42,190 nt of DNA from Prochloraceae cyanobacterium (GTDB lineage: Bacteria; Cyanobacteriota; Cyanobacteriia; Cyanobacteriales; JASJDA01), in NCBI GenBank assembly GCA_030065755.1, contig JASJDA010000051.1, positions 1-42,190 of the forward strand, written 5' to 3'. Every line of letters starts with the position of its first letter. The first letter of the stretch is position 1. This document shows, one piece after another, positions 1 through 42,190 of this stretch. A program made the translations under genes and the position numbers. The notes under the pieces were generated by a model. It saw only the letters and a list, made by a program, of their open reading frames with translations, did no database searches and had not been told where the DNA came from.

Positions 1-27
1 ATTGTATCTAAAAGTTGACACATCGAT

Positions 28-384
28 TCAACTTTTAGATTTAATATTTTTTTTCTCCGATACCTTGCTTGTTCTGTATACTCGACGAAGTTTTGAGAAT
101 GAAGTTTTTTTGGATTCCTCCTCTGGTAGCAATTGGGAGCGATCGTACTCAATTAGATCTTCTAGTTGACAGTCGAGAGCGCGGCACAACCGAATTAATC
201 TTTCGATCCATTCTATGCCGCTTCTGCCTTTCTCCCAGTTAGCTATGGTAGTCTCTGTGACTCCTACTATTCTCGATAACTCTAATTGCGTAATTCCAGT
301 CTTTTCTCGTAGTCTAGCAATTGTAGATCGCGGTTGTTCCCTTTTCATAGTCTTTTTGTTTTTCGGTTCTCTTGTTTTTATCAC
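28..384 (-). CDS. XRE-family helix-turn-helix transcriptional regulator
   Basis: A 118-aa protein with one Cro/C1-type HTH domain at about residues 20-78. Visible pieces are the helix containing LREKTGITQLELSRIVGV, the recognition helix TETTIANWEKGRSG, and the LCRALDCQLEDLIEY end typical of small XRE regulators. The tail (about 90-118) is basic and rich in Ser and Lys, with no recognised effector domain. The first possible start is GTG at 384, which overlaps the TGA stop of the upstream hydrolase-like gene as GTGA, so translational coupling is likely. An ATG 12 codons inside (348) is the alternative and still keeps the whole domain. DNA binding is well supported; the target genes cannot be read from the sequence. 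Confidence 0.85.
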   Translation of the reverse strand: MIKTREPKNKKTMKREQPRSTIARLREKTGITQLELSRIVGVTETTIANWEKGRSGIEWIERLIRLCRALDCQLEDLIEYDRSQLLPEEESKKTSFSKLRRVYRTSKVSEKKNIKSKS

Positions 385-944
385 TTAGCTGCGTTCGAAT
401 CGAGAAAACTTCCCCCCATAAAAGTCAAAAATTCAGCTGCGCTACAGGATATTTTACATCCAGGAGCTTTTACCCACCAACCTTGGGTGTCTTGCGGGGA
501 TCGCCACAATTGAAGGTGTTCTACTGGTGGATCGGCATAAAAACTATCTTCTCCTGCACCAAGAAGTGCCGAACTTTGGTGGGTGAAATAATCGTGAGAA
601 AGACGATGAATAGGAAAATTGCCCCAAAGAGGAACTCCCCAACCATCCAAAGCAAAAAAAGCTTTAACTTTACCCGATTTATTTTCCCAGGCGATCGCCG
701 CCATTATCGCTCCAACTACTCCAGCACTAAAACTAATAAATATCACGGGTTCGGCTTGTTGTGGATTTCCTTGATGTTTTTCTAAAAATTTAACTATGTC
801 ACTGGCAGATAGTGGAGAATAATCGGAAGCAGGAAAAATGAGCAAATTACTGCTAAAGTCCCGATCGTCTGTCGATCGCAAGCCTCGTACAAAACTTTTC
901 GTTAGTTGAGAAGAATGGAATCCAGGACAAATCAAGACAGACAC
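381..944 (-). CDS. Small alpha/beta-hydrolase-like protein, conserved hypothetical
   Basis: A 187-aa soluble protein starting at GTG 944. It opens with a hydrolase-like strand and glycine turn (LICPGFHSS). It has a hydrophobic strand followed by a nucleophile-elbow-like SFSAG at residues 71-75, where Ser73 would be the nucleophile; the usual first Gly of GxSxG is Ser here. A candidate catalytic His lies in the second half (LSHDYFTH), but I cannot assign the triad. This matches a class of short cyanobacterial alpha/beta-hydrolase-like proteins of unknown substrate. It overlaps the XRE regulator gene downstream by 4 bp and is divergent from tldD, with about 40 bp between starts, so the two promoters are packed together. 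Function beyond 'possible esterase/lipase fold' is not claimed. Confidence 0.7.
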   Translation of the reverse strand: MSVLICPGFHSSQLTKSFVRGLRSTDDRDFSSNLLIFPASDYSPLSASDIVKFLEKHQGNPQQAEPVIFISFSAGVVGAIMAAIAWENKSGKVKAFFALDGWGVPLWGNFPIHRLSHDYFTHQSSALLGAGEDSFYADPPVEHLQLWRSPQDTQGWWVKAPGCKISCSAAEFLTFMGGSFLDSNAAK

Positions 945-984
945 GATCGAGCAATTAATAAGGATTTACAAGTATTATAAGAGG

Positions 985-2385
985 ATGAAAAATTTAGCAA
1001 ACATCGATCGCAAAAACATAATATCCGATTTAATTCGGCGCTATAAAAATCGCGTAGATTATTTAGCTATTAGAGTAGAAGAATCTGAAGGGACTAGCAT
1101 TCTACTGCGAGGCGATCGCATTGAAACCCTCAGCGAAGGAATTGCTTTAGGGGGACAGGTAAGAGCTTGTTATAAAGGAGGTTGGGGTTTTGCTAGTTTT
1201 AACGAACTCTCTACCTTAGCCGATCGAGTAGAAGAAGCCGTCTCTGCTGCTAGAATTATCGGGGACGAAGAAACATTACTAGCCCCTGTCGAACCAGTAC
1301 AGGACACTTGTCAATTACCATTGAGTGGATCGGATCCGCGAACAATATCCCTAGCAGATAAAAAACAATTGTGCGATCGCTACAATCAAATTCTCTGCAG
1401 CTACAGTGATAAAATCGCCACCACGTCAGTCCGCTATGGGGATAGTACCCAGCGCATTCTTTTAGCTACTTCAGAAGGAACATCGATCGAACAATCTTGG
1501 GTAGATATGGAAATGCGCTTCTCTGCTACTGCTAGAAATGGAGAAACCGTACAAACGGGAAGAGAAACTAATGGTTCTCGCAAAGCTTATGAAGACCTCA
1601 CCGACCTAGACGAACAGGTGCTGGGTGCTGCTAAACGTGCCGTAGATGCCCTATTTTTGCACCCCGTTAAAGGCAATACCTACACTGTGGTAATAGACCC
1701 CATTCTGACAGGTTTATTCGTTCACGAGGCTTTCGGACACCTCTCAGAAGCAGATATGCTTTATGAAAATCCCGACTTATTGGAACTAATGAGTATGGGG
1801 AAAAGATTTGGCTGTAAAGAATTACAAATCTTTGACGGTGCGAAACCCCAAGGACATCGAGGTAGTTATTTTTACGATGACGAAGGGACTCCGGCTACTA
1901 CTACTCAATTAATAGAAGATGGAGTATTGGTGGGAAGATTGCACTCGCGAGAAACTGCTGGCAAATTAGGAGAAAAACCTACAGGAAATGCTCGCTGTCT
2001 TAACTACCACTATCCACCTATTGTACGCATGACTAATACTTGGATTGGAAGGGGAACTACTCCAGTAAAAGATTTATTTGCGGGGATAAAAACAGGAGTT
2101 TATGCTCGTAATTGGTCTGGGGGAATGACTAATGGAGAAATGTTTACTTTCAGTGCGGGTGAAGCGTGGATGATTCGCAATGGTAAATTGGCAGAACAGA
2201 TAAGAGATGTAACTCTTTCAGGGAACGTATTTAAAACTTTGGCTAATATTGAAGCGATCGGAGATGATTTTTATTGGGATGAATCTGGCGGTTGCGGGAA
2301 AGGAGGACAAAGTGGTTTACCTGTAGGTTGTGGGGGACCCAGTCTGAGAATAGGCGATGTAGTTGTGGGAGGTGAGGCTGTTTAG
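985..2385 (+). CDS. tldD: TldD/PmbA family metalloprotease (TldD-like)
   Basis: A 466-aa protein of the TldD/TldE (PmbA) family. These are zinc metalloproteases that, as TldD-TldE heterodimers, degrade unfolded peptides; in E. coli they process microcin B17 and the CcdA antitoxin. The HExxxH zinc motif is HEAFGH at residues 247-251 and onward (His247, Glu248, His251), followed by LSEAD as in TldD rather than the motif-less TldE. The C-terminal half carries the family's glycine-rich blocks (GGMTNGEMFTF, GGCGKGGQSGLPVGCGGP), which supply the third metal ligand region. Length is normal (about 450-480). The partner TldE/PmbA gene is not in this window. The start ATG at 985 has an AGAGG directly against it, too close for a normal ribosome site, so the exact start is slightly uncertain. 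Confidence 0.92.
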   Translation: MKNLANIDRKNIISDLIRRYKNRVDYLAIRVEESEGTSILLRGDRIETLSEGIALGGQVRACYKGGWGFASFNELSTLADRVEEAVSAARIIGDEETLLAPVEPVQDTCQLPLSGSDPRTISLADKKQLCDRYNQILCSYSDKIATTSVRYGDSTQRILLATSEGTSIEQSWVDMEMRFSATARNGETVQTGRETNGSRKAYEDLTDLDEQVLGAAKRAVDALFLHPVKGNTYTVVIDPILTGLFVHEAFGHLSEADMLYENPDLLELMSMGKRFGCKELQIFDGAKPQGHRGSYFYDDEGTPATTTQLIEDGVLVGRLHSRETAGKLGEKPTGNARCLNYHYPPIVRMTNTWIGRGTTPVKDLFAGIKTGVYARNWSGGMTNGEMFTFSAGEAWMIRNGKLAEQIRDVTLSGNVFKTLANIEAIGDDFYWDESGGCGKGGQSGLPVGCGGPSLRIGDVVVGGEAV

Positions 2386-2447
2386 AAGGAAACTGCTTAG
2401 GGATTGTATTAGGAGATCGGGCGATCGAGAATTTCAGTAGGATTTAA

Positions 2448-3515
2448 TTACTCGATCGTCTTCGACTTAGACGACTGCATTTCTTCAATTTCAAGCCAAC
2501 TGACTACTGCTGCAGCGATCGGTACGGAGAGAAATATACCCCATAGATGAGCAACCTTTGCACCTATCATGACAGCAAAAAATACGACTACGGGGTTGAG
2601 ATTAACTGCACTTTGCATGATGCGAGGTGCAACTAAATTATCTTGTATTTGTTGCAAAATAAGAGAGGAAACTATGACTTTAATTCCAGTTATCCAGCCA
2701 CTTTGAACTAAAGTGAGCAAACTTATTGTTAGTATGCCTAAGGCAGCTCCTGGTCCAGGAATTGCATAGAAAAATGTCATAATAAGAGACAAAGTTAAGG
2801 TAAAAGGTATCTTCAAAATTAAAAAAACTATAAAAATAGCAAGACCCAATAGTAAAGAAATGATCACTTGGGCTCGAAAAAAACCGAGGAAACTTTGCTG
2901 AATGACACTTGAAAACCTGAGCCTTTGACGAACGGGAACTATTTTAATAATTAATAACCAAAGCTTTTCGCCATCAATTAGCATAAAAAATGAAATTACT
3001 AAAATAATAATAAAACTAATAAAAGTATTAGGTAGTGAAGACAAACCAGTAATAAAAAAACTAATACTAGATGTCATAGTATTTTTTAGTGTTTCCTCTA
3101 AAAGAGTCAGATCTATAATAATATTTCTCTGTGCTAAAAATGTTACTAACCGATCGAGGGGGCTGTCTGCAGAGTTTAAAGTATCGCTAATCAGAATAAT
3201 CAATTGCTCTAACTGAGTTAAAACAGATAAGCCTAAGATAATTACCGAACTAATAATTATTACTAAAGTGACAACGATGACAATACCAAGAGCAAAACCA
3301 CGACCCAAAAACTTCTCTAGGTAACGGACGGGATAATTGAGCAAGAAGGCTAAAATAGCAGCAAAAGAAAAAATGAAAAAGATATTCTCGAAATATTCAA
3401 TAATTGCAAGTATTGCCCAGCCAGAGGCAAAAAAAAGCAAGAAACGTACTAGCGCATTGGTACTGATTTGATTCCAAAATGAATCTTTATTAGGATCTCT
3501 AGGATGGTTATTCAT
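2448..3515 (-). CDS. AI-2E family transporter (PerM-like permease)
   Basis: A 355-aa integral membrane protein of the AI-2E/PerM exporter family. Long hydrophobic segments lie near residues 23-55, 72-105, 150-180, 215-245, 250-275 and 300-335, the usual pattern of about eight helices with a central hydrophilic loop. The conserved C-terminal block is visible as TLSLIMTFFYAIPGPGAALG, the helix with LQQIQDNLVAPRIM, and then NLNPVVVFFAVMIGAKVAHLWGIFLSVP, which is diagnostic for the family. Substrates of cyanobacterial members are unknown; the family name comes from one autoinducer-2 exporter, and other members act as Na+/H+ antiporters. It converges on tldD, with about 60 bp between the stops. 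It appears to be a single gene with its own promoter in the 3516-3803 gap, which is shared with serS. Confidence 0.9.
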   Translation of the reverse strand: MNNHPRDPNKDSFWNQISTNALVRFLLFFASGWAILAIIEYFENIFFIFSFAAILAFLLNYPVRYLEKFLGRGFALGIVIVVTLVIIISSVIILGLSVLTQLEQLIILISDTLNSADSPLDRLVTFLAQRNIIIDLTLLEETLKNTMTSSISFFITGLSSLPNTFISFIIILVISFFMLIDGEKLWLLIIKIVPVRQRLRFSSVIQQSFLGFFRAQVIISLLLGLAIFIVFLILKIPFTLTLSLIMTFFYAIPGPGAALGILTISLLTLVQSGWITGIKVIVSSLILQQIQDNLVAPRIMQSAVNLNPVVVFFAVMIGAKVAHLWGIFLSVPIAAAVVSWLEIEEMQSSKSKTIE

Positions 3516-3803
3516 TAATTTAACGACTATAGGATCTTTGTTGAATTAGAATTTTCCCCCAGTTGTTGTCATTAATTCGAGACAAAACTCAGCTTTCTCG
3601 CTTGCAATAAGCCTCTATCATACCTTTCCTTACCCCATTCATAGACTAAAATAACCAATAAATAAAAAAAGGAGCAATAGGCACTGGGAAATAAATCTCA
3701 AATTATTCAATCTCATATATATCTCAAATTCAAAAGTATTTAAATCTTCGATCGACGGTATCCTAGCATAGTGAAATAATTAGAGTAAGGGGTGTCAGGA
3801 GCG

Positions 3804-5087
3804 GTGTTAGACCTCAAACAAATACGAGAAAATCCAACAGCTATCCAAGAACAACTAAATCGACGCAGTGCAGATCGATACGATATCAGTCCGATTTTAG
3901 AACTCGATCGCCAGCAAAGGGAATTAGAATCTATTCGTACCCAATTGCAAACTCGCAGCAACGAAATTGGAAAAGAGATCGGTCAAAAGATCAAAGGCGG
4001 TAGCGATCCTAAAGGCTCTGAAATTCAAGCCTTGAAAGCAGAAGGAAATGAAATTAAAACTAAACTAAGCGAATTTGAACCCCAGGAAAAAGAAATAAAA
4101 TCAAAAATTGAATCCCTTTTATTACAATTTCCTAACTTACCCAGCGAATCAACCCCGATCGGGAATAGTGAAGAAGAAAACATAGAAATTCGTCGTTGGG
4201 GAGAGGAATACTTACCGAAAAATCCTAATATTCTCCCTCACTGGGAAATTGGAGAAAAATTAGGCATATTTGACTTCGAGAGAGCGGTCAAAGTGGCTCG
4301 CAGCCGATTTGTGAGCCTAGTGGGGGCTGGTGCAGCTTTAGAAAGGGCATTAATTACTTTTATGCTCGATCGACAAATAGAAGCTGGATACACCGAAGTA
4401 ATTCCCCCCATACTCGTCAATACCCAAACTCTCACAGGAACGGGTCAATTACCCAAATTTGCCGAAGAAAGCTTCAAATGTCAAGAAGACGACCTCTGGC
4501 TAATTCCTACGGCTGAAGTTCCCCTCACCAATTTATACCGCGAAGAAATCCTCGAAGCCTCCTCACTTCCCATCAAACACTGCGCTTATACTCCCTGTTT
4601 TCGCAGAGAAGCAGGAAGCTATGGGAAAGACACGCGGGGAATAATTCGTTTGCACCAATTTAATAAAGTGGAGTTAGTCAAAATAGTGCATCCCGATACT
4701 TCCGAGGAGGAACATCAGTCTTTAGTCAAGGATGCAGAAGCAATATTGCAAGCCTTAAAATTACCCTATCGAGTAATAGAACTTTGTACCGGAGATATAG
4801 GCTTTAGTGCAGCAAAATGCTATGACATAGAAGTGTGGCTGCCTTCTTCTGGCAAATATCGGGAAATTTCAAGCTGTTCCAATTGTAAAGACTTCCAAGG
4901 GCGAAGGGCTAGTATTCGTTTCAAGGAAGCTGGGAAGAAAGGAACTAAATTAGTGCATACCCTTAACGGCTCCGGACTAGCTGTAGGTCGTACCATGTCA
5001 GCCATTCTCGAAAATTATCAACAAGAGGATGGAACAGTAAAAATTCCAGAGGTGTTGCAGCAGTATATGGGAAGGGAAGTGTTGTAA
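3804..5087 (+). CDS. serS: Serine--tRNA ligase
   Basis: Cytosolic class II aminoacyl-tRNA synthetase that charges tRNA-Ser (and tRNA-Sec where present). Residues about 25-110 form the long antiparallel coiled-coil tRNA-binding arm, rich in Glu, Lys and Gln. Motif 2 is visible around [25 protein letters not shown] and motif 3 as [18 protein letters not shown], together with the serine-specific TAEVPLTN segment. Length is about 427 aa, normal for the bacterial enzyme. I place the start at GTG 3804, because cyanobacterial SerS proteins begin [11 protein letters not shown]. An in-frame GTG four codons upstream (3792) is possible. No Shine-Dalgarno sequence decides between them. Confidence 0.95.
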
Positions 5088-5439
5088 GCAAAAATAATCG
5101 ATTTTGGCGAGACAATCTGGGAAAATTAATGACAGTTGCTGGTGGCTGCCAGATTAACAGTTGTTAGTGAACAGTTACCAGTTATCAGTTGTGAGTTAGA
5201 TCGAAAGTCCCCTACCTCTATAGGTAGAATGTCTCTCTCTTGGTTTAAATCCATGAGGGAGACCTCATAAGTGATAACTATTAACTGTTTTAATAACGAT
5301 CGCGATCGTCAATAGCACCATACTGTCAATTCTTTTCTGAAGAAACAGATTGCCAAACTTGTTTGGCAAAAATAGTTTACAGAGTTATTTCCTTAGTTGT
5401 TATTAAATCTAGATTATTGTGTCAATAGATGAAATTTAC
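5088..5439. other. Intergenic region with three stem-loops between serS and moxR
   Basis: This 350-bp gap has no convincing ORF. It holds three inverted repeats: CTACCT/AGGTAG at 5212-5227; an imperfect 13-bp stem at 5231-5263 (GTCTCTCTCTTGG against CCATGAGGGAGAC); and a perfect 9-bp stem with a 2-nt centre at 5350-5369 (TTGCCAAAC, TT, GTTTGGCAA). The first two lie after serS and may act in 3'-end formation, although neither has a clear T-tract. The third lies 70-90 bp before moxR and looks more like an operator or leader hairpin. The stretch 5158-5200 is made of degenerate CAGTTAxCAGTTA-type short repeats like those elsewhere in the window. Confidence 0.5.
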
Positions 5440-6360
5440 ATGAGAGAAAGTATCTACGCACTGACTGAAAACCTCAGTCGTACTATAGTTGGCAAAACCG
5501 ATGCAATTCGCCTGGTGTTAGTAGCACTGTTGAGTGGGGGTCACGCGCTTCTCGAAGACGTGCCAGGAGTAGGTAAAACTCTCCTCGCTAAATCTCTTGC
5601 TCGCTCGATCGACGGCAAATTTCAGCGCATTCAATGCACTCCGGACTTATTACCGACGGATATCACTGGGACTAATATTTGGAATCCTAGCACGAGAGAA
5701 TTTGAATTTATGGCAGGTCCTACTTTCGCCAACATTTTGCTAGCAGACGAAATTAATCGAGCAACTCCGCGCACCCAGTCCGCTTTACTGGAAGTGATGG
5801 AAGAAAAACAAGTTACAGTTGACGGACAAGCCCGTCCAGTCCCCAAACCATTTTTTGTTATTGCGACGCAAAACCCCGTAGACTCCCAGGGAACTTTTCC
5901 CTTACCAGAAGCGCAAATGGATCGGTTCACTCTTTCTTTTAGTATGGGCTACCCCAGCGAAGAAGAAGAACTTCTGATGTTACAAAAGCAACTCAATAAA
6001 ACTAGCACCGACCAACTACAGCCTTGTATTACTCTAGAAGAAGTGGAACAATTGCAGCGTCTTGCCAGTCAGATTAAGGTGGCAACTGAACTTCAGCAAT
6101 ATATGCTTGCTTTAGTGCGATCGTCTAGAGAAGACGAAGAAATTACCCTGGGAATTAGCCCGCGAGGGACTGTAGCCCTGCAGCGAGCAACTCAGGCATT
6201 AGCTTTTTTGGAAGAGAGAGACTATGCTATTCCCGATGACGTGAAATATCTCGCACCTCACGTGCTTTCTCACCGTTTGATTCCAGCGGCAGGACGGAAA
6301 GCTAAGACTATTGTAGAAAGGCTGTTGCGCTCAGTTGCAGTAGAAAAATTTGTTAGCTAA
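5440..6360 (+). CDS. MoxR-family AAA+ ATPase
   Basis: A MoxR-type AAA+ ATPase of about 306 aa. These act as chaperone-like factors for assembling or activating metallo- or membrane complexes, often with a DUF58/VWA partner. The Walker A motif is GVGKT (residues 43-47 from this start), Walker B is LLADEINRA, and sensor 1 is in FFVIATQNPVDSQGTFPLPEAQMDRF, all intact. The C-terminal lid region (PRGTVALQRATQALAFLEERDYAIPDDV) is typical of the family. I chose ATG 5440 because family members commonly begin MRExIxALTxNLxxTIVGK. An in-frame GTG at 5419 would add seven residues. No DUF58 or VWA gene is adjacent, which is common in cyanobacteria. A hairpin terminator follows at once. Confidence 0.9.
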   Translation: MRESIYALTENLSRTIVGKTDAIRLVLVALLSGGHALLEDVPGVGKTLLAKSLARSIDGKFQRIQCTPDLLPTDITGTNIWNPSTREFEFMAGPTFANILLADEINRATPRTQSALLEVMEEKQVTVDGQARPVPKPFFVIATQNPVDSQGTFPLPEAQMDRFTLSFSMGYPSEEEELLMLQKQLNKTSTDQLQPCITLEEVEQLQRLASQIKVATELQQYMLALVRSSREDEEITLGISPRGTVALQRATQALAFLEERDYAIPDDVKYLAPHVLSHRLIPAAGRKAKTIVERLLRSVAVEKFVS

Positions 6361-6375
6361 CATCGATCGAGAAGA

Positions 6376-6412
6376 AGTCCCCAACCACAATCAGAGATTG
6401 TGGTTGGGGATT
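6376..6412. terminator. Strong hairpin, probable bidirectional terminator
   Basis: A perfect 14-bp stem (CCCCAACCACAATC at 6379-6392, AGA loop, GATTGTGGTTGGGG at 6396-6409) is extended by three more pairs, including one G-T. It sits 15 bp after the moxR stop on the plus strand and 5 bp after the stop of the broken gene on the minus strand. It therefore separates two convergent units. The T-tract is weak on both sides, so termination is inferred from position and stem strength. Confidence 0.7.
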
Positions 6413-6416
6413 AGGG

Positions 6417-6689
6417 TTATTGCTGAATATCACCATAATTAAAATGAAATTGTTCTGGATTAAGAGGAGCAACAGCAACACTAAGTCCATCGAATACTAC
6501 AGTATCTGTATCCTTGACCCGCTCTGGAATGACAGCATTGTCTTCAAAGTCGCGGGCTCTGGCAACACCACTAATTCCAGCAGTGTTGTATAGGGCTTGT
6601 ATACCAGCATCAATGTCATCTTAGCGCAATAAGACTAAATACCTTCCTGTTGTTTCTGGCTGACCAATAGGCGGGTTAGAGTTACTCAC
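6417..6689 (-). pseudogene. Broken gene: remnant of a peptidase S8-like N-terminal region with in-frame stop
   Basis: On the minus strand a GTG at 6689, preceded by a good AGGAG ribosome site 9-10 nt upstream, opens a 91-codon frame. It begins MSNSNPPIGQPETTGRYLVLLR and then hits TAA at codon 23 (6621-6623). After the stop the frame continues with protein-like sequence (DDIDAGIQALYNTAGISGVARARDFED, then FDGLSVAVAPLNPEQ) to a TAA at 6417. No ATG, GTG or TTG restarts it. The composition and the TGRYLVLLRxDxxDAGIxxL pattern resemble, from memory, the N-terminal propeptide-like region in front of cyanobacterial subtilase (S8) domains; no protease domain follows. What I see is a decayed, truncated frame; the S8 assignment is inference. 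Confidence 0.6.
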
Positions 6690-6843
6690 GTTGAATATCT
6701 CCTATTTTTATTTCTGAATTCATCTACAGATCCCCTTTCAATGATTCCAGATTTATTTTTGACAAGGTTTACAAACTGTAATATATGTCTTAAGCTGTAA
6801 TGATATTAAAAGCTACAAAGTCAAGTAGTAGGTAAGTTGTCCT

Positions 6844-7083
6844 ATGTCTAAGGTAAGACTATTAGTCTCGGTCAAAGACGAACACCTCGATAGGATTCTT
6901 GAAGTAGCTCAAGGTTTAGAGTCTGCTGGGATGAAAATCGAACAAGTTATGGACAAACTGGGAGTTATAATAGGTTCTTGCGAGTCTGAGAAAGTAGAAG
7001 ATCTTTACCAAGTTGAAGGCGCTTCAAATGTTGAAAGGGAGCGAGAATATCAATTAGCACCACCAGATTCAGATATTCAATAG
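6844..7083 (+). CDS. Small conserved protein, possible I9/propeptide-like protease inhibitor fold
   Basis: A 79-aa soluble protein with clear strand-helix-strand-strand-helix-strand alternation: KVRLLVSV, then DEHLDRILEVAQGLESAGM, KIEQVMDKLGVIIGSC, EKVEDLYQVEG, and ASNVEREREYQLAPPDSDIQ. Close homologs are common in cyanobacteria and are often labelled ketohydroxyglutarate aldolase; it is far too short for that enzyme and has no Schiff-base lysine motif. The order of elements and the C-terminal V-E-x-E-R-x-Y pattern recall the subtilisin propeptide/inhibitor I9 fold. It is divergently placed, 154 bp from a broken gene that resembles a subtilase N-terminus, which fits an inhibitor-protease pair. 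Coding status is secure; function is inference. Confidence 0.75.
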   Translation: MSKVRLLVSVKDEHLDRILEVAQGLESAGMKIEQVMDKLGVIIGSCESEKVEDLYQVEGASNVEREREYQLAPPDSDIQ

Positions 7084-7188
7084 AGGATTTAACAGGCAAC
7101 TAGCAACGGTTCTGTTGCAACAACTATTCCCTATTGTGAGATTTTGTTGCCCCGACTATAATCTTTGATTTAGTCGAGGAGAATGTAT

Positions 7189-7758
7189 ATGTTAAAGAAA
7201 GTGCGACTGTTTGACGATCGAGGAAAAAAGCAAAAATTATTGACCACTAAGCTGTTACCCAGTAAGAGATACTCGATCGTTTTGTTATTTTTAATAGTTT
7301 TATGGAGCATTACTTGGGGATGGACTGCGACCCTAGCAGTCGATCGCCCCTTAAATATTAAATCTGTAGATCCCTTAGATAAGAGCGATCGACTGGGTCA
7401 AGAATTATACGTCGAAAATTGTTCTAGCTGCCACATTGCACTTCCTCCAGAGGTTTTACCGACAGAAACCTGGCGCGAGATTTTAGAAAAACCAGAAAAA
7501 CACTATGGCACAACAACACCACAAATATTGGGCCCAGAAAGGCTATTAGTCTGGAAGTATCTCCGTAGCTTCTCTCGAGCTTTAGCCACTGACGAACCCA
7601 AACCCACATATGTAGAACAATCTCGCTATTTTAAGGCTCTTCACCCTCAAATAAACTTACCAAAACCTGTCAAGGTTCAAAACTGTGTTAGCTGCCATCC
7701 TGGGGTTAGTAAATTCGACTATCGTACTCTAACTCCTGAATGGGAAAATTCTCAATGA
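7189..7758 (+). CDS. Membrane-anchored diheme cytochrome c
   Basis: A protein of about 189 aa with an N-terminal basic segment, one hydrophobic helix at about residues 24-46 (signal anchor or uncleaved signal), and a periplasmic or lumenal domain with two CxxCH heme-binding motifs: CSSCH at residues 78-82 and CVSCH at 166-170. The 84-residue spacing and short tail match cyanobacterial diheme cytochrome c proteins, whose electron partners are not well defined. I choose ATG 7189 (MLKKVRLF) because an AGGAG at 7177-7181 lies 7 nt upstream; the in-frame ATG at 7183 would be only 1 nt away from it. It converges on ndhH, with a shared hairpin between them. Covalent heme attachment by the cell's cytochrome c maturation system is implied by the motifs. 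Confidence 0.88.
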   Translation: MLKKVRLFDDRGKKQKLLTTKLLPSKRYSIVLLFLIVLWSITWGWTATLAVDRPLNIKSVDPLDKSDRLGQELYVENCSSCHIALPPEVLPTETWREILEKPEKHYGTTTPQILGPERLLVWKYLRSFSRALATDEPKPTYVEQSRYFKALHPQINLPKPVKVQNCVSCHPGVSKFDYRTLTPEWENSQ

Positions 7759-7775
7759 GGTCAATAAGAAAAAAA

Positions 7776-7793
7776 GTGGGCAATAATGCCCAC
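7776..7793. terminator. Hairpin terminator between convergent cytochrome and ndhH genes
   Basis: The stem is GTGGGCA at 7776-7782, loop ATAA, and TGCCCAC at 7787-7793. It is preceded by an A-run (7770-7775) and followed by CTTAGTTTTTG, so a T-tract lies downstream on both strands. It sits 17 bp after the cytochrome stop and 12 bp after the ndhH stop on the other strand, as expected for a shared bidirectional intrinsic terminator. Confidence 0.8.
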
Positions 7794-7804
7794 CTTAGTT
7801 TTTG

Positions 7805-8989
7805 TTAGCGGTCTACCGACCCCATAATTACATCGACACTACCGAGAATAGGCATAATGTCGGCAACTTTTACCCCCTTAAGAATCTCAGGTAAAATTTG
7901 CAGGTTATTAAAATCAGCGGCGCGGATTTTCCAGCGCCAGGGGAAGACGTTGTCATTGCCAACGATAAAGATACCCAATTCTCCTTTACCGCTTTCTAGA
8001 CGGACGTAATGCTCGCCAGAAGGGATTTTAAAGGTGGGAGCAACCTTTTTAGCAACATACTGATAATCAAAGCCATTCCACTCTGATTTTTTGCCTTCCA
8101 GCATCCGCTTAGCTTCTAAGTTCTCGTAAGGACCGCCTGGAATTCCTTTGAGTGCCTGACGAATAATTTTAACAGACTCTCGCATTTCCCGAATGCGTAC
8201 TAGATAGCGGGCAAAACAGTCGCCAGCAGTTTCCCAATGGACTTCCCAGTCGAAGTCGTCGTAGCATTCGTAGTGGTCAACTTTACGCAAGTCCCACTTC
8301 ACCCCAGAACCGCGTAACATTGGGCCTGAAAGACCCCAATTAATAGCATCTTCGCGGCTGATGATACCTACTCCTTCGACTCGACGACGGAAAATAGGGT
8401 TGTTGGTAATTAATTTTTCGTATTCATCTACTTTGGGGTCGAAGTGATCGCAGAAGTCTTCGCACTTGTCTATCCAACCATAGGATAGATCTACTGATAC
8501 TCCGCCAATACGGAAATAGTTATTATTAATTAACCGACTCCCAGAGGCAGCTTCCCACAGGTCATAAATCATCTCCCGTTCGCGGAAAATGTAGAAAAAG
8601 GGAGTCTGCGCGCCTACGTCAGCTAGAAATGGGCCAAGCCACAATAGGTGGTTAGCAATGCGATTTAACTCGAGCATAATAACGCGGATGTATTGAGCGC
8701 GTTTTGGCACTTCAATATCCGCTAATTGTTCTGGCGCATTAACGGTAATTGCCTCATTGAACATCCCTGCAGCATAGTCCCAGCGACTGACGTAGGGGAC
8801 GTACATAACATTGGTACGGTTTTCGGCAATTTTTTCCATCCCTCGGTGAAGATAACCGATGACGGGTTCGCAGTCGATTACGTCTTCTCCATCAAGAGTT
8901 ACAATCAGACGCAAAACCCCGTGCATCGAGGGATGGTGAGGCCCCATGTTGAGAACCATGGGTTCGGTTCTAGTTTCTATCTTTGCCAT
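7805..8989 (-). CDS. ndhH: NAD(P)H-quinone oxidoreductase subunit H (NDH-1 49-kDa subunit)
   Basis: A 394-aa peripheral-arm subunit of the thylakoid NDH-1 complex, homologous to NuoD/49 kDa. With its partner subunits it lines the plastoquinone site and the N2 iron-sulfur cluster environment, and serves respiration and cyclic electron flow. Diagnostic blocks are the N-terminal [15 protein letters not shown], the segment [18 protein letters not shown], and the C-terminal [15 protein letters not shown]. Length matches cyanobacterial NdhH (394). The start ATG 8989 gives the family N-terminus [11 protein letters not shown]. It is a lone ndh gene here. The group II intron ends 126 bp upstream in the same orientation and separates the coding region from any promoter located beyond 11512. 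Confidence 0.97.
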
Positions 8990-9115
8990 AAATTAGCAAT
9001 TATTCCCTGTTGGAAGATTTCACTGGTGCATTGATTTTTTTGGCCGATCGTGTCTTAGAATTCTCTAAGTAGCCAGAAATATTACACTACAGCTTAACTA
9101 TATGTTTACTTTTGT

Positions 9116-11512
9116 GTCGGGTAGGTCGGGAACATTACTGTTCCTTTCCCCCCTCAGAACCGTGCGTGCTAGTTTCCAGGCACACGGCTCAAGCAAAATC
9201 ACTTCTTTTGGTAGTGTGTTTTATGGTGACAGTATTGGTGTAGCCATGTGAGGTTATTTACCTCGTCCTTTCCACCCTCACACTTGGGTTTTATATGGTG
9301 TAGGTGTAGTGGTTCATCATTGAATATAGACTCACCACAGACAGGGCATTTATAGTTCTGTTTTCTGGCTACTCTCTCTCGGATACTACCTAGTCTTTTG
9401 GCTTCTGATTGATTACATTTCTTGTTTCTTTTTTCCCAGTATTCTTTAAGTTTTGGGTCATCAGGCGAGTGCCTTTGTTTAACAATTGCGTGTCTTTCAA
9501 TCTTTATCCAACTAAACTTGATTGCGTATACTCCTGTTTCTTTGTCTCCAAAGACCCATTTGTCGTTCCTTGAGAGATTTAGTTTTCCCCAGTATCGCTG
9601 TTTCATCCATTTTTTATTTTTGTTAGGATGTTTTCGCTTGGCATATCTGACCTGTCTTTTGTAGAGGTAATCGTCTAATTCTCTAAATGCCATTGAGGTT
9701 ACAACTTTATTTAAATAATTAGCTTTTCCTCTGATGACAGGGTTTAGGGTTGTTACTAGCCTTCTGACTGGGTTTCCTATTTGATTTAGGAATATTTCTC
9801 GTAAATCTCTTTTGGTTTTCTTTAGGAATTCTTTACTCGGTTTTATGAGTAACTTGTAGCCAGTTTTTGTGTTATTAACCTTGTAATGCCTTATGTTAAA
9901 CCCTAAAAAGTCGAAACCATCTGTAAGATGTTTTATTCTGGTTTTTTCAGGAGATAATTGTAGACCTCTAGTTTTAAGCCAGTTGTTTATTTCAACTTGG
10001 GCAATTTCTGCATCTTCTTTGGTTTCACACATACAAATGAAATCATCTGCATATCTGACTAGTATTCTTTTTCCTATAGAATTTCCGTGGGAATTGTACT
10101 TTACTCCTATTGCTTTCTCCATGCCGTGGAGCGCTATATTGGCAAGTAGCGGACTTATGATGCCACCTTGTGGTGTTCCTGTTTCTTGGTTCTGGTAGAC
10201 GTTTTTATGAACGTATCCAGCTTTTAACCATAGATTTATTAATTTTCGTCCAGGAAAATTTCCTATGACTTCCATTAATTTATCCTGGTTTATGTTGTCG
10301 AAACACCCTTTTATATCAGCGTCTAATATCCATTTCTTGGTATTATTAGGTCGTGCTGATAGGTATATTTTCCCAATTGCATCATGAGTGCTTCTACCTG
10401 GGCGGAACCCATAGCTAGTGCCTTCAAATTGTGCTTCCCAGCATGGTTCTAGAGCGTTTTTGACGATTGCTTGTAAGCATCTGTCTTTTATTGTTGGTAT
10501 TCCCAGTGGACGCTTTTTTCCATTTGGTTTAGGTATGTATACACGTTTGACGGGTTTTGGTTTCCAGCTCTGGTTTTTAATTAGGTCTTCAACCATTTTT
10601 CCTCTAACTTGAGGGGTTTTTGCTAGAACCTTGTCCACTCCTGCTGTTTTGCGTCCTTTATTCTCTTGAGTGACTCTCCTAACGGATAGAGTCACGTTTG
10701 AGTAACTCCGTAGCAATAACTTTTGCAGGTTGCGAACTTTGCGCCAGTTACCTTCAGAAGTTGCCTTATAAATTCTTCGTCTCAGTCCCCTAACTATTCG
10801 ATTGGATTTTCTCCAGTCTATGGAGTGCCATTCGGTAGTCCTTTCGGTTACGTTTGCAGTATTTTGCATCTTAACTTTTCCCTTCAAGTTCGGTTCTTTT
10901 ACTCCGTAATTAAGGCTAGATTTCACCTGCTCAAGTCAGCACCCTTTCGGGTTGGGTATTTCCCTATCCACCCAGTTATAGAATTACTTCCTTTCCTGTT
11001 CCCTTTCGGGTAGTGGCGTTCGCTTTTTAAGCATCCTCTCTCCCCTTGGGAGTTCTGCTTTCCTTGCGGTTAGCTTACTTAAGGGTTCGACCGTTTCCTT
11101 AAGACCCAGTGGGAGTTATCCCGTTTCACACTTTCGAGATGTGACACCTTTAGTTTCCTGCTATACTCCTGTTAATTCGGGGGGGTCAGTAGCCTCTGAA
11201 ACTATAGTGAAGATAGTTTCATGTATTTTACTTGTCAAAACGAACAAGTTTTTACCCTTCCCTATCACCCTTTAATCATCGTGGGTGATTCGAGTATATA
11301 GAAGCCTCAACACAGGTTCACTTACGTTAAACATTGGTGTCTTACCCTAGCCTGATATATTGATAGATGATTTATCAAATATCTGACACTTAACCTTCTA
11401 GCTGTGAAACCACATCGTTACCAATGTTGCTCCTTCAGGCGGGTACAGTCTTGGCTACTAGACTGGAGTCTTTCTTAGGGACTCACTCAAAGAGTGCGAC
11501 CTCGGTTCGCAC
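9116..11512 (-). mobile_element. Group II intron (about 2.4 kb) with reverse transcriptase/maturase
   Basis: The retroelement is read on the minus strand. The 5' end is GTGCG at 11512 and the 3' end is CTACCCGAC at 9116, giving about 2397 nt. Domain V is the 34-nt hairpin at 9157-9190 (minus strand begins GAGCCGTG and ends CACGGTTC). Domain VI follows to the 3' end. The 5' boundary has independent support: the six exon bases just before it read AGTGAA (11513-11518), and a hairpin loop inside domain I (stem 11201-11205/11213-11217) displays TTCACT, an exact EBS1-IBS1 match. The ORF sits in domain IV, with its stop only 8 nt before domain V. All parts look intact, so splicing and mobility are plausible. 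It lies in the divergent gap between ndhH and the peptide-binding protein gene. Confidence 0.92.
9199..10926 (-). CDS. ltrA: Group II intron-encoded reverse transcriptase/maturase with HNH endonuclease
   Basis: A 575-aa multifunctional intron protein: it helps the intron RNA splice, copies it into DNA and nicks the target. The RT fingers/palm run from about residue 85 to 340, with the catalytic YADD at 292-295 in RYADDF, preceded by DADIKGCFDNI and GTPQGGIISPLLANI. The maturase (X) domain follows at about 390-470. An HNH domain closes the protein (CPVCG, then LHLHHIKP, then NLTWLHQYCHHKTH). No frameshift or stop is seen, so it should be active. The first ATG is 10926; an internal ATG at residue 20 (MQNTANVTERTTEW) could be the true start. 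Confidence 0.95.
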   Translation of the reverse strand: MKSSLNYGVKEPNLKGKVKMQNTANVTERTTEWHSIDWRKSNRIVRGLRRRIYKATSEGNWRKVRNLQKLLLRSYSNVTLSVRRVTQENKGRKTAGVDKVLAKTPQVRGKMVEDLIKNQSWKPKPVKRVYIPKPNGKKRPLGIPTIKDRCLQAIVKNALEPCWEAQFEGTSYGFRPGRSTHDAIGKIYLSARPNNTKKWILDADIKGCFDNINQDKLMEVIGNFPGRKLINLWLKAGYVHKNVYQNQETGTPQGGIISPLLANIALHGMEKAIGVKYNSHGNSIGKRILVRYADDFICMCETKEDAEIAQVEINNWLKTRGLQLSPEKTRIKHLTDGFDFLGFNIRHYKVNNTKTGYKLLIKPSKEFLKKTKRDLREIFLNQIGNPVRRLVTTLNPVIRGKANYLNKVVTSMAFRELDDYLYKRQVRYAKRKHPNKNKKWMKQRYWGKLNLSRNDKWVFGDKETGVYAIKFSWIKIERHAIVKQRHSPDDPKLKEYWEKRNKKCNQSEAKRLGSIRERVARKQNYKCPVCGESIFNDEPLHLHHIKPKCEGGKDEVNNLTWLHQYCHHKTHYQKK

Positions 11513-11693
11513 TTCACTTCTACAATTATATAAACTTAAGTATTTTCAGTCTGCATAGATTCGGTTTTTATTTCTCGAGCGATCGACTCTGGGACTTGGC
11601 TTAGTACTAATTCCTAAGCCCGTGGAATACCGTCCGCGAAAGCGCGATCGCCCACTTGTTGGCAAATTTTCAACCCATATTTCGATCGCTGCT

Positions 11694-13523
11694 ATGTTAT
11701 CAAATTTTTTTCGCGGTTTCTCAATTAATTCTCGCTGTTTGAGTCTAATTGTTACTCTATCTTGTGCATTAACCCTACCAGGTTGTAGCTTAAGTCAGCT
11801 TAGAGCCCAGCCATCTTCAAAGTCTCAATTAGTTTTAGCCATTCCTAACAACCCCGATACTTTCAACTATGGGATGGTTCGATCGCCCTACAATGTTATT
11901 CTCTACATCTACACTGGATTGCTCGAGCAAAATCGCTTTACGTTGGAGTTAGAACCTGCATTAGCTGAGTCTTGGTCTGTTTCTCCCGACAAGCGACGCA
12001 TAACCTTCACTCTAAGAGAAAATTTAAAGTGGTCGGACGGGGAACCTCTAACGGTTGATGACGTGATTTTTACCTATAGAGACATTTATCTCAACAAAAA
12101 AATTCCCACCATCTTCAGAAAAAATCTGATAGTTGACACCAAAGGAAGTTTACCGTCAGTAAAAAAATTAGATTCTCGAACAGTTGAATTTACTAGCCCC
12201 GAACCCTTTTCTCCACTGTTGATATATGTTGCCAGGTTGCCAATTTTGCCAGCTCATGCATTGCGATCTTCAACCTCCACTACTGATGCTAATGGCAATC
12301 TCAAGTTTCTTTCTACTTGGACAACCGAGACCAATCCGAAAAAAATTATTTCTAATGGTCCTTACCGTCTGGTCAGCTACACTCCTTCTGAGAGAGTAGT
12401 ATTGGAGAAAAATCCTTACTATTGGCGCAAAGACGATCTGGGGAAGCAAATGCCTTATATCGACAAAGTTGTCGTACAAATTATCTCTTCTAATGACAAC
12501 CAATTGCTCAGATTTCGTTCTGGAGAATTAGATAGCATAAGAGTCCCAGTTGAGGCATTTGAGTTGCTCAAAAGACAAGAAAAGCAAGGGAACTATACAC
12601 TTCACAATAGAGGGACAACTGCGGGAATTTGGTTTTTAGGTTTTAATCTCAATCGAGGTAGCAATTCTCAAGGGAAAGCTTTTGTCAATCCCATTAAATC
12701 TCGTTGGTTTAATACTTTAGCTTTTAGGCAAGCGATCGCCTATGCTATCGATAGAGAAAGTATGAAAAATAATATTTATCGAGGACTCGGAGAATTACAG
12801 TACTCTCCTCTTAGCGATCGCAGTGTTTACTATTTATCTCCAGAAGCTGGTTTAAAGGTTTACAATTACAATCCTCAAAAGGCTAAACAGCTATTACTCA
12901 AAGCAGGTTTTAATTACAATTCCAAAGGCGAACTATTAGACTGGGATGGAAATAGAGTCGAGTTTAATGTTTTAGTAAAATCTGAAGAAAAGTCTCGAAT
13001 AGATATGGCAGTTGCTGTTCAACAAGACTTGAGTAAAATTGGCATCAAAACTAATTTGCAGGTACTCAGTTTTAACACCGTACTGGTCAAGCTTCTCAGA
13101 AGTCGAGATTGGGATTCTTACGTAGGTTCATTTGATGGAGGTGCGCTCGAACCTCACGATATATTTGGGTTTTGGAGTTATAAAGGTTCATTTCATCTTT
13201 TCAATCAAGGAAAGCAGGGAAAAGAAAAAGAAATTGCAGGTTGGGAAGTATCTGAATGGGAGCAAAAAATTGATAAACTTTTCCTAAGTGGCGCTCAAAA
13301 ATTTACCGATCGCGATCGTCAGAATTTTTATAGAGAATTTCAACAAATTGTTGTCGAACAAGTACCTGTAATTTTCTTGGTCAATCCTTTGAAAGTCGAA
13401 GCAGTTCGGAATCGAGTTGGTAATGTAAAATTTTCTGCTGTTGGACTGGGATTATTTTCGAGTATGGAAGAGCTAAAAATTAAAGACAAGCAAGCAATAA
13501 ACAAAAAAGGCGAAGGAAATTAG
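11694..13523 (+). CDS. ABC transporter peptide-binding lipoprotein (SBP family 5, DppA/OppA-like)
   Basis: An extracytoplasmic solute-binding lipoprotein for an ABC importer of peptides or similar solutes. From ATG 11694 there is a clear lipoprotein signal: basic n-region, hydrophobic stretch and lipobox LPGC with Cys31 as the lipidated residue. The mature part (about 578 aa) is family 5 SBP, with the NPDTFNYGMV opening, LEPALAESWSVSPD, and FTLRENLKWSDGEPLTVDDVIFTYRD, which is the family signature. The frame stays open upstream to a GTG at 11622, but that extension looks non-coding and would bury the signal. No permease or ATPase gene adjoins it, so it must work with components coded elsewhere. 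It is divergent from ndhH across the group II intron. Confidence 0.9.
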   Translation: MLSNFFRGFSINSRCLSLIVTLSCALTLPGCSLSQLRAQPSSKSQLVLAIPNNPDTFNYGMVRSPYNVILYIYTGLLEQNRFTLELEPALAESWSVSPDKRRITFTLRENLKWSDGEPLTVDDVIFTYRDIYLNKKIPTIFRKNLIVDTKGSLPSVKKLDSRTVEFTSPEPFSPLLIYVARLPILPAHALRSSTSTTDANGNLKFLSTWTTETNPKKIISNGPYRLVSYTPSERVVLEKNPYYWRKDDLGKQMPYIDKVVVQIISSNDNQLLRFRSGELDSIRVPVEAFELLKRQEKQGNYTLHNRGTTAGIWFLGFNLNRGSNSQGKAFVNPIKSRWFNTLAFRQAIAYAIDRESMKNNIYRGLGELQYSPLSDRSVYYLSPEAGLKVYNYNPQKAKQLLLKAGFNYNSKGELLDWDGNRVEFNVLVKSEEKSRIDMAVAVQQDLSKIGIKTNLQVLSFNTVLVKLLRSRDWDSYVGSFDGGALEPHDIFGFWSYKGSFHLFNQGKQGKEKEIAGWEVSEWEQKIDKLFLSGAQKFTDRDRQNFYREFQQIVVEQVPVIFLVNPLKVEAVRNRVGNVKFSAVGLGLFSSMEELKIKDKQAINKKGEGN

Positions 13524-13661
13524 GGCACGATAATCTCAATTTCAACTCTCTTTACTCCGGTTTTCGATCGCTGGTATGAGTCCTTTAGATATCGCTAAAG
13601 AAGAATCGATACCATTGTTAGACAAGCAAAAAAGGGATTATTTTCTCTCCTGTGAAATTTG

Positions 13662-13772
13662 TAGATTGCCTCTTAACTAAGATTAGGTAATGTTTCTAGT
13701 TAAGTCTTTGCAACAACAAGGCGAGAAACCAACCATTAACTGTTGGTAACTCCTTGAGGCTCAGGCAATCTA
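13662..13772. other. Strongly folded 111-nt intergenic element (branched stem-loop)
   Basis: A perfect 10-bp outer stem pairs 13662-13671 (TAGATTGCCT) with 13763-13772 (AGGCAATCTA). Directly inside it, 13672-13679 (CTTAACTA) pairs with 13697-13704 (TAGTTAAG), 8 bp. A second arm has CAAGG (13717-13721) pairing with CCTTG (13752-13756), enclosing ACCAAC (13728-13733) against GTTGGT (13742-13747). Together these form a branched fold with two arms, between a convergent lipoprotein gene and a small minus-strand gene. No T-tract follows on either strand. It may be a small RNA, a structured 3' UTR or a repeat; I do not recognise a known RNA family. The remainder of the 13524-13805 gap shows only a short CTTTAG/CTAAAG hairpin at 13583-13600. 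Confidence 0.5.
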
Positions 13773-13805
13773 AAAAATTCAAAAAAATATAGAGTTGCAA
13801 AAAAT

Positions 13806-14156
13806 CTAATTCTGACAAATTTCAAAGGTATCTTTCTGAGCTTGTAAGTCTTTTTTGCTTTCGTTTGGAGAATTAATGAATTGTCCTAGTGAATTAGAAC
13901 TCATATGCAAATTGTTAGTAGATCGGGAAACTCGTGCTTGCAAACTAGGATCTATCTCTTGTTGAGCTGTCATACAGACTCCGAAATCATGAGAAAATTC
14001 ACCCAACAGCTCTAAACTATCGCTTTCTGCTAAGCTTGGATTTAACTTGTTGTTGGAATTAGTAGAAGCTCCAAACAAAAATGAAGAAAAACCAAAAGTC
14101 AAGACAAGGGCCGCACCAGATAAAACTGTGTATTTTACTATAGATTGTTTGTTCAT
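13806..14156 (-). CDS. Small secreted or membrane-anchored hypothetical protein
   Basis: A 116-aa protein with an N-terminal hydrophobic segment (about residues 9-30, VKYTVLSGAALVLTFGFSSFLFGA) preceded by MNKQSIVK, consistent with a signal peptide or anchor. The mature part is polar, rich in Ser, Asn and Gln, and has two cysteines (in FGVCMTAQ and at the C-terminal EICQN) that could form a disulfide after export. I do not recognise a family. It is single, convergent with the peptide-binding lipoprotein gene, and divergent from the pentapeptide-repeat gene. Its coding status rests on the signal-like N-terminus and the uninterrupted frame. Confidence 0.5.
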   Translation of the reverse strand: MNKQSIVKYTVLSGAALVLTFGFSSFLFGASTNSNNKLNPSLAESDSLELLGEFSHDFGVCMTAQQEIDPSLQARVSRSTNNLHMSSNSLGQFINSPNESKKDLQAQKDTFEICQN

Positions 14157-14581
14157 TCTTTTTATTGTCCGAAAAATTAAATTGGGATTGGGATAGGGTT
14201 GTTGAAAGAGGCCGTTTAGTCTTGAAACAAGTTAGAAGCTTCTTATTGTTGTGTTTTGAGTAACAACAATTTGATTTTAGCGGTATTTACTTAGTCCTTG
14301 TGCGATCGGTGTCAAAGAAAACACCGATCGATATTGGGGTAAATACTGAGTCAAACAAAATCTTCTCTCTGACTACACAAATAACATTAAGTACTTTTTC
14401 GAGACTTAACGTTACTACCACTAGTTTAATACTAATGTTAATAAAAAGTAGTATTTTTTAATATTGTCTTTAAAAAACGATCCAATTGGGATCTCTTCGT
14501 ACGAGAAAACACTTAGACGATAAGCCCGATCGTATATGTAGTTAATATAAAGTAATTACTCAAAAACCCTTGAATTATAAA
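14157..14581. promoter_or_regulatory. Divergent intergenic region with a two-tier stem-loop
   Basis: This 425-bp gap separates the minus-strand secreted protein gene from the pentapeptide-repeat gene and must contain both promoters. At 14281-14348 it holds nested inverted repeats. The outer stem is CGGTATTTAC (14281-14290) with GTAAATACTG (14339-14348), 10 pairs including one G-T. The inner stem is a perfect 10-bp CGATCGGTGT (14303-14312)/ACACCGATCG (14321-14330) with an 8-nt loop. The inner stem includes the common CGATCG sequence. No T-tract follows, so it is not an obvious terminator; a leader RNA or protein-binding site is possible. From 14390 the sequence becomes AT-rich, with no further recognisable site. 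Confidence 0.45.
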
Positions 14582-16243
14582 ATGTCAAAACAAGAGTATC
14601 TCGAACTACTCAATCAAGGTGTAGAGGTATGGAATAAGTGGAAAGTTCGCGATCGCGAGCTAAAAATAGATCTCAGCGGAGTGAATCTTTTTAGAGCCAA
14701 TCTCACAAATGCCAATTTAGAAGGGGTAAACCTTAGTGGTGCCGACCTCAGCAGAGCTAATCTCAAAAAAGCCATCCTGACAATAGCCAACTTGAGTAAA
14801 GCTATTATATTTTGCACAGACCTCAGATTAGCTGATCTCAGTCGAGCCAATCTTAAAAAAGCTATCCTGAGAGTAGCCAATTTGAGTAAGGCAGATCTTA
14901 GTGAGGCGGATTTTAGTGAAGCAGATCTTAGTGGGGGAAACTTTAGCGAAGCTAAATTAAATCAAACCAGACTCATTGAGGCTAATCTTAGAGAAGTTAA
15001 TTTCACAAGAGCAGACCTTACCAACGCGGATCTAACTGGAGCAGATCTTAGTGAAGCTAACCTAAGTGAAGCCAACCTTTCTGGTGTAGATCTCACTGGG
15101 GTAAACCTAACTGGAGCAGATCTCAGTGGCGCAGATCTCAGTGGCGCAGACCTCAGCGACGCTTGTTTAAAAGGTGCCAACTTAACTATGGCAATACTGA
15201 GAGTAGCAGATCTGATTAGAGCCGATTTGAGTGACGCTTGTTTGAAAAAGACAAACCTCAACCACGCTTGCTTAAAAGACACTCAAATTAGTGACAAAAC
15301 AATCCTCGATCCCAAATGGCACCAAGTTTGGGAGATAGTTAATCAAAAATTACAAAATTTCGATCTCGGTGGTGCTAACTTGAGTGAAGCGGATCTCAAA
15401 GGGATAAATCTCAGTGGTGCCAACTTAAGCGAGGCTAATCTTAGAAGAACTAACCTCAATAGTGCCAACTTAAGTGAAGCTAATCTCAGAGGGGCTAATC
15501 TCAATGCCACTAATATATGTGAAGCAGATCTTAGAGAAGCCAATTTCAGAGGAGCAAGTTTAAGAAATGTAAACATAAGAGGCTCAAATTTGAGTGGAGC
15601 CATCATGAGAGGAGTCAAACTAGGCGGTAATTTGGTAGATCTCAGCCAGACAAATCTCAGCAAAATCGACTTAACTGAGGCAGAACTTGAAGGTTTAGTA
15701 CTTGTTGAAGCTAATCTCAGTGGAGCTAATCTCAGTGGAGCTAATCTCAGCGGTACAGATCTTAAGGGAGCTTTTTTGAGTAAAGCAAAACTTATTGGTA
15801 CAAACCTTCAGGGAGCGAATCTGAGTCAAACAAATTGTATTGAAGCCAATCTCAATTGGGCAAACTTGAGCAAAGCAAATTTAGATCGAGCCAACCTGAG
15901 TAATACTAATCTCACTAAAGCTTCTTTGAAAGGAGCCTTTGTCAGTCATGCTTGTTTTAGAGGGGCTAATTTGACTGATGTCAACCTCATTGGAGCCAAT
16001 TTTTCTGGTACAGATCTGACCGAAACAGATCTTACTAGAACTCAAGTTTCTCACGGGAAATTTGTTGGTGCGATCTTGACTGGAGCAACTATTGAAAGTT
16101 GGATTACAGACAGTGGAACTATATTAGATAATGTAGTTTGCGACTACGTTTATTTGAAGTCTGGAAAAAAAGAACGTCTCCCCCACGATCGCGACAAAAT
16201 TTTTGCCCCAGGAGAGTTCAGCCAACTATTCCAAGCGCAATAG
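14582..16243 (+). CDS. Large pentapeptide-repeat protein
   Basis: A protein of about 553 aa made almost wholly of A(D/N)Lxx pentapeptide repeats, which fold as a right-handed quadrilateral beta-helix. A short N-terminal lead (KQEYLELLNQGVEVWNKWK) precedes the first helix (residues about 30-240). A non-repeat break follows near residues 232-260 (SDKTILDPKWHQVWEIVNQ), a spacer recurrent in cyanobacterial pentapeptide proteins. A second longer helix runs to about residue 520, with a non-repeat tail. No kinase, TIR or membrane domain is attached. I use ATG 14582; the TTG at 14570 is a weak alternative. The biochemical role of such large cyanobacterial members is unknown. The antisense strand carries long open frames only because of the repeat codon pattern. 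Confidence 0.88.
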   Translation: MSKQEYLELLNQGVEVWNKWKVRDRELKIDLSGVNLFRANLTNANLEGVNLSGADLSRANLKKAILTIANLSKAIIFCTDLRLADLSRANLKKAILRVANLSKADLSEADFSEADLSGGNFSEAKLNQTRLIEANLREVNFTRADLTNADLTGADLSEANLSEANLSGVDLTGVNLTGADLSGADLSGADLSDACLKGANLTMAILRVADLIRADLSDACLKKTNLNHACLKDTQISDKTILDPKWHQVWEIVNQKLQNFDLGGANLSEADLKGINLSGANLSEANLRRTNLNSANLSEANLRGANLNATNICEADLREANFRGASLRNVNIRGSNLSGAIMRGVKLGGNLVDLSQTNLSKIDLTEAELEGLVLVEANLSGANLSGANLSGTDLKGAFLSKAKLIGTNLQGANLSQTNCIEANLNWANLSKANLDRANLSNTNLTKASLKGAFVSHACFRGANLTDVNLIGANFSGTDLTETDLTRTQVSHGKFVGAILTGATIESWITDSGTILDNVVCDYVYLKSGKKERLPHDRDKIFAPGEFSQLFQAQ

Positions 16244-16317
16244 CTGCTAGAACATATCTATTCATATTATTATCTATAAAGGAAACTAGTCAAACTCGAC
16301 CCGCACAAACAGCGTAT

Positions 16318-16524
16318 ATGGATAGCAAAGATTTAGCACAATATATTGAAACAAATAATGGAATCTCTAAACCTTGGCTCCTGCTGCAGTTGCGTTTAAA
16401 AAAATTGCAAGAACGGAAATCAAATATTCCACAAGAAGAATATCTTCGGGAACTAGACGACATCCATCAAGACTTGATGAAGCTGGGAGAATGGTGGAAA
16501 GGTAGAGAAAATGAGGTATTTTGA
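16318..16524 (+). CDS. Small helical conserved hypothetical protein (68 aa)
   Basis: A 68-aa soluble protein, MDSKDLAQYIETNNGISKPW onward, predicted almost entirely helical (WLLLQLRLKKLQERKSNIPQEEYLRELDDIHQDLMKLGEWW) with amphipathic heptad-like spacing. The frame is open further upstream into the end of the pentapeptide gene, but that part has no protein-like character, so ATG 16318 is taken as the start, 75 bp after the pentapeptide stop. It could be co-transcribed with that gene. I recognise no functional motif. Confidence 0.6.
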   Translation: MDSKDLAQYIETNNGISKPWLLLQLRLKKLQERKSNIPQEEYLRELDDIHQDLMKLGEWWKGRENEVF

Positions 16525-16622
16525 TTCTTCAAGAGTTGCTTCAATAGCACATATCAGATTAAGATAATGTTTGACAAGGTTTATTCACAATAATTAACAA
16601 TTTATATAGGCTACAGTAGTTA

Positions 16623-18176
16623 GTGGATGTTGCTGAATTAGTCAGAGTATCAATTATTCTCCTGCTCGTTGCCACCGTTGTAGCTTTACTTTCTCGCTGG
16701 CTGCGAGTACCGTACGTTGCGGGTTTAGTGATAGCGGGGTTAGCGATCGCCGAATTCTTGCCAGACCGATTCGGTCTGAGTGACTCTTTAATTTTAAATC
16801 TATTTCTGCCAATTTTAATATTCGAGGCAGCTATTAACACTGATATAAGTCGGTTGCGGAGCAATGTTAAGCCAATAGCCTTATTAGCAGGACCTGGAGT
16901 AGCGATCGCCTCTGGTGTAACAGCAATGCTCTTGAAATGGGGTCTCGGACTTAGTTGGACTTCCGCACTATTAGCTGGGGTAATTTTAGCAATTACAGAC
17001 ACAGTATCGGTAATTGCTGCATTCAAAGAAGTGGCAGTACCGTCGCGCCTTTCAACTATTGTAGAGGGAGAAAGTTTATTTAATGACGGTCTAGCGCTGG
17101 TTATATTTAGCCTAATTTTGCAAGTTCACCAAACAGGCTATCTCTCAGTTGCAGACGGATTTCAAGAATTCTTCGTAACGATCTTGGGAGGAAGCGTAGT
17201 AGGGCTGACTATTGGCTATTTAAGTACGGGTTTATTTGTCTTTGCCGACGAGCCTTTAAGCAGTATTTTACTAACCATAGGGGTAGCATTGGGAGCATTT
17301 CAACTGGGACAATTTTTGAGCGTTTCCGGTGTAGTCGCTGTGGTTGTAGCTGGGTTAATTGTAGGGAGTAAAGGGTTATCGAATCAAGTATCCCCATCGA
17401 CTAGATTAACTTTACTTAGCTTCTGGGAATCGATCGCTTTTGGGGTCAATAGCTTTATTTTTCTAATCGTCGGTCTAGAAGTTAAGCTGATTACCCTGTG
17501 GACTACTTTACCCGCCGTTTTGCTCGCGATTCTTGCCTACCAAGGGGGACGCATACTTTCTGTTTACCCTTTATTAGCTATGGTGCGCTGGTTCGATCGT
17601 CCAATTCCCTGGCGCTGGCAGCACGTATTATTTCTAGGCAATATTAAAGGGTCTCTTTCTATGGCGCTGGTACTCAGTTTACCCGCAACATTAAGCGATC
17701 GAGAACAACTAATTGCTATTGTTTTTGGCACAGTATTGCTGTCCCTTGTCGGACAGGGAGTAAGTTTACCTTGGCTGGTGAAACGTTTGAAGCTGTCTCG
17801 CCCTTCTCCATTTCGTCAGAAAACTGAAGGATTACAAGCCCAGTTAATCACAGCTAAGGCAGCACAAGACGAATTAGAAACCCTGCTCAAGTCAGGAGTA
17901 TTGCCAAAAGCAGTCTATGAAGAGATCCGATCGGCTTATCAGGTACAAATAGCTGGGGCAGAAAAAGCATTGCGACAATTATACAATCGTCGCTCCAATG
18001 AGTTCGATCCCAAAAAGGGCGATCTCTCAAAACTCGATGGGATTAAGCGCCGTTTGCTACTGGGAGAAAAAGCAGCATTAACCCAGGCGATACGGAAGGG
18101 AATTCTTTCAGAGGAAATTGTCAGAGACAAAATACAAGCCATTGACAAACAATTGCTTCAACTCAAAGACGAGTAG
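16623..18176 (+). CDS. CPA1-family Na+/H+ antiporter (NhaP/NhaS1-like)
   Basis: A 517-aa membrane antiporter exchanging Na+ (or K+/Ca2+) for protons. About 12 hydrophobic helices span residues 5-395. Core CPA1 motifs are visible: the TM4-like ITDTVSV (Asp126; most relatives have Pro after the Asp, here Thr), and VEGESLFNDGLALV with the ion-binding Asn154-Asp155 pair. A conserved Arg/Lys helix occurs near FLGNIKGSLSMAL, where many relatives have RG. The C-terminal 120 residues are cytosolic and strongly helical (QAQLITAKAAQDELETLLKS and onward), a likely regulatory tail as in cyanobacterial NhaP/NhaS1. The start is GTG 16623 (MDVAELVRV). It appears to be a single gene, followed by the polypurine/heptamer repeat. 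Confidence 0.9.
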   Translation: MDVAELVRVSIILLLVATVVALLSRWLRVPYVAGLVIAGLAIAEFLPDRFGLSDSLILNLFLPILIFEAAINTDISRLRSNVKPIALLAGPGVAIASGVTAMLLKWGLGLSWTSALLAGVILAITDTVSVIAAFKEVAVPSRLSTIVEGESLFNDGLALVIFSLILQVHQTGYLSVADGFQEFFVTILGGSVVGLTIGYLSTGLFVFADEPLSSILLTIGVALGAFQLGQFLSVSGVVAVVVAGLIVGSKGLSNQVSPSTRLTLLSFWESIAFGVNSFIFLIVGLEVKLITLWTTLPAVLLAILAYQGGRILSVYPLLAMVRWFDRPIPWRWQHVLFLGNIKGSLSMALVLSLPATLSDREQLIAIVFGTVLLSLVGQGVSLPWLVKRLKLSRPSPFRQKTEGLQAQLITAKAAQDELETLLKSGVLPKAVYEEIRSAYQVQIAGAEKALRQLYNRRSNEFDPKKGDLSKLDGIKRRLLLGEKAALTQAIRKGILSEEIVRDKIQAIDKQLLQLKDE

Positions 18177-18178
18177 AG

Positions 18179-18338
18179 GTGTGGGGAGAGGGGGAGAGGG
18201 GGAGAGGGGAGAGGGGGGAGTGTGGGAAGTGTGGGGAGAATAACAAACAGCTAACAGCTAACAGCCAACAGCTAACAGCTAACAGCCAACAGCCAACAGC
18301 CAACAGCAAATAGCCAACAGCAAATAGCAAACAATTTT
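18179..18338 (+). repeat. Composite repeat copy A: polypurine tract plus AACAGCY heptamers
   Basis: A GGGGAGAG-type polypurine tract (about 18180-18239) runs directly into about 13 degenerate heptamers (AACAGCT, AACAGCC, AATAGCC, AATAGCA) up to about 18335. It lies just after the antiporter stop. The same two-part unit recurs at 19732-19868 in the same orientation and at 22961-23109 inverted. Unit length, lack of spacers and degeneracy exclude a CRISPR array. It corresponds to the short tandemly repeated repetitive (STRR-like) sequences known from cyanobacterial gene gaps. Confidence 0.8.
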
Positions 18339-18453
18339 TAAGTCTTGTTAAAAAATATTCTGTATTAGCCAATATTAAAGGAAAAACAGTGAAATTATAA
18401 ATTCATAACTAGACTTACAGACTTTCCACGAGAAGTCTCTATTGGGTAATAAT

Positions 18454-19725
18454 ATGGATAAAAGATTTGCGAAAATATTCAATTTAACTGAAGATGAAGC
18501 GATTGCTCTTCTCAAAACACCTTTAGACCAACTCAAGGATGAAACAGACCGCTATATTGCTGCTTCTCATCTGATGAACTTTCCCACCGAGCGATCGATT
18601 AATGCTCTAATTGAAGCAGTGCAAAACGACGACTCCCAACTGTACAATCGTATTGCCAGACGCAAAGCAGTAGAAAGTTTGGGGCGCTTGCATGCATCAG
18701 TAGCCTTACCAGTAATTCGGTCTTGTTTGATCGACGATGATTGTTACACGGTAGAAAACGCAGTTTGGGCAATTGGGGAGATCGGAACAAAAGACGAAGC
18801 AATTTTAGAACAAATTTCCCAATTACTAGAAAAACCAGGTCAAAGTTACCGAGTAATTATTCAAGTTCTTGCTAAACTAGACTATCAACCAGCTCTCGAT
18901 CGCATTAGAAAATTCATAGATTCTGATGACGAACCTATATCCAGTGCCGCGATCTCTACAGTTTGCCGTTTTACGGGAGACTATACTGGGATGGATAAAG
19001 TTGTTGCATTTTTAGAACATAGTAGTGTCAATGCAAGACGTGCGTGTATTCAAGATTTGATTGACGCTCGATATTACCAAGCCATACCTCAGATCTCTCG
19101 CTGTCCCGTTTCAGTGGTTTTTCGCCTGCGAGGAATTAAAATGTTAGCAGAGGACGGCATTCCAGCAGGTAAAATAACTTTTGCCGATATAGAACCAGCA
19201 ATCGAGCGAACTCTTTACGATCGCGCCGAAGAATTAGAATTGGTACACGAATACGACCTACCCCCTAAACTAGAATTTGCGATCGATGAGCTGTATCATA
19301 CGGACTTTGGAAGGTGTTATCTGGCAAGTAAAACTCTGCTAGAAATGTATTCTGAAGAAGCACCAGAGGCTTTGATGGCTACTTTTGCTAAAGAAGCACA
19401 TAACGATTATGGCGCTCACTATCACGTAGTTAAACTACTAGGTCAACTTAAATACGCTCCCGCTTACGACCTGTTGGTTGAAGCTTTGCATAATAAAGCG
19501 CCTCAGTTTCAAAAATCCCGCGCAGCAGCAGCGATCGCTTTGGCTAATTTAGGCGATCGAAGAGCAATTTCTGAAATTAAGGAAGGGTTAAAAGCCAAAA
19601 ATTGGGACTTAAAATATGCTTGTTTGCTAGCTTTAGAACAGTTAGGTGATAATTCGGGCAAAAATATAGTTGCTGAGGACTCGGATTTGCTAGTTAAAGC
19701 TAAGATAACTAGTCGATCGAAGTAA
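18454..19725 (+). CDS. HEAT-repeat protein of the E/F-type phycobilin lyase clan (CpeY/CpcE-like)
   Basis: A protein of about 423 aa composed of PBS-lyase-type HEAT repeats, for example SQLYNRIARRKAVESLGRLH, YTVENAVWAIGEIGTKDEA and KSRAAAAIALANLGDRRAISE. The size and sequence fit the large E/F-clan members related to CpeY and the phycocyanin lyase-related HEAT proteins, which attach or remove bilins on phycobiliproteins in the cytosol. Whether this one is a lyase, and its bilin and subunit specificity, cannot be read from the sequence; no phycobiliprotein gene is in the window. Start ATG 18454 (MDKRFAKIFNLTEDEA); an upstream in-frame TTG at 18442 is less likely. It sits between two copies of the composite repeat. 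Confidence 0.78.
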   Translation: MDKRFAKIFNLTEDEAIALLKTPLDQLKDETDRYIAASHLMNFPTERSINALIEAVQNDDSQLYNRIARRKAVESLGRLHASVALPVIRSCLIDDDCYTVENAVWAIGEIGTKDEAILEQISQLLEKPGQSYRVIIQVLAKLDYQPALDRIRKFIDSDDEPISSAAISTVCRFTGDYTGMDKVVAFLEHSSVNARRACIQDLIDARYYQAIPQISRCPVSVVFRLRGIKMLAEDGIPAGKITFADIEPAIERTLYDRAEELELVHEYDLPPKLEFAIDELYHTDFGRCYLASKTLLEMYSEEAPEALMATFAKEAHNDYGAHYHVVKLLGQLKYAPAYDLLVEALHNKAPQFQKSRAAAAIALANLGDRRAISEIKEGLKAKNWDLKYACLLALEQLGDNSGKNIVAEDSDLLVKAKITSRSK

Positions 19726-19731
19726 GAAGAG

Positions 19732-19868
19732 GGGTAGAGAGGGAGAGAGGGAGAGGGGGAGAGGGGGAGGTCAGAGGTCAGAGGTCAGCCAATAGCTAAC
19801 AGCTAACAGCCAACAGCCAATAACCAACAGCCAATAGCAAACAGCCAACAGCCAACAGCAAATAGCTA
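19732..19868 (+). repeat. Composite repeat copy B, abutting the aroE start
   Basis: A polypurine GAGAGGG tract (19732-19769) is followed by GGTCAGA triplicate and AACAGCY/AATAGCY heptamers up to about 19868. This is the same order and orientation as copy A. Only three bases separate the last heptamer from the aroE ATG, so the repeat forms the whole proximal 5' region of aroE, and no Shine-Dalgarno sequence is visible there. Confidence 0.8.
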
Positions 19869-19871
19869 AAA

Positions 19872-20747
19872 ATGCAACTTATTACAGGTAAAACGAAACT
19901 ACTAGGGGTAATTGGGGATCCGGTGGAGCATTCTTTCTCGCCAGTGATGCACAATGCCGCGATCGCTGAGTTAAATTTAGATTATGTTTATTTGCCTCTT
20001 CCAGTAAAAGCCAAGGATTTGGAAAGGGCGATCGCTGGTTTTGAAGCAATTGGCTTAGTGGGTTTTAGTGTTACTATTCCCCACAAACAGACTATTTTGC
20101 CCCTACTTTCGGAGATTGCTCCTAACGCTGAGTTGGTGGGTGCTGTAAATACTGTTTGGCGTACAGAAAGGGGTTGGAAGGGTACGAACACCGATGTAGA
20201 AGGATTTCTCGCTCCCTTGAGAACTACGTTACGATTGCGAGACTGGAGTCAAGTTATTCCAGTTATTCTAGGTAATGGTGGTGCAGCCAGGGCGGTTGTT
20301 GCTGGTTTGCTGCGACTTGGATGCTCGAAAATTCATGTTGTCGGACGCGATCGAGATAAGTTAGACCTTTTTAAACAAAATTGGGCTGATTCGTACTTAG
20401 AACTGGATTTAAAGGTTCATATATGGTCGGAATTATCGGGATTGGTATCTGAAACAAATTTGTTAGTAAACACCACCCCTGTGGGGATGTATCCTTTCGT
20501 AGATAAGTCTCCTGTAGAAGAGGAATTGATGGAAAAATTGCCAAAGGGGGCGATCGTCTACGACCTAATTTATAATCCCAGACCTACTGAGTTTTTGAAA
20601 ATAGGAGAGAAAGTAGGAGCGATCGCTATTGACGGGTTAGAAATGTTAGTCCAACAAGGTGCAGCCGCTTTACAAATTTGGTTACAGCAACCAGTACCAG
20701 TTGATGTTATGAGGAGATCGCTCCTAGAACATTTAGGATTAAATTGA
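19872..20747 (+). CDS. aroE: Shikimate dehydrogenase (NADP+)
   Basis: A 291-aa enzyme of the shikimate pathway reducing 3-dehydroshikimate to shikimate with NADPH, in the cytosol. The substrate-binding N-terminal domain shows GDPVEHSFSPVMHNAAI and FSVTIPHKQTI, with the catalytic Lys in the latter, and GTNTDVEGF with the catalytic Asp. The Rossmann domain has the glycine-rich ILGNGGAARAVVAGL and the basic VVGRDRDKLD consistent with NADP preference. The C-terminal IDGLEMLVQQGAAALQIW is conserved. Length is normal (270-295). It starts at ATG 19872 directly after the heptamer repeat, which leaves promoter and ribosome site unresolved. It ends at a strong hairpin shared with dnaK. Confidence 0.95.
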   Translation: MQLITGKTKLLGVIGDPVEHSFSPVMHNAAIAELNLDYVYLPLPVKAKDLERAIAGFEAIGLVGFSVTIPHKQTILPLLSEIAPNAELVGAVNTVWRTERGWKGTNTDVEGFLAPLRTTLRLRDWSQVIPVILGNGGAARAVVAGLLRLGCSKIHVVGRDRDKLDLFKQNWADSYLELDLKVHIWSELSGLVSETNLLVNTTPVGMYPFVDKSPVEEELMEKLPKGAIVYDLIYNPRPTEFLKIGEKVGAIAIDGLEMLVQQGAAALQIWLQQPVPVDVMRRSLLEHLGLN

Positions 20748-20762
20748 CCACCGAAAAAGCCA

Positions 20763-20789
20763 TAATGAGCGCTAATTTAGCGCTCATTA
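20763..20789. terminator. Perfect 12-bp hairpin between convergent aroE and dnaK
   Basis: The stem TAATGAGCGCTA (20763-20774), loop ATT, and TAGCGCTCATTA (20778-20789) is perfect over 12 bp. It is followed on the plus strand by AAAACTTTTA, and on the minus strand by a mixed TGGCTTTTTCGG with a T-run. It lies 15 bp after the aroE stop and 30 bp after the dnaK stop, a shared intrinsic terminator. Confidence 0.85.
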
Positions 20790-20819
20790 AAACTTTTATA
20801 GAATTCGATCGTCAGTTAC

Positions 20820-22748
20820 TTACTTAGTTTCAGAGAATTCAGCGTCAATTACGTCATCGCCGCCACCATTTCCCTGAGCGCCAGGAGCACCAGTAGCACC
20901 AGTTCCCTGAGCGCCACCAGCACCACTGGGAGCTTGACTCTCATCAGCTTGTTGATAGACACTACTACCGATGCTGTAGAGAGTTTGTTGTAACTCAGGC
21001 ATCAAAGTTTTGATAGTTTCGTCGTCTTCCTTAGAAAGAGCCTCTTTGAGTTGGCCGATCAAACCTTCTGCCTTAGTCTTGTCAGCAGCAGGAATTTTAT
21101 CACCTAGCTCCTTGATTTGCTTCTCAGCTTGATAGACTAAAGAATCAGCTTGGTTCTTGCGATCGATTTTCTCGCGGCGTTCTTTATCAGCACCAGCAAA
21201 CTGTTCTGCTTCTTTAACCATGCGTTCTACTTCTGAATCAGGTAGAGTAGAAGCACCAGTGATGCTAATGGATTGTTCTTTTCCAGTACCTCTATCTTTG
21301 GCAGTTACATTGAGGATACCGTTAGCATCAATATCAAAAGTAACTTCAATTTGAGGAACGCCACGGGGTGCTGGGGGAATACCGTCGAGGCGGAAAGTTC
21401 CCAAACTCTTGTTATCATTTGACATTTCCCGTTCCCCTTGGAGAACGTGAATTTCTACATTAGTTTGACCGTCAACTGCTGTGGAAAAAACTTCTGATTT
21501 CTTGGTAGGAATGGTAGTGTTGCGGCTAATAATCTTAGTCATTACACCGCCTAAAGTTTCTACCCCTAAAGATAGAGAAGTAACGTCTAAGAGTAAGATA
21601 TCTTTTACTTCACCTGCGAGTACGCCAGCTTGAATTGCTGCACCTACTGCTACTACCTCATCTGGGTTAACTCCTTGACAAGCCTCTTTGCCGATCGTCC
21701 GCTTGACGAGATCTTGTACTGCAGGAATGCGGGTGGAACCTCCAACCAAGACTACTTCATCAATCTCATTTTTACCCATTTTCGCATCCCGCATAGCGTT
21801 TTCTACTGGGATGCGGCAGCGATCGATGAGGTCCGAGCAAAGTTCTTCAAATTTTGCCCTTGTCAGACTCATTTCTAGGTGTTTGGGGCCATCGGATGTA
21901 GCGGTGATGAAAGGTAGGTTGATCTCAGTTTGAGTTACGCTAGAGAGTTCAATTTTTGCTTTTTCAGCAGCTTCTGTAAGACGCTGGAGAGCTTGATTGT
22001 CTTTGCGCAGATCTATACGTTCTTTTTTAAAGAAGCTTTCTGCTAAGTGATCGACAATTTTTTTATCAAAATCATCACCACCTAGGTGAGTGTCCCCAGA
22101 AGTAGATCTTACTTCAAATACCCCATCACCTACTTCTAAAATGGAAACGTCGAAGGTTCCTCCACCCAAGTCAAATACGAGGATGGTTTCATTACTTTTT
22201 TTATCTAAACCATAAGATAGAGAGGCAGCAGTAGGTTCGTTGATGATCCGCAGCACTTCTATACCAGCAATTTTGCCAGCATCTTTAGTAGCTTGACGCT
22301 GAGAATCGTTGAAGTATGCGGGAACAGTAATTACTGCTTGCGTCACGGTCGTTCCTAGGTACTTACTAGCATCTTCGACTAGCTTGCGCAGTACCTGAGC
22401 GGAAATTTCTTCGGGAGCAAATTGCTTTTTCATCGCCTGGGAGTCTAGCTTAACGTTGCCGTTGCTATCCCGCAAGACTTTGTAGGAAACCTCGGTAGTT
22501 TCGTTAGTTACCTCGTCGAATTTTCTACCAATAAAGCGTTTTACGGAGTAGAAAGTGTTTTGGGAATTCATTACCGCCTGACGCTTAGCAATTTGACCGA
22601 CCAGTTGATCGCCATTTTTAGCATAAGCAACCACAGAAGGGGTAGTGCGGAAACCTTCCGCATTGGCGATCACAGTTGGTTTCCCACCTTCCATCACCGC
22701 TACACACGAGTTTGTCGTTCCTAAGTCAATTCCAACAACCTTTGCCAT
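20820..22748 (-). CDS. dnaK: Molecular chaperone DnaK (Hsp70)
   Basis: A 642-aa ATP-dependent Hsp70 chaperone. The actin-like ATPase domain (1-385) has [47 protein letters not shown] and [14 protein letters not shown]. The substrate-binding domain (about 390-510) starts after the linker [17 protein letters not shown], and the helical lid follows. The C-terminus has a Gly/Ala/Gln-rich stretch and ends [11 protein letters not shown], close to the EEVD-like tail of bacterial DnaK. Length is typical. It resembles the essential cyanobacterial DnaK2 type, although paralog identity is not certain. No grpE or dnaJ gene adjoins. The leader holds an inverted repeat at 22788-22850 but no CIRCE element. 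Confidence 0.97.
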
Positions 22749-22787
22749 AAAAGTGCTGCTCCAGTGTAACTACAAATACTATCTAGG

Positions 22788-22850
22788 AGTAGTGCTGAAC
22801 TAAATCGAGTTCAACGAGCAGCGCCCTCTCGCTTCAGTTCTCGCACTACT
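22788..22850 (-). promoter_or_regulatory. Inverted repeat in the dnaK leader
   Basis: AGTAGTGCTGAAC at 22788-22800 is nearly the reverse complement of GTTCTCGCACTACT at 22837-22850 (8 plus 4 pairs with a small bulge). Inside it is a short GAACT/AGTTC hairpin near 22797-22812. It lies 40-100 nt upstream of the dnaK ATG on the transcribed side, so it could fold in the 5' UTR. A regulatory role such as temperature sensing is only a possibility. The rest of the 22851-22960 stretch holds no recognised site. Confidence 0.35.
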
Positions 22851-22960
22851 ACATATATCTTTATCTATACCTATACTGCAAGTGGTTGATATCTCGGAGG
22901 TAGTGTAGTTTTCCGAACCTTTTAGGACGGATAAGACGAGTTTATCTTTGCCGATCGCTG

Positions 22961-23109
22961 ATTGCTATTGGCTATTGGCTATTTGCTGTTAGTTGTTTGC
23001 TGTTGGCTGTTGGCTATTTGCTGTTGGCTGTTGGCTCTTTGTTATTCTCCCCATCTCCCCGTCTCCCCATCTCCCCCTCTCCCCCTCTCCCCCTCTCCCC
23101 ACACTCCCC
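22961..23109 (-). repeat. Composite repeat copy C, inverted orientation
   Basis: Read on the plus strand, TTGCTAT/TGGCTAT/TTGCTGT/TGGCTGT heptamers (about 22961-23045) are followed by a polypyrimidine CTCCCCATCTCCCC tract (about 23046-23109). This is the reverse complement of copies A and B with the same part order. It lies upstream of dnaK and downstream of the DUF427 gene. Confidence 0.78.
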
Positions 23110-23121
23110 ACACTCTAATCC

Positions 23122-23619
23122 CTACCACCCCCAGCTTCCAGCTCCTCCCTTAAAAGGGCCTACAATATTGTCGGTAATCCAACCTCCGTAAAAATCTCCA
23201 GGTTGTGACTTTACCTGTTCTTCATTGACGTAGCAAGCATCCATTTTGCTGGGATAAAAAGCAACGTAATTGACGATAGCAGCAAATGAAGGTGTTGGTT
23301 GAGGATAATACCACCCCGCATTTGCTACTTGTTTGTCGCCAACCACCACGGTGTAATAGCTTGCTGCTCCCTTCCACTCGCAAAAAGAACTCATTTGGGT
23401 GGGTTTGAGATATTCCATTTTAATATCTTCGGGGGGAATGTAGTAGACGGGTGGGTGACTGGTTTCTAGTACTCTTTGAGTGTTTTTACTATCTGCAATT
23501 GTTACTCCGTTAAACACCACTTGAATGCGTTTATCTGATGGTTCGAGTTTTGGGGGACGGGGATAATCCCATACAGATTCTTGACCTGGCCCTGGTTCAA
23601 TACGTTGTGGACGGAACAT
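23122..23619 (-). CDS. DUF427 domain-containing protein
   Basis: A 165-aa soluble protein with a single DUF427 domain. Visible family features are the RIQVVFNGVTIADSKNTQRVLETSHPPVYYIPPEDI segment, SSFCEWKGAASYYTVVV, and the C-terminal VAFYPSKMDACYV with a final GGWITDNIVGPFKGG. The family has a double beta-barrel-like fold and no established enzyme activity that I can name with confidence. Start ATG 23619 (MFRPQRIEPGPGQESV). It appears monocistronic, with composite repeat C immediately downstream. Confidence 0.9.
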   Translation of the reverse strand: MFRPQRIEPGPGQESVWDYPRPPKLEPSDKRIQVVFNGVTIADSKNTQRVLETSHPPVYYIPPEDIKMEYLKPTQMSSFCEWKGAASYYTVVVGDKQVANAGWYYPQPTPSFAAIVNYVAFYPSKMDACYVNEEQVKSQPGDFYGGWITDNIVGPFKGGAGSWGW

Positions 23620-24006
23620 TTTATATATAATTTTGTAATCTCTGACAATAGTGTCTATTTTTACATTTTGCCGCTTAAAACAGCAAATTAAATGTTGTTT
23701 GCTGTTGGCTATTTGCTGTTTGGTGTTTGAATGCTTTTCACTAATGGGACACTTTTATTTTAATGATGGTGAGTAGTAGTTGTTACTAGATAAATATCGC
23801 TTAAACCTCGATGCCAAAAATGACAGCCGATCGCTGACAAAAAACTGTATTGAAATAAAATGATAGTGACACATTAATATTTCAGTAACTCTTGCTTATT
23901 TAACAATAGTTATCGAGCCAAAATTACTTGTTGCTATCTAACAATATTGCGCTCGGCTACAGCATGATAAAGTTTTATCTCTTTTTGATTCATACGCGCC
24001 ATATTT
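23620..24006. other. Intergenic region between DUF427 gene and uvrA
   Basis: This gap of nearly 390 bp has no convincing gene. At 23693-23733 it contains a short run of the TTGCTGTTGGCTATTTGCTG heptamer repeat, without a polypyrimidine partner. The rest is AT-rich, with isolated GATCG motifs. It must hold the promoter of the DUF427 gene near 23620-23700. Confidence 0.5.
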
Positions 24007-26886
24007 CTACTTATTTGAAAGGGAATATTGCTCTAAAACCTCTCTCAAATACTTACTGGTATAAGAAGACTCATTTTTTGCTACATCTTCTGGAGTACCG
24101 ATCGCGATCGCTTCCCCACCTCGATCGCCTCCTTCTGGACCTAAATCTATTATCCAGTCGCAACAGCGAATTATATCTAAATTGTGTTCGATAACCACTA
24201 TAGAATTTCCTTTATCTACCAAACGCTGCAAAACATTTAATAAATGGTGAACGTCGTAAAAAGATAAACCCGTGGTAGGTTCGTCTATCAGATAGAGAGT
24301 TTTTCCAGTAGCGCGACGGGATAATTCAGATGCTAATTTGACTCTTTGCGCTTCCCCACCAGAAAGAGTAGTCGCAGGTTGTCCCAATTTTATATAACCT
24401 AACCCTACGTCTACTAAAGTTTTTAACCGATTAGCTGCTCTAGGAATATTTTTAAATACTTCCAATCCTTCTTCAACGGTCATATTTAAAACTTCAGCGA
24501 TCGAGTTTGCTTTATATTTGACTTGCAAAGTTTCTCGGTTGTATCTAGAACCTTTACAAACCTCGCAAGTTACATATACGTCGGGAAGAAAATTCATTTC
24601 AATGACATTTACTCCCTGACCGCTACAAGCTTCGCAACGTCCTCCCTTAACATTGAAAGAAAATCGACCTGGTTTGTATCCCCTGGCTTTAGCTTCGATC
24701 GTCTCTGCAAAAATAGACCTAATAGGATCGAAAAGTCCTGTATATGTAGCGGGGTTCGATCGAGGTGTTCTTCCGATAGGAGATTGATCGATGACAATTA
24801 CTTTATCGATCGCTTCAATTCCTTCAATTGCTTTTAGGCGATCGGGAAAGGGAATTTTTCGTGTTAAATAATGCTGTAAAGCGGGATGTAAAAGTTCGTT
24901 GACTAGAGTAGATTTACCAGATCCAGAAACCCCCGTTATACAAACTAATTTACCGAGTGGTATTTCTACATCGATATCTTTAAGGTTATTTTTATTGCAG
25001 TTTTTTAGAACTAAAAATTTACCATTTCCCGCTCTTCTTTCTGCTGGAGTTACAATTACTTTTCGCCCAGATAAATAGGCCCCCGTAAGAGATTTTTTTG
25101 CTACCAGTAATTGCTTTAGATCTCCTTGAACTACTATTTCACCCCCATGAACTCCTGCATGGGGACCAATATCTACTATTTCGTCTGCAGTGCGAATAGT
25201 TTCCTCGTCGTGTTCGACAACGATCAAAGTATTTCCCAAATCGCGCAGTTTTTTGAGAGTACTTAATAATCTCCCATTATCTCTCTGATGTAAGCCGATA
25301 CTCGGTTCGTCTAAAACGTATAAAACTCCTGTAAGTCCCGCACCAATTTGAGTTGCTAAACGAATTCTTTGTGCTTCTCCTCCCGATAGAGTCGTGGCTG
25401 CACGATCGAGGGTTAAATAATCTAAACCGACATCGAGAAGAAACTGCAAGCGAGATTTAATTTCTTTGAGTGCTAATTCTCCAATTAATGCTTGACGGGG
25501 ACTCAATTGTAATTGGTCTATTTTGTTCAAACATTCGCCGATCGAAACGCTGGTTAAATCTGCGATCGTATATTGTCCCAAACGCACGGACAGTGATTCT
25601 GGCTTGAGGCGTTTCCCTTTACATACTTCGCAGGTTTGGTAGACGATGTATTGCTCTAATTTCTGTTTAATTAATTCCGACCCAGTTTCTTGATAATTCT
25701 TCTCCAACATGGGAATAACGCCTTTAAAGCGCTTGTAGTATTCTTGTCGCGAAGCAGACTGGATATAAATAGGTTCGTCATTACCGTGGAGAATAACTTG
25801 TTGTTGGGAGGAAGTAAGTTTATTCCAAGGGGTTTCTAACTCGAAACCGTATGTTTCCCCCAGACTGTATAACAAGGAGAGATAGTAATCGTTTTCTTTA
25901 TTAGCCCAAGGAGCGATCGCGCTATAAATTGGCGCTTCGGGGTCGGGTACGATTAATTCTGGAGAGAAAGTGCGCAAACTACCCAGTCCGTGACAATTAC
26001 TGCAAGCACCATAGGGGGAATTAAAAGAGAATAATCTGGGGGATAATTCTGTCATTACAGCCCCGTGTTGAGGACAAGCAAAATTCTCGCTAAATACTAT
26101 TTCTCCTGTAGGATTGTGACCATTTTTGTCGCTATTTTCTGCCTCTTCTTTAGAAGGATCGTTTAATACTTCAATAATGGCGATACCAGTAGATATACGC
26201 AGACAGGTACCTAGAGAGTCAGCCAGACGTTCCTCTATACCAGGCTTTTTAATGAGTCGATCGATTAAAACCTCGATCGTATGTTTGTAATTTTTATCCA
26301 GTTCGATCGAGTCGGAAAGTTGGAAAACTTCCCCGTCGATTCTAACTCGCACAAATCCTTCAGCAGCCAGAGAAGATAAAAGATTCTTGTGAGTGCCTTT
26401 TTTACCGCGAACAACAGGTGCAAGAAGGTGGAATTTAGAGCGATCGGGAAGTGTCATGACCCGATCGCACATCTGGTCGATAGTTTGAGGAGAAATATCG
26501 CGATCGCATACAGGACAGTGAGGTTCTCCAGCCCTACCAAATAGTAGTCTGAGATAGTCGTATATTTCAGTAACAGTCCCGACAGTCGATCGAGGATTGT
26601 GTGAAGTTGATTTTTGGTCTATAGAAATAGCAGGACTTAACCCCTCGATCGCGTCCACGTCGGGTTTATCCAACTGTCCGAGAAATTGACGCGCATAAGC
26701 GCTGAGAGACTCTACATAGCGTCTTTGTCCCTCAGCGAAAATAGTATCGAAAGCCAAGGAAGATTTACCAGATCCCGATACCCCAGTAAAAACAATCAGT
26801 TTGTTGCGAGGTAATTCGAGATCTATATTCTTGAGATTGTGTTGTCTGGCACCCCGTATGCGGATGCTGGAATTGCGATCGGACAT
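24007..26886 (-). CDS. uvrA: Excinuclease ABC subunit A
   Basis: A 959-aa DNA-damage recognition ATPase of nucleotide excision repair, working with UvrB. It has two ABC-type ATPase halves: Walker A GVSGSGKSSLAFDT near the N-terminus and GVSGSGKSTLVNELL in the second half, and two ABC signatures (TLSGGEAQRIRLATQIG and TLSGGEAQRVKLASELS). Zinc-binding pairs are present: CPVCDRDISPQ, CEVCKGKRLKPES, and CEACSGQG/CEVCKGSRYN. The frame is open to 26985, but the homologous N-terminus starts at ATG 26886 (MSDRNSSIRIRGARQHNL), so the 33-residue extension is rejected. It follows ribE on the same strand with a 112-bp gap, so the two may be co-transcribed without being functionally linked. Confidence 0.97.
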   Translation of the reverse strand: MSDRNSSIRIRGARQHNLKNIDLELPRNKLIVFTGVSGSGKSSLAFDTIFAEGQRRYVESLSAYARQFLGQLDKPDVDAIEGLSPAISIDQKSTSHNPRSTVGTVTEIYDYLRLLFGRAGEPHCPVCDRDISPQTIDQMCDRVMTLPDRSKFHLLAPVVRGKKGTHKNLLSSLAAEGFVRVRIDGEVFQLSDSIELDKNYKHTIEVLIDRLIKKPGIEERLADSLGTCLRISTGIAIIEVLNDPSKEEAENSDKNGHNPTGEIVFSENFACPQHGAVMTELSPRLFSFNSPYGACSNCHGLGSLRTFSPELIVPDPEAPIYSAIAPWANKENDYYLSLLYSLGETYGFELETPWNKLTSSQQQVILHGNDEPIYIQSASRQEYYKRFKGVIPMLEKNYQETGSELIKQKLEQYIVYQTCEVCKGKRLKPESLSVRLGQYTIADLTSVSIGECLNKIDQLQLSPRQALIGELALKEIKSRLQFLLDVGLDYLTLDRAATTLSGGEAQRIRLATQIGAGLTGVLYVLDEPSIGLHQRDNGRLLSTLKKLRDLGNTLIVVEHDEETIRTADEIVDIGPHAGVHGGEIVVQGDLKQLLVAKKSLTGAYLSGRKVIVTPAERRAGNGKFLVLKNCNKNNLKDIDVEIPLGKLVCITGVSGSGKSTLVNELLHPALQHYLTRKIPFPDRLKAIEGIEAIDKVIVIDQSPIGRTPRSNPATYTGLFDPIRSIFAETIEAKARGYKPGRFSFNVKGGRCEACSGQGVNVIEMNFLPDVYVTCEVCKGSRYNRETLQVKYKANSIAEVLNMTVEEGLEVFKNIPRAANRLKTLVDVGLGYIKLGQPATTLSGGEAQRVKLASELSRRATGKTLYLIDEPTTGLSFYDVHHLLNVLQRLVDKGNSIVVIEHNLDIIRCCDWIIDLGPEGGDRGGEAIAIGTPEDVAKNESSYTSKYLREVLEQYSLSNK

Positions 26887-26998
26887 ATTTTGAGTAAACT
26901 CTACCTTAAAAAAGAATAAATATTTATTAGAAAAATATAAAATTGATTCCGAATACTTACCGCAAGTCGGGGAGGAAGTCAACAACGTAAACTATTTC

Positions 26999-27688
26999 TT
27001 ATAAATAACCATTCTCTGCTAAAAAAGCCAAACTAATATTATCTTGCTGTTTGCGATCGCCATTACGATAACCCAGCAATTTATCCACATATTTCCCTAA
27101 AATATCGCTCTCAATATTCACCCAATCCCCAATTTTGAGATAATTTAGATTAGTTTCGGCATAAGTATGGGGAATTACAGCAGCCTTAAACCAACTTCCC
27201 TGAGAATCGCAATCTGCTACGGTTAAACTTATTCCATTGACAGAAATGCTGCCTTTTGGTATAATATAGCGTGCAATGTAAAGTTCCCATTGTTCCCGTA
27301 GAGATGGGGGGGCAGTAAAAGTCATTTCCCAAGCCTTATCAGTAGAAACAGACTCAATTAAACTACCGATTCCATCTACGTGACCGGTAACAAAATGTCC
27401 CCCCAACTTGGAACCGACGCGCACCGAAGTTTCGAGGTTGACGTAAGTCGCTGCTTGATTTCTCTTTCCCAGGGTCGATCGGTCTAAAGTTTCAGGAGAA
27501 ACCGTCGCTACAAAGCGATCGCCCATAATTTCTTCAACAGTCAAACAAATTCCATCAACAGCTACGCTGTCGCCAATAGCTAAATCCGATAAGATGAGTT
27601 GGGAGGTATGTCCTAATACAGATACACTCAAACGATCTTTTTCTAAAAGTCGAATCGATCCTAAACTTTGAATTAATCCTGTAAACAC
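26999..27688 (-). CDS. ribE: Riboflavin synthase, alpha subunit
   Basis: A 229-aa enzyme that dismutates two 6,7-dimethyl-8-ribityllumazine molecules into riboflavin. It consists of two tandem lumazine-binding repeats. The first begins MFTGLIQSLGSI with GDSVAVDGICLTV; the second has YIIPKGSISVNGISLTV, and GGHFVTGHVDGIG lies between them, all family hallmarks. Length is slightly over the usual 205-220 owing to a short tail (about 210-229). No FMN riboswitch consensus was seen in the leader. The start ATG 27688 is the canonical MFTG start. Confidence 0.96.
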   Translation of the reverse strand: MFTGLIQSLGSIRLLEKDRLSVSVLGHTSQLILSDLAIGDSVAVDGICLTVEEIMGDRFVATVSPETLDRSTLGKRNQAATYVNLETSVRVGSKLGGHFVTGHVDGIGSLIESVSTDKAWEMTFTAPPSLREQWELYIARYIIPKGSISVNGISLTVADCDSQGSWFKAAVIPHTYAETNLNYLKIGDWVNIESDILGKYVDKLLGYRNGDRKQQDNISLAFLAENGYL

Positions 27689-27987
27689 GGTTTTTTTTTG
27701 AGAGAATAAAATAAAGTTTAAAGAAATTGGGATGCGATCGCCAATGCTTATCTACCACTGTATATTTTTTTCATTAATTTGGATGTCAAAGACCTCATCG
27801 TGAGGCATACTGTGGAAGGACAGCATTGCCGAATTGTAACTGATTGCCAAATTACGGGGAACGAGCGCGCCAACATTAGATAACGTAAATAGCAAAAATG
27901 TCAAGCGCCCTCGACGCTCCCCAAAACAAAAGTATAACTCTTTGCCTTCACACCTTAGATGCCGACATTTTTCTAGAGGCTAAGCCA
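27689..27987. other. Divergent intergenic region, ribE / bifunctional nuclease
   Basis: About 300 bp separates the two divergent starts. It contains only a minor CCTCA/TGAGG hairpin near 27793-27805. An in-frame ATG at 27898 would extend the nuclease gene by 30 codons, but the encoded residues are unlike the family. No riboswitch or operator is recognised. Confidence 0.45.
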
Positions 27988-28497
27988 ATGATTGAAATGA
28001 AAGTAGCTGGAATTGCACTAGATGCCGTAACGAGAAGTCCGATAGTCTTGCTAAAAGATGGTTTAGACCGTCGCGCACTACCAATTTATATAGGACAGGA
28101 TCAGGCAAAAGCAATTATCAGTGCCCTAGAAAAACAAAAACCACCTCGCCCGCTAACTCACGACCTGATCGTAAATATTCTAGAATCTTGGGATTGCCAA
28201 TTGGAGCGTATTATTATTCATTCGCTCCAAGATAATACATTTTATGCTGTTCTTTGTATAGAACAAGGAGAAAATAAGAAAGAAATTGATTGTCGTCCTA
28301 GTGACGCGATCGCGATCGCCCTGCGCACGGGTAGCCCCATTTGGGTCATGGAAGAAGTAGTCGCTGACGCCTCAATTCCCGTCGATCGAGAGGCAGATGA
28401 AGAAGAAAGAAAAGCTTTTAGAGAATTTATCTCTAACCTCAGACCAGAAGACCTCATCCAACGAGGAGGGTCTAGCAATAGCAGCGAATCATCCTGA
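27988..28497 (+). CDS. Bifunctional nuclease family protein (BFN, DUF151)
   Basis: A protein of about 169 aa with the BFN/DUF151 domain, named after a plant and bacterial nuclease with DNase and RNase activity. The opening MIEMKVAGIALDAVTRSPIVLLKDG, the central ALPIYIGQDQAKAI, and the CRPSDAIAIALRTGSPIWV block are diagnostic. The acidic C-terminal tail ends with a Ser-rich stretch. I choose ATG 27988, because family members begin MIEM(K/R)VAGIA. An upstream in-frame ATG at 27898 would add 30 residues of different character. The aldo/keto reductase gene follows on the same strand after 60 bp and could be co-transcribed. The in vivo role in cyanobacteria is not established. Confidence 0.88.
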   Translation: MIEMKVAGIALDAVTRSPIVLLKDGLDRRALPIYIGQDQAKAIISALEKQKPPRPLTHDLIVNILESWDCQLERIIIHSLQDNTFYAVLCIEQGENKKEIDCRPSDAIAIALRTGSPIWVMEEVVADASIPVDREADEEERKAFREFISNLRPEDLIQRGGSSNSSESS

Positions 28498-28557
28498 GAT
28501 CGCTGTTAAACTATCTACTTTCATCGAACAAATGCCCTGGGTACTGGGTAAAAGTTT

Positions 28558-29691
28558 ATGCGCTATCGAAGGTTCGGGAAAACTAATTTATATTTATCTG
28601 TTTTTTCCCTAGGAACCATGCGTTGTTTGGCTTCTATAAAAGAAGCTAAGCAGACAATAGAACAAGGGGTGGCACGAGGAATTAATCACCTAGAAACTGC
28701 TATAGGCTACGGCAAAAGTGAAGAATATCTAGGATTAGCTCTTAAATCTGGATTATCATTGCCACGAAAAAAACTATATATAACTACTAAGCTGCCACCT
28801 ACCCCAGATGCCAAACAAATGGGTCAGTATCTCGAAAAATCCCTGGCTCGCCTACAGTTAGAGTATATCGATTGCGTGGCAATTCACGGAATTAATACAC
28901 GGGAGCATTTAGCTTGGATTAAAGATCCTAAAGGCTGCATAAAACCACTAATAAAAGCCAAAGCGGATGGAAAGGTCAGACATATTGGCTTTTCTACCCA
29001 CGGCAGTTTAGAGGTGATTCTAAGGGCGATCGAAACTAATTTATTTGAGTTTGTCAACCTTCATTACTACTATTTTTTCAGGCGCAATGAAAAGGCTATT
29101 GAGCTAGCAACTCAAAAAGACATGGGGGTATTTATTATATCCCCTGCTGATAAGGGAGGTCGTCTTTATACCCCGCCTCAAACCCTCAAACAGTTGTGTC
29201 ACCCTTTCTCCCCCTTAGAGTTAAATTATCGTTATTTGCTCAGCGATCGCCGCATTACGACCCTCAGTGTTGGCCCTGCTAACCCCAATGAATTGAGCGA
29301 ACCCCTCAAAGTCAGCGATCGCGACTACCCTCTAACTACTGCAGAAATTAATGTTCTCGACAAACTAGAAACTCACTTACATAAAACTTTGGCAAGCGAT
29401 CGCTGCAGCCAATGTTACCAATGTCTGCCCTGTCCTGAAAACATTAATATTCCTGAAGTTTTGCGCTTGCGCAATCTGGCAGTTGCTTGCGATATGACCG
29501 AATATGGTAAATACCGCTATAGAATGTTTGAAAATGCCGGTCACTGGTTTCCAGGAAATAAAGCTAACCGCTGTACTAATTGCGGTGATTGTCTCCCTCG
29601 CTGTCCCCAAAAATTAAATATTCCTAACTTGCTTCGCGATACTCACCAACGTCTCAATGGATCGCCTCGCCGTCGTCTTTGGGGTGATTAG
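28558..29691 (+). CDS. Aldo/keto reductase with C-terminal 4Fe-4S cluster motifs
   Basis: A 377-aa fusion-type oxidoreductase. The N-terminal TIM-barrel aldo/keto reductase domain (1-270) shows the MRYRRFGKTNLYLSVFSLG opening, the NADPH-side GYGKSEEYLG, the catalytic-region LYITTKLPP (Lys) and CVAIHGIN (His). The position of the usual catalytic Asp in DTAxxYG is Glu here (LETAIGYG), as in this cyanobacterial subgroup. The C-terminal part carries two cysteine clusters (CSQCYQCLPCP at about 282-292 and CTNCGDCLPRCP near 340), typical of 4Fe-4S ferredoxin-like binding. The natural substrate is unknown. The GGGGAGAG tract follows the stop. Confidence 0.9.
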   Translation: MRYRRFGKTNLYLSVFSLGTMRCLASIKEAKQTIEQGVARGINHLETAIGYGKSEEYLGLALKSGLSLPRKKLYITTKLPPTPDAKQMGQYLEKSLARLQLEYIDCVAIHGINTREHLAWIKDPKGCIKPLIKAKADGKVRHIGFSTHGSLEVILRAIETNLFEFVNLHYYYFFRRNEKAIELATQKDMGVFIISPADKGGRLYTPPQTLKQLCHPFSPLELNYRYLLSDRRITTLSVGPANPNELSEPLKVSDRDYPLTTAEINVLDKLETHLHKTLASDRCSQCYQCLPCPENINIPEVLRLRNLAVACDMTEYGKYRYRMFENAGHWFPGNKANRCTNCGDCLPRCPQKLNIPNLLRDTHQRLNGSPRRRLWGD

Positions 29692-29696
29692 GGAAC

Positions 29697-29740
29697 AGGG
29701 GAGAGGGGGAGAGGGGGAGAGAGGGAGAGGGGGAGATGGT
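29697..29740 (+). repeat. Solitary GGGGAGAG polypurine tract
   Basis: About 44 bp of GGGGAGAGGGGGAGAG sequence lies directly after the aldo/keto reductase stop. It matches the polypurine half of the composite repeats at 18179 and 19732 but lacks the AACAGCY heptamer half. Confidence 0.75.
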
Positions 29741-29823
29741 GAAAAGAGAAGACTATCTACTAGATTTTTCTCTTTATTTTTACGAAAAGTCTATTGAGTA
29801 GAAAAATAAAAAATTAGTAGCAT

Positions 29824-30462
29824 ATGTTATGTAAAAAGTTAAAAAAAAATAGTTCGATCTGCAAAAAAAAATCAAGCAAATTAGCCAAGAATGTAGAAAA
29901 AAAAACACCTGCAATATTGTCAAAAAAGTGTAATTTTTACCCTTTTCTAACTAAGTTATTCATACCGCAATTATTGTTTAGTATTTTCCCCTTTTTTATA
30001 TCTCCCAGAATACTGGCACAAACTTCAATTGTATCGACATCTTGCGAGTCTAATTTAGAGTATTTGAATTGGACCTCAGAACAATTAGCACAAAGTCAAA
30101 TCGTCACTGCTAAAACCATTTCTACAACAGGATTAACAATTCCCAGCCTTTGGTGGGCAAAAAGACAGTTCGATCCATTTGAAGGCAAACTAGTAACTAA
30201 TTGGTTAGCTTTCCCCAATGAAAACCGCATAGATTTAATAGTTAATCCTCAACTGTGGAGTGTTCTCAACTACATACAACGCTATACATTTGTGAATCGG
30301 TTTGGTACAGTGGCTAGAGAATATCAATATAATCTGAGAGTATTCGACGAGCAACAACAATGTTTGGCTATCTACAGCTGTAATTTCAGCACTACTCCCG
30401 ATCGGTGTCAAATTGATTTCGATCTGTCGATCGACAACGGTCTAACAAATAACAATAAATAG
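29824..30462 (+). CDS. Secreted conserved hypothetical protein
   Basis: A 212-aa protein with an unusually long Lys/Ser-rich N-terminus (residues 1-40), then a hydrophobic stretch (about 42-65, LTKLFIPQLLFSIFPFFIS) and a signal-peptidase-like RILA/QTS site near residue 66. The mature domain (about 145 aa) begins STSCESNLEYLNWTSEQLAQSQIV and contains conserved-looking blocks (TTGLTIPSLWWAKRQFDPF, LVTNWLAFP, VDLIVNPQLWS-like) and several cysteines. Homologs with this block structure occur widely in cyanobacteria, but I know no assigned function. The protein is probably periplasmic. A later start inside the Lys-rich region is possible, because it is atypically long for a signal n-region. Confidence 0.75.
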   Translation: MLCKKLKKNSSICKKKSSKLAKNVEKKTPAILSKKCNFYPFLTKLFIPQLLFSIFPFFISPRILAQTSIVSTSCESNLEYLNWTSEQLAQSQIVTAKTISTTGLTIPSLWWAKRQFDPFEGKLVTNWLAFPNENRIDLIVNPQLWSVLNYIQRYTFVNRFGTVAREYQYNLRVFDEQQQCLAIYSCNFSTTPDRCQIDFDLSIDNGLTNNNK

Positions 30463-30695
30463 TTCAGCACTATAGCTGATAAGTTATTTTCTGTTTGCAG
30501 ACGGGTAAATGGTAGCAGAATTAGGATTAATACTAAATCCGATTGAGAAATCGCTGTGCTAGGTAAAGTATGACAAGAATTTAGAAGCAATTTCTCCATC
30601 TAACTTAAATTATAAAAATTATTAGCGATCGATATGATATTACTTGATGTTTTGTTACTTTAAAGAAAGATAACTCGAAATAGAGTTGTAACGTT

Positions 30696-32114
30696 ATGGA
30701 AAGCGAAGATTTCCCTTCAAGACGCAGTCTTCTTCTTCACCAGCTCAAGGAGGAAAAAATCCTCAATAGACAGGAGCCTAATCCAGAATTTCTTCACTTG
30801 GTAACTCCAGATGAATTTTTGCCCGCCATCGGACGCTGGACAACTCTAGGAGGATTAGTCTTGCTGGTTGCTTTTGGGACAGCGATCGCTCTGGCTACTG
30901 TTCTTAAATACAAAGTTACTGTTAGATCCCCTGCTATTATGCGACCCACAGGGGAACTCCGCATCGTGCAAGCAGTTACAGAAGGAACAGTAAAAAGCAT
31001 TGAAATAAAAGCAAATCAGCCAGTTAAACAAGGAGATGTCATTGCCTATATTGACGATTCCCGCTTGCAAACTAAAAAGAGCCAACTTAAAGGCAATATC
31101 GAGCAAGCTAGAAAGCAGTTAAGTCAAATTAACGCTCAGCTTTTGGCAATAGACGGTCGAATTACTGCCGAAACCAACCAAATGAAACGTACTTTAGCTG
31201 CCGCTGCAGCCGAATTCCGCCTCAACCAGCGCGACTATGAAGATAGGCTAATTACTACAATTGCTGAACTAGAAGAAGCAGAAGCAGCCTTAGAATTGGC
31301 TCAAGAAGAACTTGTTAGATACCAAAAGTTAGCTAATACGGGGGCGATCGCCCAGTTACAAATCAAAGAGAAAGAAGCCTCCGTTAAAACTGCGATCGCC
31401 AGAGTGAAAAAACTCAGGGCTTATCTCAATCCTAGTAATGCACGAATGGAAATGGCAAGAGAAAAAATTGCCGAACAACGAGCCAAAGGTGAAGCTACCC
31501 TCGCTAGATTAAAGCAAGAACGAGAGGGAGTAATTCAACGGCGAATAGAAATCCAAAATCAAATTAGCAGCGACTCTCAAGAACTACAACAGATTGCAAC
31601 CGAACTGCAAAATACTATAATTCGCGCTCCCATATCGGGTCAGATTCAGGAACTCAATCTCCGCAACATTTCCCAAGTAGTAAGACCTGGAGAGCCGATC
31701 GCCCTAATTTCCCCGAGCAATGCACCGTTAGAAATTAAAGCTCTAGTGGCATCTGGCGATATCGCTAAGGTAGAAATAGGACAAAAGGTACAAATGCGCG
31801 TGTCTGCCTGTCCTTATCCCGACTACGGAACTCTCAATGGCACTGTTAGCTTTATTTCTCCTGATGCTACGATACCTCAAAATAATTCTACCTCTGGTTT
31901 TAGCTCTTCCTTATCAACACCTACAACCTCAACAACAAAATCGGAAAGCGCTATCTACAATGTTATGATTCAGCCAGAAAGCCTTATTCTGATTGCTGGA
32001 GAACGAGATTGTAAAATTCAATCTGGCATGGAAGGCTCAGCCGATATTATTTCCCAAGAAGAAACTGTTCTCACCTTTATGCTTAGAAAAACAAGGCTAC
32101 TAACCGATTTATGA
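30696..32114 (+). CDS. HlyD-family secretion adaptor (membrane fusion protein)
   Basis: A 472-aa periplasmic adaptor that bridges an inner-membrane exporter and an outer-membrane channel in type I secretion or efflux. One membrane helix sits at about residues 49-70 (TLGGLVLLVAFGTAIALATVL), with a cytosolic N-terminal segment. A barrel/lipoyl half-motif follows (AVTEGTVKSIEIKANQPVKQGDVIAYID), then a long alpha-helical hairpin at about 125-290, and a second lipoyl half (IIRAPISGQIQELNLRNISQVVRPGEPIALI). A beta-barrel domain has a Ser/Thr-rich insertion near 398-415. The C-terminus is a short hydrophobic LTFMLRKTRLL. No ABC exporter or peptidase gene adjoins, so the partner must be encoded elsewhere. 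Confidence 0.9.
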   Translation: MESEDFPSRRSLLLHQLKEEKILNRQEPNPEFLHLVTPDEFLPAIGRWTTLGGLVLLVAFGTAIALATVLKYKVTVRSPAIMRPTGELRIVQAVTEGTVKSIEIKANQPVKQGDVIAYIDDSRLQTKKSQLKGNIEQARKQLSQINAQLLAIDGRITAETNQMKRTLAAAAAEFRLNQRDYEDRLITTIAELEEAEAALELAQEELVRYQKLANTGAIAQLQIKEKEASVKTAIARVKKLRAYLNPSNARMEMAREKIAEQRAKGEATLARLKQEREGVIQRRIEIQNQISSDSQELQQIATELQNTIIRAPISGQIQELNLRNISQVVRPGEPIALISPSNAPLEIKALVASGDIAKVEIGQKVQMRVSACPYPDYGTLNGTVSFISPDATIPQNNSTSGFSSSLSTPTTSTTKSESAIYNVMIQPESLILIAGERDCKIQSGMEGSADIISQEETVLTFMLRKTRLLTDL

Positions 32115-32119
32115 CCATA

Positions 32120-32596
32120 TTATTGGACGATCAGCACCGAACAAGGAGCGTGATGTAAAACATAGTTACTAACGCTACCGAGAATTATTTCCTTCAAACC
32201 CGATCTCCCCCTGCGTCCGATTACAATTAGATCTGCCTGCCACTCGCGAGCTAATTTACAGATAATTCGACTCGGACTGCCAACAATTTGTCTGTATTCT
32301 ACTTCTACCTCAGCGCTTCTGGCTTCTTTTGCCAAAGATTGCAATAGTTCTAAACCTTCTTTTTCAAAAGCTTCCCACTGCTGTCGCCACATTTCCAAGG
32401 TCATTTCGCTTCCCCCTGCTGGATAAAATTGACTCATATCGGGAGGAATAGGCAAAGGACTACTATCTTCTTCAGAAGAGAGAACGTGTAGTAACATTAA
32501 GCTAGCATTGTTTGTTTTCGCTACAAATAAGCCATTAGCAAAGACATCTTTGTTTGTTTGCGAGATATCTACTGCTACTAAAATTTTTTTAAACAT
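32120..32596 (-). CDS. Universal stress protein, UspA family
   Basis: A 158-aa soluble protein with one Usp domain. It begins MFKKILVAVDISQTNKDVF, and the C-terminal nucleotide-binding motif is VIGRRGRSGLKEIILGSVSNYVLHHAPCSVLIV, fitting the G-2x-G-9x-G(S/T) ATP-binding signature of the ATP-binding subfamily. Length is typical for single-domain cyanobacterial members, which respond to salt, light or starvation; the trigger here is not readable. It converges on the HlyD gene with only about 5 bp between stop codons, so its transcript 3' end overlaps that gene. Confidence 0.93.
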   Translation of the reverse strand: MFKKILVAVDISQTNKDVFANGLFVAKTNNASLMLLHVLSSEEDSSPLPIPPDMSQFYPAGGSEMTLEMWRQQWEAFEKEGLELLQSLAKEARSAEVEVEYRQIVGSPSRIICKLAREWQADLIVIGRRGRSGLKEIILGSVSNYVLHHAPCSVLIVQ

Positions 32597-32699
32597 TTTC
32601 TATATCTTTGTATTAGCTAGTCTGTAATTATAGCAAGTATTTCTGATATTTGACCGAGATATTCTTTGTTTTTTGCGGTTATCGAGTTTAAGACTTTAC

Positions 32700-33317
32700 A
32701 TGATGGATATTTACGTTCAAAGTTGCGGCATTCATCCTAAGCAAGATTACTGTTGGATGAAAATTATCACAGAAGAAAATCAAATTAAAGAAAATCCACC
32801 CCTACTCCAAACAGTCACAGATATAAACGGTAAACAAGGATTTATTACTGATTTTTATTACAGCGAAGAACCTTCAATTATTTTGGCAAAAGGTAATAAT
32901 ACATCTATTTTAGTAATTACTGCCTTAAAAGCAGGGAAAAGATCGGAAATTTACGGAAGACCAATAAGAAATTCATTAGTTTTTATTTCAGAATCAAAAC
33001 AAAATTTAGAAAAGATATCTAATGAGGCTTTGTATAATTGGAACTCTATGACAGAACAAATCGATCGCGCTGTCAATTTTGACGACGAACTAGGATTTAA
33101 AGTCGATCGACAATTAATCGAGCAGTACATTCAAAATCTTGACAATCCAACTAGCTCAAAAAATACAACTAAAATTCACATAGTTGACTTGTACATAGAA
33201 GAAGTAAAAAAAAAGAACATAGGAGGGAATTTGATTTTGTTGGCAGTCAAAATAATAGCGATCGTAGCTTTAGCAATTTTAATAGTTTTATTTTGGGCGA
33301 AAACAGTACAAACTTAA
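32700..33317 (+). CDS. Unknown tail-anchored protein
   Basis: A protein of about 205 aa starting at ATG 32700 or 32703 (MMDIYVQSCGIHPKQDYCWMKI). The soluble N-terminal part (1-165) is mixed alpha/beta, with alternating strands (SIILAKGNNTSILVITALKAGKR, NSLVFISES) and a helical Glu/Asn-rich segment. A short charged stretch (EEVKKKN) precedes one strong C-terminal membrane helix (about 178-198, LILLAVKIIAIVALAILIVLFW) and only six more residues, so it should be anchored with its domain in the cytosol. I recognise no family. Such N-cytosolic, C-anchored proteins occur in some bacterial sensing and defence systems, but nothing nearby supports a specific role. The frame extends upstream to 32673 without conserved-looking residues. 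Confidence 0.65.
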   Translation: MMDIYVQSCGIHPKQDYCWMKIITEENQIKENPPLLQTVTDINGKQGFITDFYYSEEPSIILAKGNNTSILVITALKAGKRSEIYGRPIRNSLVFISESKQNLEKISNEALYNWNSMTEQIDRAVNFDDELGFKVDRQLIEQYIQNLDNPTSSKNTTKIHIVDLYIEEVKKKNIGGNLILLAVKIIAIVALAILIVLFWAKTVQT

Positions 33318-33718
33318 ATGAAATTTGGTTGGAGCTTATAGAATTTATATTTAAAGATAGTAAATGATTTTTATCTCGCTTCAGCTCAGCAGTTTTATCC
33401 GTATTTTCACTCGATCCGTATTTTCACTTAAGTAAAAACTCTGTCTCACCGCAGACAGGTAGGGTGAAAATACCGTTTATAGATATTCTTTCTAGATTAA
33501 ATTTTACTCTTGATTTGAATTTAATATTTAATTTCCATATTTATACTGTTTTTTATGGGCTCCGATCTTAGTCACAATATTATCAATATATATCTTATTT
33601 TATATAAAACAATTTACCACATAGTCTCGTTAAAATTAAATACTGGTGTTTCTTAAAGAAACCCAAGCAGATCGGGTCGAAAGAGATTGTGATGCGAAAT
33701 TGAATTAATTGCCAAAAC
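33318..33718. promoter_or_regulatory. Intergenic region with GTATTTTCAC repeats and a 15-bp palindrome
   Basis: This 400-bp AT-rich gap contains the decamer GTATTTTCAC twice in direct order (33401-33410 and 33418-33427) and once inverted as GTGAAAATAC (33464-33473). A small CTGTCT/AGACAG hairpin lies between the second and the inverted copy. Further on, a perfect interrupted palindrome GTTTCTT-A-AAGAAAC (33648-33662) lies 56 bp before the histidine kinase start. These are candidate operator or leader elements for the kinase gene; no regulator is identified. No ORF of note is present. Confidence 0.45.
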
Positions 33719-35713
33719 ATGAAAAGATTAAAACTGCGAAATATATTTCTGGCGATCGGAGCCATTCCTTTGCTAGCGTTGTTCTTAAATAAAAGCCGAA
33801 CAATTTACTTTCAAGAACACCAGCGCTATATTGAGAATTTAAATCAGCTCAGACAGGAATATGCACTACTCGATCGAGATATTCTCCAGGGTAGATACGA
33901 AGTTTTAATTTCTTATGACTCTATATCAAAACATTTAGAAAATTCAAAAAAGAATCAAAAGCAGTTAGAAAATATTCCAATTTTTATTAATCAAAAAGGT
34001 AGGAATAAAATCAAAAACATATTATTTGCTAATGAAACCTTTATCGAACAAAAAGAGACCTCCCTGGAATTATTTAAATCTAAAAATAAAATATTGAAAA
34101 AATCATTACAAGAAATCCCCGTTATTATCGCCAAATTAGACTCAGAAGCTTCGATCGAGTCCCTAAAATTATATGCAAAAACTCACGAACTGCTAGACAA
34201 TATCGTACTTTATAACTTCACTTCTGACGAAGAGATGAGAGAAAAAATAGAAAGGCAGATCGAGAAAATTGAGCAGTTAAAGAAACAAAACGGTACTCTT
34301 GCAGATAAAAAAATTATAGAAGAAACACTCTTCCATACCAAACTGATTATCACTACTAAACCGCAAGTAGACGCTCTTACAAAACAGCTTTTAAATATAC
34401 CCAGCGAACTGAGTATAGACAAATTAGAATCAGTCTACATTGTTTACTATCAAAAAGCGAACGATAATATTAGTTTTTATCAGTTTTATGCATCCTGTGG
34501 ATTAGTAATTATAATAATTGGCATTTTTTCTTTGACGATCGACAAAATGGCTAAAGCTCGCACAGTAGCCTTAGAAGCAAACCAAATAAAATCCCAGTTT
34601 CTAGCTAATATGAGTCACGAAATCCGCACCCCGATGAATGGAATTATGGGAATGACAGATTTACTTGTGGATACCAATTTAGATGAAGAACAAAAAGAAT
34701 TTCTGGAAATTATCCAGGTCAGCTCCAATAATCTCTTGAATATTGTCAACGACATACTCGACTTTTCCCGATTAGAAGCAGGTCAGATACGCTTAGAAAC
34801 AGTAGATTTTGAGGTCAGAAATTGCGTAGAAAATATAGTTACTTTACTAGCATCTAAAGCCCAAAAAAAAGGTATAGAATTAATTGTTTGGATTCAACGA
34901 GAAGTTCCTCAAAAATTACAGGGAGATCCAGATCGCATACGCCAAGTGTTAGTGAATTTAGTAAGCAACGCTATTAAATTTACCGAATCTGGAGAAGTTC
35001 TAGTGCGCGTATCAATTAGCGATCGCTCCTCACTAATAAGAAATAATTCCCAAACATTGCCCATACACTTTTGCGTTAGCGATACTGGTATTGGAATTGC
35101 TTCAGACGATCGCAGAAAATTATTCAAATCCTTTTCACAAGTAGACGGTTCCAAAACCCGTAAATATGGCGGTACGGGTTTGGGTCTAGCAATATCCAAA
35201 CGGCTAGTAGAATTGATGGGAGGTCAAATTGGTTTAGAAAGTCAAGTAGGAATAGGTTCTCATTTCTGGTTTACCGTCCCCTGCAAAAAAGCAGACGATC
35301 GGGAAGAGATTGAAGAAAAAAATGAAAATTTGGCGGGGATAAAGTTATTGATAGGAAGTTTTTCTCTAACTCTTCGCCGGCTAGTGCAATACTATGGATC
35401 GGGTTGGGAAATAGAAATTAGCGAAGCCAGCGATTCTTGGCAAGTTCTCAAAGCTTTACAGCTAGCAGCTAGCAAAAATCGACCCTACGATTTAGTGCTA
35501 CTAGATATGGAAATTCTTAACAAAACTATTTTAGCTTCCAAGATTAACATCATAAAGGATTTGGGAGCTAAATTAATCTTGCTAACTCCCCTGCATCAGA
35601 AAGAAGAAGCACGGAAAATGTTAGCGCGGGGAGTAGCTAGTTATATAACTTTACCGATTACAGAATCTAAATTCAGAGAAACTGCGATCGAAGTGATTTC
35701 TAACAAATATTGA
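33719..35713 (+). CDS. Membrane hybrid-type sensor histidine kinase with degenerate receiver
   Basis: A 664-aa sensor kinase. TM1 lies at about residues 7-24, then an all-helical extracytoplasmic sensor region (about 25-248, DAHL-like helical bundle rich in Lys, Glu, Ile), and TM2 at about 251-275. The HisKA domain has the phospho-acceptor His300 in [16 protein letters not shown]. The HATPase domain shows the N box [12 protein letters not shown]1 SDTGIG and G2 GGTGLGLAI. The last 120 residues (about 545-664) align as a receiver-like domain: Asp596 in DLVLLDME is at the phospho-acceptor place. However, the acidic pair after strand 1 is missing (IKLLIGSFS) and the strand-5 Lys of KP is replaced (ITLPI). 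The stop TGA coincides with the first bases of the IS605-like element. Confidence 0.9.
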
Positions 35714-35969
35714 CATCCTCCGCGCACTTCCAGGGCGCGGATTCCCATCTATTCATAACAACTGCAAACAAGCTAAACTATAATTATTCTACCATATCGG
35801 TTTACAAAATGCCAGAAAAACAGTTGCACATTAGAGTTACAGAATCAGAAATGAAAATATTAGAACGATATGCTAAGCGCACTCAACGTACTAAAAGCGA
35901 TATTGTTCGGGAGTTTATTAGAAGCCTCAAAGAGAGAAAGCCGTCCTAGAAGGACGGGGCTTGAAACCC
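35711..35969 (+). mobile_element. Miniature IS200/IS605-like element carrying a ribbon-helix-helix gene
   Basis: About 260 bp is bounded by two imperfect-palindrome ends typical of IS200/IS605/IS607-type elements in cyanobacteria. The left end is TGACATCC, with a CCGCGC/GCGCGG stem (35720-35725/35735-35740) and then GATTCCC. The right end is a CCGTCCT-AGA-AGGACGG hairpin (35941-35957) followed by GGGCTTGAAACCC. Between them lies only a 46-aa ribbon-helix-helix gene; there is no TnpA or TnpB. It looks like a non-autonomous (PATE-like) derivative moved by a transposase elsewhere. The first three bases supply the stop codon of the histidine kinase. The right hairpin plus the TTTTTT at 35971-35976 may also terminate transcription. 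Exact ends are inferred. Confidence 0.65.
35809..35949 (+). CDS. Short ribbon-helix-helix (CopG/Arc-like) protein within mini-element
   Basis: A 46-aa protein from ATG 35809 (MPEKQLHIRVTESEMKILER onward). It has one beta-strand (QLHIRVT) followed by two helices (ESEMKILERYAKRTQ and TKSDIVREFIRSLKER), the ribbon-helix-helix fold of CopG/MetJ/Arc DNA-binding dimers. An upstream extension of the frame (to 35710) crosses the element's left terminal hairpin and is not protein-like, so it is rejected. The stop TAG lies inside the right terminal hairpin. Proteins of this type occur next to or inside IS200/IS605-like ends in cyanobacteria. A role in repressing the element or in an antitoxin-like function is inference; no toxin partner is present. 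Confidence 0.75.
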   Translation: MPEKQLHIRVTESEMKILERYAKRTQRTKSDIVREFIRSLKERKPS

Positions 35970-36002
35970 ATTTTTTCGGTCAAAATTTTTTTCTCGATCG
36001 AA

Positions 36003-36356
36003 CTAACCAAAAGTCGAACTATTCCAACCCCACATCGAACCAGTAGCATTAGCAAACTCAATATAAATGCGATTGGTGGGGACTCCTAGCTTCTCATTAA
36101 TATGCTGGCAAAACTCTTGACTCATGGACTTAGTTTGTGCGGAACTCATATTTCCAATGCTTTTAATTTCCACGTAACACACTGGATCGAAAGTTCCAGC
36201 AAAAGACATGGCAACATCTGGCTCAAACGCAGTCATAACATAAGATTCTGGTTTTCCTAGATGTTTGGCTAAATTGGCAGAAAGATTTTTCAGCAGTTCC
36301 TCAATGGTTGCTTTTTCTGGTGCGGGTACAGAAGATTGGACTTTGATTAGGGGCAT
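36003..36356 (-). CDS. Macrophage migration inhibitory factor-like tautomerase (phenylpyruvate tautomerase family)
   Basis: A protein of about 117 aa of the MIF/tautomerase superfamily. Start ATG 36356 places the catalytic Pro directly after Met (MPLIKVQSSV), which is required because its free N-terminal amine acts as the base in keto-enol tautomerisation. Other family blocks are LGKPESYVMTAFEPDVAMSFAGT and KLGVPTNRIYIEFANATGSMWGWN at the C-terminus. Trimeric by homology. The upstream frame extension to 36419 is rejected, because it would bury the Pro. It follows a flavin-reductase gene on the same strand, about 75 bp from stop to start, so the pair is probably one operon. The physiological substrate in cyanobacteria is unknown. 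Confidence 0.92.
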   Translation of the reverse strand: MPLIKVQSSVPAPEKATIEELLKNLSANLAKHLGKPESYVMTAFEPDVAMSFAGTFDPVCYVEIKSIGNMSSAQTKSMSQEFCQHINEKLGVPTNRIYIEFANATGSMWGWNSSTFG

Positions 36357-36431
36357 AATTTTAAACCTTTTTTTTGACTTTCTCGATCGAGCGATCGACA
36401 AATAGAGATCGAAGGACAATTCGACTTTTAA

Positions 36432-36914
36432 CTAACCACCGTACTGCCAACCAGTATCCTCAAGTAGAAGAGGCTTTCCTTCTCGGTGGATGCCAGAACC
36501 AATAACTTCGCCGACAAATACTGTATGATCGCCTTCTCCTACCGAACCGATTACTTTACATTCTACGTAACCGAGGGAATCTGAAATAATAGGACAGCCT
36601 GTTTCTTCTCCTTCGTAAAATTCTACATCCTCAAACTTATTACCAACGCGACGCTGAGGACGGAAGAATTTAGCTGCTAAGTCTTTTTGCGTGCTTTCTA
36701 GAAAACTGATCGTAAAGACCCCAGTTTTTTTAATCATCTCGTGAGATCCAGAATCTTGTTTCACGCAATTAACGATCGCGGGTGGCTTAAAGGAAGACTG
36801 CATCAACCAGCTAACCGTAAAACCATTCATGTTTTCGCCATCTTTGACTCCGCATATATAAAGACCGTGGGGGATCTTCAGCAGCATTGTTTTTTTTGCT
36901 TGTTCGTCTAGCAA
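36432..36914 (-). CDS. Flavin reductase domain protein (FMN-binding split barrel)
   Basis: A 160-aa protein with a single flavin-reductase-like split-barrel domain. It reads KIPHGLYICGVKDGENMNGFTVSWLMQSSFKPPAIVNCVKQDSGSHEMIKKTGVFTISFL in its first half (FMN-phosphate and ring binding) and YVECKVIGSVGEGDHTVFVGEVIGSG in the second, as in NAD(P)H:flavin reductases and the C-terminal module of cyanobacterial flavodiiron proteins. It probably reduces FMN or FAD for a partner or reduces an acceptor directly; the partner is unknown. Start ATG 36914 (MLDEQAKKTMLL). It is the first gene of a likely two-gene operon with the MIF-like tautomerase. Confidence 0.85.
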   Translation of the reverse strand: MLDEQAKKTMLLKIPHGLYICGVKDGENMNGFTVSWLMQSSFKPPAIVNCVKQDSGSHEMIKKTGVFTISFLESTQKDLAAKFFRPQRRVGNKFEDVEFYEGEETGCPIISDSLGYVECKVIGSVGEGDHTVFVGEVIGSGIHREGKPLLLEDTGWQYGG

Positions 36915-37029
36915 GACTTCCTCTCCCTAATTACTTATCTCTCAAAACAGTTTACCAATCTTTACCAGCCTCTGGCTGAAGGTAACAGAGAACGGGGAAC
37001 AGTAATATTTTTCAGAGACGAGCGCATTT

Positions 37030-37233
37030 CTATTCCCTATTCCCTATTCCCTATTCCCTATTCCCTATTCCCTATTCCCTACTCCCTACTCCCTATTCCC
37101 TACTCCCTACTCCCTACTCCCTATTCCCTATTCCCTACTCCCTATTCCCTACTCCCTACTCCCTATTCCCTATTCCCTATTCCCTACTCCCTACTCCCTA
37201 TTCCCTATTCCCTATTCCCTATTCCCTATTCCC
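37030..37233. repeat. About 29 copies of heptamer CTATTCC / CTACTCC in tandem
   Basis: An uninterrupted array of the 7-bp unit CCCTATT or CCCTACT, about 204 bp (29 units), interspersed in irregular order. It occupies the middle of the 36915-37360 gap between the flavin reductase start and the carotenoid oxygenase stop. No spacers occur, so it is not a CRISPR array. It resembles the heptanucleotide STRR loci of cyanobacteria, but with a unit distinct from the AACAGCY repeats elsewhere in this window. Copy number may vary by slippage. The flanking AT-rich sequence has no gene. Confidence 0.92.
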
Positions 37234-37328
37234 CTTTAACCGAGTTTTGAGCTAATTTTAGAAACAGATCCGCACAAACCTAAAATATTTGTTAAGGTAA
37301 AAGAAGAATATTTTCTCACGGTTCTACA

Positions 37329-37358
37329 GCCCTTGGAGTTTCTGCACCAAGGGCTTTT
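37329..37358 (+). terminator. Intrinsic-terminator-like hairpin, T-tract on plus strand
   Basis: GCCCTTGG (37329-37336), a 10-nt loop, CCAAGGGC (37347-37354) and TTTTGTTT. It lies 6 bp beyond the carotenoid oxygenase stop. On the minus strand, where that gene needs a terminator, the hairpin is preceded by an A-run and followed by GTAGAACC, so the T-tract fits plus-strand transcription better. It may still work in both directions. Confidence 0.65.
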
Positions 37359-37360
37359 GT

Positions 37361-38746
37361 TTAACTGCAATCAGGAATCCAAATACCGTGAAAACCGTAA
37401 GGTATTCTTTGAGGAATAATTACCCGCGCTACAGGTTCAGCAGTCATCTGTTTGGCACTGACAATAACTAATTCAGAAGTTTCTGACTCCTCATCGCAAA
37501 CGAAAGTAACTAGCCACCCGTCATCCTCAGCAGTAGCACCAGGACTAGGAACAAATACCGCTTCACCTCCATAGCGTCCTGCACCGAATTCGTGTATTTC
37601 TGACTTGCCACTGCCCAAGTCATACTTAATTAAACCGTCAAATAGGGGAGTGGTAGTAGGTGCCATTTTACCCCCATAGCCATATTGCGTCTTGCGACCC
37701 AAAAGTTGTTCGTTAGTGCGGGGAAATTCTGAAGGCACCTCGTTGAGCATTTCTTCCTTAACTGTGCCAGTAGTAAGGTTAAATCGCCATTGGTACAATC
37801 GAGGTATATTCGCGTCGGGGTCTTCAAGTATTTCCGAGGTCATTAAAACATTAGTCGAACTCATCCGACAAGCAACAAGAACTATTTCATCCCCTTCTTC
37901 CCAGGCATTGAGAGTGTGAAAAATGTAGCAAGAGGAACTCTCAAACCAACGGATATCGCTATTATCGCCGTGACGAGGGACAATGCCAAAACGACTGGGA
38001 GTATGCTCCTCAAACATAAAAGCAGGTTCGCCCTTTTGCAATCTTTCTGGACGGAAAGTATAAGGCAAGTCGAGAAAAATTGTATAGTTTTCTGTGATGG
38101 CACAATCGTGCATCATCACCCCTACTGGCAAGTCAATAGGCACTGTACGCAATATTTCCCCTGTTGCTGATGCCACGCTATATTGCAAGTAGGGTGGCTC
38201 TGCTATAGAATAGCCAAAAAAGATCATCTCGCCAGTAACTGGATCTACTTTCGGATGAGCAGTGAAAGCAGAAGTTAACTTGTCGTTGTAGTTGTAGGTA
38301 CCAATTGTCTCTAGTTCGGGGAGTTTAATAGCGTGAGGTTCTCCACCCTCCCACAGTGCCAAAAGTTTTCCGGAATGCCATACTAGGGCTGTATTGGCTG
38401 CATTTTTGCTGGGGCCATAGGGCAGATCCATCTGAGGTGGTTCTAACAGTCCGCTCCAGATAGCTTTGTTTGCATCCCTTTCAATTTTAAATCCTTGGGT
38501 GCGAACGTAGCGGTTGCAGTAAGAGGCGCGACCACTATCAATTTTGACTCCATGCAACATTCCATCGCCGTCAAACCAATGATAGTTACCAATCGGGGTA
38601 AACTGAGGGTTGGGGCCATTACGGACAAACATCCCAGATAGATCGGGGGGAAGTTCGCCTATTATTTCTAGGTTATCTGCTGTAATTTCTTTTCTAATGG
38701 GAGCAAAGTTTCCCTCTAAATAGGGATTGACTGTTGTTGTAGTCAT
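37361..38746 (-). CDS. Carotenoid oxygenase (apocarotenoid 15,15'-oxygenase-like)
   Basis: A 461-aa iron(II)-dependent carotenoid/apocarotenoid cleavage dioxygenase of the RPE65/CCD family. The four iron-ligand histidines are recognisable: His164 (AFTAHPKVDP), His213 (VMMHDCAI), His277 (YIFHTLNAWEEGDEI) and His453 (YGFHGIWIP). Their spacing closely follows the structurally known cyanobacterial ACO pattern. It starts MTTTTVNPYLEGNFAPIRKE, and the family's FVRNGPNPQF and WFDGDGMLHGV blocks are present. It probably cleaves an apocarotenal to retinal, although substrate and cleavage site cannot be proven from sequence. It is divergent from coaE with an 82-bp gap. Confidence 0.93.
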   Translation of the reverse strand: MTTTTVNPYLEGNFAPIRKEITADNLEIIGELPPDLSGMFVRNGPNPQFTPIGNYHWFDGDGMLHGVKIDSGRASYCNRYVRTQGFKIERDANKAIWSGLLEPPQMDLPYGPSKNAANTALVWHSGKLLALWEGGEPHAIKLPELETIGTYNYNDKLTSAFTAHPKVDPVTGEMIFFGYSIAEPPYLQYSVASATGEILRTVPIDLPVGVMMHDCAITENYTIFLDLPYTFRPERLQKGEPAFMFEEHTPSRFGIVPRHGDNSDIRWFESSSCYIFHTLNAWEEGDEIVLVACRMSSTNVLMTSEILEDPDANIPRLYQWRFNLTTGTVKEEMLNEVPSEFPRTNEQLLGRKTQYGYGGKMAPTTTPLFDGLIKYDLGSGKSEIHEFGAGRYGGEAVFVPSPGATAEDDGWLVTFVCDEESETSELVIVSAKQMTAEPVARVIIPQRIPYGFHGIWIPDCS

Positions 38747-38828
38747 TATCGTTATTTTTATTTTTTACGCGCCATGTAATTAATTGTATATTTTCTTAAA
38801 TAAAATTAAAACAAGTATACATTAGATC

Positions 38829-39425
38829 GTGTTAGCTCATTCCCGACGTTTAATTGGCTTAACTGGCGGCATTGGTACTGGTAAAACTACTGTGTCGAGG
38901 TATCTTGCCGATCGCTATCAATTACCAGTATTAGATGCGGATCTCTACGCAAGAGAAGCCGTAGAAAAAGGTTCTCCAATTTTGGAAGACATTGTTAACA
39001 GATACGGTAAAAAAATTCAATTGTCTGACGGTACACTCAATCGCAAGCTTCTAGGAGAAATTGTATTTAATAACCCAGAAGAAAAGCGTTGGCTAGAAGA
39101 CAAAATACATCCTTACGTTTTAGAGCGATTTCAATCTAAACTAGAACAAATAAAGTCCGATACTGTTGTTTTAGTAGTGCCTTTATTGTTTGAAGCGAAG
39201 ATGACCGATATAGTTACAGAAATTTGGGTAGTTTACTGTTCCGATCGGGAGCAAATTAGACGAATAATTAACCGCGATCGCCTTACAGAAACACAAGCGA
39301 TCGCTCGCATAAACAGCCAGTTACCTCTGGAACAAAAAGTAGCTGATGCTGACATTGCTTTAGAGAACAACTCTAGTATAGAATCTCTTTTAGAGCAAAT
39401 TGATACTGCATTATTAAAGATCTAA
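38829..39425 (+). CDS. coaE: Dephospho-CoA kinase
   Basis: A 198-aa P-loop kinase for the last step of coenzyme A synthesis (ATP-dependent 3'-phosphorylation of dephospho-CoA). Walker A is [17 protein letters not shown] near residues 9-25. The [10 protein letters not shown] segment provides the CoA-binding Asp, and [22 protein letters not shown] is the core strand region with the lid helix after it. Length is normal. Start is GTG 38829 ([14 protein letters not shown]). The stop TAA at 39423-39425 shares its last A with the ATG of the EAL-FtsZ fusion gene, so the two are very likely translated from one transcript. Confidence 0.95.
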
Positions 39426-42190
39426 TGTACAAGTACCATCGTCTAATTTTGACACTATCATTTATTTTGCAAATCTCTTTAGGAGTAGGATTAACGGGAT
39501 TGTTTGCCCTAAAAAGGAATGAAAAAAATATCGAGCGAGTAGCTACAAATCTTCACGAAGAATTAACTCATCAAATAGAAAAAAGACTAATTAGATTTCT
39601 CGAAGTACCTCGGATAACTAATCAACTGGCATTGAATGCAGTTAAATTAACCGATTTCGATCTCCAAGACGAGCGATCGCTAGAACGACATTTAGTAAAA
39701 CTTATTGACACGTTAAAATCCACTTCCATAGATACTATTCAGTATGGAAATGAAAAGGGCGATTATCTTGGTGCAGGACGTTTAAATAATGGAGAGCTGG
39801 TTATTAAGGCAAGAGTTAAAGGTGATTTTTATACATATTCTGTCAATAAATCTAACCAGCGCGATCGACTATTACAAACCCAACCGAACTACGATCCGAG
39901 ATTGCGTCCTTGGTATCAAAAAGCCAAGGAAAATAGAGAAACCGTTTGGAGTCCAATTTTCGTTATGTTTAGTCATCGCAATCTAGGTGTAACATTATCC
40001 GATCCTATTTATAACGATAAAGGCGAACTAATTGGCGTTGTAGGAAGCGATATTCTTTTAAATGATATAAATAAGTTCTTAAAAGACCTAAAAATAGGCG
40101 AGACAGGAAGAACTTTTATTGTCCGAAGTAATGGAGAAATTGTCGCTAGTTCTGAAAATTTAGAACTTCTCTTCGATGACGAACAAAAAAAATATATTAA
40201 ACAAAAATTAAAAAGTATCGATGAAACCTTAGCTGAGAAGTTAGAGTCGAACAAAATTCCAAGCGATCGTGCCGTAATTATTGAAGTCAATGGAAATAAA
40301 AGATTTATTCAAGTTGCCCCTTTGAAAGACGATCGAGGGCTAGACTTGCTACTGATTACTGACTTTTCCGATCGAGAGTTTGAGAAACTATATAGGCAAA
40401 ATTTAATCTGGACAATTAAACTTTGTTTGTTGGCACTTATTTTATCTTATCTTGTAGCATTAGCAAGCAATCAAGTATTAGTAAAACGTGGATTGCGTTT
40501 GATAGAGTTAAGAAAAGATAGTCTCACTGGGTTGCCAAATAGAGCGGCATTATTACAGAGATTGCGTAGAACAATAAAAAAACATAAAAAATTTACAATT
40601 TTATTTATTAATTGCAATAGATTGACAATAATAAATAATTCAATAGGTCATTCAGTAGGGGACAAGCTATTAATTGCAGTAGCAAAACGGTTAAAAAAAA
40701 TTGTTAATGCTTCCGATCTAGTTGCTCGCATTCAAGGAGATAAATTTTGTCTGGTTAGTTTAAATACAAAGAATAGTGCCAGTGCAATTGATTTTGCTAC
40801 AAAAATTAAACAGGAATTCTCTCGTGCTTTTATAATTGACAACCTGCATATTTTTTTAAAAAATAGTATTAAATTTGGAATCGTAATAAGAGATGAGGAA
40901 CATACAGATCCAGAACATTTATTAAGAGATTCTTATGCTGCTATGTTAAAAGCAAAAAACAGCACGGGAATGTTTTATCAAGTTTTTGATACAGCTATAG
41001 GTCAAAAAAGTTTAGAGTTGTTTGAATTAGAATACGAATTATACAATGCTTTTAAACGGGGAGAATTTGTTGTTTATTACCAGCCAATTGTCTCTTTAAA
41101 TACGGATAGAATTATTGGACTAGAAGCTCTCGTTCGCTGGCAACATCCACAAAAAGGATTGATTTCTCCTGGAAGTTTTATACCTGTAGCAGAAGATAAC
41201 GGATTGATTGTAGACTTGGGACTTTGGGTTTTAAAAAAAGCTTGTCAGCAATTTAGTCAATGGCAATATCCCATGACCTTAAGCGTAAATTTATCACCAA
41301 AACAGATTTATCAACCGAATCTCTTAGAAAAAATCGATGAAATTTTAAAAGATACTGGTATAAATCCTCACAGTCTTAAATTTGAATTGACAGAAAGTGC
41401 TTTAGTGGAAGATAGTGAATTAGCAAGAGAAGTTTTAGAAGAAATAAAAGCTCGGAATATTCGGTTAAGCCTTGACGATTTCGGTACTGGTTATAGCTGT
41501 TTGAGTTACTTGCAAAAGTTATCCATCGATACCATCAAAATCGATCGCTCTTTCTTGAATGGGGAAGGACTAAAAATAGTAAAAACGATCGTTACGCTAG
41601 CGCATAATTTGGGAATGGACGTAGTAGCAGAAGGAATAGAAACTCAAGAGCAGAAATTACAGATCAAAGAGTTAGGTTGCGAATACACTCAAGGATACTT
41701 ATTTTCTCGACCTTTAGATAGTCGAGGAATAGAAGAATTATTGAGCCAACAAGGATATAGTAGGGCAGTTAAAATCAAAGTTATTGGTGTCGGTAAAGGT
41801 GGGTGCAATGCAGTCAACCGTATAATCGAAAGTGGCATTGTCGGGGTTGAATTTTGGGCGATCGATACTGATACCGAACTTCTATCTACATCTATTGCTC
41901 CCAACCGCTTACAAATAGGTAAGAAATTAACTAACGGTTTGAGTGCAAAAGGAGATCCAGCGATCGGTCAGAAAGCCGCTGAGGAATCTAGAGAGGAAAT
42001 TGCCAAAGCTTTAAAAAATACCGACCTAGTTTTTATAATTGCCGGAATGGGAGGGGGTACGGGGACGGGTACAGCGCCGATCGTAGCTGAAATAGCAAGA
42101 GAAATGGGTTACTTAACTATTGGTATTGTTACTCGTCCCTTTACCCATGAAGGCAGTCGTCGCACCAGACAAGCAGAAGAAGGAATATCT
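39425..42190 (+). CDS. Cache - GGDEF(degenerate) - EAL - FtsZ-like fusion protein (3' end outside window)
   Basis: One frame from ATG 39425 to the window end, 922 codons, no stop or frameshift. Domains: TM1 at about 7-28; extracytoplasmic dCache-like sensor (about 30-320, with [12 protein letters not shown] at 157-168 and the GVVGSDI strand); TM2 at about 327-348; GGDEF fold (about 360-525, DSLTGLPNR at 365) with the active loop changed to QGDKF (437-441), so cyclase activity is unlikely. The EAL phosphodiesterase domain (about 532-780) has EAL at 567-569, VNLSP, FELTES, DD at 684-685, [14 protein letters not shown] and QGYLF, so it looks catalytically complete. After about 8 residues an FtsZ GTPase core starts at about 783 ([17 protein letters not shown]) with the tubulin signature GGGTGTG at 876-882 and [11 protein letters not shown]. 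No internal start permits a separate FtsZ. The gene overlaps the coaE stop by one base. Confidence 0.93.

Follow-up and report, generated by a model that had tools for sequence, protein, structure and literature searches.

What is the branched stem-loop of 111 nt that lies between two convergent genes at positions 13662-13772 of the window, the 42,190-nt stretch of Prochloraceae cyanobacterium DNA analysed here? The window corresponds to one complete contig out of the 455 that make up an 8.46-Mb draft genome (96.56% complete). A small RNA, a 3' UTR stabiliser and a palindromic mobile repeat had been put forward as candidates by a first, sequence-only reading. The explanation favoured below, with a probability of about 0.45, is a single-copy, probably decayed, MITE-like palindromic DNA element in a tolerant convergent gap. 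By itself the element is of little weight, being one unique palindrome in an intergenic gap.

A perfect 10-bp outer stem (13662-13671/13763-13772, 10/10 pairs, arms 91 nt apart) encloses two hairpin arms. Arm 1 (13672-13704) has an 8-bp stem, CTTAACTA/TAGTTAAG (13672-13679/13697-13704, 8/8 pairs), closed by a 17-nt loop. Arm 2 (13717-13756) is interrupted and carries 5, 2 and 6 bp (13717-13721/13752-13756, 13724-13725/13750-13751 and 13728-13733/13742-13747, respectively). The sequence-only reading had described the outer stem, the 8-bp arm and the two-part second arm correctly, but the structure is longer than it noted: both arms lie within an imperfect palindrome of 129 bp (13653-13781) bounded by a 19-nt terminal inverted repeat with 17/19 positions paired (13653-13671/13763-13781), which is retained when a longer minus-strand stretch is folded. 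All 31 main pairs of 13662-13772 are Watson-Crick and G-U pairs are absent, so that the stem-loop can form on either strand; stem-loop, arms and whole palindrome are accordingly given as strand-neutral. The G+C content of the element is moderate (39%).

The flanking genes are convergent, as first stated, and leave an intergenic gap of 282 nt. The plus-strand gene (11622-13523) codes for a family 5 extracellular solute-binding protein (SBP_bac_5, Pfam PF00496) and its stop lies 138 nt before the 10-bp stem. Its 14 named relatives are all from cyanobacteria. Inspection by eye of 24 loci downstream of the orthologous gene in other genomes found unrelated palindromes or heptamer arrays (e.g. L017/L018, L025, L056), so that the site seems to tolerate insertions. 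The minus-strand gene (13806-14156) codes for a protein of 116 amino acids with a signal-like amino terminus (by eye), its stop being 33 nt before the 10-bp stem on that strand. This protein matches no Pfam family and nothing in 59 relatives; its own genome holds four weak matches (E 3e-5 to 1e-3), one of them the amino-terminal region of an alpha carbonic anhydrase, the eukaryotic type (L012, Pfam PF00194). On the strength of that match the small proteins may be exported relatives of the carbonic anhydrase amino terminus, sharing an L.GE.SPDF..C-like motif (by eye). A stem stronger than that of the element, GATCGGTGT..ACACCGATC, lies at window positions 14225-14430, ahead of the 116-aa gene, within a larger GGTATTTAC/GTAAATAC stem.

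A scan of 13400-14300 gave 0 terminator-like sites on either strand and two promoter-like sites against 2.2 expected from shuffles, i.e. no excess; no T-tract follows the stem-loop, as had been noted from the outset. The longest stop-to-stop frames overlapping the gap reach only 48-49 aa, none of note, and no transposase gene lies inside 13653-13781. ARAGORN found no tRNA or tmRNA in the window. The element matches no family of Rfam 15 at the gathering cut-off, in agreement with the first impression that no known RNA family is involved, and the sole window match is a group II intron elsewhere. A permissive threshold returned three matches far below cut-off, two overlapping the element (14.1 vs 100 and 12.5 vs 70 bits) and one outside it (22.4 vs 60 bits). 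A plasmid search gave two short matches, both outside the element, and a phage search gave none.

RNA folding, proposed beforehand as a check, bears out the structure. Positions 13662-13772 have a minimum free energy of -31.6 on the plus strand (z -3.08, 2/200 dinucleotide shuffles equally good) and of -35.6 on the minus strand (z -4.40, 0/200), while 13653-13781 folded as single-stranded DNA yields z -5.12 (0/200 shuffles as good). The statement that such a fold is unlikely in random intergenic sequence holds against shuffles but is overstated for this genome, where branched folds are common enough to demand caution: the 42-kb window has 734 of them in a loose scan that counts overlapping folds, both strands and coding DNA, and a 439-kb sample with 158 intergenic gaps has 33 in which the fold is more extreme. 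The fold energy of the element is unexceptional at 5th of 23 convergent gaps and 34th of the 158 intergenic gaps; among 2,104 windows of the contig its GC-adjusted rank is 33rd on the plus and 10th on the minus strand.

BLAST, the stem pattern and a covariance model all find the element in a single copy in the 8.46-Mb genome. The next-best BLAST match is 23 nt long (E 0.014) and matches touching the right arm span 15-27 nt at E 0.014 or worse; own-genome matches to the arms, which fall in that same range (15-27 nt, E >=0.014), revealed no insertion sequence whose ends resemble them. The covariance model, R1, is weak, being built from one sequence, and absences by it are limited accordingly. 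At E <= 10 it recovered only the element itself in its own genome, and a direct search of 1.03 Mb of that genome gave no second copy. Applied to 35 loci, R1 also returned the reverse strand of the element (13.8 bits); 12.3-bit matches adjoining the orthologous gene in L017/L018 (E 3.5) are heptamer palindromes and were set aside.

Outside this genome, no DNA match to the element was found in 59 relatives and no R1 match in 99 other genomes (at most 38 candidates scored per genome, stricter filters). Among 388 genomes of the order, its own included, R1 found the element alone (at most nine candidates per genome, stricter filters). A DNA search of the same 388, with only two first-look candidates scored per genome, gave matches at E <= 0.01 in 49, i.e. 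48 others. These are short pieces, at most 64 nt among the matches listed, and 32 of the 54 listed non-self matches fall in query positions 235-282, the right arm plus its A-rich flank. The whole element is absent from all nine non-self loci read out of these 54. Locus L111 (E 3e-6) holds the right arm and flank (45 columns, 87%), L112 is 76% identical to 13724-13787 (inner arm 2 and right arm), and 32 nt of arm 1 recur at 88% in L114 and L116, both from one genus. Neither the DNA search nor the covariance model, with few candidates scored per genome, found a homologue of the whole element in the order's 387 other genomes. No conservation, the test first suggested, was found, but the relatives searched are too distant to be informative: for the flanking solute-binding protein, the nearest orthologues reach 61-62% identity.

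Work on the element exposed the crowding of its genome with long inverted repeats. In 1,030,628 bases there are 37 inverted repeats with at least 17/19 pairs and a span of at most 181, against 1, 1, 1, 2 and 3 in Markov-1 resamples; this own-genome sample is non-random, its contigs being those hit by earlier matches and those with the lowest contig numbers. For 24 of the 37, blastn (E <= 1e-4, length 35 nt or more) detects one or more additional copies within the 1.03 Mb; the other 13, the element among them, are singletons. Five of these 13 are of the weakest accepted grade, 17/19, which is that of the element, so that chance keeps some probability as its origin.

The window itself holds a multicopy branched palindrome at 5165-5295, between ORFs ending at 5087 and starting at 5419. 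It occurs at least 40 times in the genome, in full or in part, and its fold has two strong hairpins and a weak one inside an outer stem. The outer stem consists of CAGTTAT/ATAACTG heptamers whose number varies among copies; TAACTGA heptamer repeats are known in cyanobacteria (available part of PMC4679880). The family resembles the element in its size (~120-130 nt), in having an outer stem around hairpins and in the intergenic position of its window copy. It differs in being multicopy and in its heptamer-built stem, and shares no sequence likeness by eye. A fold selected at the RNA level was considered for this family and found unsupported, with two-sided change in one of 18 consensus pairs (19 copies).

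These observations favour the MITE-like reading of the element, because inverted repeats of its grade are in such excess and mostly multicopy (24/37), because the window includes a branched palindrome of comparable size that is present in many copies, and because the element has no Rfam match at cut-off and occupies a site that tolerates insertions. The strand-neutral Watson-Crick stems, together with the lack of a terminator-like site and of a coding frame of note, fit a palindrome at the DNA level. Its origin would be like that of the other long-inverted-repeat elements of the genome: either a transposase acting in trans would have brought a small element bounded by terminal inverted repeats into the gap, or replication slippage would have made a palindrome grow there. 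The element would now be inert, and read-through transcription from either side would produce an RNA with a branched hairpin that might passively slow 3' exonucleases.

MITE-type elements are described as short, AT-rich, non-coding and intergenic, with terminal inverted repeats and a stable stem-loop if transcribed (available part of the MITE review PMC10969869). The element shares these features with Nezha, an element named in the reference list of that review, but is single-copy, with no target-site duplication seen and no parent insertion sequence found. Terminal inverted repeats are present (17/19) and an internal transposase gene is lacking, as in MITEs, where several genomic copies would be expected and one was found. 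Nor does a target-site duplication abut 13653/13781, where the flanks differ by eye; only a trivial TA adjoins the inner 8 bp (by eye), and duplications can decay. As for the possible ends of a parent transposon, the arm matches elsewhere in the genome are of 15-27 nt (E 0.014 or worse). One copy in 8.46 Mb, the missing duplication and the 17/19 grade, at which resamples give matches too, all speak against the MITE-like reading; on copy number and target duplication the element is not classed as a MITE. The proposal of a palindromic mobile repeat fits the repeat-rich character of the genome but loses weight for want of a second copy. ERIC and BIME are extragenic palindromes of REP-like type, and the element is likewise an extragenic palindrome; REP, BIME and ERIC are defined as multicopy, while the element is unique. 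Roles in termination and mRNA stabilisation were proposed for REP-type palindromes (available part of PMC3733652).

A doubtful though serious alternative is a functional 3'-end hairpin, which would stabilise the mRNA as part of its 3' UTR, or mark a U-less transcript end, for the 116-aa gene on the minus strand and perhaps for the solute-binding gene too. The distance from the stop codon to the element is 33 nt for the minus-strand gene and 138 nt for the plus-strand gene, and the fold is better on the minus strand (z -4.4). No Rho protein scores above the family cut-off in this 96.56% complete genome (four weak matches, best 33.6 vs 509 bits, in a search where eight of 14 control genomes pass), in line with a report of cyanobacteria without Rho (PMC13289151, as far as the available part goes), which makes a structural 3' end conceivable. 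Against such a function stand the lack of a terminator-like site on either strand and the distribution of strong folds, which are not special to convergent gaps: by crude gene calls (ORFs of at least 100 aa), extreme folds occur in 0.26 of 23 convergent, 0.28 of 97 tandem and 0.16 of 38 divergent gaps, and in 0.03 of 350 coding controls. In Synechococcus elongatus, non-canonical 3' ends are reported to be broadly without strong structure (available part of PMC13289151), and conservation in support of a 3' UTR stabiliser was found in none of the 387 other genomes of the order. Like an intrinsic (Rho-independent) terminator, the element is a hairpin between convergent genes; it differs by its branching, its moderate G+C and the absence of a T-tract, and no G+C-rich hairpin followed by a T-run was found in 13400-14300. 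Among four paralogues of the 116-aa gene, two are followed by strong folds (-40.5 and -36.8), one of these folds being a 5165-family copy (L010, also L109); no downstream element is common to all four.

Rather unlikely, though a serious rival, is chance: the element would be a fortuitous inverted repeat, noticed for being the most conspicuous fold in 42 kb. Perfect 10-bp inverted repeats (span 70-170) number 91 in 439,190 bases, six of them in the window, against 58, 44, 59, 50 and 44 in Markov-1 resamples, and the energy rank of the element is modest. A definition fitted afterwards to the element (10-bp stem with two hairpins) retrieved only the element in 439 kb and 0, 0, 0, 0 and 1 cases in resamples, so that even this was matched in one of five. 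At the 17/19 grade, 1-3 inverted repeats arise in resamples of 1.03 Mb. The same figures weigh against chance, as about 1.6 chance cases of the 17/19 outer repeat per 1.03 Mb, with the inner arms uncounted, would put about 0.07 in a stretch of 42 kb, and 0/200 minus-strand shuffles fold as well (z -4.4). With a span of at most 131 and arms of low complexity excluded, seven inverted repeats of at least 17/19 occur in 439 kb vs 0, 0, 0, 0, 0, 1, 1, 0, 0 and 0 in Markov-1 resamples.

It is very improbable that the element is a lineage-specific branched 3' element common to the two convergent mRNAs, a bidirectional hairpin without U-tract that would set transcript ends in a Rho-less cyanobacterium. 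Least credible is a lineage-specific trans-acting small RNA: its compact branched fold, stronger on the minus strand, is set against the lack of an Rfam match at cut-off, of a terminator-like site, of promoter-like sites beyond the 2.2 expected and of any whole-element homologue in the 387 other genomes, a want of conservation that leaves this first candidate unsupported.

Among the repeats exposed by this work, one palindrome family is more unusual than the element, its 19-bp stems differing between copies on both arms together. Its ~80-nt members, of form TTTTTA...(19-bp stem)...TAAAAA, number 15 by regular expression in 1.03 Mb and 16 by eye, and include L140:5196-5278, L065:3324-3405, L135:5168-5250, L142:4675-4756, L158:6139-6218 and 10 more; no copy was picked up in the window, nor was one seen in loci of other genomes totalling 259,770 bases. 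The 15 members have 285 terminal pair cells, of which 282 are Watson-Crick and one is G-T. Selection of members for at least 17/19 pairs misses broken stems and partly builds in this high pairing, but not the pair variety: at least two Watson-Crick pair types occur at 14 of the 19 stem positions. The flanks are alike in 13 compared members (about ACAATGA.TTCA / TAAA.ACATCTCTCG), which means that the repeat unit exceeds the stem. Rfam gave no match on three loci, one of which (L140) carries a member. Arms that diverge among copies yet stay self-complementary suggest hairpin selection or arm-to-arm copying.

Other repeats accompany these families. A multicopy palindrome of 130-150 nt (L139:3529-3670, L154:19631-19782) has an outer stem that looks built of heptamer-like GAAGTCA, and a second one of the same length (L127:17404-17539, L154:1817-1958, L158:1568-1701) has one that looks built of heptamer-like GGGAACA. 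Two different single-copy 19/19 inverted repeats lie 7 nt apart at L161:7963-8043 and 8051-8153. The window also carries tandem heptamer arrays of CTATTCC and AACAGCC types (37030-37233, 18166-18338, 19725-19883 and 22949-23048). The group II intron occupies 9116-10926 on the minus strand, with the RF00029 match at 9116-9192 and an intron-encoded reverse transcriptase-maturase with an HNH domain at 9199-10926.
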